A DNA stretch of 64,000 nt, from assembly GCA_029782355.1 (NCBI GenBank), contig JAKOUY010000011.1, positions 1 to 64,000 of the forward strand, read 5' to 3'. Each line of letters starts with the position of its first letter. Positions within the stretch are counted from its first letter, which is position 1. Below the pieces are notes generated by a model. It worked only from the letters and a program-made list of their open reading frames with translations. It was not told the origin of the DNA and searched no databases. Position numbers and translations under genes: made by a program. This stretch comes from Actinomycetes bacterium (GTDB lineage: Bacteria > Actinomycetota > Acidimicrobiia > Acidimicrobiales > Ilumatobacteraceae). Below, piece by piece: positions 1-64,000 of this stretch.

Positions 1-1
1 C

Positions 2-1315
2 ATCAGTGCCAAGACCGGCGAGGGCGTGCCCGAGCTGCTCGATGCGGTCATCGAGCGGATCCCGGCGCCCTCGGGCGACCCGGACGCGCCGTTGCAGGCG
101 CTCATCTTCGACTCGCACTTCGACCAGTACCGCGGCGTGGTGTCGAGCGTCCGGGTCATGACGGGCACCATGCGCACGGGCGACAAGCTCCGGTTCATGC
201 AGGCCGGCGCCACCTACGACGCCGATGAGGTGGGCGTCCGGACCCCCGAGCCCACGCCGGTGCAGCAGCTCGGCCCCGGCGAGACCGGCTACCTCATCGC
301 CGGCATCAAGGACGTGGCCGAGGCCCGCTCCGGCGAGACCGTGACCACGGCCCGCAACTCGGCGACCGAGCCCCTGGAGGGCTACCGGGACCCCAAGCCG
401 ATGGTGTTCTGCGGCATCTACCCGGTGGACGGCGACCAGTTCCCCGAGCTGCGCGAGGCGTTGGAGAAGCTGCGGCTCTCCGATGCCAGCGTGACCTACG
501 AGCCCGAGACCTCGGGCGCCCTCGGCTTCGGGTTCCGCTGCGGGTTCCTCGGCCTGCTCCACATGGAGATCGTGCGCGAGCGCCTCGAGCGCGAGTTCGG
601 CCTGTCGCTCATCTCGACCGCGCCGTCGGTCGAATACCGGGTGCACAAGGTCGGCGGCGAGCTCGTCGTGGTCGACAACCCGTCGCAGATGCCGAACGCC
701 GGCGAGATCTCCTCGATCGAGGAGCCGTACTACCTCTGCACGATCCTCACCCCCAAGGACTACACGGGCACCCTCATGGACCTGTGCCAGAGCCGGCGGG
801 GCGAGATGGTCAAGATGGAGTACCTCTCGCCGGAGCGCCTCGAGCTCGTCTACCGCATGCCGCTCGCCGAGGTCGTCATGGACTTCTTCGACCAGCTCAA
901 GTCGCGCACCCAGGGCTATGCCTCGCTCGACTACGAGATGGCCGGCTACGCGCCCGCGAACCTCGTCAAGGTCGACGTGCTGCTCCACGGCGACCCGGTC
1001 GACGCGTTCAGCGCCATCGTCCACCGGGCCAACGCCGAGACCTACGGGCGGCGCATGGTCGAGAAGCTGCGCGAGCTGATCCCGCGCCAGCAGTTCGACG
1101 TCGCGATCCAGGCCGCGATCGGCGGGCGCATCATCGCCCGCGAGACGGTCAAGGCGCTGCGCAAGGACGTCACCGCGAAGCTCTACGGCGGCGACATCAC
1201 CCGCAAGCGCAAGCTGCTCGAGAAGCAGAAGGAAGGCAAGAAGAAGATGAAGTCGATCGGCCGGGTCGAGGTCCCGGGCGACGTGTTCATCTCCGCCCTC
1301 AAGCTGGACGACTGA
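2..1315 (+). CDS. lepA: Elongation factor 4 (LepA), 3' part
   Basis: C-terminal 437 residues of the ribosome back-translocating GTPase EF4/LepA; the family is about 600 residues, so the first ~160 (G1-G4 motifs) lie outside the window. The reading frame is open from base 2 and begins with ISAKTGEG, the G5 (SAK) motif. It continues through domain II, the EF-G-like domain III stretch [14 protein letters not shown], and the LepA-specific C-terminal domain with [17 protein letters not shown] and a lysine-rich tail ending KLDD. The tail is intact and normal. It is convergent with the histidine phosphatase 3 bp further on, with no clear terminator in between. Identity is firm from the family motifs. 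Confidence 0.97.
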
Positions 1316-1318
1316 GCG

Positions 1319-1975
1319 CTACCGGGCGCGCAGGTTCCACCCGGACAGCACCGGCACGCCGCGGCGCCACTCGACCACCGCCACAGACGCCGTGCCGTTG
1401 TAGATCGATGCGGCCGCCGACGCCGGCCAGCCGAGCAGTTGGGTGGTCAGCACCCGGCTGACGTGGCCATGGGTGAAGGCCACCACGGTGCCACCGGCGG
1501 CGACCCGCTCGACCTTGGCGACGAACGAGTGGCAGCGAGCGACGACCTGGCTGAGCGACTCGCCGTCGGGCGTGCCGTCCTCGAACAGGTCCCACGCCGG
1601 GTTGGCCCGGCGGACCTCCTCGGTGGTCCGTCCCTCGATCGAGCCGTAATCCCACTCGACCAGGGCGTCGGACACCACCGGCTGTGCGCCGGGCATGACG
1701 ATGGCGCAGGTGTCGGCGGCGCGCGCCAGGGGACTGGTGAACACGTGGACCGGCCCGGGCGGGATGACCGACATCAGGACGCCCTTCAGCCGGGCGGCCT
1801 CGGTGCGCCCCTCGGCCGAGAGGGGCACGTCGGTGCGCCCGGTGTGGCGGCCGGCCGCGGACCACTCGGTGGCCCCGTGACGGACGAGGACGACCGCCAG
1901 CGGGGCACCCGGCCCGCCGGCTGCGGGTGCCGCGGCAGCCGCGGCCGTGGTCGACGTCGGGGGCGGTGCGGCCAT
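1319..1975 (-). CDS. Histidine phosphatase family protein (phosphoglycerate mutase-like)
   Basis: A 218-residue protein of the histidine phosphatase superfamily. The RHG catalytic motif is in LVRHGATEW (about residue 37), followed by the usual arginine-rich stretch AGRHTGRTDVPLS and the second catalytic histidine in FTHGHVSRVL. Members dephosphorylate small phosphate esters (for example glucosyl-3-phosphoglycerate in mycobacteria); the substrate here cannot be read from sequence. The first ~30 residues are a low-complexity Ala/Pro linker of unknown purpose. The ATG at 1975 is chosen because TACGGT lies exactly 6 nt upstream, the leaderless promoter pattern recurring in this window. It is divergent from the photolyase gene (27 bp apart). 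Confidence 0.88.
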   Translation of the reverse strand: MAAPPPTSTTAAAAAAPAAGGPGAPLAVVLVRHGATEWSAAGRHTGRTDVPLSAEGRTEAARLKGVLMSVIPPGPVHVFTSPLARAADTCAIVMPGAQPVVSDALVEWDYGSIEGRTTEEVRRANPAWDLFEDGTPDGESLSQVVARCHSFVAKVERVAAGGTVVAFTHGHVSRVLTTQLLGWPASAAASIYNGTASVAVVEWRRGVPVLSGWNLRAR

Positions 1976-1981
1976 GGATCC

Positions 1982-1987
1982 ACCGTA
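1982..1987 (-). promoter_or_regulatory. -10 element TACGGT, leaderless promoter of the histidine phosphatase
   Basis: On the minus strand TACGGT-N6-ATG. The spacing places the transcription start at or within a base of the start codon. Confidence 0.5.
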
Positions 1988-2002
1988 GGGCACACTGGCG
2001 GG

Positions 2003-3391
2003 GTGGCGCGCCCGGTCGTGATGTGGTTCCGCCGTGATCTGCGCCTCGCCGACCATCCGGCCCTCTGCGCCGCGGCCGCCGAGGGCCCGGTCGTGCCGCT
2101 GTTCGTCGTCGACCCGGCGTTCGCCGGAGCCGGCGCGGCCCGCCAGCGGGCGCTGGCCGTCGCCCTGGCCAACCTGTCGGCCTCGATCGACGGCGGCCTG
2201 GTCGTCCGCCACGGCCCGCCTCCGCGGGTGGTCGCCGAGGTCGCCGCCGAGGTCGGGGCGGGGGAGGTGCTGGTGACCCGCGACGCCGGCCCGTACGGGC
2301 GGCGTCGGGACGCCGCGGTGGCCGAGGCGCTGCGCGCCGACGGGCGGGTGCTGCGCGGGGTCGGCTGGAACACCATCGCCGCGCCAGGGTCGATCCGCAA
2401 GGCCGACGGTTCGCCGTACGCCGTGTTCACGCCGTACCTGCGCGCCTGGCGGGCGGCCGTGGGCCGGGCGGACCCGATCACCGTGCCCGATGTCCGCTGG
2501 CACCCGGTGACCAGCGAGGTCCCGCCGTCGGCGGACGACCCGCGTCGGGCCTGGCCGGGGGAGCAGACCGCCGCTCGCCGATGGGCCTGGTTCGCCACGG
2601 AGGCGCTGGACGTCTACGCCACCAACCGGGACCGCCCCGATCGAGACGGCACCAGCCGGCTGTCGGCCGACCTGCGCTGGGGCACGGTTCACCCCCGTCG
2701 GCTGGTCGCCGACCTGCCGGAGCCGGGACCGCCCGGGTCGGCCGACTCGGCGTCGCGCTACCTGGCCGAGTTGGTCTGGCGGGAGTTCTACGCCGACGTG
2801 CTGCACCGCCGCCCGGACGCCGCCACACGCCCGCTCGACCAGCGGTTCGAGCGGCTCGCGGTGGACCGCGACGGCGACGCCCGGCGCCGCTTCCAGCGCT
2901 GGGCCTCGGGCACCACCGGCTTCCCGATCGTCGACGCCGGGATGCGCCAGCTGACGGCCACCGGCTGGATGCACAACCGGGTGCGGATGCTGACCGCCAG
3001 CTTCCTGGTCAAGGATCTGCACCTGCCGTGGCAGTGGGGCGCGGCGCACTTCCTGGATCGCCTGGCCGACGGCGACCTGGCCTCGAACAGTCTCGGCTGG
3101 CAGTGGGTCGCCGGCACCGGCACCGACGCCGCCCCGTTCTTCCGGATCTTCAACCCCACCACGCAGGCCCGCCGGTTCGATCCCGAGGGGGACTACGTCC
3201 GTCGCTGGGTGCCGGAGCTGGCCGGCGTCGCCGGCCCGGCGGTCCACGATCCGGGTCGAGGTCGTCCGAGCGCATACCCGGCGCCGATGGTCGAGCACCT
3301 CGCCGAGCGGGCCGAGGCGCTGGCGCGCTACGCCGCCGTCACCGCCGGCGGGCGGGCTGGCCACGGCGACTCGCCGCAGCCCACTCGGTAA
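2003..3391 (+). CDS. phrB: Deoxyribodipyrimidine photolyase (class I)
   Basis: A 462-residue FAD photolyase that splits UV-induced pyrimidine dimers with blue light. The N-terminal antenna-binding alpha/beta domain starts with VVMWFRRDLRLADHPAL. The C-terminal FAD domain carries WREFYADVL, GFPIVDAGMRQL, GWMHNRVRM and the SLGWQWVAGTGTDAAPFFRIFNP stretch typical of CPD photolyases. Length is normal. The GTG at 2003 is chosen because the family's conserved N-terminus begins there; the frame stays open far upstream but that sequence is antisense to the phosphatase. A cryptochrome-like photoreceptor role cannot be excluded, but the motifs are those of repair enzymes. Confidence 0.94.
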   Translation: MARPVVMWFRRDLRLADHPALCAAAAEGPVVPLFVVDPAFAGAGAARQRALAVALANLSASIDGGLVVRHGPPPRVVAEVAAEVGAGEVLVTRDAGPYGRRRDAAVAEALRADGRVLRGVGWNTIAAPGSIRKADGSPYAVFTPYLRAWRAAVGRADPITVPDVRWHPVTSEVPPSADDPRRAWPGEQTAARRWAWFATEALDVYATNRDRPDRDGTSRLSADLRWGTVHPRRLVADLPEPGPPGSADSASRYLAELVWREFYADVLHRRPDAATRPLDQRFERLAVDRDGDARRRFQRWASGTTGFPIVDAGMRQLTATGWMHNRVRMLTASFLVKDLHLPWQWGAAHFLDRLADGDLASNSLGWQWVAGTGTDAAPFFRIFNPTTQARRFDPEGDYVRRWVPELAGVAGPAVHDPGRGRPSAYPAPMVEHLAERAEALARYAAVTAGGRAGHGDSPQPTR

Positions 3392-3394
3392 CCT
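3389..3394 (+). promoter_or_regulatory. -10 element TAACCT before hrcA
   Basis: TAACCT-N8-ATG places transcription at or very near the hrcA start codon; the hexamer overlaps the photolyase stop codon. No CIRCE inverted repeat is visible here. Confidence 0.4.
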
Positions 3395-3402
3395 GTCGGC
3401 AC

Positions 3403-4398
3403 ATGCTCGACGAGCGGAAGACCGCCATTCTCCGGGCGATCGTCCAGGAGTACGTCGCCACCGGGCAACCGGTGGGGTCGACGCACGTCTCCGCGTCGGC
3501 CGGGCTGCACGTCAGCTCGGCGACCGTGCGCAACGAGATGGCGGTGCTCGAGCAGGAGGGCTATCTGGTCCAGCGGCACACGTCGGGCGGGCGGATCCCC
3601 ACCGACAAGGGCTACCGCTTCTTCGTCGACCATCTGACCGGTCCGGGCAGCCTCGACGGTGCCGCGGCCATGCGCGTCGGCGAGTTCTTCGATCGGGCCT
3701 ACGGCCGGCTGGAGGAGCTGCTGGCCCGGACCACCAACCTGCTGGCCCAGGTCACCCGGCACACCTCGGTGGTCATCGGCCCCAGCCCGGAGCGATCCAC
3801 GGTCCGCAGCATCCAGCTCGTGGGACTGTCCGACCATCACGCCGTGCTGGTCGTGGTGCTGTCCAACGGCACCGTCGAGCACGTCACGATGGAGCTGGCG
3901 GGTCCCACCAGCGACGCTCGGCTGGCCGCCGCCGGCGCCCACCTGACCGCCACGCTGGTCGGGCGCACCCTCGACCGGGTCACCGCGGCCCCCACCGGCG
4001 ATCCTGAGCTCGATGCGCTGTGCACCCGGGCGGTGGACTCCCTGGGTGGACGGCCCAGCGGTGAGCCGCTGTTCGTCGGCGGGACGGCCGCCATGGCCGA
4101 GGCCTTCGACGCCACGGAGACGGTGCGCGGCGTGCTGCGGGCCCTGGAGGAGCAGTTCATCGTCGTCTCGCTGGTGCGCGACATGGTCGATCGCGGCCTG
4201 GCCGTGGCCATCGGTGCCGAGCACGGGGTCGAACCGTTGGCCGCCTGCTCGGTGGTGGTCGCCCCCGTCGTGGTCGACGGTGAGCAGATCGGCACCGTCG
4301 GGGTGCTCGGGCCGACGCGCATGGACTATCCCCAGGCTCTCGCCACCGTCGATACCGTCAGCGTCCGCCTGGCCCGGCGCCTCGGGGACGGGGCCTAG
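3403..4398 (+). CDS. hrcA: Heat-inducible transcription repressor HrcA
   Basis: A 331-residue repressor of class I heat-shock genes that normally binds CIRCE elements and needs GroEL for folding. The N-terminal winged helix shows VGSTHVSASAGLHVSSATVR and the conserved HTSGGRIPTDKGYRFFVD; the rest is the GAF-like dimerisation region of HrcA. Length is within the usual 340-residue range. It is followed 2 bp later by dnaJ, the common actinobacterial hrcA-dnaJ arrangement. I found no CIRCE sequence upstream, so autoregulation through CIRCE is not supported in this window; its targets (groESL) probably lie elsewhere. Confidence 0.95.
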   Translation: MLDERKTAILRAIVQEYVATGQPVGSTHVSASAGLHVSSATVRNEMAVLEQEGYLVQRHTSGGRIPTDKGYRFFVDHLTGPGSLDGAAAMRVGEFFDRAYGRLEELLARTTNLLAQVTRHTSVVIGPSPERSTVRSIQLVGLSDHHAVLVVVLSNGTVEHVTMELAGPTSDARLAAAGAHLTATLVGRTLDRVTAAPTGDPELDALCTRAVDSLGGRPSGEPLFVGGTAAMAEAFDATETVRGVLRALEEQFIVVSLVRDMVDRGLAVAIGAEHGVEPLAACSVVVAPVVVDGEQIGTVGVLGPTRMDYPQALATVDTVSVRLARRLGDGA

Positions 4399-4400
4399 CC

Positions 4401-5513
4401 GTGGCCGACTACTACGACCTGCTGGGTGTGGCGCGCACGGCCACGCCCGACGAGATCAAGCGGGCCTACCGTCGCTTGGCGCGCCAGCTGCATCCCGATG
4501 CCAACCCCGGGGACGCGGCGGCAGAGGAGCGGTTCAAGCAGGTCGCCAAGGCCTACGAGGTGCTCGGCGACGCCGAGGCCCGGGCCCGCTACGACCGCTT
4601 CGGTGAGGCCGGGGTCCAGGCCGGGCAGGGGGCCGGCGACGTGTTCGGTGCCGGCCTCGGCGATCTGTTCGACGCCTTCTTCGGCGGGTCGAGCCCGTTC
4701 GGCGGGCGCGGCTCGTCCGGCGGTCCGCCGCGTGGCCAGGACCTGGAGTCGATCGTCAACATCTCCCTCGAGCAGGCCGTGTTCGGCGCCACCGTGCCCG
4801 TCCAGGTGCGCACCGCGGTGCCGTGCGAGGAGTGCGGTGGCAGCGGGGCCGGTCACGGCACCCAGCCGGTGACCTGCGCCGACTGCAACGGGAGGGGTCA
4901 GATCCAGCGGGTCCGCCAGAGCCTGCTGGGCCAGATGATGTCGACGACGATGTGCCCGCGGTGCAACGGGATCGGCAAGGTGGTCGTCACCCCGTGCCCG
5001 ACGTGCCACGGCGAGGGTCGCCAGAGCAAGGAGACCACCTATCAGGTCGACGTGCCCGCCGGGGTCGACACCGGCTCGACGCTGCGGTTGACGGGCCGCG
5101 GGGCGGTCGGGGCCCGTGGCGGGTCGGCCGGGGACCTGTACGTGCACGTCCGGGTGCTCGACGACGAGCGCTTCCACCGCGACGGCGACGACCTCGTCGC
5201 GGTGATCCCGGTGTCGATCGCCCAGGCCGCCCTCGGGACCACGCTGCGCCTCGAGACCTTCGACGGCGACCTCGACATCGAGGTCCCGCCCGGAACCCAG
5301 CCCGGGCGGGAGCAGGTCTTCCGTCAGAAGGGCGTCCACCACCTGAAGGGCCGCGGCCGGGGTGACCTGCGCGTCCACGTCGACGTCGTCGTGCCCACCA
5401 AGCTCAGCGAGGCCGAGGCCGATCTGCTCCGCCAGCTGGCCAAGCTGCGCGGCGAGCACGTCGGGGCGGCCGAGCAGGGCCTGTTCAAGCGGATCAAATC
5501 GGCGTTCCAGTGA
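4401..5513 (+). CDS. dnaJ: Chaperone protein DnaJ
   Basis: A 370-residue type I Hsp40 co-chaperone that stimulates DnaK ATPase. The J domain (residues 1-70) contains the HPD tripeptide in QLHPDANPGD. A Gly/Phe-rich linker follows (FFGGSSPFGGRG). The zinc-finger domain has all four CxxCxGxG repeats (CEECGGSG, CADCNGRG, CPRCNGIG, CPTCHGEG). The C-terminal substrate-binding domains end in FKRIKSAFQ. The GTG start at 4401 lies 2 bp after hrcA, and the stop overlaps the rsmE start in GTGA, so the three genes are probably translationally coupled. Confidence 0.97.
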   Translation: MADYYDLLGVARTATPDEIKRAYRRLARQLHPDANPGDAAAEERFKQVAKAYEVLGDAEARARYDRFGEAGVQAGQGAGDVFGAGLGDLFDAFFGGSSPFGGRGSSGGPPRGQDLESIVNISLEQAVFGATVPVQVRTAVPCEECGGSGAGHGTQPVTCADCNGRGQIQRVRQSLLGQMMSTTMCPRCNGIGKVVVTPCPTCHGEGRQSKETTYQVDVPAGVDTGSTLRLTGRGAVGARGGSAGDLYVHVRVLDDERFHRDGDDLVAVIPVSIAQAALGTTLRLETFDGDLDIEVPPGTQPGREQVFRQKGVHHLKGRGRGDLRVHVDVVVPTKLSEAEADLLRQLAKLRGEHVGAAEQGLFKRIKSAFQ

Positions 5514-6214
5514 ACCCGGTGCGGCGCGCCAGCGCGGCACACTGCTTCGTCGACGACCTCGCCGTCCCGGCGCTGTCCGACGAGGACGCCCACCACCTGC
5601 TGCGGGTGCTGCGCATCCGACCGGACCAGCCGATCACCGTGAGCGACGGTCGCGGCGGCTGGGCCACGGCCACGATTGCTGCCCCGCTCGGGCGCGGCCG
5701 CGGCGCCGAGCTCGGTGTGACCGGTCCGGTCGAGCTCGAGGCGGCGCCGGCGGCGATGGTGATCGCCGTGGCCACGCCGAAGGGCGAACGGGCCGACCTG
5801 GTGGTCGAGAAGCTGACCGAGCTCGGCGCCTCGTCGATCCTGCTCGCCGAGCTGGATCGCAGCGTGGTCCGCGCCGACCCCGGCCGCGCCGCCCGCCAGG
5901 TCGAGCGGCTGGCGCGCATCGCCCGGGGGGCGGCGATGCAGAGCCGCCGGGTGTGGCTGCCGACGGTCGAGGTCGGAGTGCCCTTCGACGTGATCCTCCA
6001 GCGCTTCCCGCACGCCGCCCTCGCCGAGCCGGACGGGGGGCCGATCGACCCGGTGCGCGACGACCCACTGGCCTGTGTGGTCATCGGGCCGGAGGGCGGG
6101 TTCTCCGAGCGTGAGCGAGCGGCCACCCCCCGGCGCGTCGGGCTCGGCCAGCACATCCTCCGGGTGGAGACCGCGGCCCTCGCCGCCGCGGTGCGCTGGG
6201 CTCACACTGCGTAA
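5510..6214 (+). CDS. rsmE: 16S rRNA m3U1498 methyltransferase RsmE
   Basis: A 234-residue SPOUT-fold enzyme that methylates N3 of U1498 in 16S rRNA. The N-terminal PUA-like domain shows HHLLRVLRIRPDQ; the SPOUT domain has KGERADLVVEKLTELGASSI, the SAM-binding knot VVIGPEGGFSERE and the closing ILRVETAALAA (usually ILRTETA). Length fits the family (about 240). The GTG start overlaps the dnaJ stop by 4 nt, and dnaJ-rsmE (with prmA in other phyla) is a conserved neighbourhood. Confidence 0.92.
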   Translation: MNPVRRASAAHCFVDDLAVPALSDEDAHHLLRVLRIRPDQPITVSDGRGGWATATIAAPLGRGRGAELGVTGPVELEAAPAAMVIAVATPKGERADLVVEKLTELGASSILLAELDRSVVRADPGRAARQVERLARIARGAAMQSRRVWLPTVEVGVPFDVILQRFPHAALAEPDGGPIDPVRDDPLACVVIGPEGGFSERERAATPRRVGLGQHILRVETAALAAAVRWAHTA

Positions 6215-6237
6215 CCCCGACTTGACGCTCCGTGGGG

Positions 6238-6243
6238 TACAGT
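6238..6243 (+). promoter_or_regulatory. Possible -10 element TACAGT upstream of the BldD-like gene
   Basis: TACAGT would start transcription near 6250, leaving a leader of about 40 nt that contains the ribosome-binding sequence AGGAAGG before the ATG at 6289. No convincing -35 is visible. Confidence 0.35.
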
Positions 6244-6288
6244 GGCCCGCAGTTGGGTTCATGGGCACAACAGGAAGGCGGAATCCAG

Positions 6289-6810
6289 ATGAAGGACCAC
6301 GATGAGCACGATGACGTGCCGTCCCCGTACACCCTCAAGGTCGGGGACCGGCTGCGGGTCATCCGGCGACAGAAGCGGATGTCGCTGCAAGACGTCGAGG
6401 CTGCGTCCAACGAGGAGTTCAAGGCGTCGGTCCTCGGCGCCTACGAGCGAGGGGAGCGGGCCATCTCGGTGCCGCGCCTGGCCCGGTTGGCGGCGTTCTA
6501 CGCCGTCCCGGTTCGCCAGCTGCTGCCCATGGACGACATCCCGGTGTCCGACCTCGACGGCGCCCAGCCGCGCAAGCTGGCCATCGACCTGGTCAAGCTG
6601 TCCCGCCATCGCGAGCCACCCTTCGATACGGTCGCCCGCCTGCTGCGGATGATCCAGGTCCAGCGCCAGGACTACAACGGCAAGGTGATCACCGTGCGGG
6701 TCGACGAGGCCCGGGCGATCGCGGCGATGCTCGACGTCCCGGTCGACGAGGTCGGGCCACGCCTCGACACGCTCGGCCTGCTGTACAAGCCGGAGAGTCC
6801 CACCGGGTGA
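6289..6810 (+). CDS. bldD: BldD-like XRE-family transcriptional regulator
   Basis: A 173-residue regulator with an N-terminal XRE helix-turn-helix (about residues 20-75: MSLQDVEAAS, LGAYERGERAISVPRL) and a separate C-terminal domain, the layout and length of Streptomyces BldD (167 residues). BldD represses developmental genes as a dimer assembled by tetrameric c-di-GMP through an RGD-X8-RxxD signature. Here residues 126-140 read RQD, eight residues, then RVDE, so three of four signature positions are kept and the last Asp is Glu. ATG 6289 is preferred over an upstream in-frame GTG because AGGAAGG precedes it. The stop overlaps hemW. The ligand-binding role is inference. Confidence 0.88.
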   Translation: MKDHDEHDDVPSPYTLKVGDRLRVIRRQKRMSLQDVEAASNEEFKASVLGAYERGERAISVPRLARLAAFYAVPVRQLLPMDDIPVSDLDGAQPRKLAIDLVKLSRHREPPFDTVARLLRMIQVQRQDYNGKVITVRVDEARAIAAMLDVPVDEVGPRLDTLGLLYKPESPTG

Positions 6811-7880
6811 GCCGGCGCGGCCCAGCCGTGGCCGATCCGTTCGGGGTCTATCTGCACATCCCGTTCTGCCGGCATCGCTGTGACTACTGCGCCTTCGCCA
6901 CCTGGACCGATCGCGACCACCTGATCGGCCGGTACCTCGATGCGTTGGCGGCCGACATCGCCCGTCGCGTCGACCGCCCGGTCACCAGCGTGTTCGTCGG
7001 CGGGGGGACACCCTCTCGCGTCCCGGCAACGCAGCTTGCCGACGTGCTGGCGGCCATCCCGCTGGTCGACGGTGCCGAGGTCACCGTCGAGTCCAACCCG
7101 GACGACGTCGACGACGCCCTGGTGGCGGCATGGGCGGCCGGCGGGGTCAACCGGATCAGCCTCGGCATGCAGTCGGCGGTGCCCGGCGTCCTGGCCGCCC
7201 TCGGCCGGGAGCACACCCCGGACAACGTGGTGCGCGCCGTGGCGGCGATCCGCGCCGGCGGGATCCCGACGTTCAACCTCGACGTCATCTACGGGGCGGC
7301 GGGCGAGCGGCTGGCCGACTGGCAGGCGACGCTCGAGGCCGTCATCGCCCTCGACCCGCCGCACGTCTCGGCGTACGCCCTGACCGTCGAGGCCGGCACC
7401 CCGCTGGCTGCCGACCCGCCGCGCCACCCCGACGACGACGACCTGGCCGACAAGTACGAGCTGGCCGACGAGGTGCTGGGTGGGGCCGGCCTGGCCAGCT
7501 ACGAGGTCAGCAACTGGGCTCGTCCCGGCCACGAGTGCCGGCACAACCTGCTCTACTGGCGCCAGGGCGACTACCTCGGGTTCGGTTCGGCGGCGCACAG
7601 TCATCGCGCCGGGCGGCGGTGGTGGAACGTGCGCACGCCGGAGCGGTACATCGATGCCGTCGAGCACGACCGTCCCACCGAGGCCGGTGGCGAGGACCTC
7701 GACCCGGAGACCCGCCGATTGGAGGGTCTGCAGTTGCAGCTCCGGTTGGCCGACGGGGTGCCCGCCGCATCGATCGACACGGACGGGTTGGACGACCTGG
7801 TCGTCGAGTCCGCCGGTCGGGTCCGTCTCACCCGCCGGGGCCGCCTGCTGGCCAACGAGGTGTCCCTGCGCCTGCGCTGA
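6807..7880 (+). CDS. hemW: Radical SAM heme chaperone HemW (coproporphyrinogen oxidase-like)
   Basis: A 357-residue radical-SAM protein. The cluster-binding motif is CRHRCDYCAF at residues 21-30; CxxxCxxCxF is the HemW form, whereas true HemN has a Cys in the last place. Further family motifs are GGGTPSR, VTVESNPDDV, GMQSAVPGVL and the C-terminal HNLLYWRQGDYLGFG. HemW proteins bind heme and deliver it to target proteins such as respiratory enzymes, rather than oxidising coproporphyrinogen. The GTG at 6807 overlaps the preceding stop; a second GTG at 6828 is an alternative. Confidence 0.92.
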   Translation: MSRRGPAVADPFGVYLHIPFCRHRCDYCAFATWTDRDHLIGRYLDALAADIARRVDRPVTSVFVGGGTPSRVPATQLADVLAAIPLVDGAEVTVESNPDDVDDALVAAWAAGGVNRISLGMQSAVPGVLAALGREHTPDNVVRAVAAIRAGGIPTFNLDVIYGAAGERLADWQATLEAVIALDPPHVSAYALTVEAGTPLAADPPRHPDDDDLADKYELADEVLGGAGLASYEVSNWARPGHECRHNLLYWRQGDYLGFGSAAHSHRAGRRWWNVRTPERYIDAVEHDRPTEAGGEDLDPETRRLEGLQLQLRLADGVPAASIDTDGLDDLVVESAGRVRLTRRGRLLANEVSLRLR

Positions 7881-7904
7881 CTGGTAGCCTGCTGGCCGCT
7901 GCAC

Positions 7905-7978
7905 GGGCGTGTAGCTCAGTTGGTTAGAGCGCCACCATGACACGGTGGAGGTCTCGGGTTCGAATCCCGCCACGCCCA
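7905..7978 (+). tRNA. tRNA-Val (anticodon GAC)
   Basis: A complete 74-nt cloverleaf: acceptor GGGCGTG/CACGCCC, D stem GCTC/GAGC, anticodon stem CCACC/GGTGG with loop ATGACAC (anticodon GAC at 7939-7941, reading GUC Val codons), T loop TTCGAAT, discriminator A at 7978. The 3' CCA is not encoded (CC then G). The outermost T-stem pair is a U-C mismatch (positions 49-65). A TAGCCT hexamer at 7884-7889 is a plausible -10. Confidence 0.97.
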
Positions 7979-8042
7979 CCGCGCTGGTGGTGTGGCGTCG
8001 ACGAGCGACCGGGACCGAGGTTGCCGGGTACCGCCGCCTACG

Positions 8043-8615
8043 ATGAGTGACGTGTCCGCCGCGCTGACCCTCGACCCGGCCGTGGTCGAGCGGTTCCGCA
8101 GCGGCGACGAGGGCGCCGTTCGCCAGGTGTACCGGGCCTACTCCGGCATGGTCCATTCGATCGCCCGCCGGGTGTTGCACGACCAGGGCCTGGCCGACGA
8201 GGCCACCCAGCAGACCTTCCTGCAGGCCTGGCGCTCGGCGTCCACGTTCGAGGGCGGACGCGAGCCGGGGCCGTGGCTGGCCACCATCGCCCGGCGGGTG
8301 GCCATCGACATCTACCGCCGCGAGCAGCGCCGCCCGGCCAGCCGGCTCGACGACGTCCACCCGGGTACGGCCGCGCTGGCCACCCTGCCACCGAACCCGG
8401 AGCAGGCCTGGGAGGCGGCCCAGGTCCGCCTGGCGATCGACAGTCTCGGGCCCGACGAACGCATGGTCGTCCGCCTCCAACACCTCGATGGGCTGACCCA
8501 CGCCGAGATCGCCGAGCGCCTCGGGATCGCTCTCGGGACGGTCAAGTCCCGCTCGTTCCGTGCCCACCGAGCCCTGGCGGCTCGCCTGGCCCACCTCCGG
8601 GAGGTCGAACCGTGA
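8043..8615 (+). CDS. ECF-family RNA polymerase sigma factor
   Basis: A 190-residue extracytoplasmic-function sigma factor. Region 2 spans about residues 15-80 (VYRAYSGMVHSIARRVL, DEATQQTFLQAWRS) and region 4 about 130-180 (LGPDERMVVRLQHLDGLTHAEIAERLGIALGTVKSR). It lacks the region 1.1 and 3 of housekeeping sigmas. It directly precedes a membrane-anchored anti-sigma gene, so it is probably held inactive until a signal releases it. The ATG at 8043 is chosen over an upstream in-frame start because the sigma-70 homology begins just after it. The inducing signal is unknown; a SigK-like type is suggested only by the RskA-like partner. Confidence 0.9.
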   Translation: MSDVSAALTLDPAVVERFRSGDEGAVRQVYRAYSGMVHSIARRVLHDQGLADEATQQTFLQAWRSASTFEGGREPGPWLATIARRVAIDIYRREQRRPASRLDDVHPGTAALATLPPNPEQAWEAAQVRLAIDSLGPDERMVVRLQHLDGLTHAEIAERLGIALGTVKSRSFRAHRALAARLAHLREVEP

Positions 8616-8672
8616 ACCGCCGACACTGCTCCGGCGTACATCGGACATGCCTCGCGCCCGAGGTGACCGACG

Positions 8673-9362
8673 ATGAGTGACGCCGACATCTACGCCGACC
8701 TGACCGACGACGAACGCCGCCTGCTGGCATCGGTCGACGGGCTCCTCGGCGCGCCGGAGACGTGGGTGGAGGCATCGCTCGGGGTCGAGCAGTCACTGGT
8801 CGACGCCATCCATGCCGAGCGACGCCTCGCCGGTGCCACGATGTCGCCTCCGACCGTCGCTCCGGTCGCCCCGCTGGCCCCCAATGTGGTGCCACTGCGC
8901 GGTCGCCGGCGATGGGGACCGCTGACCCTCGCCGCGCTGGGTGGTGCGGCCGCGGCAGCGTTGGTGGCCGTCGCCGTGACCCGCTCGACCGACGACTCGG
9001 CGCCGGCCACGGCGGACGCACCCCTCGCCGCCACAGCGCTCGGCGCCCAGGCCACGGGAACCGTGACCGCCGCGCCGCAGCGCTCCGGCGTGCGCTTGCA
9101 CGTGCGCGCCGACGGCCTGCCGCTGCGCACCGGCGAGGAGTTCTACGAGCTGTGGGTCAAGTCCTGCGCCGGCGACCGGCTCGTGCCAGCCGGCACGTTC
9201 CACGACCTGTCCGACGTGGTCGGCTGGGTCGGGGTGAGCATCGACGACTTCCCCGTGGTCACCGTCACCCGGGAGCGGGTCGCCGGGCCGCAGGACCCGG
9301 CGCAGGGGTCGTCCGGCGAGGTCGTCCTGACCGCTCAGCTCGGTCCGGCCTGCCCCGGCTGA
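8673..9362 (+). CDS. Anti-sigma factor, RskA-like membrane protein
   Basis: A 229-residue single-pass protein: an N-terminal cytoplasmic part (about residues 1-80) that would bind the sigma factor, one membrane segment around residues 87-105 (PLTLAALGGAAAAALVAVAV), and an extracytoplasmic C-terminal domain with EFYELWVKSCAGDRLVPAGTF, the pattern of the RskA (anti-sigma-K) C-terminal domain. No HxxxCxxC zinc motif is present, so it is not a ZAS anti-sigma factor. It sits 57 bp after the ECF sigma gene with GAGGTGACC as ribosome-binding sequence. RskA proteins are cleaved by intramembrane proteases to release the sigma; that mechanism here is inference. Confidence 0.83.
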   Translation: MSDADIYADLTDDERRLLASVDGLLGAPETWVEASLGVEQSLVDAIHAERRLAGATMSPPTVAPVAPLAPNVVPLRGRRRWGPLTLAALGGAAAAALVAVAVTRSTDDSAPATADAPLAATALGAQATGTVTAAPQRSGVRLHVRADGLPLRTGEEFYELWVKSCAGDRLVPAGTFHDLSDVVGWVGVSIDDFPVVTVTRERVAGPQDPAQGSSGEVVLTAQLGPACPG

Positions 9363-9446
9363 GCCCGGCGGAGCTGCCCAGCCGGTTCGCCCTGACCGGT
9401 GACGTCGACCAGGCGCTGGTCGAGGTCGGGATCGACTCGACACTCA

Positions 9447-9461
9447 CCGCCGCATCGGCGG
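9447..9461. terminator. Small GC hairpin between convergent genes
   Basis: CCGCCG-CAT-CGGCGG forms a 6-bp stem in the 134-bp gap between the anti-sigma gene and the convergent metallo-beta-lactamase gene. There is no T tract. I see nothing else in this gap. Confidence 0.3.
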
Positions 9462-9496
9462 CCGACCGAGCCGGCCCGGGATCTCGCGACCTCGGA

Positions 9497-10813
9497 TCAG
9501 CCGGCGTGCTGCGGCGCAGCGTCGGCCGCGAGCTGCGACTCGCGGGCCGCAGCGGCGTAGATGCCCTTGGCCATCAGGCTCGGCTCGGCGGCCCGGCGGG
9601 CCAGGTAGATGCGCGCCCGGGCGCGATGCACGCCGCCGTCGCCGGGCGCCGCCCAAGCGGCGAGGTCGGCCAGGTGGCACGCCAGGCGCAGGTCGCCGGC
9701 GGCCGCTTCCGCCTCGGCCCGCTCGACCAGCGGGAGCACCCCGCCGGCCAGCTCGGCCACCACCGCGGCCAGGCGGGCGTCGGGCGACGGCTTGAGCCGC
9801 GACGCGGCCCCGTCCCACCACCCGCCGTACTGGCGCCAGATGTTGCGGACCACGAACTCGGGCTCGTCGTACAGCGGGCGCAGGTACGGCTTGGCCAGCT
9901 CGGCCGGATCCGGGCGGACCCCGTGGATCACCTCGTCCAGCGTGGCTCCGGCGTTCATCGCCGCCAGGACGTCGGCCACCAGCCGCTCCAGCACCATGGC
10001 GACGTCGCCCAGCACCCGGGCGATCCGCTCGCGCCCGGCGATGGGCAGGCCATGGGCCGGAACCAGCAGCTCCGGCTCGACGGCCAGCATCGCCCGCAGC
10101 GCGCCAGCCCACTCGGCCGGGTAGCGCTGGACCTTCTGCGGGTTGCCGGCGTTCGGGAAGTTCCAGATCAGGAAGTCGCCGGCCATCACCCAGCGCCGGT
10201 CCGGCAGGTGGGCCCACAGGTGGTCGTCGGTCTCCCCACGGGCATGGTGCAGCTCGATCGACGCCTCGCCGACGGTCAGCGTGTCGTGCTCGGTGAACTG
10301 ACGAGTCGGCCACAGCGTGTCGTCCGGCAGGAACCGCTGGGCGGAACCAGTGGGCACGGACACGCCACCCGACGCCGAGCCGATCGACAGGTTCAGCTCG
10401 CCCGGTACGCCCCCGAACTGGCGGGCGTTGATGATCAGGTTCCACTCGTTGGTCAGCCGGTAGCGCTCGAGGCGGCGGGCGACGTGGTGGTGGGCGACTA
10501 CCGCCGGATGGTCGCCGGCGAAGTACCGGCTGCCGCCCACGTGGTCGGCGTGGCCGTGGGTGTAGACCACGTGGCTGACCCGCGCCGGGCGCCAGGCGCG
10601 CACCGCCTCGGCCACGGCCTGGCCGGTCAGCACCCCGGAGGTGTCGAAGCACACCAGCCCGTCCCCGGTGTCCAGCGCCACGCAATGGCTGAAGCTCTCG
10701 ACGATGGCCAGGTCGTCGGCCAGCTCGCTCAGCTCGTTGGTCACCCGGTTGACCGGCTCGTCGACCACGCCCGAATCGATGATCCGGCTGGACAGCGTCA
10801 GCAGGTCGGCCAT
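9497..10813 (-). CDS. Alkyl sulfatase-like metallo-beta-lactamase fold hydrolase
   Basis: A 438-residue protein. The MBL domain has the zinc motif THGHADHVGG (about residue 82), further ligands in HARGETDDHLW and VMAGDFLIWNFPNAGNPQ, and PAHGLPI. It is followed by the alkyl-sulfatase dimerisation domain (NIWRQYGGWWDG). SdsA1/BDS1-type alkyl sulfatases are about 600 residues and end in an SCP2-like domain that presents the alkyl chain; that domain is absent here, so this is the shorter variety and the substrate is uncertain. ATG 10813 overlaps the stop region of the acyl-CoA dehydrogenase, so both are one operon, consistent with degradation of an alkyl chain. Confidence 0.85.
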   Translation of the reverse strand: MADLLTLSSRIIDSGVVDEPVNRVTNELSELADDLAIVESFSHCVALDTGDGLVCFDTSGVLTGQAVAEAVRAWRPARVSHVVYTHGHADHVGGSRYFAGDHPAVVAHHHVARRLERYRLTNEWNLIINARQFGGVPGELNLSIGSASGGVSVPTGSAQRFLPDDTLWPTRQFTEHDTLTVGEASIELHHARGETDDHLWAHLPDRRWVMAGDFLIWNFPNAGNPQKVQRYPAEWAGALRAMLAVEPELLVPAHGLPIAGRERIARVLGDVAMVLERLVADVLAAMNAGATLDEVIHGVRPDPAELAKPYLRPLYDEPEFVVRNIWRQYGGWWDGAASRLKPSPDARLAAVVAELAGGVLPLVERAEAEAAAGDLRLACHLADLAAWAAPGDGGVHRARARIYLARRAAEPSLMAKGIYAAAARESQLAADAAPQHAG

Positions 10814-10815
10814 GG

Positions 10816-11913
10816 TCAGCGCGGCAGGCCGAGGACCCGCTCGCCCAGGATGTTGCGCATCACGTTCGACGTCCCGCCCATGATCGTGTAGCCCGGCGCG
10901 TAGGTCAGGCCGCGGCCGACCTGCGTCCACAGCATCGCCTCGGCACCCAGCACCCGGGCGACGAAGTCGGCGACTCGTTGCTCGTGCTCGGTGCAGAAGC
11001 ACTTCGTCGCCGCGCTGAACCCGGCCGGTGCCTGGCGCAGGACCTCGCGGATCACCAGGATCCGGCCGATGGCGTCGGCGGTGTGCAAGGTGGCGATCTC
11101 CTGGCGGACCAGTGGATCGCCGTGGTCGGCTCGTTCCACGGCGAGGCGGAACAGGGCCCGGTTGCTGACCAGCCGGTCGATGCCGCCGCGCTCGTGCTCC
11201 AGCTGGGCCATCGTCTGCTTGAAGGCGGCACCCTCCGTCCCCACCAGGTTGGACTTGGGCACGCGCACGTCGGTGAAGAACACCTCGCAGAAGTGGCGGT
11301 TGTCGGTCATGTCGCGGATCGGGCGGACCTCGATGCCCGGCGTGTCCATCGGCACGATGATCTCGCTGATGCCGCGGTGCGGCGGGCCCTCGCTCGAGGT
11401 CCGGCAGATCAGGTAGCAGTACTCGGCGACCTCACCGAAGCTGGTCCAGATCTTCTGGCCGTTGATCACCCAGTGGTCGCCGTCGTCGGTGGCGGACGTG
11501 GCCAGCGCGGCGAGGTCGCTGCCGGCGTTCGGTTCGCTCATCCCGATGCACCACGTCGTCTGCCCGGAGAGCATGCCCGGCAGGAAGGCGGCCTGCTGGT
11601 CGGGGCGGCCGTAGCGGATCAACGACGGGCCCATCTGGCGGTCGGCGAACCACATCGCCGCGATCGGCGCCCCGGCGTCGATCAGCTCCTCGCCGATGAT
11701 CAACCGGTCGATCGGGGAGCGCCCGCCACCGCCGAACTCGGTCGGCCAGGTCAGCCCGATCCAGCCGCGCTCGGCCAGCTCGGCGGCGAACTCCTTGGAG
11801 AACCCGTTGATCCACGAGTCGTTGGACCGGCCGTAGCGGGCCACCGCGTCGGCAGCGACGGCGCGGGCCTCCTCGCGCAGTGCCCGTTGCTCAGGCGTCC
11901 AGTCGAAATCCAC
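10816..11913 (-). CDS. Acyl-CoA dehydrogenase family protein
   Basis: A 365-residue FAD-dependent acyl-CoA dehydrogenase with an N-terminal helical domain (FDWTPEQRALREEARAV), the middle domain (CIGMSEPNAGSDLAAL, GQKIWTSFGEVAEYCYLICRT) and a C-terminal domain (GTSNVMRNILGERVLGLP). It would introduce the alpha-beta double bond in an acyl-CoA, with electrons passed to ETF. Chain specificity cannot be told; it resembles the FadE-type proteins with many actinobacterial paralogues. The start is GTG at 11913, with TACCAT exactly 6 nt upstream. It is the first gene of a two-gene operon with the alkylsulfatase-like hydrolase. Confidence 0.92.
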   Translation of the reverse strand: MDFDWTPEQRALREEARAVAADAVARYGRSNDSWINGFSKEFAAELAERGWIGLTWPTEFGGGGRSPIDRLIIGEELIDAGAPIAAMWFADRQMGPSLIRYGRPDQQAAFLPGMLSGQTTWCIGMSEPNAGSDLAALATSATDDGDHWVINGQKIWTSFGEVAEYCYLICRTSSEGPPHRGISEIIVPMDTPGIEVRPIRDMTDNRHFCEVFFTDVRVPKSNLVGTEGAAFKQTMAQLEHERGGIDRLVSNRALFRLAVERADHGDPLVRQEIATLHTADAIGRILVIREVLRQAPAGFSAATKCFCTEHEQRVADFVARVLGAEAMLWTQVGRGLTYAPGYTIMGGTSNVMRNILGERVLGLPR

Positions 11914-11919
11914 CGGGCG

Positions 11920-11925
11920 ATGGTA
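11920..11925 (-). promoter_or_regulatory. -10 element TACCAT, leaderless promoter of the acyl-CoA dehydrogenase
   Basis: On the minus strand TACCAT-N6-GTG. Confidence 0.45.
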
Positions 11926-12009
11926 GGCCGGCCCTCCGAGCTCGGCGAAGTGCGGCGCCGGCGGACCCCGCCGGGCATTTCGTCAGCCGTGGACCGGCTG
12001 CTATGGTGT

Positions 12010-12027
12010 ACAAGTCCGATACAAGTT
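12010..12027 (+). promoter_or_regulatory. Direct-repeat operator ACAAGT-N5-ACAAGTT upstream of isocitrate dehydrogenase
   Basis: ACAAGT at 12010-12015 and ACAAGTT at 12021-12027 are 11 bp apart, one helical turn. They lie just downstream of a -10-like TATGGT (12002-12007) and 23 bp before the start codon. The same arrangement occurs before aconitase (28765-28782), next to a GntR/HutC-family gene whose family binds TTGT/ACAA half-sites. Confidence 0.55.
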
Positions 12028-12049
12028 CCCGAGGCGACGTCAGAGGTGC

Positions 12050-13270
12050 ATGGTGGCGAAAATCAAGGTCGACAACCCGATCGTGGAGATGGACGGCGAC
12101 GAGATGACCCGGATCATCTGGGCGTTCATCAAGGACAAGCTGATCCTGCCCTACGTCGACGTCGAGCTCGACTACTACGACCTCGGCATCGAGCATCGTG
12201 ACGCCACCAACGACCAGGTGACCATCGACTCGGCCGAGGCCACCAAGCGGCACGGCGTGGCCGTCAAGTGCGCGACCATCACCCCCGACGAGGCCCGGGT
12301 CAAGGAGTTCGGGCTGAAGAAGATGTGGAAGAGCCCCAACGGGACCATCCGCAACATCTTGGGCGGGGTCATCTTCCGCGAGCCGATCATCATCTCCAAC
12401 ATCCCCCGCCTCGTGCCCGGGTGGACCAAGCCGATCGTCGTCGGCCGTCATGCCCACGGCGACCAGTACAAGGCCACCGACTTCAAGGTCCCCGGCGCCG
12501 GCACCGTGACCATCACCTACACACCCGACGACGGCGGCGAGCCGATGCAGATGGAGGTCGCCCGCTTCGGCGCCGACGGCGGCGTGTCGATGGGGATGTA
12601 CAACTTCAACGAGTCGATCCGCGACTTCGCCCGGGCCAGCTTCCGCTACGGCCTGGCCCGCAACTACCCGGTCTACCTGTCCACCAAGAACACCATCCTC
12701 AAGGCCTACGACGGGCAGTTCAAGGACCTGTTCCAGGAGGTCTTCGACGCCGAGTTCGCCGGCGAGTTCCAAGCCGCCGGGCTGACCTACGAGCACCGCC
12801 TGATCGACGACATGGTCGCCGCCGCGCTGAAGTGGGAGGGCGGCTACGTGTGGGCCTGCAAGAACTACGACGGCGACGTGCAGTCCGACGTCGTCGCCCA
12901 GGGCTTCGGCTCGCTCGGGCTGATGACCAGCGTGCTGATGACCCCGGACGGCAAGACCGTCGAGGCCGAGGCCGCCCATGGCACGGTGACCCGCCACTAC
13001 CGCGAGCACCAGAAGGGCAACAAGACGTCCACCAATCCGATCGCCTCGATCTATGCCTGGACCGGAGGGCTGAAGCACCGCGGCAAGCTCGACGGCAACG
13101 ACCAGCTGATCGGCTTCGCCGAAGCCCTGGAGCAGGTCTGCATCGAGGCCGTCGAGGCCGGGGAGATGACCAAGGACCTGGCCATCCTGATCAGCAAGGA
13201 CGCCCCGTACCTGAACACCGAGGACTTCCTCGACACCTTGGACCGCCGCCTGCAGCACCGCATGGGCTGA
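12050..13270 (+). CDS. icd: NADP-dependent isocitrate dehydrogenase
   Basis: A 406-residue homodimeric IDH of the eukaryote-like subfamily (compare mycobacterial ICD-1), converting isocitrate to 2-oxoglutarate with NADP. Motifs: [11 protein letters not shown] at the N-terminus, the substrate loop [13 protein letters not shown], the ligand stretch [18 protein letters not shown], the metal site around [26 protein letters not shown], and the cofactor region [17 protein letters not shown]. Full length. AGAGG precedes the ATG by a few bases. The start of the next gene lies 1 bp after the stop. The upstream direct repeat shared with aconitase suggests co-regulation of these two TCA steps. Confidence 0.97.
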
Positions 13271-13271
13271 C

Positions 13272-14246
13272 GTGCGCGCCGTCGTCCTGCGGTCAACGGG
13301 TGGGCCCGAGGTCCTGACCATCGAGGAGGTCGCCGACCCGCTGGTCGGCGCCTCCGAGGTGCTGGTCGACGTGGCCGCCACGGCGCTGAACCGGGCCGAC
13401 CTGCTGCAGCGGATGGGCCTGTATCCCGACCCACGTGGCGTCCGCCCGGAGATCCCCGGGCTGGAGTTCGCCGGCACCGTGGCCGCCTGTGGGCCGCGGG
13501 TCACGCTGTGGCAGCCGGGCGACCGGGTCATGGGCATCGAGGCTGGCGGCGGGTATGCGACGCGCATCGCCGTCCACGAGCGTCAGGTGATGCGGATCCC
13601 CGATCACCTCAGCACGGTCGACGCCGCGGCCATCCCCGAGGTGTTCCTCACCGCGTGGGATGCGCTGGTGGTCCAGGGCGGGCTCACCAGCGGACGCTGG
13701 GCGCTGGTCCACGCCGGAGCCTCCGGCGTCGGGACCGCGGCGATCCAGATCTGCCGGGCGATCGGCGCCCGGGTGGCCGTGACCTGCTCCACCGGCAAGG
13801 CCGGGCTGTGCCTGGAACTCGGTGCCGACGTCGTCCTCGAGCGCTCGCCGCACGACTGGCAGGCCGAGGCTGCCACGGTGGTGCCGGGCGGCTTCGACGT
13901 CATCCTCGACGTGATCGGTGGCGACGAGGTGGCCCGCAACCTGGCGGCCGTGGCTCGCCGGGGCACCATCGTCCAGGTGGGAACCATGGGTGGTGGGTCG
14001 ACCGCGGTCAACGTCGGTGTGCTGATGACCAAGCGGGTCACCTGGATCGGCACCACGCTGCGGGCCCGGCCGATCGAGGAGAAGGTCGCCCTCACCCAAC
14101 GCTTCGCCGCCGAGATCCTGCCGCTGTTCGAGACCGGCCGGCTGCGCCCGGTGATCGACAGCCAGTTCCCCCTCGACGAGGTGGCGGCCGCCCACCAACG
14201 GATGGCCGCCAACGCCAACGCCGGCAAGATCCTGCTGACCATGTGA
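13272..14246 (+). CDS. NAD(P)H quinone oxidoreductase, zinc-free MDR family (PIG3-like)
   Basis: A 324-residue medium-chain dehydrogenase/reductase without the structural zinc cysteines. The catalytic domain begins with MRAVVLRSTGGPEVLTIEEV and has TALNRADLLQRMGLYPDP, as in TP53I3/PIG3 quinone reductases. The Rossmann domain shows LVHAGASGVGTAAIQICRAIGA and CSTGKAGLCLELGADVV. It ends GKILLTM as the family does. It starts with GTG 1 bp after icd, so it is cotranscribed with it; why a quinone reductase travels with icd is not evident, although both use NADP(H). Confidence 0.9.
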   Translation: MRAVVLRSTGGPEVLTIEEVADPLVGASEVLVDVAATALNRADLLQRMGLYPDPRGVRPEIPGLEFAGTVAACGPRVTLWQPGDRVMGIEAGGGYATRIAVHERQVMRIPDHLSTVDAAAIPEVFLTAWDALVVQGGLTSGRWALVHAGASGVGTAAIQICRAIGARVAVTCSTGKAGLCLELGADVVLERSPHDWQAEAATVVPGGFDVILDVIGGDEVARNLAAVARRGTIVQVGTMGGGSTAVNVGVLMTKRVTWIGTTLRARPIEEKVALTQRFAAEILPLFETGRLRPVIDSQFPLDEVAAAHQRMAANANAGKILLTM

Positions 14247-14324
14247 ACGGCCCAGGGCCCTCGGTCATGACGACCACCTGGCGTCAGCGGCCCCCGCCAC
14301 CCACATCCGCTGGGCCACCGAGCA

Positions 14325-14369
14325 ACTGGTCAGCGAATCCGGGCGAATCGCCCGGAAACGCTGACCAGT
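14325..14369. terminator. Nested 45-nt perfect hairpin between convergent genes
   Basis: Outer stem ACTGGTCAGCG/CGCTGACCAGT (11 bp, no mismatch), a symmetric AAT/AAA internal loop, inner stem CCGGGCG/CGCCCGG (7 bp) and apical AAT. It lies in the 174-bp gap between the quinone reductase gene and the convergent molybdoenzyme gene and can fold from either strand. It has no U tract, so a bidirectional terminator or REP-like element are both possible. Confidence 0.5.
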
Positions 14370-14420
14370 GAGGTGTGCGGGGTCGGTGGGGTGGGCGGGG
14401 TGCGGGGTGGGTGGACTCGG

Positions 14421-16034
14421 TCAGCGGATGGTGATGCCGCGGGAGTGGTAGCCGGTGGCGCCGTCCGGAGCCGGCTCGGCGCGCTCCTCGGTCTGGGTGG
14501 AGCCGGCCTTGTCGGTGGCCCGCACCTCGGCCACGTAGCGGCCGGGTGGCTTGCCGGTGGCGTCCCAGTCGACGACCCACTGGCGCCAGGCGTCGTCGGT
14601 GACGTCGGTGGCCAGGCGGGCTTCCATCCACTCGCCGCCGTCGATGCGCACCTCGACCTTGGCCACGCCGGTGTGCTGGGCCCAGGCCACGCCGGCGATG
14701 CGCACCGGCCCGGCCGGGAACGACTCGGTGTCTCGGGGGACGTCGATGCGCGACTGGGTCTTGATCGGCGCCTCGCGAGCCCAGCCACGCGGCACCCAGT
14801 AGCCCTCGGCGTCGGTCCACCGGTTCAGCTCGATCCGCGAAAGCCACTTGGTCGCCGACACGTAGCCGTACAACCCCGGCACCACCAAGCGGGCGGGGAA
14901 GCCGTGCTCCAGCGGCAGCGGCTTGCCGTTCATCCCCACGGCGATCAAGCAGTCGCGCTGCGGGTCGGTGGCCACGGACACCGGGAACCCGCAGGTCCAG
15001 CCGTCGAGCGACGTGCTGAAGACCTGCTCGGCGCCATCGGCGACCCCGGCCTCGGCCAGCAGGTCGCGCAGCAGCACCCCCTGCCACACGGCGTTGGAGA
15101 TGTACGGCCCGCCGACCTCGTTGGACACGCAGGTCAGCGTGACGGTGCGCTCGACCATCGGTCGGGCGAGGAGCTGGTCGTAAGTGATGGTCAGTGGACG
15201 GCGCACCCGACCGTCGATCCGCAACGTCCAGCGGGCCGGATCGACCGAGGGGAACGACAGGGCCGTGTCGATCCGGTAGAAGCGATCGTTGGGGGTCAGG
15301 AAGGGTGTCTGGTCGAACAGCTGGGCGCCGTCCGGGGTCACCGGGCCGGACGGCGGCGCCGGCCTGGTGCCCGGCGTGCTGCCCGCCGGGCTGCCCGGCA
15401 CGGTGACCGGTGCGGTGCCCGGTGTCGGCGAGACCGGCGGGAGCGAGTCGGGGATCGACTGGCGGATCCGTGCCACCCGGCCGCGCTCCAGCGAGATGCC
15501 CGCTGCCCCGGCGGCGACGGCCCCGGCCGCCAGCCCGGCGGACGAGGCCAGGAAGCGCCGGCGATCCCACCCGAGTGGGGCCTGCGACGGACCGGGCACC
15601 TCGATCGGCCGGGGTCTGGTCAGCCACCACAGCCCTCCGCCACCGGCGATGGCGCCGACGAGCGAGGGCCAGGCCGCGCCGCCGGTTGCCGCGGGTCGGG
15701 ACACGGCGGCGGCCGCGCCGATCACGCCGAAGGCGCCGATGCCGGCCACGCCGAGCGCCCGGTGCCGGCGGGCCGCCAGCCCGATGGCCACGGCCACCCC
15801 GGCGAGCACGGTGTAGATCCCGATCCGCAAGGCCAGCTTGTCGTGAGTACCGAACCAGCGGATGGCCAGCTCCTTGAGCCACGGCGGGACGTGATCGATC
15901 ACCACCGCCCCGACGGCATCGATCGGGGAGGGCGTCTCCTGCGCGCCGGCAACCGCCAGCCCGACACCCACGGCGACGGCCCCGGCGACGAGACCGGCCG
16001 CGGCGGCGGCTCGGCGGGGTAGCGGTCGGTTCAT
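14421..16034 (-). CDS. Membrane-anchored sulfite oxidase-like molybdopterin oxidoreductase
   Basis: A 537-residue protein with about five N-terminal membrane segments (roughly residues 8-30, 67-85, 92-110, 120-136 and 150-172). The last begins with GWDRRRFLASSAG, a Tat-like twin-arginine pattern. A Pro/Thr/Ser-rich linker follows, then the Moco domain: PNDRFYRIDTAL, the cysteine ligand in TVTLTCVSNEVGG, LPLEHGFPARLVVPGLYGYVSATKWL, and the Mo-co dimerisation domain (VRIAGVAWAQHTGVAKVEVR). The sulfite oxidase family oxidises or reduces small oxyanions or sulfoxides; the substrate is unknown. The catalytic domain should face the outside. The start overlaps the lipoprotein stop (ATGA). Confidence 0.9.
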   Translation of the reverse strand: MNRPLPRRAAAAAGLVAGAVAVGVGLAVAGAQETPSPIDAVGAVVIDHVPPWLKELAIRWFGTHDKLALRIGIYTVLAGVAVAIGLAARRHRALGVAGIGAFGVIGAAAAVSRPAATGGAAWPSLVGAIAGGGGLWWLTRPRPIEVPGPSQAPLGWDRRRFLASSAGLAAGAVAAGAAGISLERGRVARIRQSIPDSLPPVSPTPGTAPVTVPGSPAGSTPGTRPAPPSGPVTPDGAQLFDQTPFLTPNDRFYRIDTALSFPSVDPARWTLRIDGRVRRPLTITYDQLLARPMVERTVTLTCVSNEVGGPYISNAVWQGVLLRDLLAEAGVADGAEQVFSTSLDGWTCGFPVSVATDPQRDCLIAVGMNGKPLPLEHGFPARLVVPGLYGYVSATKWLSRIELNRWTDAEGYWVPRGWAREAPIKTQSRIDVPRDTESFPAGPVRIAGVAWAQHTGVAKVEVRIDGGEWMEARLATDVTDDAWRQWVVDWDATGKPPGRYVAEVRATDKAGSTQTEERAEPAPDGATGYHSRGITIR

Positions 16035-16648
16035 GGTTCGCTCACGCCGGTGGTTCGGAGCACGGCTGGCGGGGGATTGGAGCTGTCCGGTCCGTCCCCC
16101 GGCGCGACGCTGAGACATGGGAACAGCGCGTCGGTGATCGGGCTGAGTCGCGGATCGGTGGTGCCTGACGCCAGGTCGGCCAAGCGGCGCAGGGACTCGT
16201 CGCTGAACTGGCCGAGCACGCCGCGGGCGCAGGATTCGTCGAGCACCGCCCCGTCGAGGTCGCGACGGGCCTCGGTCAAGGCCCGATCGAGCAGCGGTTG
16301 GTTGGTGTTGTGGACCACCCGCTGGCACCCGGCGAGCTGAGCCACCACGTCGGTGCCGGCCGGGGACAGATCGGGGAACGTTGGCGACGGCGACTGGTCG
16401 CCGGACACGGCGGCCATGATGATGAGATCGTCCGAGGACAGGCTGTCGACCAGCCGGCTGACGCACGCCGGGTCGAGCTCGTACCCGTAGTGAGCGCCGA
16501 CCCGCCCGATGTAGGTGCGGACCTGCTCGGCCGGATCGACCCGGACGGCATCCCCCGAACACGCGGTCAGCACGACCACGCCACCAGCCACGAGCGCGCC
16601 GACCGCAGCCCGCACACCCCGCCAGCCTGGCAGCCGGCCGGCGCTCAC
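16031..16648 (-). CDS. Putative lipoprotein of unknown function
   Basis: A 205-residue secreted lipoprotein. The hydrophobic signal VGALVAGGVVVLTACSGDA has a canonical lipobox LTAC about 33 residues from the start. The mature part (VDPAEQVRTYIGRVGAHYGYELDPACV...) has several cysteines and resembles no family I know. The GTG at 16648 is chosen because it lies 8 bp after the citrate synthase stop and gives a normal-length signal peptide; the frame runs 20 codons further up inside the citrate synthase gene. Its 4-nt overlap with the molybdoenzyme gene suggests a joint envelope role. Confidence 0.75.
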   Translation of the reverse strand: MSAGRLPGWRGVRAAVGALVAGGVVVLTACSGDAVRVDPAEQVRTYIGRVGAHYGYELDPACVSRLVDSLSSDDLIIMAAVSGDQSPSPTFPDLSPAGTDVVAQLAGCQRVVHNTNQPLLDRALTEARRDLDGAVLDESCARGVLGQFSDESLRRLADLASGTTDPRLSPITDALFPCLSVAPGDGPDSSNPPPAVLRTTGVSEP

Positions 16649-16656
16649 CGAGTCGG

Positions 16657-17925
16657 TCAGCGGTCGCTCATCGGCACGTAGTCGCGGGTCTCGCTGCCGA
16701 CGTACCACTGCCGCGGCCGGCTGATCTTCTGCTCCTTGTCGCCCAGCAGCTCCTGCCAGTGCGCCAGCCAGCCGACCGTGCGGGGGATGGCGAAGAGCAC
16801 GGTGAACATCGCCACCGGGAACCCGAGCGCCTGGTAGATCAGCCCGGAGTAGAAGTCGACGTTGGGATACAGCTTGCGCTCGATGAAGTACGGGTCGCTG
16901 AGGGCGGTCTCCTCCAGCTTGAGGGCGATGTCCAGCAGCGGGTTCTTGCCGGTGACCTCGAAGACCTCGTCGGCGGTGCGCTTGATGATCTTGGCTCGGG
17001 GGTCGTAGTTCTTGTACACCCGGTGACCGAAGCCCATCAGCCGGCTGCCCGTGCCGCTCTTGACCTCGGCGATGAAGTCGTCGACCTGGTCCATCGAACC
17101 GATGTCGGTGAGCATCCGCACCACCGCCTCGTTGGCCCCACCGTGCAATGGTCCGTAGAGCGCCGCGGCGGCAGCGGCCGCCGACGAGTACGGGTCGGCG
17201 TGGCTCGAGCCGACGACGCGCATGGCCGTCGTACCGCAGTTCTGCTCATGGTCGGCGTGGAGGATGAACAGCACGTCCATGGCCCGCTCCAGGCGCGGGT
17301 CGATCTCGTAGTCGCCGATCCGCCACATCATGTTCAAGAAGTTGGCCGGGAAGCTGAGGTCGTTGTTCGGGTAGACGAAGGGCAGGCCCACCGAGAAGCG
17401 GTAGCACATGGCCGCCAGCGTCGGAGTCTTGGCGATCAGCCGGAGGATCTGCTTGTCGCGGCTGGCCTTGTCGTGGATGTCCTTGGCGTCGTTGTAGAAG
17501 GTGCCGAGGGCGGCGAGCGAGCTGACCAGCATGCCCATCGGGTGGGCGTCGTAGTGGAAGCCGTCGACGAAGCGCTTGCGCATGTTCTCGTGGATGAACG
17601 TGTGGTTGGTGACGTCCTGGCGCCACTGGGCGAGCTGGGACGCGCTGGGCAGTTCGCCGTTCAGCAACAGGTAGGCGACCTCCAGGTAGGTGCTCTGCTC
17701 GGCCAGCTGCTCGATGGGATAACCGCGGTACCGAAGGATGCCGGCGTCGCCGTCGAGGTAGGTGATCGCGCTCTTGCAGGCCGCGGTCTGCATGTACGCC
17801 GGGTCGTAGATGTACAGGGACGGATCGAGCTCGCGCACCGCGGTGGCCGGGAAGACGCCGCCGGTGATGGGCACGGTCACGGTCTTGCCGGTGCGGTCGT
17901 CGGTCAGCGTGATCGTGTCGGCCAT
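16657..17925 (-). CDS. gltA: Citrate synthase (type II)
   Basis: A 422-residue hexamer-type citrate synthase condensing acetyl-CoA and oxaloacetate. Motifs: ITYLDGDAGILRYRGYPIEQLAE near the N-terminus, HADHEQNCGTTAMRVVGSSHADPY, the catalytic histidine in YGPLHGGANEAV, GFGHRVYKNYDPRA and the catalytic Asp region NVDFYSGLIYQALGFP. Length matches E. coli GltA (427). It heads a minus-strand unit with the lipoprotein and molybdoenzyme genes. Upstream are TAGTGT and a 16-bp perfect palindrome between it and the start codon (see 17942). Confidence 0.97.
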   Translation of the reverse strand: MADTITLTDDRTGKTVTVPITGGVFPATAVRELDPSLYIYDPAYMQTAACKSAITYLDGDAGILRYRGYPIEQLAEQSTYLEVAYLLLNGELPSASQLAQWRQDVTNHTFIHENMRKRFVDGFHYDAHPMGMLVSSLAALGTFYNDAKDIHDKASRDKQILRLIAKTPTLAAMCYRFSVGLPFVYPNNDLSFPANFLNMMWRIGDYEIDPRLERAMDVLFILHADHEQNCGTTAMRVVGSSHADPYSSAAAAAAALYGPLHGGANEAVVRMLTDIGSMDQVDDFIAEVKSGTGSRLMGFGHRVYKNYDPRAKIIKRTADEVFEVTGKNPLLDIALKLEETALSDPYFIERKLYPNVDFYSGLIYQALGFPVAMFTVLFAIPRTVGWLAHWQELLGDKEQKISRPRQWYVGSETRDYVPMSDR

Positions 17926-17941
17926 GTGCGTCCCTTCGTCG

Positions 17942-17957
17942 CCGGGGAATTCCCCGG
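17942..17957. promoter_or_regulatory. 16-bp perfect palindrome upstream of citrate synthase
   Basis: CCGGGGAATTCCCCGG lies 17-32 bp before the citrate synthase ATG, downstream of a -10-like TAGTGT (minus strand, 17963-17968). The position suits a repressor site or a 5'-leader hairpin. It does not resemble the ACAAGT repeats of icd and aconitase. Confidence 0.45.
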
Positions 17958-18015
17958 GCAGGACACTACAGGCGGGTGCGTCAGCCGACCACGGCCGCCA
18001 CAGCGCCGCCCCGCA

Positions 18016-19377
18016 CTACAGCGGGCTGTTGTCGTGGCCGCGCCGGGCGAAGCGTTCGCGCTTGTCCTGCAGGACGTCCAAGGCGTTGGTGATCGCCCGG
18101 CGGGTCTCCGACGGCTCGATCACCGCGTCGATGTAGCCGCGCTCGGCGGCCACGTACGGGTTCAGCAGGCGGGCGGCGTAGTCGGCCTCGAACGCTGCCT
18201 TCTGCTCCGGCGTGGCCCGCCGCTGGAGGATCGCCGCGGCCTGCCCGGCACCCATGACGGCGAGCTCGGCCCACGGCCACGCCAGGCACAGGTCGTTGCC
18301 CATCCGCTTGGAGTCCATGACGATGTACGCCCCGCCGTAGCTCTTGCGCAGGACCACGCAGATGCGTGGCACGGTGGCCCGGCCGTAGGCGAACACCAGC
18401 TGGGCGCCGTGGCGGATCATGCCCCGCCACTCGAGATCCTTGCCCGGGTAGAAGCCGGGCGTGTCGACCAGGGTGAGGATCGGCAGGTTGAAGGCGTCAC
18501 ACGTGGCCACGAAGCGGGCGGCCTTCTGCGAGGCGGGGATGTCCAGCGTGCCGGCGAGCGCCAGCGGTTGGTCGGCCACGACGCCGACCGGACGGCCGTG
18601 GAAGGTGGTCAGCGCGGTGACCACGTTGGCCGCCCACCGTGGACGGAGTTCGAGGTACTCGCCGTCGTCGCACAGCGCGGCCACCACCTGGCGGACGTCG
18701 TAGCTGCCGGTGGAGCTGGGCGGGATGAGCGTGCCGGCCTCGGGAGTCGCTCGGTCGGGCGGGTCGTCGGTCGGCCAGCGCGGTGGTTCTTGGTCGTTGT
18801 TCGAGGGCAGGTACGACAACAGCTGGGCGACCGCGGACATGGCCGCGTCGAGGTCGGGACACACCAGGCTGGCCGCCCCGCTGTGCCGGGCGTGCATCGC
18901 CGGTCCGCCCAGCTCGTCGTTGTCCACCGGGACTCCGGTGAACTGGGCGACCATCGTCGGTCCGCTGACGAAGGCGTAGGACTGCTCGGTCATCACCACC
19001 GCGTCGGCCAGGCCGAGCAGCAGGGCGGGACCGGACACCGCCGGTCCGTCGACCACCAGCACCACCGGGACGATGCCCGAGCAGTTGGCCAGCGCCCGGG
19101 CGGTTCGACCCCAGCCGTGCAGGGCGCTGAACCCCTCGACGATGTCGGCGCCACTCGACCGGATCACCGCCACCAGCGGGATCAGCCCGGCGAGGGCGGT
19201 CTCGGCGGCCACGGTGAGCACCGCCGAGGCATCCGAGCTCAACGCGCCGCGCCGCTCGGTGCCGTCGACGTCGGCCACGACCACCGGGCGACCGTCGATC
19301 TGCGACACCACGGCCCGGGCCGCTCCGGGGATCTTCGCCGACAGCCGGACCTGACCGGGGGCCGCGGCGAGGCTCAT
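18016..19377 (-). CDS. Acyl-CoA carboxylase, carboxyltransferase (beta) subunit family
   Basis: A 453-residue protein with the crotonase-like N and C halves of biotin-dependent carboxyltransferases: VDGPAVSGPALLLGLADAVVM and the SFVSGP-like AFVSGPTMVAQFTG in the N half; GVVADQPLALAGTLD, KAARFVATCDAFNLPILTLVDTPGFYPG, GAQLVFAYGRATVPRICVVLRKSYGGAY and AELAVMGAGQAAAILQRR in the C half. It is shorter than PccB/AccD (about 510-540), lacking part of the N-terminal region, so specificity is unclear. No biotin carboxylase or biotin carrier gene is nearby. The ATG at 19377 follows the LysR stop by 10 bp; an in-frame start at 19407 is an alternative. Confidence 0.88.
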   Translation of the reverse strand: MSLAAAPGQVRLSAKIPGAARAVVSQIDGRPVVVADVDGTERRGALSSDASAVLTVAAETALAGLIPLVAVIRSSGADIVEGFSALHGWGRTARALANCSGIVPVVLVVDGPAVSGPALLLGLADAVVMTEQSYAFVSGPTMVAQFTGVPVDNDELGGPAMHARHSGAASLVCPDLDAAMSAVAQLLSYLPSNNDQEPPRWPTDDPPDRATPEAGTLIPPSSTGSYDVRQVVAALCDDGEYLELRPRWAANVVTALTTFHGRPVGVVADQPLALAGTLDIPASQKAARFVATCDAFNLPILTLVDTPGFYPGKDLEWRGMIRHGAQLVFAYGRATVPRICVVLRKSYGGAYIVMDSKRMGNDLCLAWPWAELAVMGAGQAAAILQRRATPEQKAAFEADYAARLLNPYVAAERGYIDAVIEPSETRRAITNALDVLQDKRERFARRGHDNSPL

Positions 19378-19387
19378 CGGCGGCACC

Positions 19388-20350
19388 TTAGCCGGAGGTG
19401 CCGCCACCCGATCCGGAGCGGGACGACAGCGGGAAGGCGCTGGCGCCGATGTGCACGCCGGGCTGATCCTTGGTGATCTCCGCCAGTGCTTCGCGCAGCA
19501 CGCCGAGCGTGGCGCGGGTGGCCGCGCTGGGGGAGGGTCGCCGGCGCTGCACCCAGACGACCACCCGCCGCGGCAGGTCGGCGATCTGGAAGCGGGCGGC
19601 GCCGGCCGGCAAGCTGCGCGACACGGCCGTGGCCGGCACGATGGTGGCCCCGAAGCCGTCGGCGGCCAGCGACGCCATCAGCCGGACCCCGTCGATCTCC
19701 GCCGCCGGCACCAGCTCGATCCCGGCGGCGGCGGCCGCCCGGTCGAGCACCCGGCGGAACGCCGCGCCCGCCGGCGGCAGGATCAGCGGTTCCCCGTCGA
19801 GGTCGCCCAGCGTCAGGTTGGCTCGCCCGGCGAGCGGGTGCCCGGAGGGGGCCAGCAGCACGAGGTCCTCGGCGAACAGCGGCTCGACCAGCAGGTCGGT
19901 CTCGTCGATCGGGAGGTGGACGATGGCCGCGTCGAGGTGGGCGCCGAGCAGCCGGGGGAGCAGGGTCGTCGAGGTGCCCTCGTGGATCAGCGGATGGACG
20001 CCCGGATGGTGGTGGCGCAGGGCGCCGAGCAGCGCCGGCAGCATCCACCGGGCGGTGGTCCCGATGATGCCGATGCGCGTGTCGCCGCGAACCTCGTCGC
20101 CGCGCGAGGCCATCTCCGCCGACAGCTCGTCGAGGTCGCGCAGGATTCGCCGGGCCCGACCGACGACGACCACGCCGTCGTCGGTCAGCCCGCCCCGCTC
20201 GCGGTCCACCAGGCGTACTCCGAGGTCGCGCTCCAGGCGGGCGACGTGGGCGCTGACGTTGGACTGCACCGTGTACAAGGCCCGGGCCGCGGCCGAGAAC
20301 GACCCGTGCTCGGCGACGGCGACGAGGGTCTCGAGCTGGCGGACGTCCAT
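19388..20350 (-). CDS. LysR-family transcriptional regulator
   Basis: A 320-residue LTTR. The N-terminal winged helix-turn-helix shows MDVRQLETLVAVAEHGSFSA and ALYTVQSNVSAHVARLERDLGVRLVDRERGG. The effector-binding domain (about residues 90-295) starts TRIGIIGTTARWMLPALL and includes LVEPLFAEDLVLLAPSGHPL. It is upstream of and probably cotranscribed with the carboxyltransferase gene. TATCGT lies 8 nt before the ATG on the minus strand (20359-20364). Effector and targets are unknown. Confidence 0.92.
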   Translation of the reverse strand: MDVRQLETLVAVAEHGSFSAAARALYTVQSNVSAHVARLERDLGVRLVDRERGGLTDDGVVVVGRARRILRDLDELSAEMASRGDEVRGDTRIGIIGTTARWMLPALLGALRHHHPGVHPLIHEGTSTTLLPRLLGAHLDAAIVHLPIDETDLLVEPLFAEDLVLLAPSGHPLAGRANLTLGDLDGEPLILPPAGAAFRRVLDRAAAAAGIELVPAAEIDGVRLMASLAADGFGATIVPATAVSRSLPAGAARFQIADLPRRVVVWVQRRRPSPSAATRATLGVLREALAEITKDQPGVHIGASAFPLSSRSGSGGGTSG

Positions 20351-20385
20351 CTGGAAAAACGATAGCGACCATCGCCACGAACAGC

Positions 20386-20414
20386 TTGAACGATCACAGC
20401 TTCACGTGCATACT
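20386..20414 (+). promoter_or_regulatory. Sigma-70-type promoter of the 6C-like RNA
   Basis: TTGAAC (20386-20391), a 17-nt spacer, then CATACT (20409-20414). This is one of few convincing -35/-10 pairs in the window and predicts a transcription start near 20421, eight nt before the first C-loop hairpin. Confidence 0.65.
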
Positions 20415-20420
20415 TTCACG

Positions 20421-20530
20421 TAGTTCGAGGCGCCTCGACCCCCAACGAGGTGCCCGACGAACCGACGTGGTTCCCCCAAACCACCAGGTTCCAGGTTGAG
20501 AGGCCCGGCTTCCCCCAAAGCCGGGCCTTT
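20421..20530 (+). ncRNA. 6C-like small RNA with three C-rich-loop hairpins
   Basis: Three successive hairpins expose a run of five cytosines. Hairpin 1, 20429-20454: 9-bp stem GGCGCCTCG/CGAGGTGCC, loop ACCCCCAA. Hairpin 2, 20467-20484: stem GTGGTT/AACCAC, loop CCCCCA. Hairpin 3, 20501-20528 (extendable to 20499-20530): 11-bp stem AGGCCCGGCTT/AAGCCGGGCCT, loop CCCCCA, followed by TT, which serves as the Rho-independent terminator. The 6C RNA of Actinobacteria is known for two hairpins with C-rich loops; the mycobacterial 6C RNA pairs through these loops with G-rich translation start regions. A promoter is correctly placed upstream. There is no good reading frame. The 6C family assignment is mine by structure; loops here have five, not six, cytosines. 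Confidence 0.78.
20499..20530 (+). terminator. Intrinsic terminator at the 3' end of the 6C-like RNA
   Basis: The third C-loop hairpin (11-13 bp, including AGGCCCGGCTT/AAGCCGGGCCT) runs into TTTCCC. It separates the RNA from the promoter of the following methyltransferase gene at 20548. Confidence 0.7.
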
Positions 20531-20547
20531 CCCGTTCTCCGCCTCGC

Positions 20548-20553
20548 TACCGT
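20548..20553 (+). promoter_or_regulatory. -10 element TACCGT before the leader ORF and methyltransferase
   Basis: TACCGT-N8-ATG points to transcription starting at the ATG of an 8-codon ORF (20562-20588), whose stop overlaps the methyltransferase start codon. Confidence 0.45.
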
Positions 20554-20561
20554 CACGGACC

Positions 20562-20588
20562 ATGTCCGGACCACGAGACCGGCGGTGA
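20562..20588 (+). CDS. Candidate leaderless 8-residue upstream ORF
   Basis: ATG followed by seven codons (MSGPRDRR) and TGA. The TGA shares bases with the GTG start of the methyltransferase (GTGA). The ATG is 8 nt after TACCGT, so a leaderless ribosome could translate it and re-initiate on the main gene, which has no evident ribosome-binding sequence of its own. Prediction from spacing only. Confidence 0.4.
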   Translation: MSGPRDRR

Positions 20589-21388
20589 ACCGCTACACCC
20601 ACGGGCACGAGCCCGCCGTGGTGGCCGCGCACGCGGCGCGCACGGCGGCCAACTCGGCGCCACGGTTGGTCCCCCTGCTCCAGCCCGGCTGGTCGGTGCT
20701 CGACGTCGGCTGCGGTCCCGGTTCGGTCACCATTGACCTGGCCCGGCGGGTGGCACCGGGCCGGGTGGTGGGCGTGGACCGCTCGGCCGAGGTCATCGAG
20801 GCGGCGCGCCGCTCGGCCGAGGCGGCCGGCGTCGAGGTCGGCTGGTGGGTCGGCGACATCGCCACCCTGCCGTTCGACGACGCCTGCTTCGAGGTCGTTC
20901 ATGCCCACCAGGTGCTGCAGCACCTCGCCGACCCGGTGGCGGCGTTGGCCGAGATGTCGCGGGTGTGCCGACCAGGCGGGTGGATCGCCGTGCGCGACGC
21001 CGACTACGGGGCGATGACCTGGTACCCGGACCGCGCCGAGCTGTCCGACTGGCGAGACCTGTACCGATCGATCGCCCGGGCCAACGGTGCCGAACCGGAC
21101 GCCGGACGCCGGCTGCACCAGTGGGCCCGGGCCGCCGGACTGACCGACGTCGACGCCGGGGCGACGGCGTGGTCGTTCAGCTCGCCGGCCGAGCGCCGTT
21201 GGTGGGCCGAGCAGTGGGTCGCCCGGTTGCAGACCACGAGCTTCGTCGAGCAGGCGGTGGTCGCCGGACGGGCGAGCGCAGCGCGCCTGGCCGAGTTGGC
21301 CGGCGGCTGGCGGTGGTGGGCGGACCAGCCGGACGGATGGTTCCTGGTGCCCCACGGCGATCTGCTCGCCCGTCCCGCCCCCCGGTGA
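20585..21388 (+). CDS. SAM-dependent methyltransferase (UbiE-like class I)
   Basis: A 267-residue class I methyltransferase. It begins VNRYTHGHEPAVVAAHAART; the SAM-binding motif I is VLDVGCGPGSVTIDLA (residues ~40-55), the acidic post-I stretch VVGVDRSAEVIEAA, and motif IV/V VVHAHQVLQHLADPVAAL with the following RVCRPGGWIAVRDADYG. Closest in look to the UbiE/COQ5-type and actinobacterial small-molecule methyltransferases; the substrate cannot be assigned. The GTG at 20585 is chosen because upstream in-frame sequence overlaps the 6C-like RNA and has no conserved residues. Confidence 0.85.
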   Translation: MNRYTHGHEPAVVAAHAARTAANSAPRLVPLLQPGWSVLDVGCGPGSVTIDLARRVAPGRVVGVDRSAEVIEAARRSAEAAGVEVGWWVGDIATLPFDDACFEVVHAHQVLQHLADPVAALAEMSRVCRPGGWIAVRDADYGAMTWYPDRAELSDWRDLYRSIARANGAEPDAGRRLHQWARAAGLTDVDAGATAWSFSSPAERRWWAEQWVARLQTTSFVEQAVVAGRASAARLAELAGGWRWWADQPDGWFLVPHGDLLARPAPR

Positions 21389-21401
21389 GCGGCGCGCCCC
21401 G

Positions 21402-21407
21402 TACAGT
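21402..21407 (+). promoter_or_regulatory. -10 element TACAGT, leaderless promoter of the HAD-PlsC gene
   Basis: TACAGT-N7-ATG places the transcript start on the start codon at 21415. Confidence 0.5.
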
Positions 21408-21414
21408 TGGTCCG

Positions 21415-22845
21415 ATGAGCCGACGCGGCGCCGCTTTCTTCGACCTCGACCGCACCCTGCTCGCCGGGGCGTCCGGTGAGGTCTTCGCCCGGGCGATGCG
21501 CGAGGCGGGGGTGACCAGCCGGGAGTTTCCCGGCGAGCGCCTCCTGTTCTCGCTGTTCAACACGGTCGGCGAGACCCTTCCGTCGATGCTCCTGACCCGC
21601 CAGGGCGCCCGGGTGGCCAAGGGCCGCCGGCAGGCCGACGTCCAGCGGGCCGCCCTGCACGCCGCCCCGGAACTGGCCGCCCAGCTCCAGCCGATGGCCG
21701 GGCGGCTGTTCGACGAGCACCGCCGAGCCGGCCGGCCACTGGTCCTGGCCACCACCACCCCATACGACATGGTCGCCCCGCTGGCCGACCTGCTCGGTCT
21801 CGACGACGTGGTCGCCACCCGCTACGGCGTGGCCGCCGACGGCACCTACGACGGCAGCCTCGCCGGTCCGTTCGTGTGGTCCTACGGCAAGCGCGACGCC
21901 GTGGCCGACTGGGCCCGGGCCAACCGCGTGTCGCTGGCCGACAGCTACGCCTACAGCGACAGCTTCTACGACGCCCCGCTGCTCGGAGCGGTCGGTCACC
22001 CGGTGGTGGTCAACCCTGATCCGCGGATGAAGGTGCTGGCCACCCTGCGGCGCTGGCCGGAGGAGTCGCTGTCCGCCTCGTCGGGCAGCGTGGTCATCCC
22101 GTTCCTCAACCGCGATCTGGCCAGCCTGTCGATGGAGCTGGCCAACCCGCTCTTCTACCCCTACGCCCGCTTCGATGTCGCCGGCAGCGAGCACATCCCC
22201 TCCAGCGGGCCGGCCATCCTGGTGGGCAACCACCGCAGCTACTTCGACCCGGCGGCGATCATGATGGCGGTCGGCCCGAGCAAGCGCTCGCTGCGGTTCC
22301 TCGGCAAGCGCGAGGTGTTCGACGCCCCGATCATCGGGCCACTGGCCAAGGCGGCCGGGGGCATCCCCGTCGATCGGGGCACCGGCAACGACGCCCCGCT
22401 GGAGGCCGCCCAGGCGGCCATCGAGCACGGCGACATCGTCGGCCTGATGCCCCAGGGCACCATCCCGCGGGGTGCGGCGTTCTACGACCCGGTGCTGCGC
22501 GGCCGGTGGGGTGCCGCCCGCCTCGCCGCGGCCACCCGTGCCCCGGTCATCCCCGTGGGCATCTGGGGGACCGAGCACGTCTGGCCGAGGTCGTCGCGCC
22601 TGCCACGGGTGTTCAACGTGCTCACCCCGCCGGAGATCCGCGTGCGCGTCGGGCCCCCGGTGGAGCTCAAGTACCGCAGCCCGGACGCCGACACCAAGCG
22701 GATCATGGCGGCGATCACCGCCCTGCTGCCGGCCGAGGCCCACCTCGCGCACACCCCGTCGGCCGAGGAGATCGCCCGGGCCCTGCCACCCGGGTACCAC
22801 GGCGATCCGACGGCCGAGCGCGACCGCCGCCCGGGCACCGACTGA
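21415..22845 (+). CDS. HAD phosphatase-PlsC acyltransferase fusion protein
   Basis: A 476-residue two-domain protein. Residues 1-210 are a SerB-type HAD hydrolase (DxD motif in AFFDLDRTLLAGASG, ATTTPYDMVAPLADLL, YSDSFYDAPLLGAVGHPVVVNPD). Residues 240-430 are a PlsC-type 1-acylglycerol-3-phosphate acyltransferase (NHRSYFDPAAIM is the HX4D motif, KREVFDAPIIGPLAKAAGGIPVDRG, MPQGTIPRG in the place of FPEGT). The same order is known in mycobacterial SerB2/PlsC fusion proteins of phospholipid or triacylglycerol synthesis. The HAD domain may dephosphorylate the phosphatidate made by the second domain; that coupling is inference. It opens the lipid gene cluster up to the desaturase. Confidence 0.88.
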   Translation: MSRRGAAFFDLDRTLLAGASGEVFARAMREAGVTSREFPGERLLFSLFNTVGETLPSMLLTRQGARVAKGRRQADVQRAALHAAPELAAQLQPMAGRLFDEHRRAGRPLVLATTTPYDMVAPLADLLGLDDVVATRYGVAADGTYDGSLAGPFVWSYGKRDAVADWARANRVSLADSYAYSDSFYDAPLLGAVGHPVVVNPDPRMKVLATLRRWPEESLSASSGSVVIPFLNRDLASLSMELANPLFYPYARFDVAGSEHIPSSGPAILVGNHRSYFDPAAIMMAVGPSKRSLRFLGKREVFDAPIIGPLAKAAGGIPVDRGTGNDAPLEAAQAAIEHGDIVGLMPQGTIPRGAAFYDPVLRGRWGAARLAAATRAPVIPVGIWGTEHVWPRSSRLPRVFNVLTPPEIRVRVGPPVELKYRSPDADTKRIMAAITALLPAEAHLAHTPSAEEIARALPPGYHGDPTAERDRRPGTD

Positions 22846-22851
22846 CCGGCG

Positions 22852-23637
22852 TCAGCTGCGCTTCGGCGGGCGGGGGACGAACGGCGACGTCCGGGCCACG
22901 TAGTCCTCGTAGCCGGCTCGGCGCTTGACCAGCGAGCGCTCCAGCAGGGTGACCCCGCTGACCCGGCGCAGCAGCACGGTCATCACCACCGCCCCGACCA
23001 GCCCCCAGGCGCCGAGCCCGGACTCGGCGGCCACCAGGGCGATGCCCCACCACACGCAGGCGTCGCCGAAGTAGTTGGGATGGCGGGTGTAGCGCCACAG
23101 GCCACGGTCCATCACCGTCCCGGCCGTCGCCGGGTCGGCCTTGAACCGGGCCAGCTGGAGGTCCCCGATGGTTTCGAAGGCCAGGCCGACGCCCCACACG
23201 GCGACACCCAGCCAAGCCAGCCATCCGACATCTGGCGTCGACGGCACCTGGCCGAGCTGCACGGGCAGGGACACCACCCACATCAGCACGCCTTGGACGA
23301 CGAAGACCCGGAGCAGGCTGCTGAGCCAGAAGCCACCGCCGGCCCGGCGGCGCATGGCCCGGTAGCGGAAGTCCTCGCCGTTGCCGTGGTTCCGCCACCA
23401 CAGGTACGCGGCCAGGCGCAGTCCCCACAGGGTGGTCATCGCCACCAGCAGCCATTGGCGGTGGTCGTTGCCGTCGACCAGCCAGCGCACCACCCAGGCG
23501 ACGGTCACGAAGCCGAGACCCCAGACGATGTCCACGATCGAGGCGTTGACCAGCGTGACGCTGACCGCCCAGGTGGCGATCATCAGCATGGCGATGGCGA
23601 CGGCAGCCCCCACCATGGCCGTGGCCGTCGGGCTCAT
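22852..23637 (-). CDS. DUF1295 membrane protein (steroid 5-alpha reductase-like)
   Basis: A 261-residue integral membrane protein with about six to seven hydrophobic segments. The DUF1295 signatures are DIVWGLGFVTVAW near residue 37, YLWWRNHGNGEDFRYRAMRR, FETIGDLQLARFK and the C-terminal GLWRYTRHPNYFGDACVWWG, the pattern shared with isoprenylcysteine methyltransferases and 3-oxo-5-alpha-steroid dehydrogenases. It ends with a basic tail (LVKRRAGYEDYVARTSPFVP). The start overlaps the stop of the acyltransferase gene by 4 nt (ATGA). A reductase or methyltransferase acting on a membrane lipid is likely; substrate unknown. Confidence 0.85.
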   Translation of the reverse strand: MSPTATAMVGAAVAIAMLMIATWAVSVTLVNASIVDIVWGLGFVTVAWVVRWLVDGNDHRQWLLVAMTTLWGLRLAAYLWWRNHGNGEDFRYRAMRRRAGGGFWLSSLLRVFVVQGVLMWVVSLPVQLGQVPSTPDVGWLAWLGVAVWGVGLAFETIGDLQLARFKADPATAGTVMDRGLWRYTRHPNYFGDACVWWGIALVAAESGLGAWGLVGAVVMTVLLRRVSGVTLLERSLVKRRAGYEDYVARTSPFVPRPPKRS

Positions 23638-24629
23638 GTCCGACCGCCGTCGATCGCCGAGGCGACCCGTCGATCGAGGGTCAGCCAGTGCTGGTCGAGC
23701 CACGGCCCGAACCGCTCGCCACGGGGCACGTCGGCGGCGGGGATGCGCTCGACGGCGAACGACACCCGGCGCGGTGGGCCGGCCAGCGCCTGGCGGATGC
23801 CGGCGACGGAGTCCATGCCCTCGAACCCGGTGTGCCACGCCAGCAGCACGTCGGCGTCCGGCCGGGCATCGACGATGGCGGCGCTGCCGGCCAGGCGCAC
23901 CGGGAGCAGCTGGGTCAGCGCCCCCAGCCGCTCGGCGCGCTGCGGGTCGCGTTCGGCAATGCGTGCCAGGGCCCGTTGGCGCTTGTGCGCGTTGGCCCGG
24001 GTGCCCTCCGGGAAGATGACCATCACGTCATCCTGACCCAACCGCGCCGCCGCCTGGCGGATCCGTGCCAGTTCTGGCGCGGCGTCCGGCGCCTGGCGGT
24101 CGACGAACACGTTCGGCAGGCGGTTGCCGACGATGTCCAGGTTCGGCACGCCGAGCAGTTCGCGCTTCAACACGTAGTGCGGGTTCATCCCGGCCAGGTC
24201 GCTGATCACCCAGGCACTGACCAGCGAGTCGGCCAGGCTGGCGTGTCGGCACAGCATGACGGTCGGGCCGGGGGCGAGCAGGTCGGTGCCCGCCGCGGTC
24301 ACCTGCACGCCGGTGGTGCGGTGCAGCGCGGCCATCAGCGTGTGCACCCACCAGCGCTGCAGCCGGTAGTGGGCCGCCAGATCGTGCGACCGCCCGGTGG
24401 CCCACAACCCGACGGCACGCCCCACCCCGATCACCTCGAGCCAGCACCACGCCGTGGCGAAGGCGCCGAGGCGGACGTCCGGAAGCCGCCAGCGGCGCCG
24501 GCCCACGTCGGCGAGCGCGACGAGCGGCACCCACAGGGGGGCGAGGACCGTGAGGCCCAGCGCACCGATGCCGACTGCGCCGACACTGATCGATCGGCGT
24601 CGTAGGCGGGTGAGCCAACCATCGGGCAT
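23634..24629 (-). CDS. PlsC-family lysophospholipid acyltransferase
   Basis: A 331-residue membrane acyltransferase. N-terminal hydrophobic segments (about 13-42 and 55-75) are followed by the acyltransferase core: HX4D in LCRHASLADSL, the substrate-binding VFVDRQAPDA, and FPEGTRANAHKR. It is longer than E. coli PlsC (245), closer to LPLAT proteins that act on lysophosphatidate or related lipids in eukaryotes. The promoter TACAGT-N6-ATG makes a leaderless transcript likely. It is divergent from the acyl-ACP desaturase with only 77 bp between starts, so both may respond to the same regulator. Confidence 0.88.
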   Translation of the reverse strand: MPDGWLTRLRRRSISVGAVGIGALGLTVLAPLWVPLVALADVGRRRWRLPDVRLGAFATAWCWLEVIGVGRAVGLWATGRSHDLAAHYRLQRWWVHTLMAALHRTTGVQVTAAGTDLLAPGPTVMLCRHASLADSLVSAWVISDLAGMNPHYVLKRELLGVPNLDIVGNRLPNVFVDRQAPDAAPELARIRQAAARLGQDDVMVIFPEGTRANAHKRQRALARIAERDPQRAERLGALTQLLPVRLAGSAAIVDARPDADVLLAWHTGFEGMDSVAGIRQALAGPPRRVSFAVERIPAADVPRGERFGPWLDQHWLTLDRRVASAIDGGRT

Positions 24630-24635
24630 CGCCGG

Positions 24636-24641
24636 ACTGTA
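24636..24641 (-). promoter_or_regulatory. -10 element TACAGT, leaderless promoter of the PlsC-family gene
   Basis: On the minus strand TACAGT-N6-ATG. Confidence 0.5.
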
Positions 24642-24679
24642 GTGGCCCCGGCGATCGCCCCGGTGGGTGAACCCCTGGC

Positions 24680-24697
24680 CTACCGACTGGTCGGTAG
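24680..24697. promoter_or_regulatory. Palindromic operator on the desaturase promoter
   Basis: CTACCGAC-TG-GTCGGTAG, 8-bp arms without mismatch; it overlaps the -10 hexamer TAGAGT (24695-24700) of the desaturase gene. Shape and size fit a TetR-family site, with repression by blocking polymerase. The cognate regulator is not identified in the window. Confidence 0.6.
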
Positions 24698-24700
24698 AGT
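24695..24700 (+). promoter_or_regulatory. -10 element TAGAGT, leaderless promoter of the desaturase
   Basis: TAGAGT-N6-ATG; the first three bases are part of the palindrome. Confidence 0.5.
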
Positions 24701-24706
24701 GCTGGC

Positions 24707-25714
24707 ATGTCGACTGCGCTCGCCGAACGGGATCTCCTCCACGAACTGACCCCGGTCGCCGAGCAGCTGGTCCACCGCCACTACGACACCTGCAAGCCGT
24801 GGTATCCGCACGAGTACATCCCGTGGTCGGAGGCCCGCGAGTTCCCGCCCCGCGGCCAGTGGAACCCGGCCGACACCCCCCTGCCGGACGAGCTGCGCAG
24901 CGCCCTGTTCGTCAACCTGCTCACCGAGGACAACCTGCCGTACTACTACCACACCCTCGATCGGCTGTTCGGCCGTGAGGGCGTGTGGCGGGAGTGGTCG
25001 CACCGCTGGGTGGCCGAGGAAGCCCGCCACAGCCAAGCGCTGCGCGACTTCGCGCTCGTCTCTCAGGCCCTCGATCCGTGGGAGCTGGAGGACGGGCGGA
25101 TGGCGCAGATGTCGGGCGGGCAGGTGCCCAACCCGCGCTCGGCCGTCGACGGGTTCGTCTACGTGTCCCTGCAGGAGCTGGCCACGCGCATCGCCCACCG
25201 CAACACCGGCAAGTCGTTGCAGCTCGCCATGGCCGATCACCCGCTCGGGCAGGCCGGCTATCAGATCATCAACCGAGTGGCCACCGACGAGAACTTCCAC
25301 TTCCTGTTCTACCGCGACCTCACCACCGCTGCCCTGGAGATCAACCCGTCGGTCGTCCTCCCGGCCATCGAGCGCCAGGTCCGCGACTTCGCCATGCCGG
25401 GGACCGGCATTCCCGGGTTCCGCCGCCACGCCGAGGCCATCGCCAAGGCCGGCATCTACAACCTCGACCAGCACCACGGCCAGATCCTCCAGCCGGTGGT
25501 GATGACCTGGTGGAAGGTCGAGTCGCTGCAGAACCTGTCGGCCGAGGCCGAGGCCGCCCGCGAGGCGCTGCTGCGCCAGATCCAGCGGATCGGCACCCTG
25601 GCCCGGCGGCTGGCCGAGCGGGCCCGGGACGCCAAGGACCGGGCCAAGGACGTCAAGGAGCGGGCCCGGGACGCCAAGGACCGCGCCGTCGCCCGCCGGA
25701 CCAGGCCGTCGTGA
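24707..25714 (+). CDS. Acyl-ACP desaturase (DesA-type, diiron)
   Basis: A 335-residue ferritin-like stearoyl-ACP desaturase family protein that introduces a double bond into acyl chains. Diiron ligands are visible in LLTEDNLPYYYHTL, WVAEEARHSQAL (EExxH) and VATDENFHFLFYRD (DExxH). Mycobacterial DesA1/DesA2 are similar in length. The last ~45 residues are unusual: a highly charged Ala/Arg/Lys/Asp tail with a 14-residue repeat (ERARDAKDRAKDVK), described separately. The palindromic operator over the promoter suggests control by fatty-acid or stress signals. It is the only gene of its unit on this strand. Confidence 0.92.
   Translation: MSTALAERDLLHELTPVAEQLVHRHYDTCKPWYPHEYIPWSEAREFPPRGQWNPADTPLPDELRSALFVNLLTEDNLPYYYHTLDRLFGREGVWREWSHRWVAEEARHSQALRDFALVSQALDPWELEDGRMAQMSGGQVPNPRSAVDGFVYVSLQELATRIAHRNTGKSLQLAMADHPLGQAGYQIINRVATDENFHFLFYRDLTTAALEINPSVVLPAIERQVRDFAMPGTGIPGFRRHAEAIAKAGIYNLDQHHGQILQPVVMTWWKVESLQNLSAEAEAAREALLRQIQRIGTLARRLAERARDAKDRAKDVKERARDAKDRAVARRTRPS
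25616..25690 (+). repeat. 42-bp in-frame repeat encoding the basic tail of the desaturase
   Basis: GAGCGGGCCCGGGACGCCAA and the following bases occur at 25616 and 25658 (period 42 nt = 14 codons), with a shorter internal AAGGAC repeat. The product is an alternating acidic/basic helix-like tail. Confidence 0.7.
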
Positions 25715-25732
25715 GCCCGGACCCGGGCCGGG

Positions 25733-26473
25733 TCAGCCCAGCGCCGCAGCCACGAGGGTGCTGAGCGAGCTGCGCTGCGCGCCGGAGGCGTCGAAGTTGG
25801 CGTCGTCCAGCCACCGCTCGTAGGCCGGGCGCAGCCGGCGCCAGTCGGCGTCGGTGATCGCGTACCAGGCCGAGTCGCGGTTGCGTCCCTTGTACATCGT
25901 GGCCTGGCGGAAGGTGCCCTCGTAGGCGAAGCCGAGTCGGGTCGCCGCCCGGCGGGAGGGCTCGTTCAGCGCATCGCACTTCCACTCGTAGCGGCGGTAC
26001 CCGAGCTCGTCGATGGCGTGGCGGGCCATGAGGTACATCGCTTCGGTTGCTCCCCGGCTGCCGGCCAGCTGCGGGCTGTACATGATCCAGCCGACCTCCA
26101 GCGTGCCGACGGGCGGGTCGATGCGCAGGTAGGTGGCCTGTCCGACGGGAGTTCCGGATCCCTGCTCGACGATCGCCAGGGCCACCCGGTTGGGGTCGGC
26201 GTGGGCCATCCGCTCGACGTGGGCGGCCAGTGCGGCCCGGTCGGCGAACGGTCCGTCCGGCATGTACGTCCAACGCGACTCGGTGCCCGGGGCGCACATC
26301 GTGGCCAGCAGGCCGTCGACGTGCTCGGGTCCGAGGGGCTCCAGGCGGACGGTGCGTCCGGCCAGGACGGTCGGCGCCGGGAACGGCCGGGTGGTCCAGC
26401 CGTCCACCGGCTCACCGACCGGTTGGCCGAACTCGTTGCGGCGCACGCCGCCCGCGCCGGCTGCTCCGCTCAC
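25733..26473 (-). CDS. GNAT-family N-acetyltransferase (RimJ/RimL-like)
   Basis: A 246-residue GNAT protein. After a ~30-residue leader (GQPVGEPVDGWTTRPFPAP) the domain shows GRTVRLEPLGPEHVDGLL, LAIVEQGSGTPVGQATYLRIDP, the acetyl-CoA loop region AGSRGATEAMYLMARHAIDELG and RRYEWKCDALNEPSRRAATRLGFAYEGTFR, typical of RimJ/RimL enzymes that acetylate protein N-termini or small amines. The GTG start at 26473 overlaps the aconitase stop by 4 nt (GTGA), so it is translated from the aconitase transcript. Substrate unknown. Confidence 0.87.
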   Translation of the reverse strand: MSGAAGAGGVRRNEFGQPVGEPVDGWTTRPFPAPTVLAGRTVRLEPLGPEHVDGLLATMCAPGTESRWTYMPDGPFADRAALAAHVERMAHADPNRVALAIVEQGSGTPVGQATYLRIDPPVGTLEVGWIMYSPQLAGSRGATEAMYLMARHAIDELGYRRYEWKCDALNEPSRRAATRLGFAYEGTFRQATMYKGRNRDSAWYAITDADWRRLRPAYERWLDDANFDASGAQRSSLSTLVAAALG

Positions 26474-28734
26474 GATTGGCCTTCGGCAACCTTGCGCTTG
26501 ACGACGTTGAGCGCCGACCCGGCGCGGAACCACTCGATCTGCTCGTCGCTGAAGGTGTGCAATCCGTCGAAGTCGATGACCGTACCGTCGGGCTTGACGA
26601 TCTGGCAGTGCACCGGTTGGCCGGGCACCGGCGGCAGGCCGAGGACGTTGATCCGGTCGTCCTCGCCGATCTGCTCGTAGGTGTCCGGGTCGGCGAAGGT
26701 CAACGGGATCAGGCCCTGCTTCTTCAGGTTGGTCTCGTGGATGCGGGCGAAGCTGCGGGCGAAGATGACCACCCCGCCGCGGAACCGCGGCTCCATCGCG
26801 GCGTGCTCGCGCGACGAGCCCTCCCCGTAGTTGCGATCGCCGATGGCCACCCAGCGGATGCCGGCCTCGCCGTAGCGCTTGGCCAGGTTGGGGTAGGTGT
26901 CGACGGTGCCGTCGCGGACGTCGCGACCCTCGCCGGCCCTGCCGGTGAAGGCGTTGACCGCTCCGAGGAACAGGTTGCCGGAGATGTTCTCCAGGTGGCC
27001 GCGGTAGGTCAGCCATGTGCCGGCCGCGGAGATGTGGTCCGTGGTGCACTTGCCCTGGGCCTTCATCAGCACCGGTAGGCCGCGGTAGTCCTGGCCGTCC
27101 CACGCCGGGAACGGTGCCAGCAGCTGCAACCGGGTGCTGGTGGGGGAGACCTCGACGACCACGTCGCTGCCGTTCGCCGGTGGGGCGGTGAAGGTGTTCT
27201 TCCCCCGCTCGTAGCCACTGCCGGGCAGGACCTCCCCGACCGGCGCCTGCAGGCGGACCTCGCTGCCATCCGGTGCGGTGATCGTGTCGGTGGTGGGGTC
27301 GAAGTCCAGCCGGCCGGCCAGCGCCAGGGCCACCACGGTGTCCGGGCTGGTCACGAACGACAGGGTGTTGGCCGAGCCGTCGTTGCGCTTCGGGAAGTTG
27401 CGGTTGAACGAGTTGACGATGGTGTTCGGGCCGGCATTGGCATCGGCGGGGCGGTCCCACTGGCCGATGCACGGCCCGCAGGCGTTGGCCAGCACGGTGG
27501 CGCCGATGGCTTCGAGGTCGGCGATCAGCCCGTCGCGCTCGATGGTCGCCCGGGTCTGCTCGCTGCCCGGCGTGACCAGCAGCTCGGTCTTGGCCCGCAG
27601 CCCGTGCGCCGCGGCCTGGCGGGCGATCGACGCGGCCCGGGTGATGTCCTCGTAGCTCGAGTTGGTGCAGCTGCCGATCAGCGCCGAGCTGATCTCCAGC
27701 GGCCACCCGTTGGCCGCGGCCTGCTCGCCCACCTGGGTGCCGACCCGGTTGGCCCGGTCCGGGCTGTGCGGACCGTTGATCAACGGCTTCAGCTCGTCGA
27801 GGTCGATCTCCACCAGGCGGTCGTAGCGGGCCCCCTCGTCCGGGCGGAGGTGCTCGGCCACGGCGTCGGCGGCGTCGGCGATGGCGTCGCGGCCGGTGGC
27901 CTTCAGGTACTGCGCCATGTTGTGGTCGTACGGGAACACGCTGCAGGTGGCGCCGATCTCGGCCCCCATGTTGCAGATCGTCGCCTTGCCGGTGGCGCTG
28001 ATGGTGTCGGCGCCGGGCCCGAAGTACTCGACGACCGCCCCGGTCCCGCCCTCGACGGTGAGCACCCGGGCGACCTCCAGGATGACGTCCTTCGGCGACG
28101 ACCAGCCGCTCAACGTGCCGGTCAGGCGGACGCCGATGACCTTCGGCCAGCGGACGTTGAACGGGAAGCCGGTCATCACGTCGACCGCATCGGCCCCGCC
28201 CACCCCGATGGCCACCATGCCCAGCCCGCCGGCGTTCGGCGTGTGGCTGTCGGTGCCGATCATCATCCCGCCGGGGAAGGCGTAGTTCTCCAGGACGACC
28301 TGGTGGATGATCCCGCTGCCCGGCCCCCAGAAGCCGATGCCGTACTTGGCGCTGACCGAGCGGAGGAAGTCGTAGACCTCCCGGTTGGTGTCGACGGCGA
28401 CGTCGAGGTCGATCCGTGCCCCGACCTTGGCGGAGATCAGGTGGTCGCAGTGGACGGTGCTGGGCACGGCCGTGGTGGGCAGCCCGGCGGTCATGAACTG
28501 CAGCAGGGCCATCTGGGCGGTGGCGTCCTGCATGGCCACCCGGTCGGGATGGAAGTCGTTGTAGGTCTCGCCCCGCTCGATGTCCACGTCGACCGAGTCG
28601 AGGTGGTTGAGCAGGATCTTCTCGGCCAGGGTGAGCGGCCGGGCGAACCGCTGCCGGCCGGCGGCGACCCGCTCGGGAAGGGTGCGGTAGACGCGCTCGA
28701 CGAGTTCGATCGGGGTTCCTGCGGTGACGGTCAT
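26470..28734 (-). CDS. acn: Aconitate hydratase (mitochondrial-type)
   Basis: A 754-residue 4Fe-4S aconitase isomerising citrate to isocitrate. Its length and motifs match the mitochondrial/AcnB-independent subfamily rather than the ~900-residue AcnA/IRP form. Iron-sulfur ligands sit in LIGSCTNSSYEDI and LANACGPCIGQWDR; other motifs are VHCDHLISAK, GTDSHTPNAGGLGM, GKCTTDHISAAGTW and the swivel domain IGDRNYGEGSSREHAAMEPR. The operon continues into the GNAT gene. Upstream, the promoter carries an 18-bp direct repeat and is divergent from a GntR/HutC regulator gene, an arrangement that suggests direct control. Confidence 0.97.
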   Translation of the reverse strand: MTVTAGTPIELVERVYRTLPERVAAGRQRFARPLTLAEKILLNHLDSVDVDIERGETYNDFHPDRVAMQDATAQMALLQFMTAGLPTTAVPSTVHCDHLISAKVGARIDLDVAVDTNREVYDFLRSVSAKYGIGFWGPGSGIIHQVVLENYAFPGGMMIGTDSHTPNAGGLGMVAIGVGGADAVDVMTGFPFNVRWPKVIGVRLTGTLSGWSSPKDVILEVARVLTVEGGTGAVVEYFGPGADTISATGKATICNMGAEIGATCSVFPYDHNMAQYLKATGRDAIADAADAVAEHLRPDEGARYDRLVEIDLDELKPLINGPHSPDRANRVGTQVGEQAAANGWPLEISSALIGSCTNSSYEDITRAASIARQAAAHGLRAKTELLVTPGSEQTRATIERDGLIADLEAIGATVLANACGPCIGQWDRPADANAGPNTIVNSFNRNFPKRNDGSANTLSFVTSPDTVVALALAGRLDFDPTTDTITAPDGSEVRLQAPVGEVLPGSGYERGKNTFTAPPANGSDVVVEVSPTSTRLQLLAPFPAWDGQDYRGLPVLMKAQGKCTTDHISAAGTWLTYRGHLENISGNLFLGAVNAFTGRAGEGRDVRDGTVDTYPNLAKRYGEAGIRWVAIGDRNYGEGSSREHAAMEPRFRGGVVIFARSFARIHETNLKKQGLIPLTFADPDTYEQIGEDDRINVLGLPPVPGQPVHCQIVKPDGTVIDFDGLHTFSDEQIEWFRAGSALNVVKRKVAEGQS

Positions 28735-28764
28735 CCTGGCTCCTTGCGCTGCGAACGGTTGTAG

Positions 28765-28782
28765 ACAAGTATATGACAAGTT
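28765..28782 (-). promoter_or_regulatory. Direct-repeat operator ACTTGTC-N4-ACTTGTC on the aconitase promoter
   Basis: On the aconitase strand, ACTTGTC-ATAT-ACTTGTC (11-bp period), followed by TACAA, which makes TTGTCTACAA, an inverted TTGT/ACAA pair. It contains TATACT (28773-28768), a near-consensus -10. Read on the plus strand it is ACAAGT-N5-ACAAGTT, the same as before icd (12010-12027). HutC-subfamily GntR regulators bind sites with TTGT/ACAA half-sites. Confidence 0.62.
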
Positions 28783-28833
28783 CACCGGGCGCCGGCAAGT
28801 CCCCGGTGACCGCTCGACAGGAGGTGCAGCGGC

Positions 28834-29565
28834 GTGAGTGACCGGACGATTCGTTACCACGTGATCGCCGACGAGCTGCGCGCCCGGACCCTGGCGATGG
28901 GCGCCGGGCGGGTACTGCCGAGCGAGAGCGACCTGTCCGCCGAGTTCGCCGTCAGCCGGGTCACCGTGCGCCGAGCCCTGGAGATCCTGCGCGCCGAGGG
29001 CTTGGTCGACAGCCGCCAGGGGTTCGGCTGGTACGTGGCCACCCGCCCCGTCCCGCAGCGGCTGAACTCGCTGGCGACCATCGAGACCCAACTCGGCGAC
29101 CGTGGCCTGTCCGCCGACCGCAAGGTGCTCGAGTACGCCTTCGTTCCGGCCTCGGGGCGGGTCGCCGAGGTCCTCGGCTGCGACAGCGTGCTGCGCGTCA
29201 AACGGCTCAACCTGGCCAACGGCGAGCCGTTCGCCGTGGTCACCGTGTGGTGCCCGGCGGAGATCGGCCAGCACCTCAGCCGGCGCGACGTCGAGCGCAA
29301 ACCGTTCTACGAGCTGCTCGGCATCGAGCTGCGCGGCGCCACCCAGACCATCGGCGCCGACCTCGCCGACGAGGGCGATGCCGCCCTGCTGGACGTGCCC
29401 GCCGGCGGTCCGGTGCTGCGCTGCGAGCGGATCACCACCGACACCGCCGGGCGTCCGGTGTTGCTCAGCGAGCACGTCTACCCGGCGTACCGCACCCAGT
29501 TCGTCGTCGACCTGCCCACCGCCGAGCCGAGCATCAACCCGGCCGGCCTGCGTCTGGTGGAGTAG
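28834..29565 (+). CDS. GntR-family regulator, HutC subfamily (UTRA domain)
   Basis: A 243-residue regulator. The winged helix (residues 1-70) has LPSESDLSAEFAVSRVTVRRALEILRAEGLV and RQGFGWYVA; the UTRA effector domain (about 85-235) ends with VLRCERITTDTAGRPVLLSEHVYPAYRTQFVVDL. The GTG start follows AGGAGG. It is transcribed divergently from aconitase, and the 100-bp gap holds the direct repeat described at 28765. I infer that it senses a metabolite linked to the TCA cycle and controls acn, and probably icd. UTRA ligands are often sugars or carboxylic acids; none can be assigned here. Confidence 0.9.
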   Translation: MSDRTIRYHVIADELRARTLAMGAGRVLPSESDLSAEFAVSRVTVRRALEILRAEGLVDSRQGFGWYVATRPVPQRLNSLATIETQLGDRGLSADRKVLEYAFVPASGRVAEVLGCDSVLRVKRLNLANGEPFAVVTVWCPAEIGQHLSRRDVERKPFYELLGIELRGATQTIGADLADEGDAALLDVPAGGPVLRCERITTDTAGRPVLLSEHVYPAYRTQFVVDLPTAEPSINPAGLRLVE

Positions 29566-29568
29566 CCG

Positions 29569-30216
29569 CTACCAGCGCTCCCAGTGGACCAGGCCATCGA
29601 GGTCCAGGCGAGACGCCGGGCGGAACTCGGTGCCCTTGGTGTAGGCGATCGGGAACATGCCGGCCTGCACCCAACCGGTGGGGATGCCCAGCACGTGCGC
29701 GGCCTCGTTGTCGCCGTTGTTCAGCAGGTGGATCGTGGTCCACGCCGTGCCCAGGCCACGCTCGCGCGCCGCGAGCATGAAGCTCCAGACGGCGGGGAGC
29801 AGCGATCCCCACATGCCGGCACTGGCCGCCGCCGGGATCGGGTCGCGGGTGCCCTCGATGCACGGGACCATGATGACCGGAACGCGGTGGAAGTGCTCGG
29901 CCAGGTAGCTGGCCGAGTCGTAGACCTTGGACAGCCGGTCGCCGCGCACGTCGCCATCGTCGTAGCGCACCGCGGCCACGGCGTTGCGGTAGCGCTCCCA
30001 GTTCGGCCGGTAGATGTCGGCGAGGGCCAGCTTGGTGTCCGGGTCGGTGACGAAGATCCACTGCCAGCCCTGGCGGTTGGAGCCGGTCGGCGCCTGCAGG
30101 GCGATCTGCAGGCACTCCTCGACCACCTCGCGCTCGACGGGGCGATCGAAGTCGAGTCGCTTGCGGACGGCACGCGTGGTGGTCAGCACCTCGTCGGCGG
30201 ACAGGTTCAGTCGCAT
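29569..30216 (-). CDS. Nitroreductase family protein
   Basis: A 215-residue FMN-dependent nitroreductase-fold enzyme. It starts LSADEVLTTTRAVRKRLDFDRPV (the FMN-binding R-x-R region), continues ALQAPTGSNRQGWQWIFVTD, and has GMWGSLLPAVWSFMLAARERGLGTAWTT, the helix with the flavin-contacting residues, and ends near LDLDGLVHWERW. Such proteins reduce nitro groups, quinones or other acceptors with NAD(P)H. The substrate is unknown. It is convergent with the GntR gene (3 bp) and divergent from the enoyl-CoA hydratase. ATG 30216 is preferred over in-frame starts further up for lack of conserved sequence there. Confidence 0.88.
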   Translation of the reverse strand: MRLNLSADEVLTTTRAVRKRLDFDRPVEREVVEECLQIALQAPTGSNRQGWQWIFVTDPDTKLALADIYRPNWERYRNAVAAVRYDDGDVRGDRLSKVYDSASYLAEHFHRVPVIMVPCIEGTRDPIPAAASAGMWGSLLPAVWSFMLAARERGLGTAWTTIHLLNNGDNEAAHVLGIPTGWVQAGMFPIAYTKGTEFRPASRLDLDGLVHWERW

Positions 30217-30274
30217 GGGCCATGATCGCATGCCGGTTGGGTCCGGGCACACCACGACCTGCCAGACTCCGCCC

Positions 30275-31084
30275 ATGACGGAACGGGTGACGGTCGAGGT
30301 GACCGACGGAGTGGCCGACGTGCGCCTGGCTCGGCCGGACAAGCGCAACGCCTTGGACATGGCGATGATCGACGGCCTGATCGACGCCGGCGCCGAACTG
30401 GCCGGGCGCGCCGACGTGCGCGCCGTGGTCCTGGCCGGCGACGGTCCGTCGTTCTGCGCCGGCCTCGACCTGGCGGCGATGGCCGGGCTGGCGGACGGAT
30501 CGGGCGGGTCGGCCCTCGGCGAGACCGGCGCGGGCATCACCCACCGCGCCCAACAGTGCTGCTGGGCGTGGGCCGAACTGCCGGTACCGGTGATCGCCGC
30601 CGTTCACGGTCACGCCATCGGTGGCGGCATCCAGCTAGCCCTGGCGGCGGACGTCCGCATCGTCCACCCGGACACCAAGCTCAGCGTGCGCGAGGTGTAC
30701 TACGGGCTGGTGCCGGACATGACCGGCACGCTGACACTCAGCCGGCTGGTGCGCTCCGACGTGGCTCGCGAGCTGGTCTACACGGCACGGATCTTCGACG
30801 GCCGCGAAGCCGTGGCCCTCGGCGTGGCAACGCGGTTGTCCGACCAGCCGGTGGACGAGGCCCGCATCCTGGCCCGGGAGATCGCGACACGCAGCCCGCA
30901 CGCCGTGCGCGGCGCCAAGGCCCTGTTCCACGAGTTGCACTACGGCGGCGCGGCCGCGGCGTTCGCCGCCGAGCGTCGCGAGATCGGGGCACTGGTGGCC
31001 ACCCCGAACCAGCGTGAGGCGGTCGTCGCCCACTTCGAGCAGCGCTCGCCGGTCTTCACCGATCCGGGTGCCGGTCGTGGCTGA
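30275..31084 (+). CDS. Enoyl-CoA hydratase/isomerase family protein
   Basis: A 269-residue crotonase-superfamily protein. The conserved segments are ARPDKRNALDMAMI, the oxyanion-hole stretch DGPSFCAGLDLAAM, and AAVHGHAIGGGIQLALAADVRI. The usual catalytic glutamates are replaced in part (LSVREVYYGLVPDMTGTLTLSRLVR), so hydratase, isomerase or another crotonase activity is possible. CAGACT-N6-ATG is a weak leaderless signal. The stop overlaps the GTG of the methyltransferase by 8 nt, so these two are one operon. Confidence 0.88.
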   Translation: MTERVTVEVTDGVADVRLARPDKRNALDMAMIDGLIDAGAELAGRADVRAVVLAGDGPSFCAGLDLAAMAGLADGSGGSALGETGAGITHRAQQCCWAWAELPVPVIAAVHGHAIGGGIQLALAADVRIVHPDTKLSVREVYYGLVPDMTGTLTLSRLVRSDVARELVYTARIFDGREAVALGVATRLSDQPVDEARILAREIATRSPHAVRGAKALFHELHYGGAAAAFAAERREIGALVATPNQREAVVAHFEQRSPVFTDPGAGRG

Positions 31085-32147
31085 GATCGATCCGATGGCG
31101 CTGAAGCTGTACAGCTTCAGCCTCTTCTCCCAGCTGCAGGGTGCGGTCACCGCCGGCATGGTCCACCTCGGTGACGCCCTCGGCCTGTACCGGGCCCTGG
31201 CCGCGTGCGGCGAGCCGACCTCCATCGCCGATCTCGCCGAGCGCACCGGACTCCACCCACGATGGGTTCGCGAGTGGGCCCACAACCAGGTTGCCGCCAA
31301 GCTCGTGGAGGGCGACGCCGAGCGCATCGGCCTGTCGCCAGAGGCCGTCGCCGTGCTGGCCGACGACGACCATCCGGCGTTCGGCATGGGCATGTTCCAC
31401 CGCCTGCCCCAGACCATGGCCGCGCTGGAGCACGTCAAGGACAGCTTCCGCACCGGTCTCGGCCACGACTACGACTCGCACGGTGCGGAGGGGGCGGTCG
31501 GCATCGAGCGCAGCTTCGAGCCGTGGAACCGGTCGTTCCTCCTGCCCGCCGTGCTCCCGGCGCTGCACGGAGTCACGACCAAGCTCGCCGCGGGGGCCCG
31601 GGTGGCCGATGTCGGGTGCGGCGCCGGCGGGGCGCTGCTGCTGATGGCCGACGCCTACCCGCAGTCCCAGTTCACCGGGTACGACGTCTCCGCCCATGCC
31701 CTGGCCCGCGCCCGCACCAAGCTGACCGAGCTCGGTGCCGGCAACGTCGAGTTCCACGACCCGCGGGTCAGCCCGCTGCCCACGGATGGCTCGCTCGACC
31801 TGATCACGACCTTCGACTGCATCCACGACATGACCCATCCGCGCCAGGTGATCGAGGCGATCCGCGACGCCCTGGCACCCGACGGAACCTGGCTGCTGGT
31901 CGACATCAAGGCGCTGGACAGCTTCGAGGAGAACACGGCGCGCAATCCCATGGCGGCGCTGATGTACGGCATCAGCGTGTTGTCGTGCATGTCCTCGGCG
32001 ATGAGCGCGCCCGACGGCGCCGGCCTCGGCACGCTCGGCCTGCCCGAGTCGCTGGCCCGCCAGTGGGCGGCCGACGCCGGGTTCACCCGCTTCCGCCGCC
32101 TGGACATCGACCACGCCACCAACGCCTTCTACGAGATCCGCCCCTAG
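31077..32147 (+). CDS. Winged-helix plus SAM-methyltransferase protein (Rv2258c-like)
   Basis: A 356-residue protein with two parts. Residues ~25-95 form a winged-helix dimerisation domain (GMVHLGDALGLYRAL, SIADLAERTGLHPRWVREWAHNQ). Residues ~175-340 form a class I methyltransferase (VADVGCGAGGALLLMADAYPQS, GYDVSAHALARARTKL, LITTFDCIHDMTHPRQVI). This layout is that of actinobacterial proteins such as Rv2258c, annotated as transcriptional regulators but acting as methyltransferases. The GTG at 31077 overlaps enoyl-CoA hydratase; ATG 31095 is equally possible. Substrate unknown. The gene is followed by about 510 bp without a gene. Confidence 0.85.
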   Translation: MAEIDPMALKLYSFSLFSQLQGAVTAGMVHLGDALGLYRALAACGEPTSIADLAERTGLHPRWVREWAHNQVAAKLVEGDAERIGLSPEAVAVLADDDHPAFGMGMFHRLPQTMAALEHVKDSFRTGLGHDYDSHGAEGAVGIERSFEPWNRSFLLPAVLPALHGVTTKLAAGARVADVGCGAGGALLLMADAYPQSQFTGYDVSAHALARARTKLTELGAGNVEFHDPRVSPLPTDGSLDLITTFDCIHDMTHPRQVIEAIRDALAPDGTWLLVDIKALDSFEENTARNPMAALMYGISVLSCMSSAMSAPDGAGLGTLGLPESLARQWAADAGFTRFRRLDIDHATNAFYEIRP

Positions 32148-32171
32148 CCCAACCCGCTCCGCGCCGCTCGA

Positions 32172-32208
32172 GTCGCCCGCCTGGCGTCGCCCGCCTGGCG
32201 TCGCCCGC
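32172..32208. repeat. 14-bp tandem repeat after the methyltransferase gene
   Basis: GTCGCCCGCCTGGC occurs twice in tandem with a third truncated copy. It lies just upstream of the 109-bp repeat array. Confidence 0.7.
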
Positions 32209-32250
32209 GTCGCGTCGCCGCGTCGAGCCCCCGGTGGTGCCATCACGCCG

Positions 32251-32640
32251 CGCCCATGGGTCCGCTGGCGTGCAAGTGTGCGATTTTCCGCGCCCATGGG
32301 GCTGGTGGGGGTCAGGTGGTGGGGTGCGGGCTGCTCGGGCCGTCAGTGAGGTCACTTCGCGCCCATGGGGGCACTGGGTTGCAAGTGTGCGAGGTTCCGC
32401 GCCCATGGGGCTGGTGGGGGTCAGGTGGTGGGGTGAGGCCCGCTCGGGCCGTCGGTGAGGTCACTGCGCGCCCATGGGGGCGCTCACTTGCAGGTGTGCG
32501 AGCTTCTGCGCCCATGGGGCTGGTGGGGTCAGGTGGTGGGGTGCGGGCTGCTCGGGCCGTCGGTGAGGTCACTTCGCGCCCATGGGGGCCCCGGCTTGCA
32601 AGTGTGCGAGTTTCCGCGCCCATGGGGCTGGGAGGGGTCA
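32251..32640. repeat. Tandem array of a 109-bp intergenic repeat (about 3.6 copies)
   Basis: Copies start at 32251, 32360, 32469 and 32577 (periods 109, 109 and 108). Every unit has two CGCCCATGGG boxes, 40 bp apart, the phrase TTGCAAGTGTGCGA between them, then a G-rich part (runs GGGG, GGGGG, GGGG, GGG) and CTCGGGCCGTCGGTGAGGTCAC. Copies differ at scattered positions (about 5-15 differences each). The period is not a multiple of three and reading frames through it change, so it is not coding. It fills the gap between the methyltransferase and the TetR-SnoaL gene. Confidence 0.88.
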
Positions 32641-32658
32641 GGCGGGCGGGGAGAGGGG

Positions 32659-33693
32659 TCAGCCGCGGTCGAGGATCTCGACGCGGCGGTCGGCCAGGCG
32701 CCAGACGCCGCCGGAGCGGATGAACTGGTCGTGGTTGACGGCCACGGTCTCGACGATCTTGCCGGACAGGCGCTTGGAGGTCTCGCGCACCGTGCCCCGG
32801 CCGATGCCGGTGCCGGCGTGCTCGTCGACCTCGAACACGTACTGGGGGGCCGTGGGCGAGATCCAGGCGTGGTCCTTCAACAGCTTGGTCAACCCGGCGG
32901 CGATGGCTGCCCGGCCCTCGTGGCGACCGCGCCCGCTGTCCCACACGCCATCGTCGACGAAGCACCCGGCGAAGGCCTGGGCATCGCGGCGGAGCACGGC
33001 GTCGTTCGCCGTGGCCACGACCCGCCGCAGCGCGGCCTCGATGGCCGGCGACGGCGGGCGAAGGCCTCCGGCGACCGGCCGGACGACGCCGGCGAAGGCC
33101 TCTACCGGCACGCCGACCTCCGAGGCGGCGAGTCGGCGGACGCTGGCGATGACGTCCTCGCGGGTCAGCACGTGATCGTGGGCGGCGAACTGCACGGCGA
33201 GCCCGTCGATCAGCGCGGTGAGCCGCAGCGCCGTCCCGGTGGGGTCCGGGCAGTCGAACTCCTCGGTGGCGACGCCGTACTCGAGGACCTTGGTGACCAG
33301 GCGCATCGACTGGTCGTCGAGCTCCTGGCTGATCGTGCGCATCAACGGGTTGCGCAGCGCTTCGCCCCAGGCATCGATCCACAGCATCCACTCCATGTCG
33401 CCGCTGCCCTCGGGCACGTTGTCGTGGATGATCCGGTCGAGTTGTTCGAGGGCAGTCGGCGCGGCGTCGATCTCGGCCTCCATCGCCGCCAGATCCTTGC
33501 GGGCGTAGTGGGCGAAGGCCTCGGCCAGCAGCTGTTCCTTGGAGTCGAAGTGGTAGTGGATCAAGCTGGTCGACACGTCGAGGCGCTTGGCGACGTCGCT
33601 GATGCGAGTGCCGGCGAACCCGCGCTCGATCACCACCTCGCAGGTGACCTCGAGGATCTCGGTGCGACGCTCGGCGACGCTCGGCTTTTTCAC
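32659..33693 (-). CDS. TetR-family regulator fused to a SnoaL-like domain
   Basis: A 344-residue protein. Residues 1-195 are a TetR regulator: RRTEILEVTCEVVIERGFAGTRISDVAKRLDVSTSLIHYHFDSKEQLLAEAF, then an all-helical ligand domain. Residues ~215-344 have the pattern of a SnoaL/NTF2-like fold (AVLRRDAQAFAGCFVDDGVWDSGRGRHEGRAAI, VNHDQFIRSGGVWRLADRRVEIL). TetR proteins usually stop near 200 residues, so the extra domain is unusual. It could sense a hydrophobic ligand. The GTG start has TAGCGT 7 nt upstream. It is followed upstream by an uncharacterised gene on the same strand, with 10 bp between. Confidence 0.87.
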   Translation of the reverse strand: MKKPSVAERRTEILEVTCEVVIERGFAGTRISDVAKRLDVSTSLIHYHFDSKEQLLAEAFAHYARKDLAAMEAEIDAAPTALEQLDRIIHDNVPEGSGDMEWMLWIDAWGEALRNPLMRTISQELDDQSMRLVTKVLEYGVATEEFDCPDPTGTALRLTALIDGLAVQFAAHDHVLTREDVIASVRRLAASEVGVPVEAFAGVVRPVAGGLRPPSPAIEAALRRVVATANDAVLRRDAQAFAGCFVDDGVWDSGRGRHEGRAAIAAGLTKLLKDHAWISPTAPQYVFEVDEHAGTGIGRGTVRETSKRLSGKIVETVAVNHDQFIRSGGVWRLADRRVEILDRG

Positions 33694-33700
33694 CGGAGCA

Positions 33701-33706
33701 ACGCTA
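33701..33706 (-). promoter_or_regulatory. -10 element TAGCGT, leaderless promoter of the TetR-SnoaL gene
   Basis: On the minus strand TAGCGT-N7-GTG; it overlaps the end of the upstream gene. Confidence 0.4.
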
Positions 33707-34810
33707 CCCCTGGTACGGATCGAGGATGCCGGTCAGCCCGGTGTAATGCGCGCCGACGGCGATCTGCTCGAGGATGCCGCGGCCCTGGCGGACCTCGCCG
33801 GAGGGGCCGCGGTACGTCGCGGCGCACGGCGCCTGGACGTGCAACGCCGTCCGGTCGCACGGGTTGGCCACCGGCAGATCGAGGCGTTCGCCAGCGGTGA
33901 CCTGCTCGCCGTTCCACGTCCCGTGGTTGAACCGCGGGTGGCCGTAGCCGATGCCGACCATGTGGAACGGCTGCTCCGGGTGCAGGGCCACCGTGTGGAC
34001 CGATCCGTCCCAGTCGATCAGGTCGTACTCGAAGCTCGCCGCCAGGCGGGTGCCCGGCGTCCAGGTGATCCGGTAGTCGATGGTCCGCATGGTGCGCGGC
34101 TGCTCGCCGTCGATGGCGAGCACGGCGGTCTCGTGCCAGCGGCGACCGTCGGCGAACTCGTTGACGTCGAAGTGGGTGGCAAGTCCCGGGAAGTTGACCG
34201 GCCCCCACAACCAGAAGAACTGCGGGACGGTGTGCGACGGCGCACCGCTCGGCGCCGGTTCGCCGACCGGGCGGATGCCCCACGAGCGATCCCGTGATCC
34301 CCAGATGCCCTCGCCGAGGTCGAGGCGCTCGCCGTCCATCTCGACCCAGCCGGTCCAATGCCCGAACTGGGTCAGCCGGGTGTAGTCGAACACCACCCGG
34401 GCGCCGGTGCGCTGGAAGAAGTGTGGCTCCTCGATGGGTGCCGACCGGGCGCAGAACTCGAGGTCGGCGCGCAACCCCTGTTCGGCTGCCTCGACCTGCA
34501 GGCGCAGGCGCTGCAGTGGCTCGACGATGGTCACGGTGACCGCTCCGACCGCGGTGGCCTGGCGTGGATCGCGCGGTGCCCGGCCCGACGAGTACACGCT
34601 GGTCTGGCGACCGCCGCGCATCACGCAGAACGCCGCATCGATCACCTGGCGGTTGGGATAGAGGCCCATGGCTGCGGCCAGGTAGTAGCTGCCGTCGGCC
34701 GGATAGCCGTTGAAGTAGTAGCGGTCGTAGTGGTTGAGGTCGGCGGTGGCCGTCTCGTTGATCGGCGCGGTTCCCGGATGCAGCGGGTAGTCGTCGAAGC
34801 TGGTGATCAT
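33704..34810 (-). CDS. Conserved hypothetical protein, lipocalin/CrtC-like beta-rich
   Basis: A 368-residue protein without signal peptide or membrane segment. It contains TATADLNHYDRYYFNGYPADGSYYLAAAMGLYPNRQ, VTVTIVEPLQRLRLQVEAAEQGLRADLEF, FGHWTGWVEMDGERL and WGSRDRSWGIRPVG. The alternating hydrophobic and aromatic pattern suggests a beta-rich fold, reminiscent of hydroxyneurosporene synthase (CrtC)-like or DUF7064/7065 proteins often found near steroid or lipid catabolism genes in actinobacteria. That resemblance is from memory, not from a search, and I give no function. TACGGT-N6-ATG is its leaderless promoter. It is probably transcribed into the TetR-SnoaL gene. Confidence 0.72.
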   Translation of the reverse strand: MITSFDDYPLHPGTAPINETATADLNHYDRYYFNGYPADGSYYLAAAMGLYPNRQVIDAAFCVMRGGRQTSVYSSGRAPRDPRQATAVGAVTVTIVEPLQRLRLQVEAAEQGLRADLEFCARSAPIEEPHFFQRTGARVVFDYTRLTQFGHWTGWVEMDGERLDLGEGIWGSRDRSWGIRPVGEPAPSGAPSHTVPQFFWLWGPVNFPGLATHFDVNEFADGRRWHETAVLAIDGEQPRTMRTIDYRITWTPGTRLAASFEYDLIDWDGSVHTVALHPEQPFHMVGIGYGHPRFNHGTWNGEQVTAGERLDLPVANPCDRTALHVQAPCAATYRGPSGEVRQGRGILEQIAVGAHYTGLTGILDPYQG

Positions 34811-34816
34811 GGGCGC

Positions 34817-34822
34817 ACCGTA
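34817..34822 (-). promoter_or_regulatory. -10 element TACGGT, leaderless promoter of the hypothetical gene
   Basis: On the minus strand TACGGT-N6-ATG, identical in hexamer and spacing to the histidine phosphatase promoter at 1982. Confidence 0.5.
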
Positions 34823-34857
34823 GGGGAGCGGCCTGGGTGGGGCCGAGCCGTGACTCG

Positions 34858-34863
34858 TAGGCT
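34858..34863 (+). promoter_or_regulatory. -10 element TAGGCT, leaderless promoter of ctaA
   Basis: TAGGCT-N7-GTG. Confidence 0.5.
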
Positions 34864-34870
34864 GGTTGCC

Positions 34871-35869
34871 GTGGCACGCACGGATGGCGACGGCAGCGCG
34901 CTGGCCCGCTTCCGCCGGGACGGGTTCTCGCCGAGCACGTTCCACCGGATCTGCGTGGCGGCGCTGGTGGCCGTGTCGGCCATCGTCGTCACCGGAGCCG
35001 CGGTGCGCCTCACCGGTTCCGGTCTGGGATGCGTCGATTGGCCGAACTGCAATGCCAGTCACCTCGTCGATGTCGGCTCCAAGCACGCCGCCATCGAGCA
35101 GCTCAACCGGCTGTTCACCTTCGTCGTCGGCCTGGCGGTGGTCCTCGCCGCGCTCGGTGCCTGGTTCCGCCGGCCGCGCCGGCGCGACCTGACGGTGCTC
35201 TCCATGTTGCTCGTGGCCGGGATCCCGGCCCAGGCGCTGGTCGGGGCACTGGTCATCTGGACCAACCTCAACCCGGCGTCGGTGCAGTTGCACATGGTGC
35301 TCAGCCTGGTCCTGGTGGGCATCGCCGTCGCCCTGGTGATCCGCTCACGCTGGCCGGACGATGCCGCCCGGGTGGCGGTGGTCGGCCCGACCACCCGCCG
35401 TTGGGTGCAGCTCCTCGCCGGGTGGACGGCGCTGGCGCTGCTGGCCGGAACGGTGGTCACCGGCACGGGCACCCACGCCGGCGACGCCACGGCCAAGCGC
35501 TTCTTCGGCAGCGCCACGCACGTCAGCGGCACCGCGCTGACATGGGTGACGCGCATCCACAGCGTCGTCGTCTGGATCACGCTGTTCGTCGCCCTCCGGC
35601 TGCTCCTGCGCCTCCGCCGCTTCGCCAGCGAGCGCCAGGCCCTTGATGCCCCGCTGTCGGCCTGGCTGTTGACCGCCGCCCTGCAGGGCATGGTGGGCTA
35701 CTGGCAGTACGCCACCGGGGTCCCGGCCGGCTTGGTCGCCGTGCACGTCCTCGGTGCCACCACCCTGGCCGGGCTCACCGTCTGGTTGGTGATGTCGACC
35801 ACACGGACCGCCCCGTCGGCGGCCCACCTCGTCTCGCAGGCCCTTAGCGAGGCGCGCGCCGCCCGCTGA
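34871..35869 (+). CDS. ctaA: Heme A synthase (COX15/CtaA family)
   Basis: A 332-residue integral membrane protein with about eight transmembrane helices that oxidises heme O to heme A for the aa3 cytochrome oxidase. The first helix runs into AAVRLTGSGLGCVDWPNC, the conserved loop with a cysteine pair (CVDWPNC) proposed to be redox active; heme-ligand histidines are in EQLNRLFTFVVG-preceding KHAAIEQLNR, VQLHMVLSLVLVG, THAGDATAKRFFG, IHSVVVWITLF and VHVLGATTLAGLTV. The GTG start has TAGGCT 7 nt upstream. Being alone in its unit, it may be expressed apart from the oxidase genes, which are not in this window. Confidence 0.92.
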   Translation: MARTDGDGSALARFRRDGFSPSTFHRICVAALVAVSAIVVTGAAVRLTGSGLGCVDWPNCNASHLVDVGSKHAAIEQLNRLFTFVVGLAVVLAALGAWFRRPRRRDLTVLSMLLVAGIPAQALVGALVIWTNLNPASVQLHMVLSLVLVGIAVALVIRSRWPDDAARVAVVGPTTRRWVQLLAGWTALALLAGTVVTGTGTHAGDATAKRFFGSATHVSGTALTWVTRIHSVVVWITLFVALRLLLRLRRFASERQALDAPLSAWLLTAALQGMVGYWQYATGVPAGLVAVHVLGATTLAGLTVWLVMSTTRTAPSAAHLVSQALSEARAAR

Positions 35870-35884
35870 GCACCGTGGTCCCGG

Positions 35885-36590
<706 letters not shown>

Positions 36591-36601
<11 letters not shown>

Positions 36602-37391
36602 CGCTGTCGACCCCCAGGTAGGCGGCGATGACCGCCGGGTTGGCGCGCACCTCGGTGGGGGTGCCCTCGGCGATCTTGCGGCCGAAGTCGAGCACCACGA
36701 TGCGGTCGGTGACCCCCATCACCAGGTTCATGTCGTGCTCGATGAGCAGGACGGTGTACCCCTGGTCCCGGATCTTGCGGATCAGCCCCATCAGCTCGAT
36801 CTTCTCGGCCGGGTTGAACCCGGCCGCCGGTTCGTCGAGGCACAGCAGCTTCGGGTTGGTGGCCAGTGCTCGGGCGATCTCCAGGCGGCGCTGGTAGCCG
36901 TACGGGAGGTTCTTGGCAGCGTCGTTGGCGCGGTCGGCGATGCCCATGAAGCGCAGCAGGTCCATCGCCCGCTGGCGGCCTTCGCGCTCCTCACGGCGGT
37001 GCACCGGGAGGTGCAGCATGGCGGCGACGACACCCGACTGGGAGTGCGCTTCGTAGCCGACGATGACGTTCTCGAGGGCGGTCATCTCCGGGAACAGGCG
37101 GATGTTCTGGAACGTGCGGGCGATGCCGAGCCGGGTGATCTTGTAGCGATCGATGCCGCGCAGGACCGTGCCGTCGAAGGTGACCTCGCCGGACGTCGCC
37201 TGGTACACGCCGGTCATGACGTTGAACATCGTGGTCTTGCCGGCGCCGTTGGGGCCGATCAGCCCGAGGATCTCGCCGGGACGGATGTCGAAGGTGACCT
37301 CGCTGAGGGCGGCGAGACCGCCGAAGCGCATGGTCACGCTCTGAACGGACAGCAGGGCGTCGTGGCCGGCGGGATCAGGCGAGGGCGCCAT
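36591..37391 (-). CDS. livG: Branched-chain amino acid ABC transporter ATP-binding protein LivG
   Basis: A 266-residue ABC ATPase. Walker [17 protein letters not shown], the LivG-type signature [15 protein letters not shown], Walker [20 protein letters not shown], then [24 protein letters not shown]. The ATG at 37391 is chosen over the adjacent GTG at 37397 because AGGGAGG precedes it by 5 nt. It overlaps livM by 17 nt. Confidence 0.96.
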
Positions 37392-38565
37392 GGGCACCTC
37401 CCTCCAGGTCGGGGTCGCCTTCCTTGACGTCCTCGAACGTCGGAGGGTCGGGGGGTTGGGTGCGGCCGTGAGCCCGGCGGGGGAGCAGACCCTGCGGGCG
37501 GAAGATCATCATGATCACCAAGGCGATCCCGAACCACATGTACCGGCTGGTGTTCAGGAAGCGGAAGCGCTCCGGCAGGTAGCTGACGACGATGCCGCCG
37601 ATGACCACGCCGGGCATGTTGCCGGGCCCGCCGAGGACGACGGCGGCGATGAACAGGATCGACAGGTTGATCTTGAATCCGTCGGGGTTGATGAACCCGG
37701 CCTTGCCGGCGTACAGCATGCCGGCCAGTCCGCCGACCGCGGCACCGATGGCAAAGGCCCACAGCTTGAAGCGGAAGGTGGGCACGCCCATCAGCTCGGC
37801 GGCGTCCTCGTCCTCGCGGATCGCCGTCCAGGCCCGCCCGACGCGGCTGTTCTCCAGCCGCTTCAGGAAGAAGTAGACGACGATGATCACGGTCAGGCCG
37901 AGGTAGAAGAAGCTGTTCTTGTTCAGGACGCCGAACTTGAACGGTCCGACGTTGGGCGGCGGCCCGATGCCCTGGATGCCGTTGATCGTCCCCAACCAGT
38001 CGAGCCGCTCGGCCAGCAGGCGGATGATCTCGCCGAAGCCCAGGGTGACGATGGCCAGGTAGTCGCCACGCAAGCGCAGCGTGGGCGCGCCGAGCAGGAC
38101 GCCGACGACCATCGAGACGACGATGCAGATCGGCAGGCACAGCAGCCACGGCAGGTTGGCGTGCCGCGAGGTCAGCACGCCGAGGGTGTAGGCGCCGACG
38201 GCGTAGAAGCCGACGTAGCCGAGATCGAGCAGGCCGGCCATGCCGACCACCACGTTGAGCCCCAGCGCGACGACGACATAGGGAACGACCGTGCCGCCGA
38301 GGACACCGGCGAGATCCGTCCCCGGGGTGTCGATCGGCCACGGCTTGGTCAGCGGCAGGGTGTAGAGGAACACGAGGAGCAGCCCGAGCAGGCTCCAGCG
38401 CACGACCGTCGGCAGGCGAGCCCAGGCGTCCGACCACCGCCGCATCGTGGCCGAGGCCGCGGCCATCCGCTGGCCGAAGACCTGCTTGGCGGCGGCGGTT
38501 GGCGGACCGGCGTGACTGGCGATCCGGTCCGGATCCTCGGTGGGCATGGGCGGCGCGCTGCTCAT
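37375..38565 (-). CDS. livM: Branched-chain amino acid ABC transporter permease LivM
   Basis: A 396-residue permease with a ~60-residue hydrophilic N-terminal extension and about nine membrane segments, including VVALGLNVVVGMAGLLDLGYVGFYAVGAYT, the loop RGDYLAIVTLGFGEIIRLLAERLDW and SRVGRAWTAIREDEDAAELMGV, the EAA-like coupling region. It ends with a Pro-rich tail. The start overlaps the livH stop by 4 nt. Confidence 0.95.
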   Translation of the reverse strand: MSSAPPMPTEDPDRIASHAGPPTAAAKQVFGQRMAAASATMRRWSDAWARLPTVVRWSLLGLLLVFLYTLPLTKPWPIDTPGTDLAGVLGGTVVPYVVVALGLNVVVGMAGLLDLGYVGFYAVGAYTLGVLTSRHANLPWLLCLPICIVVSMVVGVLLGAPTLRLRGDYLAIVTLGFGEIIRLLAERLDWLGTINGIQGIGPPPNVGPFKFGVLNKNSFFYLGLTVIIVVYFFLKRLENSRVGRAWTAIREDEDAAELMGVPTFRFKLWAFAIGAAVGGLAGMLYAGKAGFINPDGFKINLSILFIAAVVLGGPGNMPGVVIGGIVVSYLPERFRFLNTSRYMWFGIALVIMMIFRPQGLLPRRAHGRTQPPDPPTFEDVKEGDPDLEGGAHGALA

Positions 38566-39539
38566 GCCTTGCTCCTGCCGAGCGCCTCGCCGAGCAGGCC
38601 GGTGGGCCGGAACATCAGCACCAGCACCAGCACGGAGAAGGCGACGACCGAGCCCATCTTCTGGTTCGACTGGAAGATCGCCGTCCCCCAGTTCTCGATG
38701 ATCCCGAGGACGATGCCGCCGAGCAGTGCGCCCTTGATGTTGCCGATGCCGCCGAGCACCGCAGCGGTGAACGCCTTGACACCCAGCTCGAACCCGAGGG
38801 TGTTGCGCGCCGTGCCGTTGTAGATCTCGTACAGGAAGGCTGCGCCGCCGGCCATCAGCCCGCCGACCAGGAAGGTGATCAGGATCACCCGGTCGACGTT
38901 GACGCCCATCAGCCGGGCGGTCTCCATGTCCTGGGCGACGGCGCGGATGCCGCGTCCGATGCGCGTCCGGTTGACGAACAGGACGAGCACGGTCATCATC
39001 AGGAGCGCACCGACGACGACGATGATGTAGTCGTTGCGCACATCGGCGGAGAAGATCGAGAACACCTTGCGCTTCTGCAGGACGCGCTGGATGCCGTACT
39101 CCTGGCGGCCGCGCGGTCCGAACTCGCCGACTGCCTCGGACATCGCGAAGCTGGCGCCGATGGCCGAGATCAGGAACACCAAGCGCGGGGCATGCCGCTT
39201 GCGAAGTGGCCGGTAGGCGATCCGCTCGAGGCCCATGGCGACCGTGCCGCCCACCACCATCGACACGAGCATCATGAAGCCCAGCGTGCCGACGAGCGCC
39301 AAGCCGGTCTTGTACGGATCGTCGCCGTTGCCCAGCCGGTACGGGACCCCGAGGATCTGCAGCGCCCAGAACGAGCCGAACGCCGACAGCATGAACACCT
39401 CGGAGTTGGCGAAGTTGATCAGCCGGAGCACGCCGTAGACCAACGTGTAGCCGAGGGCGATCAGGGCATAGATCGATCCGAGGACCAACCCGTTGATCGT
39501 CGACGGCCAGAACTGCTCGATGAAGTTGGAGAAGGTCAA
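38562..39539 (-). CDS. livH: Branched-chain amino acid ABC transporter permease LivH
   Basis: A 325-residue permease with eight to nine membrane segments, e.g. NGLVLGSIYALIALGYTLVYGVLRLINFA at the N-terminus, and the coupling region GRGIRAVAQDMETARLMGVNVDR. The only usable start near the conserved N-terminus is TTG at 39539, preceded by a GGGGGG run as possible ribosome-binding sequence; I see no ATG or GTG that fits. The gene follows livK after a strong hairpin (39583-39616), so its level may be lower than that of the binding protein. Confidence 0.93.
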   Translation of the reverse strand: MTFSNFIEQFWPSTINGLVLGSIYALIALGYTLVYGVLRLINFANSEVFMLSAFGSFWALQILGVPYRLGNGDDPYKTGLALVGTLGFMMLVSMVVGGTVAMGLERIAYRPLRKRHAPRLVFLISAIGASFAMSEAVGEFGPRGRQEYGIQRVLQKRKVFSIFSADVRNDYIIVVVGALLMMTVLVLFVNRTRIGRGIRAVAQDMETARLMGVNVDRVILITFLVGGLMAGGAAFLYEIYNGTARNTLGFELGVKAFTAAVLGGIGNIKGALLGGIVLGIIENWGTAIFQSNQKMGSVVAFSVLVLVLMFRPTGLLGEALGRSKA

Positions 39540-39582
39540 CGCGCCCCCCGGTGCGTGCGAGTGATCGGCCCTACCCTACGCA

Positions 39583-39616
39583 AACGGGGGTCGTGGCCGA
39601 AGCCACGACCCCCGTT
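39583..39616 (-). terminator. 15-bp perfect hairpin with UUCG loop between livK and livH
   Basis: In the direction of liv transcription the stem GGGGGTCGTGGC/GCCACGACCCCC (15 bp with the flanking AAC/GTT) closes on TTCG between C and G, the extra-stable UUCG tetraloop, and is followed by TTTGCG. It would reduce transcription into livHMGF or protect the livK mRNA 3' end. A TAGGGT downstream (minus strand, about 39578) may be a second promoter. Confidence 0.68.
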
Positions 39617-39640
39617 CAGGTCACGTGCGGAGCTGAACGA

Positions 39641-41020
39641 TCAGCCGGGGATCAGACCCTGGCCGGCCAGCTTGCCGTCCTTGACGATGGTGTAGTACAC
39701 CGCGTTGCCCGACGGCTCGCCCGTCGAGTCGAACTTGATCTGCTTGGTGATGCCCGGCTGGTCGTAGCTGGCCACGAAGGCCGCCATGTCGGCGCGGGTC
39801 ACCTTGCCGGCGGCGATCCCGGCCAGGAAGACGCGGGCGCAGTCGTAGGCCTCGGGCGAGTACAGCGCCGGGTCGGCGTTGAACTTGGCCTTGAAGGCCG
39901 CCTGGAACGCCGGGTTGACGTCGCCGGGAGCGCCGGTGGCCGTCAGGTAGGAGCCCTCGGTGGCCGAGCCGCCGTTCTTGATGAACCCGTTGTCCAGCGA
40001 GCCGTCACCGGACACGAACGTGGCCTTCAGCCCTGCGTCACGGATCTGCTTGACCAGCTTGGCAGCCTCGGCGTAGTACCCGCCGTAGAAGATCGTGTCG
40101 ACGTTCTTGTCCTTCATCGCCGTGATGGCTGCCGAGTAGTCGCCGGCCTTCGGGTCGATGGTGGCGTTGGCGACGTCCATGGCGGCCAGGCCGGAGCGGA
40201 CCGAATCGGCCAAGCCCTTGCCGTACTCGCTGGCATCGTCGATCACGCCCACGGCCTTGCCCTTGATCACGTTGGTGATCAGGCTGACCACGCCAGGAGC
40301 CTGCTTGTCGTCGTTGGCCAGGATGCGGTGGAACATCTTCCAGCCGTTGGTCGACAGCTTGGCGTTGGTGGCGCCAGGGGTGATCATCGGCAGGCCGGCG
40401 GCCTCGAACTTCGGCATGGTGGCCTTGGTCTCGCCGGAGAAGCCCGGCCCGATCAGACCAATGACCTTGGCGTCACCGACGATGGCGTCGGCCAGCGGCG
40501 AGGCCTGGTCGGCCGCACCCTGCGAGTCGTGCTTCGAGTCGAAGGTCACCTGGCAGTCCGGGTTGGCCTTGTTGAACTCGTCGAAGGCGATCTGGGCGCC
40601 GTTGATCATGTTCGTGCCGAGGGCGCCGTTGTCGCCCGACAGCGCGCCGAGGAAGGCGATCTTGATCCCGGCATCGCACTTGACACCGGTCGGGATCGGG
40701 GCGATGGCTGCCGCCGAGCCGCTTCCGCCCGCGGCGGTGCCGCTGGAGGCCGTGGTCCCGGCCGAGCTGGAACCCGCCGAGGTTCCGGCCGACGCCGTGG
40801 TGCCAGCGGAGGCGGTGGTGCCAGCGGAGGCGGTGGTCCCGGCCGAGGCCGTCGTGCCGGCCGAGGCGGTGGTCCCGGAGGACGCCGTGGTCCCTGCCGA
40901 GGCCGTGGTGACCGCGGTGGTGGTCTTGGTGTCCTTCTTCTTGTCGTCTCCGCACGCACCGGCCACGACGGCCAGGCTCAGGAGCAGCGCGCCAGCCTGG
41001 CGCACTCGGGTGGTCTGCAT
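39641..41020 (-). CDS. livK: Branched-chain amino acid ABC transporter substrate-binding protein (LivK-type)
   Basis: A 459-residue secreted lipoprotein. The signal VRQAGALLLSLAVVAGACGDD has a near-canonical lipobox. Residues ~25-105 are a Thr/Ala/Ser/Gly linker built of a (S/A)GTTAS repeat. The periplasmic-binding-protein domain starts IKIAFLGALSGDNGALGTNM and contains KVIGLIGPGFSGETKATMP, GLPMITPGATNAKLS, VDTIFYGGYYAEAAKLVKQIRDAGLKATFVSGDG and ALYSPEAYDCARVF. ATG 41020 is used because GGGGGAG precedes it and it gives a proper signal peptide. It leads the liv operon. The exact ligand is not provable from sequence. Confidence 0.93.
   Translation of the reverse strand: MQTTRVRQAGALLLSLAVVAGACGDDKKKDTKTTTAVTTASAGTTASSGTTASAGTTASAGTTASAGTTASAGTTASAGTSAGSSSAGTTASSGTAAGGSGSAAAIAPIPTGVKCDAGIKIAFLGALSGDNGALGTNMINGAQIAFDEFNKANPDCQVTFDSKHDSQGAADQASPLADAIVGDAKVIGLIGPGFSGETKATMPKFEAAGLPMITPGATNAKLSTNGWKMFHRILANDDKQAPGVVSLITNVIKGKAVGVIDDASEYGKGLADSVRSGLAAMDVANATIDPKAGDYSAAITAMKDKNVDTIFYGGYYAEAAKLVKQIRDAGLKATFVSGDGSLDNGFIKNGGSATEGSYLTATGAPGDVNPAFQAAFKAKFNADPALYSPEAYDCARVFLAGIAAGKVTRADMAAFVASYDQPGITKQIKFDSTGEPSGNAVYYTIVKDGKLAGQGLIPG
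40745..40915. repeat. 18-bp in-frame repeat encoding the Thr/Ala linker of LivK
   Basis: Six to seven imperfect 18-bp units (for example GGTGGTGCCAGCGGAGGC) encode successive six-residue GTTASA blocks. It is a protein-coding minisatellite likely to vary in length between strains. Confidence 0.7.
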
Positions 41021-41138
41021 CTGGGTGTCTCCCCCTCGGTCGTCCGGCACAACGGCGTGCACGGGTGATGTCGGAAGCCCACAGTATGTCACCACGGCCT
41101 CACCGATGCGCGACGCCTCGCCGGTCTGATCCGCCGTC

Positions 41139-41160
41139 GAATACTCGGTTGCGAATATTC
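41139..41160. promoter_or_regulatory. 22-bp palindrome, candidate PadR operator
   Basis: GAATACTCG-GTTG-CGAATATTC: 9-bp arms with one mismatch. It covers the -35 TTGCGA (41149-41154) of the padR promoter. Confidence 0.65.
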
Positions 41161-41177
41161 ACCATCGGATCTACCGT
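41149..41177 (+). promoter_or_regulatory. padR promoter, leaderless
   Basis: TTGCGA, 17-nt spacer, TACCGT (41172-41177), then 6 nt to the ATG. The -35 is inside the palindrome at 41139. Confidence 0.6.
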
Positions 41178-41183
41178 GCGGCC

Positions 41184-41834
41184 ATGCATCGGGTCCGGCG
41201 CTCCAACCCCCTGGCGCTGGCGGTCATGGTCACCCTGGCCGAGGGCCCGCGGCACCCGTACGAGATCGCCCAGACGCTGAAGCGTCGCCATCACGACGAG
41301 AGCATCCGGCTCAACTTCGGCTCGCTCTACAGCGTGGTCAACGTGCTGGAGCGCGCCGGGTTGATCGCCGCCGAGGGCGTCGAGCGGGACCAGCGCCGAC
41401 CGGAGCGCACCGTCTACGCCCTGACCCCGGCCGGCCATGACGAGGCGGACGACTGGCTGGGCGAGCTCCTGGCCACCCCGGCCAAGGAGTACCTGCAGTT
41501 CGAGGCCGCCCTGACGATGGTCGGCGCCGTGGCGCCCGGGCGGGTGGTCGACCTGCTCGGGGATCGGATTGTCGCCCTCGACGCCGAGATCGCCGGTGGC
41601 GCGGCCCGCCTGGCGTTGCTGGTCGGGCGGCACGAGCTGCCCCGTTTGTTCGTCCTCGAGGCCGAGTACCAGCAGGCCCTCCTGGTGGCCGAGGTCGCCT
41701 TCGTCCGAGCACTGGTCGCGGAGATCACCGCCGGCACCTTTCCCGGCTTGGCCCAGTGGCAGGCCTGGCACGACGGCCGCTCCACCGCCGTGCACCCGCC
41801 CATCCCCGTTTCCGCCCCCCGGAGGACACCGTGA
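41184..41834 (+). CDS. PadR-family transcriptional regulator
   Basis: A 216-residue regulator. The PadR winged helix (residues 1-85) has LALAVMVTLAEGPRHPYEIAQTLK, LNFGSLYSVVNVLERAGLI and ERTVYALTPAGHDEADDWL. The C-terminal Vir-like helical domain (95-190) is the dimerisation and ligand region. It lies with 4-nt overlap before an ABC ATPase and permease, the classic PadR/efflux-pump arrangement (compare LmrR). It probably represses its own operon through the 22-bp palindrome until a pump substrate binds. Confidence 0.9.
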   Translation: MHRVRRSNPLALAVMVTLAEGPRHPYEIAQTLKRRHHDESIRLNFGSLYSVVNVLERAGLIAAEGVERDQRRPERTVYALTPAGHDEADDWLGELLATPAKEYLQFEAALTMVGAVAPGRVVDLLGDRIVALDAEIAGGAARLALLVGRHELPRLFVLEAEYQQALLVAEVAFVRALVAEITAGTFPGLAQWQAWHDGRSTAVHPPIPVSAPRRTP

Positions 41835-42820
41835 CCGACATCATCGAAGCCCGCGGGCTGACCAAGCACTATGGGGCGACCCACGCCCTCGACGGCTTGG
41901 ACCTCACCGCCCGCAGTGGCCAGCTCACCGCGCTGCTCGGCCCCAACGGGGCCGGCAAGACCACGTTCGTCAGCGCCGTGGCCACCCTGCTGCGTCCCAC
42001 CGCCGGAACGCTGCGCGTCGCCGGGATCGACGCCATCGCCGAACCCCACCTGGTTCGCCAGGTGATCGGACTCGCCGGGCAGTACGCCTCGGTCGAACCA
42101 GCCATGAGTGGGCGGGAGAACCTGGTGATGGTCGGCCGGCTGTTCGGCTTGGACGCGGCCGAGGCCCGCCGGGCCGCCGACGCGGTGCTGGAGACGCTGC
42201 ACCTGACCGACGCCCGCGACCGCTTGGTGCGCGAATACTCCGGCGGCATGCGCCGGCGCCTCGACCTGGGTGCCAGCCTGGTCGGGCGGCCCAAGCTGCT
42301 GCTGCTCGACGAACCGACCACGGGACTCGACCCGGGCAGCCGGCTGGACCTGTGGGAGGCGATCCGGGCCCTGGTCGCCGACGGCACCGACGTGCTGATG
42401 ACCACCCAGTACCTCGAGGAAGCCGATCAGCTGGCCCGGGACGTGGTGATCATCGACCACGGCAAGGTCATCGCCGCCGGTTCGCCCGATCAGCTGAAGG
42501 CCGAGGCCGGCCGCGACGTGATCGAGGTCCGGCCGCGGTCGGCCGCCGACACCGAGGTGGTCGAGCGGATCCTCGGTGAGGTGGCCGGTGCCGAGGTCCG
42601 CCGCGACCCGCTGACCAACACCGTGGTGGCCGGCGTGGACGGGTCCCGCCAGCTGGCCGAGACGGTCCGCCGTCTCGACGACGCCGGCGTGCACGTCGAC
42701 GACATCGCCCTGCGTCGCCCGACCCTCGACGAGGTCTTCTTGATCCTCACCGGCCACCGCGCCGCCGACCCGGCGCCCAGCGCGCCCCCCACCCGCCGCA
42801 CCTCCGGAGGCCACCGATGA
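41831..42820 (+). CDS. Daunorubicin-resistance-type (DrrA-like) ABC transporter ATP-binding protein
   Basis: A 329-residue ABC ATPase: Walker [20 protein letters not shown], signature YSGGMRRRLDLGASLVGRP, Walker B LLLLDEPTTGLDPGSRLDL, H-loop DVLMTTQYLEEADQLA, and the DrrA-type C-terminal part ALRRPTLDEVFLILTGH. The GTG start overlaps the PadR stop and the end overlaps the permease start (ATGA). Such exporters pump hydrophobic drugs or lipids; the substrate is unknown. Confidence 0.94.
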   Translation: MTDIIEARGLTKHYGATHALDGLDLTARSGQLTALLGPNGAGKTTFVSAVATLLRPTAGTLRVAGIDAIAEPHLVRQVIGLAGQYASVEPAMSGRENLVMVGRLFGLDAAEARRAADAVLETLHLTDARDRLVREYSGGMRRRLDLGASLVGRPKLLLLDEPTTGLDPGSRLDLWEAIRALVADGTDVLMTTQYLEEADQLARDVVIIDHGKVIAAGSPDQLKAEAGRDVIEVRPRSAADTEVVERILGEVAGAEVRRDPLTNTVVAGVDGSRQLAETVRRLDDAGVHVDDIALRRPTLDEVFLILTGHRAADPAPSAPPTRRTSGGHR

Positions 42821-43653
42821 CCGCTGCCACGATCACTGCCACCCGACCGGCCACTCCGGCGGCCCGGCGCACCGCCTCGTGGGCCACCACCGCCATCGAG
42901 GTGGCCAAGCGGACCCTCAAGCAGTTCTTCCGCACCCCGCAGGTGCTGATGATGGGCACCGTCCAGGGCGCCCTGTTCCTGTTCATGTTCCGGTACGTGT
43001 TCGGCGGGGCGATCAACCCTGGTGGGGCGATCCGCTACGTCGACTTCCTCGTCCCCGGCTTCCTGACCACCGTCATCCTGTGGACGGGCATGGGCTCGGC
43101 GTCGGGTGTCGCCGAGGACGCCAACAGCGGCCTGTACGACCGGCTGCGCTCGCTGCCGGTGCCACGCAGCGCGGTGATGTTCGGCCGCTCGCTGGCCGAC
43201 GCCGGGCTCGTTGCGTGGGGCGTCCTGACCACCGCGATCATCGGCTACCTGGTCGGCTTCCGCACCCACGGCGGGCTCGCCGCGGTCGTCCTGGCCTATG
43301 CCCTGATCGTCGTGTTCGGGTGGGCCGTCGCATGGGTGTTCATCGTCATGGGCCTCGTGTCGAAGAACGCCCAGGCCGCCCAGGGCCTCTCGATGCTGAT
43401 CATCCCGTTCAGCTTCGTGTCCAGCGCCAACGTGCCGATCCGGTCGATGCCCGGGTGGATGCAGCCCTTCGCCGCCAACCAGCCGATCACCGTGATGATC
43501 AACGCGGTGCGCTGCCTGATGCAGGGCGGCCCGGCGCCGGTGGGCATCGAGCACACCACCTCCTACTGGGTCGTCCTGGCACTCGGGTGGAGCGCGCTGA
43601 TCACCGCCGTGTTCATGACGCTCAGCACCCGCCGCTTCGGCCGTCGCCGCTGA
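42817..43653 (+). CDS. ABC-2-type (DrrB-like) transporter permease
   Basis: A 278-residue membrane protein with six hydrophobic segments. The ABC-2 signature elements are LKQFFRTPQVLMMGTVQGALFLFMFRYVFGG, DFLVPGFLTTVILWTGMGSASGVAEDANSGLYDRLRSLPVPRSAV and LSMLIIPFSFVSSANVPIRSMPGWMQPFAANQPITVMI. It forms the membrane part of the exporter with the preceding ATPase. The operon ends with the hairpin right after the stop. Confidence 0.94.
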   Translation: MTAATITATRPATPAARRTASWATTAIEVAKRTLKQFFRTPQVLMMGTVQGALFLFMFRYVFGGAINPGGAIRYVDFLVPGFLTTVILWTGMGSASGVAEDANSGLYDRLRSLPVPRSAVMFGRSLADAGLVAWGVLTTAIIGYLVGFRTHGGLAAVVLAYALIVVFGWAVAWVFIVMGLVSKNAQAAQGLSMLIIPFSFVSSANVPIRSMPGWMQPFAANQPITVMINAVRCLMQGGPAPVGIEHTTSYWVVLALGWSALITAVFMTLSTRRFGRRR

Positions 43654-43680
43654 CCCCGGCCCGGCCGCCGGGGGCCGGGG
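43654..43680 (+). terminator. GC hairpin after the exporter operon
   Basis: CCCCGGCCC pairs with GGGCCGGGG (9 bp) around a small inner hairpin. It begins one base after the permease stop and touches the xylA -10 hexamer, so terminator and next promoter share 33 bp. Confidence 0.55.
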
Positions 43681-43686
43681 TAGCGT
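43681..43686 (+). promoter_or_regulatory. -10 element TAGCGT, leaderless promoter of xylA
   Basis: TAGCGT-N6-ATG directly after the hairpin; any -35 would lie within the hairpin sequence. Confidence 0.5.
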
Positions 43687-43692
43687 GCCGCC

Positions 43693-44859
43693 ATGACCCC
43701 GTATCAGCCAACGCCGGACGACCACTTCACGTTCGGGCTGTGGACCGTCGGCAATCCGGGGCGTGATCCGTTCGGCCACGAGACCCGTCCGCCCATCGAC
43801 CCGGTCGACGCCGTCGTCCGGTTGGCCGAGCTGGGCGCCTACGGCGTCAACCTGCACGACGACGACCTGGTGCCGTTCGGTTCTCGCGCGACGGAACGCG
43901 ACCGCATCGTTGAGCGCTTCCGGGCCGCCTTGGCCGACACGGGCATGCACGTCCCGATGGCCACCACGAACCTGTTCAGCCAACCGGTGTTCAAGGAGGG
44001 GGCGTTCACCGCCAACGACGCCCAGGTGCGGCGCTTCGCGGTGCAGAAGACGATGCGTGCCATCGACCTCGGTGCCGAGCTCGGGGCGACGGTGTACGTG
44101 ATGTGGGGTGGTCGTGAGGGCGTCGAGGCCGACGCGGCCAAGGACGTCGGTGCCGCGCTCGATCGCTACGCCGAGGCGGTCAACCTGTGCTGCGCGCACA
44201 TCCGCGACCGTGGCTACGACCTGGTGGTGGCCCTCGAGCCCAAGCCGAACGAGCCACGCGGCGACATCCTCCTGCCCACCGTCGGCCACGCCCTGGCGTT
44301 CATCGACGAGCTGGAGTGGCCGGAGATGGTCGGGCTCAACCCCGAGTTCGCCCACGAGACGATGAGCGGGCTGTCGTTCCACCACGCGGTCGCCCAGACC
44401 CTGTGGCACGGGAAGTTGTTCCACATCGACCTCAACGGACAGCGGATCGGCAAGTACGACCAGGACTTCCGGTTCGGCAGCGAGGGCATCCGCGACGCCT
44501 TCCACCTCGTCCGGCTGCTCGAGGACGCTGGCTGGACGGGCATGCGCCACTTCGATGCCCACCCCTACCGCACCGAGGACCACGACGGGGTGTGGGAGTT
44601 CGCCCGCGGCTGCATGCGCACGTACCTGATCCTCAAGGAGAAGGCCCAACGGTTCCACTGCGACCCGGAGATCGCCGAGGCCCTGGCCGCGGCCAAGGTC
44701 GCCGGGCTGCGCGAGCCGACCTCGCCCGGCGGGTTGGGAACCGCGTCACTGGATGCCCTGCGCACCGCCGACATCGATCCCTCGCCCCTCGCCACCCAGG
44801 GGTACGGCCACGAGCGCCTCGACCAGCTGGTCACCGAACTGCTCCTCGGGGTGCGCTGA
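43693..44859 (+). CDS. xylA: Xylose isomerase
   Basis: A 388-residue class I (actinobacterial-type) xylose isomerase converting D-xylose to D-xylulose with two divalent metals. Motifs: [29 protein letters not shown] (catalytic His), [13 protein letters not shown], the metal ligands in [35 protein letters not shown] and the C-terminal [10 protein letters not shown]. Length equals Streptomyces and Actinoplanes enzymes. It shares a TGATG junction with xylB. No XylR or ROK regulator lies next to it, so the control mode is unclear. Confidence 0.96.
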
Positions 44860-46256
44860 TGGAGCTGATCGCCGGCGTCGACTCGTCGACCCAGAGCACC
44901 AAGGTGCAGGTCCGTGAGCTCGAGCGTGGTGCGCTGGTGGGCCAGGCTGCGGTGGCCCATCCGGTGACCACCCCGCCCCGATCCGAGCAGGATCCGGCCG
45001 CCTGGTTGGCGGCGTTCCGGCAGTGCTGGGCGGAGCTCGGCGAACCGCCGGTCCGGGCCATCTCCGTGGCCGGCCAGCAGCACGGCATGGTCCCGCTGGA
45101 CGCCGAGCGGCAGGTGATCCGCCCGGCCAAGCTGTGGAACGACACGGAGAGCGCGCCGGACGCCCGGTGGCTGATCCAGCAGTTGGGCGGCGCCGGGGCG
45201 TGGGCTCGGCGGGTGGGAACGGTGCCCGTGGCCTCGATCACGGCCACCAAGCTGTCCTGGTTGCACCGCAGCGAGCCGGCGGCGTGGGAGCGCCTGGCCC
45301 ACGTGGTGCTGCCCCACGACTGGCTGACCCTGCAGCTCACGGGCGAGCTGGTCACCGACCGCGGCGATGCGTCGGGCACCGGGTACTGGTCCCCGGTCGA
45401 CGAAGCCTACTGCACGGACGTCCTGGCGATCATCGATCGCGACCGGGACTGGTCGGCGGTGGTGCCGCGCGTCGCCGCGCCCGGCGAGGTGGTCGGCCGG
45501 TGGAACGGTGTGGCCGTGGGCTGCGGCACCGGCGACAACATGGCCGCAGCCCTCGGCCTCGGCCTGGCGCCCGGCGTCGCGGCCATGTCCGTCGGGACGT
45601 CGGGTGTGGTGTCGGCGGTGGCCGAGCGCGCCGTGGCCGACCCGACCGGCGCCGTCGCCGGGTTCGCCGACGCGACCGGTCGGTTCCTGCCGCTGGTGTG
45701 CACGCTGAACGCCGCCCGGGTGCTGGACCTGGTGGGCCGGCTGACCGGCGTGACGCCCGACCGTCTCGGCCCGGCCGCGCTGTCGGTCGAGTCGGCGGGT
45801 GAGCTGGTGATGCTGCCGTACCTGGACGGCGAACGCACCCCGGACCTGCCCACGGCCAGCGGCTGGCTGCGTGGCCTGCGCTCGGACACGACGCCGGCCC
45901 ACCTGGCCCGCGCCGCGGTGGAGGCGGTGGCCTGTGGGCTGCTCGACGGTCTCGACGCCCTGCGCCGCGTGGCACCGGTCGAGCGGGTCGTGCTCACCGG
46001 TGGGGCGGCGCGCAACGAGGCCCTATGCCGGGTGATCGCCGGCCTGGCCGACGTCGAGGTCACCCGCAGCGCCGAGGACGAGGCCGTGGCTGCCGGGGCC
46101 TGCGTCCAGGCCGCGGCGGCCTGGACGGGTCAGGACCACGCCGCCGTGATCGAGCGCTGGGGGCTCGGTCGCACGGACCCGGTGCACCCGGCGGTGGTCA
46201 GCAGCGACGTCCGCCAGCGGTATGCCGAGCTGCGCCGCGCCGCCTATCCGGACTGA
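44859..46256 (+). CDS. xylB: Xylulokinase
   Basis: A 465-residue FGGY-family sugar kinase phosphorylating D-xylulose. The ATPase phosphate-1 motif is GVDSSTQSTKVQ; other family features are ISVAGQQHGMVPLD, AKLWNDTESAPDARWL, GCGTGDNMAAALGLG, MSVGTSGVVSAV, LPYLDGERTPDLP and VVLTGGAARNEALCRVIAGL. Its ATG overlaps the xylA stop by one base, so the pair is translationally coupled. A second xylose uptake system is not in the window. Confidence 0.95.
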   Translation: MELIAGVDSSTQSTKVQVRELERGALVGQAAVAHPVTTPPRSEQDPAAWLAAFRQCWAELGEPPVRAISVAGQQHGMVPLDAERQVIRPAKLWNDTESAPDARWLIQQLGGAGAWARRVGTVPVASITATKLSWLHRSEPAAWERLAHVVLPHDWLTLQLTGELVTDRGDASGTGYWSPVDEAYCTDVLAIIDRDRDWSAVVPRVAAPGEVVGRWNGVAVGCGTGDNMAAALGLGLAPGVAAMSVGTSGVVSAVAERAVADPTGAVAGFADATGRFLPLVCTLNAARVLDLVGRLTGVTPDRLGPAALSVESAGELVMLPYLDGERTPDLPTASGWLRGLRSDTTPAHLARAAVEAVACGLLDGLDALRRVAPVERVVLTGGAARNEALCRVIAGLADVEVTRSAEDEAVAAGACVQAAAAWTGQDHAAVIERWGLGRTDPVHPAVVSSDVRQRYAELRRAAYPD

Positions 46257-46271
46257 CCCACGGGGCCTGCC

Positions 46272-46825
46272 GTGACCACCCCCGACCCCTTCGCCGTGCT
46301 CGGTCTGGCGCCGGGGGCGTCGCTCGACGAGGTTCGTGCCGCCCGTCGCCGCCTGGCGCTGGACGCCCACCCCGATCGGGGCGGCGACGGGGCCCGGATG
46401 ACGGCCATCAACGCCGCCTTCGACGCCGCAGTCCGCCAGCTCACCGGGCGCGGCCCGCGCCCGTCGCCCCCCGATCCGCCGCCGCCACCTCCGGGTCCGG
46501 CCCGGCGGGAGCGCCGCGATCTGCGCTTCGGGGTGGAACACGACGTGCCCTCGTTCGTCATCGACGCGTTGCCCGCGGAGGCGTTCGAGGCGTTGTTGGT
46601 CGTGGCCAGCTGGATCGGCGACGTCCTGGTGGACGACCCGCCGTACGTCCTCGAGGTCCATCTGCACGAGCCGTCTCCGTGCTGGTGCCGTCTCGATCTG
46701 GTCCCCGACGCCGGCGCCAGCACGGTCAGCCTGATGGTCGCCCGGGCCGGCGGCACCCCGGCGCCGTCGGCCGAGGCGGTGCGCGACACCTGGGTCGCCC
46801 ACCTCAATCAGCTGGGCGGCGAGCC

Positions 46826-46829
<4 letters not shown>
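46272..46829 (+). CDS. J-domain-containing protein of unknown function
   Basis: A 185-residue protein. Residues 1-60 are a J domain (PFAVLGLAPGASLDEVRAARRRLALDAHPDRGGDG; the HPD triad is present). A Pro-rich linker follows (about residues 62-77), then an uncharacterised C-terminal domain (FEALLVVASWIGDVLVDDPPYVLEVHL, CWCRLDLVPDAG). It lacks the Gly/Phe region and zinc finger of DnaJ, so it would recruit DnaK to a specific client. The GTG start follows xylB by 15 bp; it may be cotranscribed with xylAB. The stop is 4 nt inside the convergent Sua5 gene. Confidence 0.8.
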
Positions 46830-50581
<3,752 letters not shown>

Positions 50582-50585
<4 letters not shown>

Positions 50586-51253
50586 CCGCCATCGACACCA
50601 AGCTGGTCGGCTCGACCTGGTTCGACCGCTTCGCCTACGGCCTGGTCCGCTTCCTGGTCACGGCCTTCTGCCGGACGTGGTGCCGGATGTCCATCGAGGG
50701 CCGCCAGCACATCCCGGCCGACGGCCCGTTCCTGCTGGCGCCGGTCCACCGCAGCATCCTCGACACCCCGATCTCGTCCGGCATCACCCGCCGGCGGCTG
50801 CGCTACATGGGCGCCGACAAGTACTGGAAGGGGTGGTTCGGACGGTTGCTGACGGCGCTGGGGGCCTTCCCCGTGACCCGCGGCTCGGCCGACCGGGAGG
50901 CGCTGAAGCGGTGCATCACCATCCTGCGCAACGGTGAGCCCCTGGTGCTGTTCCCCGAGGGGGAGCGCAAGGTCGGCCCGATCGTCCAGCCGCTGTTCGA
51001 CGGGGCGGCCTACGTGGCCTCCAAGGCCGGGGCCCCGATCATCCCCGTGGCGATTGCCGGGTCGGATCGGGCGATGCCGAAGGGGGCCCGGTTCATCCGG
51101 CCGCGCAAGGTCCACGTGATCGTCGGCGAGCCGATCCCGATCGCCCTCGACGGCCGCGGCCGGGCCAGCCGTGAGGAGCTCAGCCGGGTCACCGCCCAGG
51201 TCCACGACCACCTCCAGCGCCTCTACGACGCCGCCCTGGTGAAAGCCGGCTGA
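50582..51253 (+). CDS. plsC: 1-acyl-sn-glycerol-3-phosphate acyltransferase family protein
   Basis: A 223-residue PlsC-type enzyme with HX4D in APVHRSILDTPIS, FPEGERKVGPIVQPLFDGAAYVASKAGAPIIPVAI and the substrate residues GAFPVTRGSADREAL. One N-terminal hydrophobic stretch (FAYGLVRFLVTAFCRTW). It is the third PlsC-domain protein in the window besides 21415 and 23634; this one, next to cmk, is the most canonical LPA acyltransferase. Start GTG overlaps cmk (GTGA). Confidence 0.9.
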
Positions 51254-51273
51254 CCTCGCTCCGCCCATTCTGG

Positions 51274-51309
51274 GGAGGAACAGAACGGTACGTCGCGTGC
51301 TGTTCCTCC
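51274..51309. terminator. Bidirectional hairpin between convergent plsC and M18 peptidase genes
   Basis: GGAGGAACAG pairs perfectly with CTGTTCCTCC (10 bp) with an inner ACG/CGT pair; it fills the 65-bp gap and can terminate both converging units. Confidence 0.6.
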
Positions 51310-51318
51310 ACGGAACGA

Positions 51319-52572
51319 TCAGGAGAGGAACTGGGTGAGGGCGCGCTGCAGCCAGGGTGGGTCGTCGACGCCGCACAGCTCGCGGGCGGAGTGCATCGAC
51401 AGCTGGGGGACGCCGACATCGACCGTGTCGATGCCGAGGCGGGTGGCGGTGATCGGCCCGATCGTCGACCCGCACGGCATGGTGTTGCGGCTGGCGAAGG
51501 TCTGCACGGGGACCTCGGCCGCACGGCAGACGTCGATGAACCACCCGGCCGATGCCGCCGAGGTGGCGTAGCGCTGGTTGACGTTGACCTTCACCGCCGG
51601 CCCGCCGTTGACCAGGGGCCGGTGGGCCGGATCGTGGCGCTCGGGGTAGTTGGGGTGCACGGCGTGGGCGTTGTCGGACGAGACGCAGCGCGACGCCCGC
51701 AGGGCCGCCAGCAACTCGCCCCGCCCGCCCCCGGCTGCCAGGCACAGCCGTTCGAGCACCTGCTCGAGCAGCGGCCCGGCGGCTCCCGTGGTGGAGGCCG
51801 ACCCGACCTCCTCGTGGTCGAACAGGGCGATCACCGCCACGGTCTCGGTCGGCCGGGCCTCGACCAGCGCCGCGGTGGCCGCCCAGCAGGAGAGCTGGTT
51901 GTCCAGCCGGCCGGCGGCCAAGAGCGAACGGTCACGGCCGAGCACGGCGGCGGGCGTGAGGTCGTACAGCCCGAGATCGAAGGCGACGATGTCGGACTCG
52001 GCCAGGCCGAGCCTGGCTGCCAGCCACCTGCCGAAGGGCTCGGCCGGTTCGCCGCTGCCCCACACCGGGACCAGATGCTGCTGCTTGTCCAGCACCAGAC
52101 CGCGCTCGTTGACGTCGCGGTCGAGGTGGATGGCGAGTTGCGGGATGCGACACAGCGGCTCGCTGACCCGCACATCGACGTGCCCGCCGCCCGCCAGCAC
52201 CGCCCGCCCGGCGAGACCGAGGTCCCGATCGAGCCACGAGTTGAGCAGCGGGCCGCCATAGACCTCGACGGCGAGCTGCTGCCAATGGAGCGTGGCGAGG
52301 TCCGGGTTCGGCTTGAGGCGCAGGCCCGGTGAGTCGGTGTGCGCCCCGACGACGCGGAACGGGGCGGAGGCCGAGGCGGCCGGCGGTCGCCGCCAGGCGA
52401 CCAGTGAGCCGTCGCCGCGGATCAACCCCGCGCCGTGCAGGGCGGTGTCCGGGTCGTCGGCGACGTCGACGAACCCGGCGGCGACCAACCGCGACGCCGC
52501 CGTGGCGACGACGTGATACGGCGACGGCGACGCGTCGAGGAACTGGCGCAGGTCGTCGACCGGGGCGCTCAC
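51319..52572 (-). CDS. M18-family aminopeptidase (aspartyl aminopeptidase)
   Basis: A 417-residue zinc peptidase of family M18 (DNPEP/ApeB). It begins DDLRQFLDASPSPYHVVATAASRL; metal ligands are in VGAHTDSPGLRLK, GRLDNQLSCWAA, LFDHEEVGSAS, SSDNAHAVHPNY and SMHSARELCG. Full length. The GTG at 52572 gives a family-like N-terminus and follows GAGG; the frame also allows GTG starts at 52629 and 52617, which would put it within 15-27 bp of the divergent pyk. CATAGT (minus, 52632-52627) is a possible -10. Confidence 0.9.
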   Translation of the reverse strand: MSAPVDDLRQFLDASPSPYHVVATAASRLVAAGFVDVADDPDTALHGAGLIRGDGSLVAWRRPPAASASAPFRVVGAHTDSPGLRLKPNPDLATLHWQQLAVEVYGGPLLNSWLDRDLGLAGRAVLAGGGHVDVRVSEPLCRIPQLAIHLDRDVNERGLVLDKQQHLVPVWGSGEPAEPFGRWLAARLGLAESDIVAFDLGLYDLTPAAVLGRDRSLLAAGRLDNQLSCWAATAALVEARPTETVAVIALFDHEEVGSASTTGAAGPLLEQVLERLCLAAGGGRGELLAALRASRCVSSDNAHAVHPNYPERHDPAHRPLVNGGPAVKVNVNQRYATSAASAGWFIDVCRAAEVPVQTFASRNTMPCGSTIGPITATRLGIDTVDVGVPQLSMHSARELCGVDDPPWLQRALTQFLS

Positions 52573-52643
52573 CGGCGCGCCTCGGGCGTCCTGCCAGCGC
52601 AGCGGCACGTCGGGCACCTCACGGTCCACTATGAAAGCACCCC

Positions 52644-54086
52644 ATGGAGACGCGCACGAAGATCGTGGCCACCCTCGGGCCGGCCTGCGACGAGCCGGAC
52701 GTCCTCGACCGGATGATCCTGGCCGGTGTCGACGTGATCCGTATCAACCTCAGCCACGGCAGGATCGAGGAGCACGTCGCCCGGGTCGCCGCGGTGCGGG
52801 CCGCGGCGGCGCGCACCGACCGGGTGGTCGCCGTCCTGGCCGACCTGCCCGGACCCAAGGTGCGCGCCGGGCAGTGTCCGGTCGAGGGGATCGACCTGCG
52901 CACCGGCGGGCGGGTCGTGCTGGTCCCGGACACCGATCACGGGCCGTCGGTGCCCGGACGGATCACCGTCGACTACCCGACGCTGCTCGACGACCTGGGC
53001 GAGGGGGACCGGGTGGTGATCGGCGACGGGGCGATCACCCTGTCCGTGCTGTCGGCCGACGACATCGGCGTGCACTGCCAGGTGCAGACGGGCGGCGTGG
53101 CTCGCGGTCGGCCCGGCGTGCACCTGCCGTCCGAACGGCTGCGCCTGTCGACGCCCACCGACGAGGATCTCGTCCTGGCGGCGCGGATGGCCGAGGCCGG
53201 GGTCGACTTCCTGGCGGTGTCGTTCGTCAAGGCGGCCAACGATCTCCGCCTGGTCCGGATGTCCCTGGCGCCGGCCTCGGTCCGCCTGGTGGCCAAGATC
53301 GAGACGATGGCGGCAGTTGCCGACCTGGATGCGATCCTCGGCGAGGCCGACGGCATCATGGTGGCCCGCGGCGACCTGGGCATCGAGTGCCCGCTCGAGG
53401 ACGTGCCCCACCTGCAGAAGCAGATCGTGCGCAGCTGCGTCGAAGCCGGTGTCCCGGTGATCACGGCCACGCAGGTGATGGAGAGCATGATCACCGCCCC
53501 GTCCCCGACCCGGGCCGAGGTTGGTGACATCGCCAACGCGGTGTTCGACGGCACCGATGCGCTGATGCTGTCGGCCGAGACGGCGGTGGGCATCGATCCG
53601 GTGGCCGTCGTCGAGACGATGAACCGGGTGGCCGGGCGGGCCGAGCGCGAGGCCAGCTACACCAAGTGGGCCGACCGGCTCGGTCGCTGGCAGCGTCGGC
53701 AGTGGCCCCACGGCCCCGACCGGATCACCATGGCCCTGACCCACGCCGCCGGCATGGCTGCCGTCGACGCCGGGGTCGACGCCATCCTGTGCTGCACCCA
53801 CTCCGGGCGGACCGTGCAGGCGATGGCCCGCTTCCGCCCGACGCCGACCCTGATCTCGCTGTCGCCGGACCCGCAGACCGTGCGATCGATGGCGCTGTCC
53901 TGGGGGGTGGTGTCGCTGCAGGTCGACACCTACAGCAGCACCGACGAGATGGTCTGGTACGCCGTCGAGCGGGCGGTCGCCGCCGGCCACGTCTCCCACG
54001 GCCAGACCGTGCTGGTGCTGGCGGGTGCCCCCCAGCAGCAGAGCGGGGCGTCCACCGACGTGCTGCGCATCGTGCGCGTCCACTGA
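52644..54086 (+). CDS. pyk: Pyruvate kinase
   Basis: A 480-residue glycolytic enzyme transferring phosphate from PEP to ADP. Motifs: RTKIVATLGPACDEPDVLDRM, RINLSHG, ADLPGPKVRAG, the catalytic lysine in VRLVAKIETMAA, DGIMVARGDLGIECPLEDVPHLQKQIV, ATQVMESMITAPSPTRAEVGDIANAVFDGTDALMLSAETAVG and the C-terminal domain ending in VLRIVRVH. Length matches bacterial type II pyk. It is convergent with a small membrane-protein gene, 1 bp after its stop. Confidence 0.97.
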   Translation: METRTKIVATLGPACDEPDVLDRMILAGVDVIRINLSHGRIEEHVARVAAVRAAAARTDRVVAVLADLPGPKVRAGQCPVEGIDLRTGGRVVLVPDTDHGPSVPGRITVDYPTLLDDLGEGDRVVIGDGAITLSVLSADDIGVHCQVQTGGVARGRPGVHLPSERLRLSTPTDEDLVLAARMAEAGVDFLAVSFVKAANDLRLVRMSLAPASVRLVAKIETMAAVADLDAILGEADGIMVARGDLGIECPLEDVPHLQKQIVRSCVEAGVPVITATQVMESMITAPSPTRAEVGDIANAVFDGTDALMLSAETAVGIDPVAVVETMNRVAGRAEREASYTKWADRLGRWQRRQWPHGPDRITMALTHAAGMAAVDAGVDAILCCTHSGRTVQAMARFRPTPTLISLSPDPQTVRSMALSWGVVSLQVDTYSSTDEMVWYAVERAVAAGHVSHGQTVLVLAGAPQQQSGASTDVLRIVRVH

Positions 54087-54087
54087 G

Positions 54088-54354
54088 TCAGAGGTGCACC
54101 GACTTCCCGAAGAACGTGCAGGTCAGTGGTCCCGAGGCGCCCAGCTCGATGCGGGTCTGCACCGCCTTGCCGCAGTCGCGGACCTCGGTCCGCTGACTCC
54201 AGACCACCAGCGCCAGGGCCACCAGGAGCGCGACGGTGACGATGCGCTTGAGCACCGCGGTGATGGTCCACAGGGCCACCACGGCCAGCACGACGAGGCC
54301 GATCGTGGTCAGCAGGCCGACGTTCTTGGCCGCATCGATGGTCAGCGCCGACAT
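54088..54354 (-). CDS. Small membrane protein of unknown function
   Basis: An 88-residue protein with a long hydrophobic stretch of about 40 residues (VGLLTTIGLVVLAVVALW and VTVALLVALALVVW), i.e. two closely spaced membrane helices or one long one, and a polar C-terminus with two cysteines (RDCGKAVQ, LTCTFFG). TACGGT-N8-ATG is a promoter. The reading frame is short but uses codons like its neighbours and is flanked tightly by pyk. No family recognised. Confidence 0.6.
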   Translation of the reverse strand: MSALTIDAAKNVGLLTTIGLVVLAVVALWTITAVLKRIVTVALLVALALVVWSQRTEVRDCGKAVQTRIELGASGPLTCTFFGKSVHL

Positions 54355-54362
54355 GGACGGAC

Positions 54363-54368
54363 ACCGTA
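54363..54368 (-). promoter_or_regulatory. -10 element TACGGT of the small membrane protein gene
   Basis: On the minus strand TACGGT-N8-ATG. Confidence 0.4.
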
Positions 54369-54384
54369 GATGAGCGCGACGCCG

Positions 54385-54390
54385 TAGGGT
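54385..54390 (+). promoter_or_regulatory. -10 element TAGGGT, leaderless promoter of the DUF3151-rnd unit
   Basis: TAGGGT-N8-GTG. Confidence 0.45.
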
Positions 54391-54398
54391 TGGACACC

Positions 54399-54806
54399 GT
54401 GAGTGGTCAACCGATCGGCCTCCAGCCGCACGGCACCCCGGAGACGGTCCTGCCGGAGGAGGATGCCGAGTTCGTCGCCGCGGCCGCCGCAGCCGCCACC
54501 GCGGCCGCCGCTGCCGAGCTGGTCCGCGCCCGGCCGCGCTCGCTGGTGGCCTGGGCGACGTTGGGGGACCTGGCCGGCGACGACGTGGCCCGCTACGCCG
54601 CCTATCGCGTCGGCTACCACCGCGGCCTCGACGCGCTGCGGGCCAACGGGTGGCGCGGGGCGGGGCAGGTTCGGTGGTCGCACCCGTCGAACCGCGGGTT
54701 CCTGCGCTGCCTGCGCGGCCTGGGCGACATGGCCGCAGCCATCGGCGAGACCGACGAGCACGAGCGCATCGTCACCTTCCTCGGCTTGCTGGATCCACGT
54801 GGCTGA
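54399..54806 (+). CDS. DUF3151 domain-containing protein
   Basis: A 135-residue actinobacterial protein. Recognisable pieces of DUF3151 are PHGTPETVLP near the N-terminus, ARPRSLVAWATLGDLA, AAYRVGYHRGLDALRANGWRGAGQVRWSH and SNRGFLRCLRGLGDMAAAIGE. The function of the family is unknown. Its stop overlaps the rnd start, so the two are cotranscribed. The GTG at 54399 follows the TAGGGT hexamer by 8 nt. Confidence 0.82.
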   Translation: MSGQPIGLQPHGTPETVLPEEDAEFVAAAAAAATAAAAAELVRARPRSLVAWATLGDLAGDDVARYAAYRVGYHRGLDALRANGWRGAGQVRWSHPSNRGFLRCLRGLGDMAAAIGETDEHERIVTFLGLLDPRG

Positions 54807-55983
54807 GCGAGGCGGGGCCGGCCCAACCGGCGTGCCGCCGACGGTGTGGATCGACGACGAGGATCAGCTGCACCGGCTGATCCACCGGCTGACCGGCATC
54901 GAGCGCTACGCCCTCGACACCGAGTTCCACCGAGAGCGGACCTACTACCCCAAGCTGGCGCTGCTGCAGTTCGCCACCGCCACCGAGGTCGCCCTGGTCG
55001 ACCCGCTGGCCGTCGACGTGCGCGCCCTGGCGGCGGTGTTCGCCGGCCCCGCCGAAGCCGTGCTGCACGCCGCCCAGCAGGACCTCGACGTCCTCCAGCA
55101 CGCCTGCGGGGCCGCCCCGGCGAACCTCTACGACACCCAGCTGGCGGCTGGATTCCTCGGCTACGGGACGCCCTCGCTCAGCGCCCTGGTCCACGGGGAG
55201 CTGCGGATCACCGTCGCCAAGGGTGACCGGCTGACCGACTGGTTGCACCGCCCGTTGACCCCAGCCCAGCAGGCCTACGCGGCGGCCGACGTCGCCCACC
55301 TCCTCCAGCTCCGCGACGTGATCGACCGCCAGCTCGGGGCGCTGGGGCGGCAGGCATGGGCGTACGAGGCCGTCGCCGAGCTGCGCAGCCGGCAGTCGGC
55401 CGGTTCGGCGCCCGAGGACGCCTGGACCCGGTTGAAGGATGCCCGCTCGCTGAAGCCGCGCGGCCGCGGCGTGGCCCGAGCGGTGGCGGCCTGGCGGGAG
55501 CGCCGGGCGATGGCCGTCGACCAGCCGGTGCGCCAGATCCTGCCCGACCTCGCCGTGTTGGGCATCGCCCAGAAGGTCCCGACCTCGATCGGCGAGCTGG
55601 CCCGCTGCCGGGGGGTCGACGAGCGCCACACCCGCGGGTCGATCGGCCGCGAGCTGCTCGAGGCAGTCGCCGCCGGATCGGCCGACGACGTTGCCGTCCC
55701 GGCCACCGAGGGCGAGGACCTCGACCGGCACCTGCGCCCGGCGGTCACCCTGGTGAGCGCCTGGATCGCCGACCTGGCCCGCCGCCAGCGGATCGACACC
55801 TCGCTGCTGGCCACCCGCGCCGACCTGATCGCCCTGCTGCGCGGCGAACCGGGAGCCCGGCTCGCCGACGGATGGCGCTCGGAGCTGATCGGCGACGGGG
55901 TGCAGCGGCTGCTCGCCGGCGCCGCGGCGCTGACCTTCGACGGGGAGCGTGGCCTGCGGCTGATCGACTGCAACGCACCGTGA
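54799..55983 (+). CDS. rnd: Ribonuclease D
   Basis: A 394-residue 3'-5' exoribonuclease that trims stable RNA precursors. The DEDD active site is visible: the DxE motif in YALDTEFHRERTYYPKLALLQFA, the second Asp in LHAAQQDLDVLQ, and the DxxxY-type motif QAYAAADVAHLLQLRDVI. The HRDC domain follows at about 205-300 (AWTRLKDARSLKPRGRGVARAVAAWRE). The GTG start at 54799 overlaps the DUF3151 stop by 8 nt. Confidence 0.93.
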   Translation: MAERGGAGPTGVPPTVWIDDEDQLHRLIHRLTGIERYALDTEFHRERTYYPKLALLQFATATEVALVDPLAVDVRALAAVFAGPAEAVLHAAQQDLDVLQHACGAAPANLYDTQLAAGFLGYGTPSLSALVHGELRITVAKGDRLTDWLHRPLTPAQQAYAAADVAHLLQLRDVIDRQLGALGRQAWAYEAVAELRSRQSAGSAPEDAWTRLKDARSLKPRGRGVARAVAAWRERRAMAVDQPVRQILPDLAVLGIAQKVPTSIGELARCRGVDERHTRGSIGRELLEAVAAGSADDVAVPATEGEDLDRHLRPAVTLVSAWIADLARRQRIDTSLLATRADLIALLRGEPGARLADGWRSELIGDGVQRLLAGAAALTFDGERGLRLIDCNAP

Positions 55984-56096
55984 TCCATTGCCGCACAACG
56001 TGGCGGAATCGGCGGCTGCGCCATCCGGAGCGAGCGCCGTTCTGCCAGCTAGAGTGGCACCCAATGTCAACTCTCTAGATGTTCGGGAGCCCTACT

Positions 56097-56312
56097 GTGA
56101 AGAAGGGTCGTCACCGCCGCTTCGAAGAAGCGCGGAAGCTCAAGCAAGCCGGTCCCAGCGCCTTCGACCTCGGATTCGGCGGCAACGACACGCACGCCGT
56201 CAAGACCAAGGACGACGAGTACGCCGCCCTGGCGGAGAAGTACGGCGTCGTCTTCGATGACGACGCCGACGACGACGACTTCGACGACACGCTCGACGAC
56301 ATCGACGACTGA
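56097..56312 (+). CDS. Small acidic-tail protein of unknown function
   Basis: A 71-residue protein with a basic start (VKKGRHRRFEEARKLKQ) and a strongly acidic end (FDDDADDDDFDDTLDDIDD). GTG 56097 is preferred over ATG 56079 because GGGAG lies 9 nt upstream. TAGAGT (56050-56055) is a good -10 with a leader of ~35 nt. The charge split suggests an RNA- or protein-binding accessory; nothing firmer can be said. It precedes typA by 33 bp and may be cotranscribed. Confidence 0.7.
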   Translation: MKKGRHRRFEEARKLKQAGPSAFDLGFGGNDTHAVKTKDDEYAALAEKYGVVFDDDADDDDFDDTLDDIDD

Positions 56313-56345
56313 GCCCCGGCGGGAGCCCCCGCCACCCCCCGGATC

Positions 56346-58184
56346 ATGCCAACCGAGCTTCGCAACGTCGCCCTGGTCGCCCATGTCGATCACGGCAAGA
56401 CCACCCTCGTCGACGCGCTGCTGCGCGCCACCGGAACCTTCGCCGCCCACCAGGCGGTGGTTGAGCGGGTGATGGACTCCAACGACCAGGAGCGCGAGCG
56501 GGGCATCACCATCCTGGCCAAGGCGGCGTCGGTCACCTGGAGGGGGGTGCGCATCAACCTGGTCGACACCCCCGGCCACGCCGACTTCGGCGGGGAGGTC
56601 GAGCGAGCCCTGACCATGGTCGACGGCGTCCTGCTGCTGGTCGACGCGGCGGAGGGCCCGCTGCCCCAGACCCGCTACGTGCTGCAGAAGGCCCTGGCCC
56701 GCGACCTGCCGGCCATCGTGATCATCAACAAGGTCGACCGGGGCGATGCCCGGGCCGACGAGGTCCTCGACGAGATCTATCAGCTGTTCATCGACCTCGA
56801 CGCCGGCGACCACCACATCGACTTCGAGATCATCTCGGCGGTGGCCCGCGAGGGCCGGGCCATGCGCGGCGTCGGCATGCCCGACGAGGACGCCGACCTC
56901 GCCCCGCTGCTGGACACCATCCTGGCGGCGATCCCGGCCCCGACCGGCGATCCCGGCGCCCCGCTGCAAGCCATGGTGACCACCCTCGACGCCAGCGAGT
57001 ACCTCGGTCGGTTGGCCATCGGACGAGTGGTCAACGGGACGATGCGCCGGGGCGAGACGGTGGCCCTGCTGGAGGAGGAGTTCGCCGAAGGTCAGCCACC
57101 GCTCAAGCGACGCCTGACCCAGCTGATGGCATTCGACGGGGTGACCCGCAGCGAGGTCGACGAGCTCGCCGCCGGGGACCTGTTCATCGTCGCCGGGTTC
57201 CCCGAGGTCGAGATCGGTGACACGATCGCCAGCGTCGAGGATCCCCGTGCCCTGCCCCGGCTGGTCGTCGACGAACCGGTGCTGCGGATGACCTTCGGGG
57301 TCAACACCTCACCGTTCGCCGGGCGGGACGGCAAGTATCTGACCAGCCGGCATCTCGTCGACCGGCTGAACCGCGAGCTGCTCGGCAACGTCTCGATCAA
57401 GCTGTTCGGCACCGACTCGCCGGACGTCATCGAGGTGGCCGGTCGCGGCGAGTTGCAGCTCGCCGTGCTGATCGAGTCGATGCGCCGCGAGGGCTACGAG
57501 CTGCAGGTCAGCCGGCCAGAGGTGATCACCAAGGAGATCAACGGCAAGCGCTTCGAGCCCCAGGAGCGCGGCGTGTGCGACGTCCCCGACGAGCACGTCG
57601 GCACCGTCACCCAGGAGCTGGCCCCACGCAAGGGTCGGGTCACCGACCTGCGCCCCGGCGACCCGGGACGGACGATCGTCACCTTCGAATGCCCGAGCCG
57701 CGGGCTGATCGGATTCCGCTCGCTGCTGATGACCGCCACGCGCGGCACGGCGCTGCTGCACCAGCACCATCTCGGCTGGATGCCGTGGGCCGGCGATCTG
57801 CCCGACGACCGCGGTGGGGCGATGGTGGCCGATCGGATCGGTGTCACGACCGGCTACGCCCTCGACAAGTTGCAGCTCAGTGGGCAGTTCTTCGTCGACC
57901 CGGGCACCGACGTCTACGAGGGCATGGTCGTGGGCGAGTGTGCCCGCGAGGACGAGATGGTCGTCAACGTGGTCCGCGCCAAGGAGAAGACCAACATCCG
58001 GACCCACAGCCACGACGACGCCGTGAAGCTGCCGGCGCCGCGCCTGCACACCTTGGAGTCGGCCATCGAGTGGATCGCCAACGACGAGTTGGTCGAGGTG
58101 ACGCCCAAGCACCTGCGGATCCGCAAGCGTCACCTCGGCCTGGAGGACCGCCGCAAGGCCAACAGGCGGGTCAAGCCGTCCTGA
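56346..58184 (+). CDS. typA: GTP-binding protein TypA/BipA
   Basis: A 612-residue translational GTPase involved in ribosome assembly and stress adaptation. The GTPase motifs are G1 [16 protein letters not shown]2 region [13 protein letters not shown]3 [14 protein letters not shown] and G4 [10 protein letters not shown]; the C-terminal BipA-specific part includes [35 protein letters not shown] and [18 protein letters not shown]. Full length. It makes, with lepA at the other end, two translational GTPases in the window. Confidence 0.97.
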
Positions 58185-58217
58185 TCGGACGGCCCGACCC
58201 GCTGCCTGGCCGGCCGG

Positions 58218-60008
58218 TCAGCGCACCGCCGCGGCTGCGTTGACGATGCCCGCCCCGAAGGCGTCGCGGTTGGAGATCAGGCCCGGGCCGTACCGCAGGT
58301 GGCAGAACCCGGTCGTGCACGGCCCGCTGAGCAGGCTGGGGGCCGTGTTCGTCGGGTCGTTCGGTCCGACCTGGTTCGGGCTGCGCGGCGCCCGGGCGGT
58401 GCGCTGCAGACGGCGCTTCAGGGCGTCGGGGTGTCCCTGCAGGTTGTGGTGGGCGGCCAGCACCAGGGCGGCGACGCCGGCGGCGTTCGGCGAGGACATC
58501 GAGGTGCCCTGCAGCCAGCCGAAGGTCTGCCCGCCGAGCTGGAAGCAGGCGAAGGACAGGGGCGACCCGGACGCGGTGCAGATGTCGCCGCCGGCGGACA
58601 GCGCGCCGAGCTCACCCCAGCCGCCGTACAGCACGTCGTCGTTGCCACCGTCGTAGCGCGGGATGCCCAACTTGCGCGCCCCACCCGGAGCACCGATGTC
58701 GACCCGGCTGCCGTAGCTGCTGTAGTAGGCCAGCTGGTCGCGCAGACCGACGGTGGGGTGGTCGTAGCCGTCCGGCAGGGCGTAGCCGTCAGGTGCACCG
58801 TTGGCGTTGTTCGACGACGACACCATGATGACGCCGGGCAGACCGGCGGGCGTCTCCACCAGACCGCGCAGGTCGTGAGCGGACAGCGGGTCGCCGGGGA
58901 TCACCGAAGAGATGCCCTCGTTACCACGGTCGACCACGCCGACGCCGGGGAAGGCCACGCCGGCGATGGTCACCGTCTCGGTGTTGACCCGGACGTGGTC
59001 GTTGCCGGCCGAGGCGAAGATGGCCGTGCCCTTGGAGCGGCAGTAGTTGATGGCGGCCATCCACAACAGCAGGTCGGTGTCGTCGGCGCCGATGGCGTCG
59101 TAGCCGCCGAGCGACATGTTGATGATGTCGGCCTTGCGGTCGCAGGCCTGGATCATCCCGGCGGCGATCCACGAGGTCAGCCCGCCGCCGGCGGCGGCCG
59201 AGAGCACCTTGATGCTCATCACCTGGACCTTGGGAGCGATGCCGTTGGAGGCGAAGCCGTTCAGCGCTCCGGCGATCCGGCTGGCCACCCAGGTCCCGTG
59301 GCCCTCGTAGTCGTCGGGCTCGCAGTCGAGGTCGTACACCGTCCCCTGGTACTCGAACTGGCACGGGACGGTGCTCCCCGACATCGCCCGGTTCACCGTG
59401 GTCAGCTCCCGATGGTCGAACTGGGCCCCGGTGTCGAGCACGGCGACGCGCACGGTGCGGTCGCCCTTGGTGCGCGACCACGCCTTGCGGGCGCCGTTGG
59501 CGTCGTCGTCCCACTGCAGGACGCCTGGGGCGTTCTCCGCGCCGTAGGGGTCCGGGAAGGCGAAGGCATCCAGGTCGTGCAGCGGATCGGTGCGCGTCGC
59601 CGAGCTCCGCGCCGCCAGCGCCGTGGCCCGCTTGCCGCCGGCGCTGTCCGGCAGGCGCAGCGAGATCATCCGGTCGAGTTCGGTGGCGGTCACGCCATCG
59701 GCGGCGTCGATCCGCTTGTCGAAGATCGCCGGGGTCACCTTGGCCGGGATCACCGCCATGCGGTGGATCGCCGACAGGTCGGTGACCACCTTGCCGCCGG
59801 ACGCAGCCACCTGGGCCAGCATCTGGGCACGGGTCAGCGAGGGATCGAAGGTGATGATCCGCACGCCCATCTTGTTCTTGGCCGCGGCATGCCCCTTCTC
59901 TGGCGCCGGCGCTCGTCCTGGTCGTTGGGCGACGGCCGGTGCCGCCACCCCGACCAGTGCACTCGCTGCCAGGACCAAGCCGAACGCTGCGCTACGCCGA
60001 CGATTCAT
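58218..60008 (-). CDS. Secreted S8-family subtilisin-like serine protease
   Basis: A 596-residue exported protease. A Sec signal peptide (RRRSAAFGLVLAASALVGVAAPAVAQ) and a propeptide-like segment (to ~150) precede the catalytic domain. The triad is in VAVLDTGAQFDHRELT (Asp), DDYEGHGTWVASRIAG (His) and LQGTSMSSPNAAGVAALVLAAH (Ser); the oxyanion Asn is in GTAIFASAGNDHV. It has a long insertion between Asp and His and C-terminal Cys-rich stretch (GPCTTGFCHLRYGPGL). Promoter TACGCT with GGAGGG before the ATG gives a normal leader. Substrate unknown; probably nutrient scavenging or processing of surface proteins. Confidence 0.93.
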   Translation of the reverse strand: MNRRRSAAFGLVLAASALVGVAAPAVAQRPGRAPAPEKGHAAAKNKMGVRIITFDPSLTRAQMLAQVAASGGKVVTDLSAIHRMAVIPAKVTPAIFDKRIDAADGVTATELDRMISLRLPDSAGGKRATALAARSSATRTDPLHDLDAFAFPDPYGAENAPGVLQWDDDANGARKAWSRTKGDRTVRVAVLDTGAQFDHRELTTVNRAMSGSTVPCQFEYQGTVYDLDCEPDDYEGHGTWVASRIAGALNGFASNGIAPKVQVMSIKVLSAAAGGGLTSWIAAGMIQACDRKADIINMSLGGYDAIGADDTDLLLWMAAINYCRSKGTAIFASAGNDHVRVNTETVTIAGVAFPGVGVVDRGNEGISSVIPGDPLSAHDLRGLVETPAGLPGVIMVSSSNNANGAPDGYALPDGYDHPTVGLRDQLAYYSSYGSRVDIGAPGGARKLGIPRYDGGNDDVLYGGWGELGALSAGGDICTASGSPLSFACFQLGGQTFGWLQGTSMSSPNAAGVAALVLAAHHNLQGHPDALKRRLQRTARAPRSPNQVGPNDPTNTAPSLLSGPCTTGFCHLRYGPGLISNRDAFGAGIVNAAAAVR

Positions 60009-60109
60009 GGGTCTGCCCTCCGGACTCCGTGTCGAGAGTCGGCAGCGTAGCCAACGGCGCGCGCTGCGTGAAACGGACGACCACGGACCGCGCCGCGGGC
60101 GCCGATGGA

Positions 60110-60433
60110 TCAGTGCAGGCCGGCGGCGCGGGCCAGGGCGGCCACCGCCGCCGCACCGACGATGACGACCAGGAAGTTGGCCCGCCGCCACAGCAGGGCC
60201 ACCGCGGCAGCGAGCCCGAGGGCCCGGGCGTCGACGGTCAGCCGACCGCCGTGGGCACCGTCGACGAAGGTCTGCGTGGCCACGAGGGCGGCCAGCGCGG
60301 CCACGGGGATCAGTGCCGTGGCCCGGGCGATGCGCTCGCCGGCCAGCCACCGGGCCGGGACCAGGTACCCGAGGACCTTCAGGGCCACGGCGGCGATGGC
60401 CGCGCCGAGGATGGCGGTCCACTGGCGACTCAC
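60110..60433 (-). CDS. azlD: AzlD-family branched-chain amino acid export subunit
   Basis: A 107-residue membrane protein with about three helices (ILGAAIAAVALKVLGYLVP, LIPVAALAALVATQTF, LVVIVGAAAVAALARA). The partner AzlC is the overlapping upstream gene (4 nt, GTGA). AzlCD (YgaZH) pumps out branched-chain amino acids or analogues. Promoter not visible; it depends on azlC. Confidence 0.88.
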   Translation of the reverse strand: MSRQWTAILGAAIAAVALKVLGYLVPARWLAGERIARATALIPVAALAALVATQTFVDGAHGGRLTVDARALGLAAAVALLWRRANFLVVIVGAAAVAALARAAGLH

Positions 60434-61107
60434 CGCGTCCCCCTCCGGAACACGACGACGGCCAGGGCGCCGAGCACGGCGACCACCACGGGAACGCCCG
60501 GGCGGACGAACGGCGCCGTCCCGAGGGCGATGACCGCGGCCAGCGCGGCGGTCGTCGGCGCCGGCGACTGGCGCAGCCGCGGCCAGACCAACGCGGCGAA
60601 CGCCGCCGACGATGCGGCATCCAGCCCCCAGCGTCGCGGGTCGCCGATGGCGTTGCCGGCCATCGCCCCGACGAACGTCATCAGGTTCCACCCGACGAAG
60701 ATCGTCGCCCCGGTCATCCAGAAGCCGCGCCGGCGAGCGGCGTCGTCGTGTTGGGCCTCGGCCACGGCCGTGGACTCGTCGATCGTCAGGTGCGCAGCCG
60801 CCAGGCGGCGCCAGCCGCCGGCCTCGAGGAACCGGGCGGTGCGCAGCCCGTAGAAGGTCAGTCGGGTGGCCAACAGCGACGAGGTGGTCACCGCGCTGGC
60901 GGCCGACCCGCCGGCGCCCAGCACGCCGGCGAGGGCGAACTGCGACCCGCCGGTGAACATCGCCAGCGACATCACCTGGGCTTGCAGCACCGTGAGTCCA
61001 CTGGCCACGGCGATGGCCCCGAAGCTGATGCCGTACAGGCCGGTCGACAGTCCGACGATCAGCGCCTGGCGGGTGGCCGTGCTCCGGCGGGCGTCAGCGG
61101 TCGTCAT
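60430..61107 (-). CDS. azlC: AzlC-family branched-chain amino acid export permease
   Basis: A 225-residue membrane protein with about seven helices. AzlC hallmarks: FGAIAVASGLTVLQAQVMSLAMFTGGSQFALAGVL, LLATRLTFYGLRTARFL, HLTIDESTAVAEAQ and FWMTGATIFVGWNLMTFVGAMAGNAIGDPRRWGLDAA. It is the transport core with AzlD. With the liv uptake operon at 35.9-41 kb it gives the cell both import and export systems for branched-chain amino acids within 25 kb. Confidence 0.92.
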   Translation of the reverse strand: MTTADARRSTATRQALIVGLSTGLYGISFGAIAVASGLTVLQAQVMSLAMFTGGSQFALAGVLGAGGSAASAVTTSSLLATRLTFYGLRTARFLEAGGWRRLAAAHLTIDESTAVAEAQHDDAARRRGFWMTGATIFVGWNLMTFVGAMAGNAIGDPRRWGLDAASSAAFAALVWPRLRQSPAPTTAALAAVIALGTAPFVRPGVPVVVAVLGALAVVVFRRGTR

Positions 61108-61119
61108 CGTCCGTCGCGG

Positions 61120-61875
61120 TCACCGGCGACGGACTGCCGGGTGGGGGAGCGGGACGGCCTCGGTGAGCAGCTGGCCGATGCGCCGGTAGGCCCACGCTCC
61201 GACCAGCTCGGTGATCTCGGCGGCAAGGGTGACGTACACCGACCCGGCGCCGACGAAGGCGTCGGGCGCGTCGGTGCACCACCAGTGGAACTCCTCGCCG
61301 CCGGCCCCCCAGTCGCGCCGCTTCCACTCTCGCAGGGTGGAGGTCAGGTGGCCGTTGTCGTCGGTGTGGTGCTCGAGGCGCAGCGGGACCTGCCAGCAGA
61401 CCTCCGGCTTCCAGTCCATCGGCCGCTCACCGGCATCGAGGGCGGCGACGTGCAGGGCGCAGCCCGGCCCGGCCGGGAAGCCCGGTCGGTTGAGGAAGAT
61501 GCAGGCCTCGTCGACCAGGCGGGTCACCGTGGTGCCGTCCTCGTCCCCGAGCACGCCGTGGTTGCGGCCCTCGCGGTGGAACTGCCAGTGGCGCTTGCGC
61601 AGCCGGCCGACGGCCTCGACCACCGTGCGCACGTCGGCCTCGTCGACGAAGTGGGCCCCATGGCTGCAGCACCCCTGGGCCAGGTCGGTGGCGTCGCCGT
61701 CCAGCACCCCCTGGCACCCGGCGCCGAAGATGCACGTCCACGGCGAGCGCAGGAACGTGGCGTCGACCATCCAGGTGCGCTGCTCGTGCTCGTCCTCGAA
61801 GCTGATCCACTCGTGCACGTCGTCCGGAGATCCCTGGAACCGCTCCACCCGCCGGAGGGTAGCGGCGCCGGCCAT
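61120..61875 (-). CDS. Cysteine-rich conserved hypothetical protein
   Basis: A 251-residue soluble protein. The key stretch is WTCIFGAGCQGVLDGDATD followed by LAQGCCSHGAHFVDEAD, with CxxxxxC and CC pairs, and later DEACIFLNRPGFPAGPGCAL and CWQVPLRLEHH. The grouping of cysteines and histidines suggests a metal or Fe-S site, a little like YkgJ/UPF0153 proteins; I make no functional claim. It has no signal peptide. ATG 61875 is chosen; longer in-frame starts (61911, 61932) overlap the alaS promoter. It is divergent from alaS. Confidence 0.72.
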   Translation of the reverse strand: MAGAATLRRVERFQGSPDDVHEWISFEDEHEQRTWMVDATFLRSPWTCIFGAGCQGVLDGDATDLAQGCCSHGAHFVDEADVRTVVEAVGRLRKRHWQFHREGRNHGVLGDEDGTTVTRLVDEACIFLNRPGFPAGPGCALHVAALDAGERPMDWKPEVCWQVPLRLEHHTDDNGHLTSTLREWKRRDWGAGGEEFHWWCTDAPDAFVGAGSVYVTLAAEITELVGAWAYRRIGQLLTEAVPLPHPAVRRR

Positions 61876-61930
61876 CGGCCAGAATGTCCAGCCTGGTGGT
61901 CTCACCACCATCGGTAGGCTGGGCGACCTC

Positions 61931-64000
61931 ATGGGAACCTCGCCTCAGACCGCCGACCAGCTCCGCGCCGCGTTCATCGACTTCTACGCGGCACGTGGGC
62001 ACACCGTGGTCCCGTCGGCCAGCCTGATCCCCCACGACCCGACGGTGCTGTTCAACGTGGCCGGCATGGTTCCGTTCAAGCCGTTCTTCGTCGGCGACGA
62101 GGTCGCCCCGTACCGGCGCGCCGTGAGCAGCCAGAAGTGCGCCCGCGCCGGTGGCAAGCACAACGATCTCGACGACGTCGGGCGCACCTCGCGTCACCTG
62201 GTGTTCTTCGAGATGCTCGGCAACTTCAGCTTCGGCGACTACTTCAAGGCCGACGCCATCCCGTTCAGCTGGTCGCTCGTCACCGAGACCTTCGGGCTCG
62301 ACGGTGACCGGCTGTGGATCACCGTCCACGACAGCGACGACGAAGCCGAGGCGATCTGGCACGAGCAGGTCGGCGTGCCCATGTCGCGCATCCAGCGGTT
62401 GGGCGACAAGGACAACTTCTGGCAGATGGGCGAGACCGGCCCGTGCGGGCCGTGCAGCGAGATCCACATCGATCGCGGCCCGGCGTTCGGCCCGGACGGC
62501 GGGCCGCTCGGCGACCCGGCCGGCGAGCGCTTCATGGAGTTCTACAACCTGGTCTTCATGCAGTACAACCAGGCCCAGGACGGCACCCGCACGCCGCTGC
62601 CCAGGCCGTCGATCGACACCGGTCTCGGCCTGGAGCGGATGCTCTGCCTGCTGACGGATGTGCCCTCGGTGTGGGAGACCAACCTGATGGCCCCGCTCAT
62701 CGACCAGGCCTGCTCGCTGACCGGCAAGCGCTATCTGGCCAACGACTACGCCGATCGGGACAGCTTCGCCATGCGGGTCCTGGCCGAGCACGCCCGCAGT
62801 TCGTCGATGCTGGTCAGCGACGGGGTGTTCCCCTCCAACGAGGGACGTGGCTACGTGCTGCGGCGGATCATCCGGCGGGCCGTGCGCTACGCCTACCTGC
62901 TCGGTACCGAGCGGCTGGTCATGCCGGCGCTGGCCGACACCGCCATCGGCATCATGGGCAACGCCTATCCCGACGTGGTCAAGAACCGTGACTTCATCCT
63001 CGGGGTGCTGACCCGCGAGGAGGAGCGCTTCCGCCAGACCCTGAAGACCGGGTTGGCGATCCTCGAGTCCGAGCTCGCCGGGGCGGACGGGGCGCTCGGT
63101 GGCACTGCGGCGTTCACCCTGCACGACACGTACGGGTTTCCCCTGGAGCTGACCGAGGAGATCGCCGCGGAGCGCAACATCGCCGTGGACCGGACCGGGT
63201 TCGACACCGAGATGGCCGCCCAGCGCACGAGGGCCAAGGCGGCGCGCAAGGGCGCCGGGTCCGACGGCGAGCGCCAGGACGCCTACCGCGAGCTGGTCGA
63301 GCAGTTCGGGACCACCGAGTTCGTCGGCTACCAGCTGGACCAGGCCGCGGCGCGGGTCCTGGCGGTGCTGCCCGGATCCGCCGAGGGGACGGTCGAGGTG
63401 TTCCTCGACCGCACCCCGTTCTACGCCGAGGCCGGCGGCCAGGTCGGTGACACCGGCACGATCCACACCGACGCCGCCGAGGTCGAGGTTCTCGACACCA
63501 CCTACGCCGTGCCCGGTCTGCGCCGGCACATCGGCCGGCCGACCCGCGGCGAGCTGACGCCGGGCGCGTCCGTGACCGCGGCCATCGACACCGCCCGGCG
63601 TGCCGCCGTCCGCCGCAACCACACGGCCACCCATCTGCTGCACTACGCCCTGCGGACCGTGCTCGGCGAGCATGTCAAGCAGGCCGGCTCGCTGGTGGCC
63701 CCCGACCGGCTGCGCTTCGACTTCAGCCACTACGCCGCCTTGACGGCCGACGAGATCGCCCGCATCGAGGAGCTGGCCAACGCCGAGACCCTGGCCAACG
63801 CCCGGGCCCGGGTCTTCGAGACCACCAAGGACGAGGCCGAGTCGCTCGGCGCCATCGCCTTCTTCGGTGACAAGTACGGCGACCTGGTCCGGGTGCTCGA
63901 GGTCGGCAACTCGATCGAGCTGTGCGGCGGGACCCACGTGTCCGCGGCCGGCGACATCGGGCTGATCAAGGTGGTCAGCGAGGCCTCGATCGGCTCCAAC
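61931..64000 (+). CDS. alaS: Alanyl-tRNA synthetase, 5' part
   Basis: The first 690 of about 880 residues; the frame is open to the end of the window. It has the class II catalytic core (VFFEMLGNFSFGDYFKADAI, SSQKCARAGGKHNDLDDVG, RRIIRRAVRYAYLLG), the anticodon-independent recognition region, and the editing domain zinc sites RRNHTATHLLHYAL and ELCGGTHVSAAGD. Missing are the end of the editing linker and the C-Ala domain. TAGGCT (61915-61920) is 10 nt before the ATG, a nearly leaderless promoter. It is divergent from the cysteine-rich gene. Confidence 0.97.
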   Translation, partial: MGTSPQTADQLRAAFIDFYAARGHTVVPSASLIPHDPTVLFNVAGMVPFKPFFVGDEVAPYRRAVSSQKCARAGGKHNDLDDVGRTSRHLVFFEMLGNFSFGDYFKADAIPFSWSLVTETFGLDGDRLWITVHDSDDEAEAIWHEQVGVPMSRIQRLGDKDNFWQMGETGPCGPCSEIHIDRGPAFGPDGGPLGDPAGERFMEFYNLVFMQYNQAQDGTRTPLPRPSIDTGLGLERMLCLLTDVPSVWETNLMAPLIDQACSLTGKRYLANDYADRDSFAMRVLAEHARSSSMLVSDGVFPSNEGRGYVLRRIIRRAVRYAYLLGTERLVMPALADTAIGIMGNAYPDVVKNRDFILGVLTREEERFRQTLKTGLAILESELAGADGALGGTAAFTLHDTYGFPLELTEEIAAERNIAVDRTGFDTEMAAQRTRAKAARKGAGSDGERQDAYRELVEQFGTTEFVGYQLDQAAARVLAVLPGSAEGTVEVFLDRTPFYAEAGGQVGDTGTIHTDAAEVEVLDTTYAVPGLRRHIGRPTRGELTPGASVTAAIDTARRAAVRRNHTATHLLHYALRTVLGEHVKQAGSLVAPDRLRFDFSHYAALTADEIARIEELANAETLANARARVFETTKDEAESLGAIAFFGDKYGDLVRVLEVGNSIELCGGTHVSAAGDIGLIKVVSEASIGSN

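Follow-up and report, generated by a model that had tools for sequence, protein, structure and literature searches.

What is encoded in the short interval between a LysR-type regulator gene and a methyltransferase gene in an actinobacterium of the family Ilumatobacteraceae (order Acidimicrobiales), and how does it relate to the 6C RNA of other Actinobacteria? The window analyzed here is the whole stretch of 64,000 nucleotides from this genome. A first-pass annotation of it had proposed that the interval carries a 6C-like RNA, with three hairpins that each expose CCCCC in the loop, a promoter in front and a terminator at the end. The features on which the following account draws are:

16657-17925, minus strand: citrate synthase gene (NCBIfam equivalogs above cut-off)
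18016-19407, minus strand: carboxyltransferase gene of the acyl-CoA carboxylase type (Pfam Carboxyl_trans; the reading frame overlaps the end of the LysR gene, and its start codon is uncertain)
19388-20350, minus strand: LysR-type regulator gene, divergent from the RNA (Pfam HTH_1 and LysR_substrate)
20361-20373, no strand assigned: inverted repeat GAT-N7-ATC (GATAGCGACCATC) that separates the start codon of LysR from the promoter of the RNA; presumed operator of LysR
20386-20414, plus strand: promoter, with -35 TTGAAC at 20386-20391, 17 nt, and -10 CATACT at 20409-20414 (from the sequence and the alignment of relatives)
20425-20457, plus strand: hairpin 1, with 3 bp, an unpaired A and 9 bp, loop ACCCCCAA (predicted fold)
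20459-20491, plus strand: hairpin 2, with an outer stem (GAACC/GGTTC) and an inner stem (GTGGTT/AACCAC) separated by an internal loop; apical loop CCCCCA (predicted fold)
20498-20531, plus strand: hairpin 3, resembling a terminator, with a 14-bp stem that includes GAGA/UUUC and with loop CCCCCA (predicted fold)
20528-20539, plus strand: interrupted U-tract TTTCCCGTTCTC, presumed transcript end (from the sequence)
20585-21388, plus strand: methyltransferase gene between the RNA and the HAD gene (Pfam methyltransferase domains; start GTG at 20585 inferred)
21415-22845, plus strand: gene for a fusion of HAD-IB hydrolase and PlsC-type acyltransferase (matches to Pfam HAD and Acyltransferase; TIGR01490 above cut-off)

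Structure, conservation and strand of the RNA element

Three hairpins with CCCCC loops are present essentially where the first-pass annotation had placed them, with two changes to their bounds: hairpin 1 is longer and includes an unpaired A, and hairpin 2 gains an outer stem. The C-runs at 20439-20443, 20473-20477 and 20512-20516 each have an unpaired probability of 1.0 in the predicted fold, the energy of which is -63.3 kcal/mol against -35.4 +/- 3.6 kcal/mol for shuffled sequences (z -7.75; 0 of 200 shuffles as good). The promoter TTGAAC-N17-CATACT is also where it had been reported. It carries eight of the 12 consensus bases and so escaped a promoter scan that needed nine, yet its position is shared by the aligned relatives, and the family consensus reads CTTG..aGaTc ... 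GCAtacTTT. The third hairpin stands as well, its stem closing through GAGA/UUUC; the T-run said to follow it is interrupted and was not listed by a terminator scan of the plus strand of the window. In many relatives the tail is TTTCCCGTTTTC-like.

A nucleotide search of 61 genomes found matches in 34, own genome included, and 29 loci (L002-L030, window included) represent the same RNA; the match at L031 is not this RNA. Because the consensus of hairpins 1 and 2 was poor in a first alignment of 22 of these loci, a new one was started from six sequences and then extended to 28. An interim version with three spurious matches was discarded, and the pair counts exclude L010, a partial locus whose sequence starts within the RNA at the edge of a contig. 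With the 28 sequences fitted to the structure, pairing holds in 94.9% of 1070 cells, and double changes occur at 33 of 40 pairs (224 such cells); these counts lean toward the plus strand structure to which the alignment was fitted. None of 500 shuffles matched the paired cells, the double-change pairs or the double-change cells, and versions slid against the alignment reached at most 18 pairs. Compensatory change had been named as a test of the RNA in the first-pass annotation, and the element passes it in every hairpin: all 12 modelled pairs of hairpin 1, all 12 of helices 2-5 (hairpin 2) and nine of 16 in helix 6 (hairpin 3; six invariant) carry double changes in relatives. RNAalifold recovered the same three hairpins from six unfitted sequences, with double changes at 16 of 40 pairs.

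Across the 29 loci the promoter region, the hairpins, a GGTTGAG linker and the tail are conserved, while the stems vary in sequence. In 19 of the 28 sequences the predicted fold exposes three C-runs of five or more; the remainder have shorter C-runs or a loop without one (e.g. L004, L013, L017, L021, L026, L027, L029 and L030). Loops of the window RNA hold five C; those of most relatives hold five to six, with fewer in some and more in other families. The structure of the RNA is thus conserved, with three C-loops that are predicted to be exposed.

Read from the other strand, these hairpins could instead form a 5' leader on LysR mRNA and display three GGGGG loops, for example for protein binding. 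Folding energy expresses no strand preference (the plus strand is more stable in 14 of 28 sequences), and the flg-Rhizobiales model (RF01736) matches the minus strand of the window at 25.6 bits (E 0.0017 for 251 nt), below its cut-off of 55. However, a conserved promoter-like sequence on the plus strand and the inverted repeat separate the element from LysR, so a minus-strand transcript must start beyond the RNA. The T-rich tail fits the plus strand, as do the G-U pairs: G-U cells outnumber A-C cells by 63 to 18, as expected for that strand, in an alignment whose fitting leans the count the same way. Three-C-loop arrays also occur away from LysR (L051, L053 and L059), and a leader of the LysR message is highly unlikely. 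We take the element to encode a small RNA of ~110-115 nt, transcribed from the plus strand and probably acting in trans.

Distribution, LysR partner and gene neighborhood

The strongest feature of the locus is one that the first-pass annotation overlooked, namely a near-strict coupling of the RNA with the LysR gene and a conserved inverted repeat between the two. The distribution of the RNA was followed with R3, a covariance model of the window-type RNA built without 6C sequences. Within Ilumatobacteraceae, R3 matches 169 of 200 genomes, 71 of 79 good genomes and 26 of 27 genera. Matches in a sample of the order occur in 21 of 298 genomes, 12 of them within the family, and those in a sample of the phylum in 19 of 296 genomes, comprising ten from the family, two from the order and seven from outside the order, the last all weak. 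Other Acidimicrobiales families yielded ten R3 matches in nine genomes, six of which are C-loop arrays; the other four (L050, L054, L056 and L057) look like ordinary terminators. Four loci were inspected among the seven genomes outside the order: three look like terminators, the fourth (L239) is ambiguous, and neither LysR nor HAD was found at any of the four. Relatives found by LysR alignment include Ilumatobacter nonamiensis YM16-303 (locus L133). Records titled Ferrithrix thermotolerans or Bifidobacterium breve (L086, L089, L094, L116 and L124) carry an Ilumatobacteraceae-type locus, and their titles therefore look wrong.

Of the 29 family loci, 28 have LysR next to the RNA and divergent from it, and the exception (L010) ends at a contig edge. 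The reverse search agrees: R3 lies just upstream of LysR in 78 of 80 LysR loci of the family, and at the two loci lacking it (L084 and L128) the LysR start is off the contig. Absence is shared as well. Among 20 listed of the 31 family genomes that have no R3 match, 17 have no LysR at E 1e-40, a threshold at which four of four positive controls were found; in two of the remaining three LysR is cut at a contig end (G143 and G110), and the third (G123) keeps a degenerate RNA. Five of the 17 genomes lacking both are at least 90% complete. This co-absence amounts to few independent events, because a single genus (g9) supplies 12 of the 17.

In the family, all 78 loci examined carry an inverted repeat, GAT-N7-ATC, no more than 75-80 nt from the start of LysR, and 61 of them have it as GATA-N5-TATC. 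The repeat is also present at 29 of the 30 best loci from other families and at 25 of the 40 further loci, compared with 104 of 2200 control windows taken at random. It is the presumed LysR operator. In other families a second motif, with the consensus AACtGTTgGACaGAT, follows it and overlaps the presumed -35 region. The LysR match at L146 and several from the order search contain stop codons inside the aligned stretch, probably past the natural gene end. The LysR protein itself falls below the curated cut-off in the 25 NCBIfam models listed of the 52 matched. It has no cysteine in the window and zero to two in 31 orthologues, and none of the invariant or near-invariant columns of an alignment of 22 sequences is a cysteine. 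OxyR and OxyS form a pair in which the gene of a LysR-type activator is divergent from the small RNA gene that it controls, and OxyR carries redox cysteines. The analogy with this pair was dropped, since a LysR without conserved cysteines is not an OxyR-type redox sensor.

Beyond the family the association loosens. A search with the LysR at L058, from a different family, matches 195 of 248 genomes of the order at E 1e-50. RNAfold predicts two or more C5 loops at 25 of the 30 best LysR loci outside the family, with three loops at 19. For a further set of 40 loci, chosen by hand at roughly even steps through the ranks of the matches listed, it predicts two or more at 21 and none at 14. Two or more such loops were seen in 0 of 548 control windows (one loop in six) and two in 2 of 350 shuffles. 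LysR also stands directly beside the HAD gene with no RNA between them (e.g. L224, L231 and L236). Coupling of the RNA to LysR is near strict in Ilumatobacteraceae and variable across the order, as these loci and the three-loop arrays away from LysR attest. Two such arrays, L051 and L053, belong to family f54, the latter adjoining apparent pyruvate dehydrogenase E1 genes (by eye); a C-loop array at L059 (family f53) follows an IMP dehydrogenase-like gene (by eye). The number of C-loops at the equivalent locus ranges from none to three in the order (L154, L159, L169, L172 and L173), a natural series for probing the role of the extra loops.

The genes around the pair recur to different degrees. 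Within the flanking DNA examined, a carboxyltransferase match lies near LysR at 78 of 80 family loci and 22 of 30 loci of other families, and citrate synthase at 67 of 80 and 8 of 30. A HAD-IB/PlsC match lies downstream of the RNA at 99 of 146 loci examined, a figure that counts some genomes twice and includes four short or weak matches (L152 and L161-L163). The first-pass annotation had set the RNA between LysR and a methyltransferase gene; the LysR neighbor is general, while the methyltransferase is special to the window (one of 29 loci), being absent within ~1.5 kb from the 28 other family loci bar a weak match of 25 residues in L008. This neighborhood suggests, from gene content, that the signal read by LysR may come from central carbon or acyl-CoA metabolism. 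The leader of the citrate synthase gene (17926-17995, minus strand; also L060-L139) holds a small recurrent hairpin of GGGGAGAAAGCCCC and GGAGGAGAAAGCCTCC types, which is GGGGAATTCCCC in the window. This leader was considered as a target of the RNA, its hairpin having a G4/C4 form in 40 of 72 loci, and was rejected: the G4/C4 hairpin is not specific, because other lineages carry GGAGG-type stems.

That the HAD gene lies downstream at many loci would also suit an element acting only in cis, a terminator and attenuator-like leader of the downstream transcript and nothing more. Against this, the downstream gene varies, as the methyltransferase of the window illustrates, while LysR persists; moreover, a terminator does not call for three hairpins whose loops all carry a C-run. 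We regard such a leader as very improbable.

Relation to 6C RNA

Searched with Rfam models at their own cut-offs, the window yields a tRNA as its only match, and the RNA family is not in Rfam 15. The 6C covariance model (RF01066), which the first-pass annotation had named as a check, does not support the assignment: at loose limits it gives 24.9 bits against a cut-off of 47. Nor is this cut-off reached at any of 55 distinct loci scanned, the best among the matches listed being L019 at 39 bits (three of the four scans listed matches up to an E of 1 only), and hence the RNA cannot be filed as 6C by the Rfam rule. A search of the whole own genome with the 6C model returned no match; it left the window site unreported too and is thus insensitive. 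Corynebacterium glutamicum, a control in the same kind of 6C search, was likewise below cut-off.

Other observations bear on a kinship of the two RNAs. The 6C model aligns hairpins 2 and 3 of the window with the two 6C hairpins, hairpin 3 presumably ending the transcript. RF01066 matches 20 of 246 genomes of the phylum sample, ten of them above cut-off and none of the 20 in Acidimicrobiales. At the 22 6C loci a HAD-IB homologue is adjacent in 14, including nine of the ten above cut-off, and in each of the four 6C genomes tested, which have two to four HAD copies, the window HAD matches best to the copy next to 6C. R3 scores at the 6C site in nine of the 22 loci at E<0.01. The best of these, L184 (37.5 bits, 1.2e-6), is an actinobacterial 6C locus above cut-off (66.9 bits; L184:1500-1605, minus strand) with a third, 5' C-loop hairpin, and it may represent an intermediate. 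A 5' C-run is also present at L185, just below the 6C cut-off, where it is predicted to be paired. LysR was sought within ~1.5 kb of the 22 6C loci and no match was found.

These likenesses could instead have arisen by convergence, the window RNA being a C-loop small RNA with no common descent with 6C, given that C-loop hairpins followed by a terminator arise often. The failure of every locus scanned to reach the 6C cut-off is in keeping with this, and the models of two unrelated alphaproteobacterial RNAs match about as strongly (ar14 at 36.4 bits in L008 and ar7 at 32.7 bits in L055). The sX13 RNA of Xanthomonas, as described in the source (PMC3771888), shows such RNAs arising elsewhere. The HAD gene is divergent from and upstream of 6C in 14 of 14 loci and codirectional with and downstream of the window RNA; shared synteny therefore requires a rearrangement. 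It is the recurrence of the same HAD gene beside 6C, and the three-loop 6C locus, that speak against independent origins. Convergence is possible and, in our judgment, rather doubtful.

Because of the HAD orientation and the convergence exemplified by sX13, common descent is to be put no higher than the likelier outcome, and the window RNA is on balance probably a distant relative of 6C. Of the name '6C-like RNA', the architecture holds and descent is probable, from the HAD neighbor and the R3 matches at 6C sites; membership of the Rfam 6C family does not hold. The accompanying statement that three loops extend the known architecture is correct in part, for the 6C locus L184 and, according to its description, sX13 already have three (PMC3771888).

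Proposed action and comparison with known systems

The explanation that we consider probable as a whole is that of a LysR-controlled, trans-acting C-loop small RNA, 6C-like in action and probably of shared descent. The RNA would be transcribed rightward from ~20421-20423 and end at hairpin 3. LysR would bind the GAT-N7-ATC repeat together with a site near the -35 box and thereby control, most likely activate, the RNA. Its inducer may be a metabolite linked to the neighboring genes for the carboxyltransferase, citrate synthase and phospholipid acyltransferase. Any of the CCCCC loops could then pair with G-runs at ribosome-binding regions and block translation, in the manner of 6C/B11 and sX13, the RNA representing a three-loop, LysR-coupled branch in Acidimicrobiales.

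The expectation that messages with G-runs near their starts would be repressed draws on what 6C/B11 and sX13 do. Either C-loop of B11/6C alone is described as repressing eccB4, the leader of which has six G (PMC10470900), and the terminator loop of B11 in Mycobacterium marinum as pairing with G-tracks near the ribosome-binding site (PMC12395582). For sX13, pairing with G-rich motifs near starts is reported (PMC3771888). G-rich ribosome-binding regions had been proposed as targets in the window genome also. A G5 run lies at -25 to +12 of the chosen start in 13 of 229 genes and in eight for a control interval (384 kb, crude gene call); such runs being few, no target set stands out, and no enrichment is claimed.

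A wider evolutionary reading is offered tentatively. Acidimicrobiales may hold an older, LysR-governed 6C system, in which LysR would read the state of central carbon or acyl-CoA metabolism and the three-headed RNA would lower translation of messages with G-tracts. Mycobacteria and Streptomyces-like lineages would have kept the HAD gene and lost the regulator and mostly the first C-loop, and the number of loops, from none to three in the order, could serve to adjust target range or dose. Should this older form be real, we know of no earlier LysR-small RNA pair of such a kind in Actinobacteria. 6C/B11 is a small RNA conserved widely among Actinobacteria; its core function is still treated as open in the sources at hand (PMC4046766; PMC9569102), and its inducers are described as undefined, with links to GlxR and the SOS response mentioned (PMC8628891). 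A probable relative of 6C that is linked with a single LysR gene, and with genes for citrate synthase, acyl-CoA carboxylase and phospholipid acyltransferase, makes the question of which signal drives a C-loop RNA directly testable. A literature search on 6C RNA and LysR found no such link, the LysR passage in the excerpts obtained concerning LysRS (PMC9569102); titles of open-licence PMC papers on Ilumatobacter small RNAs included no such study; and the titles and opening lines of abstracts of top-ranked open-licence PMC papers did not describe the window RNA. This silence is weak evidence of absence, since the search covered open-licence PMC papers only.

Among known systems, GcvA-GcvB of Escherichia coli provides the precedent for the arrangement of the genes: a LysR-type activator gene is divergent from the small RNA that it controls (PMC1557403). 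The same layout recurs here, with LysR adjacent and divergent and an operator-like repeat between both, whereas the RNA and the regulator are different ones. The closest counterpart in loop number is sX13, an RNA of 115 nt with three stems whose C-rich loops hold 4C, 4C and 5C; it comes from an unrelated bacterium and locus, its description mentions no LysR partner, and no common descent is claimed (PMC3771888). Three C-loops by themselves are thus not new. Three stem-loops with apical C-rich motifs are likewise attributed to ar7, an alphaproteobacterial small RNA (PMC3771888), whereas the matches of ar7 and ar14 are far under cut-off and concern another phylum. Scr3202 (RF02833), a Streptomyces model, shares the C-run loops and scores 18.2 bits in the window and 29.6 in L003, against a cut-off of 52.

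The nearest system is 6C/B11, which has in common with the window RNA the C-run hairpin loops, a last hairpin that serves as terminator and, at the 14 loci noted above, an adjacent HAD-IB gene. We take Rv3661 to be the HAD gene beside B11. In a review table B11 is placed between rv3660c and rv3661 (PMC8628891). The name 6C refers to two loops of about six C (PMC4046766), and B11 of M. marinum is depicted with three stem-loops of which two are C-rich (PMC12395582), whereas the window RNA has three C-rich loops, usually of five or six C. The window RNA further differs from 6C in its LysR partner, in having the HAD gene on its other side and in an Rfam score below cut-off. Its visible anatomy is 6C-like even where the Rfam 6C score failed, and what it adds to that anatomy is a LysR partner and a third loop.
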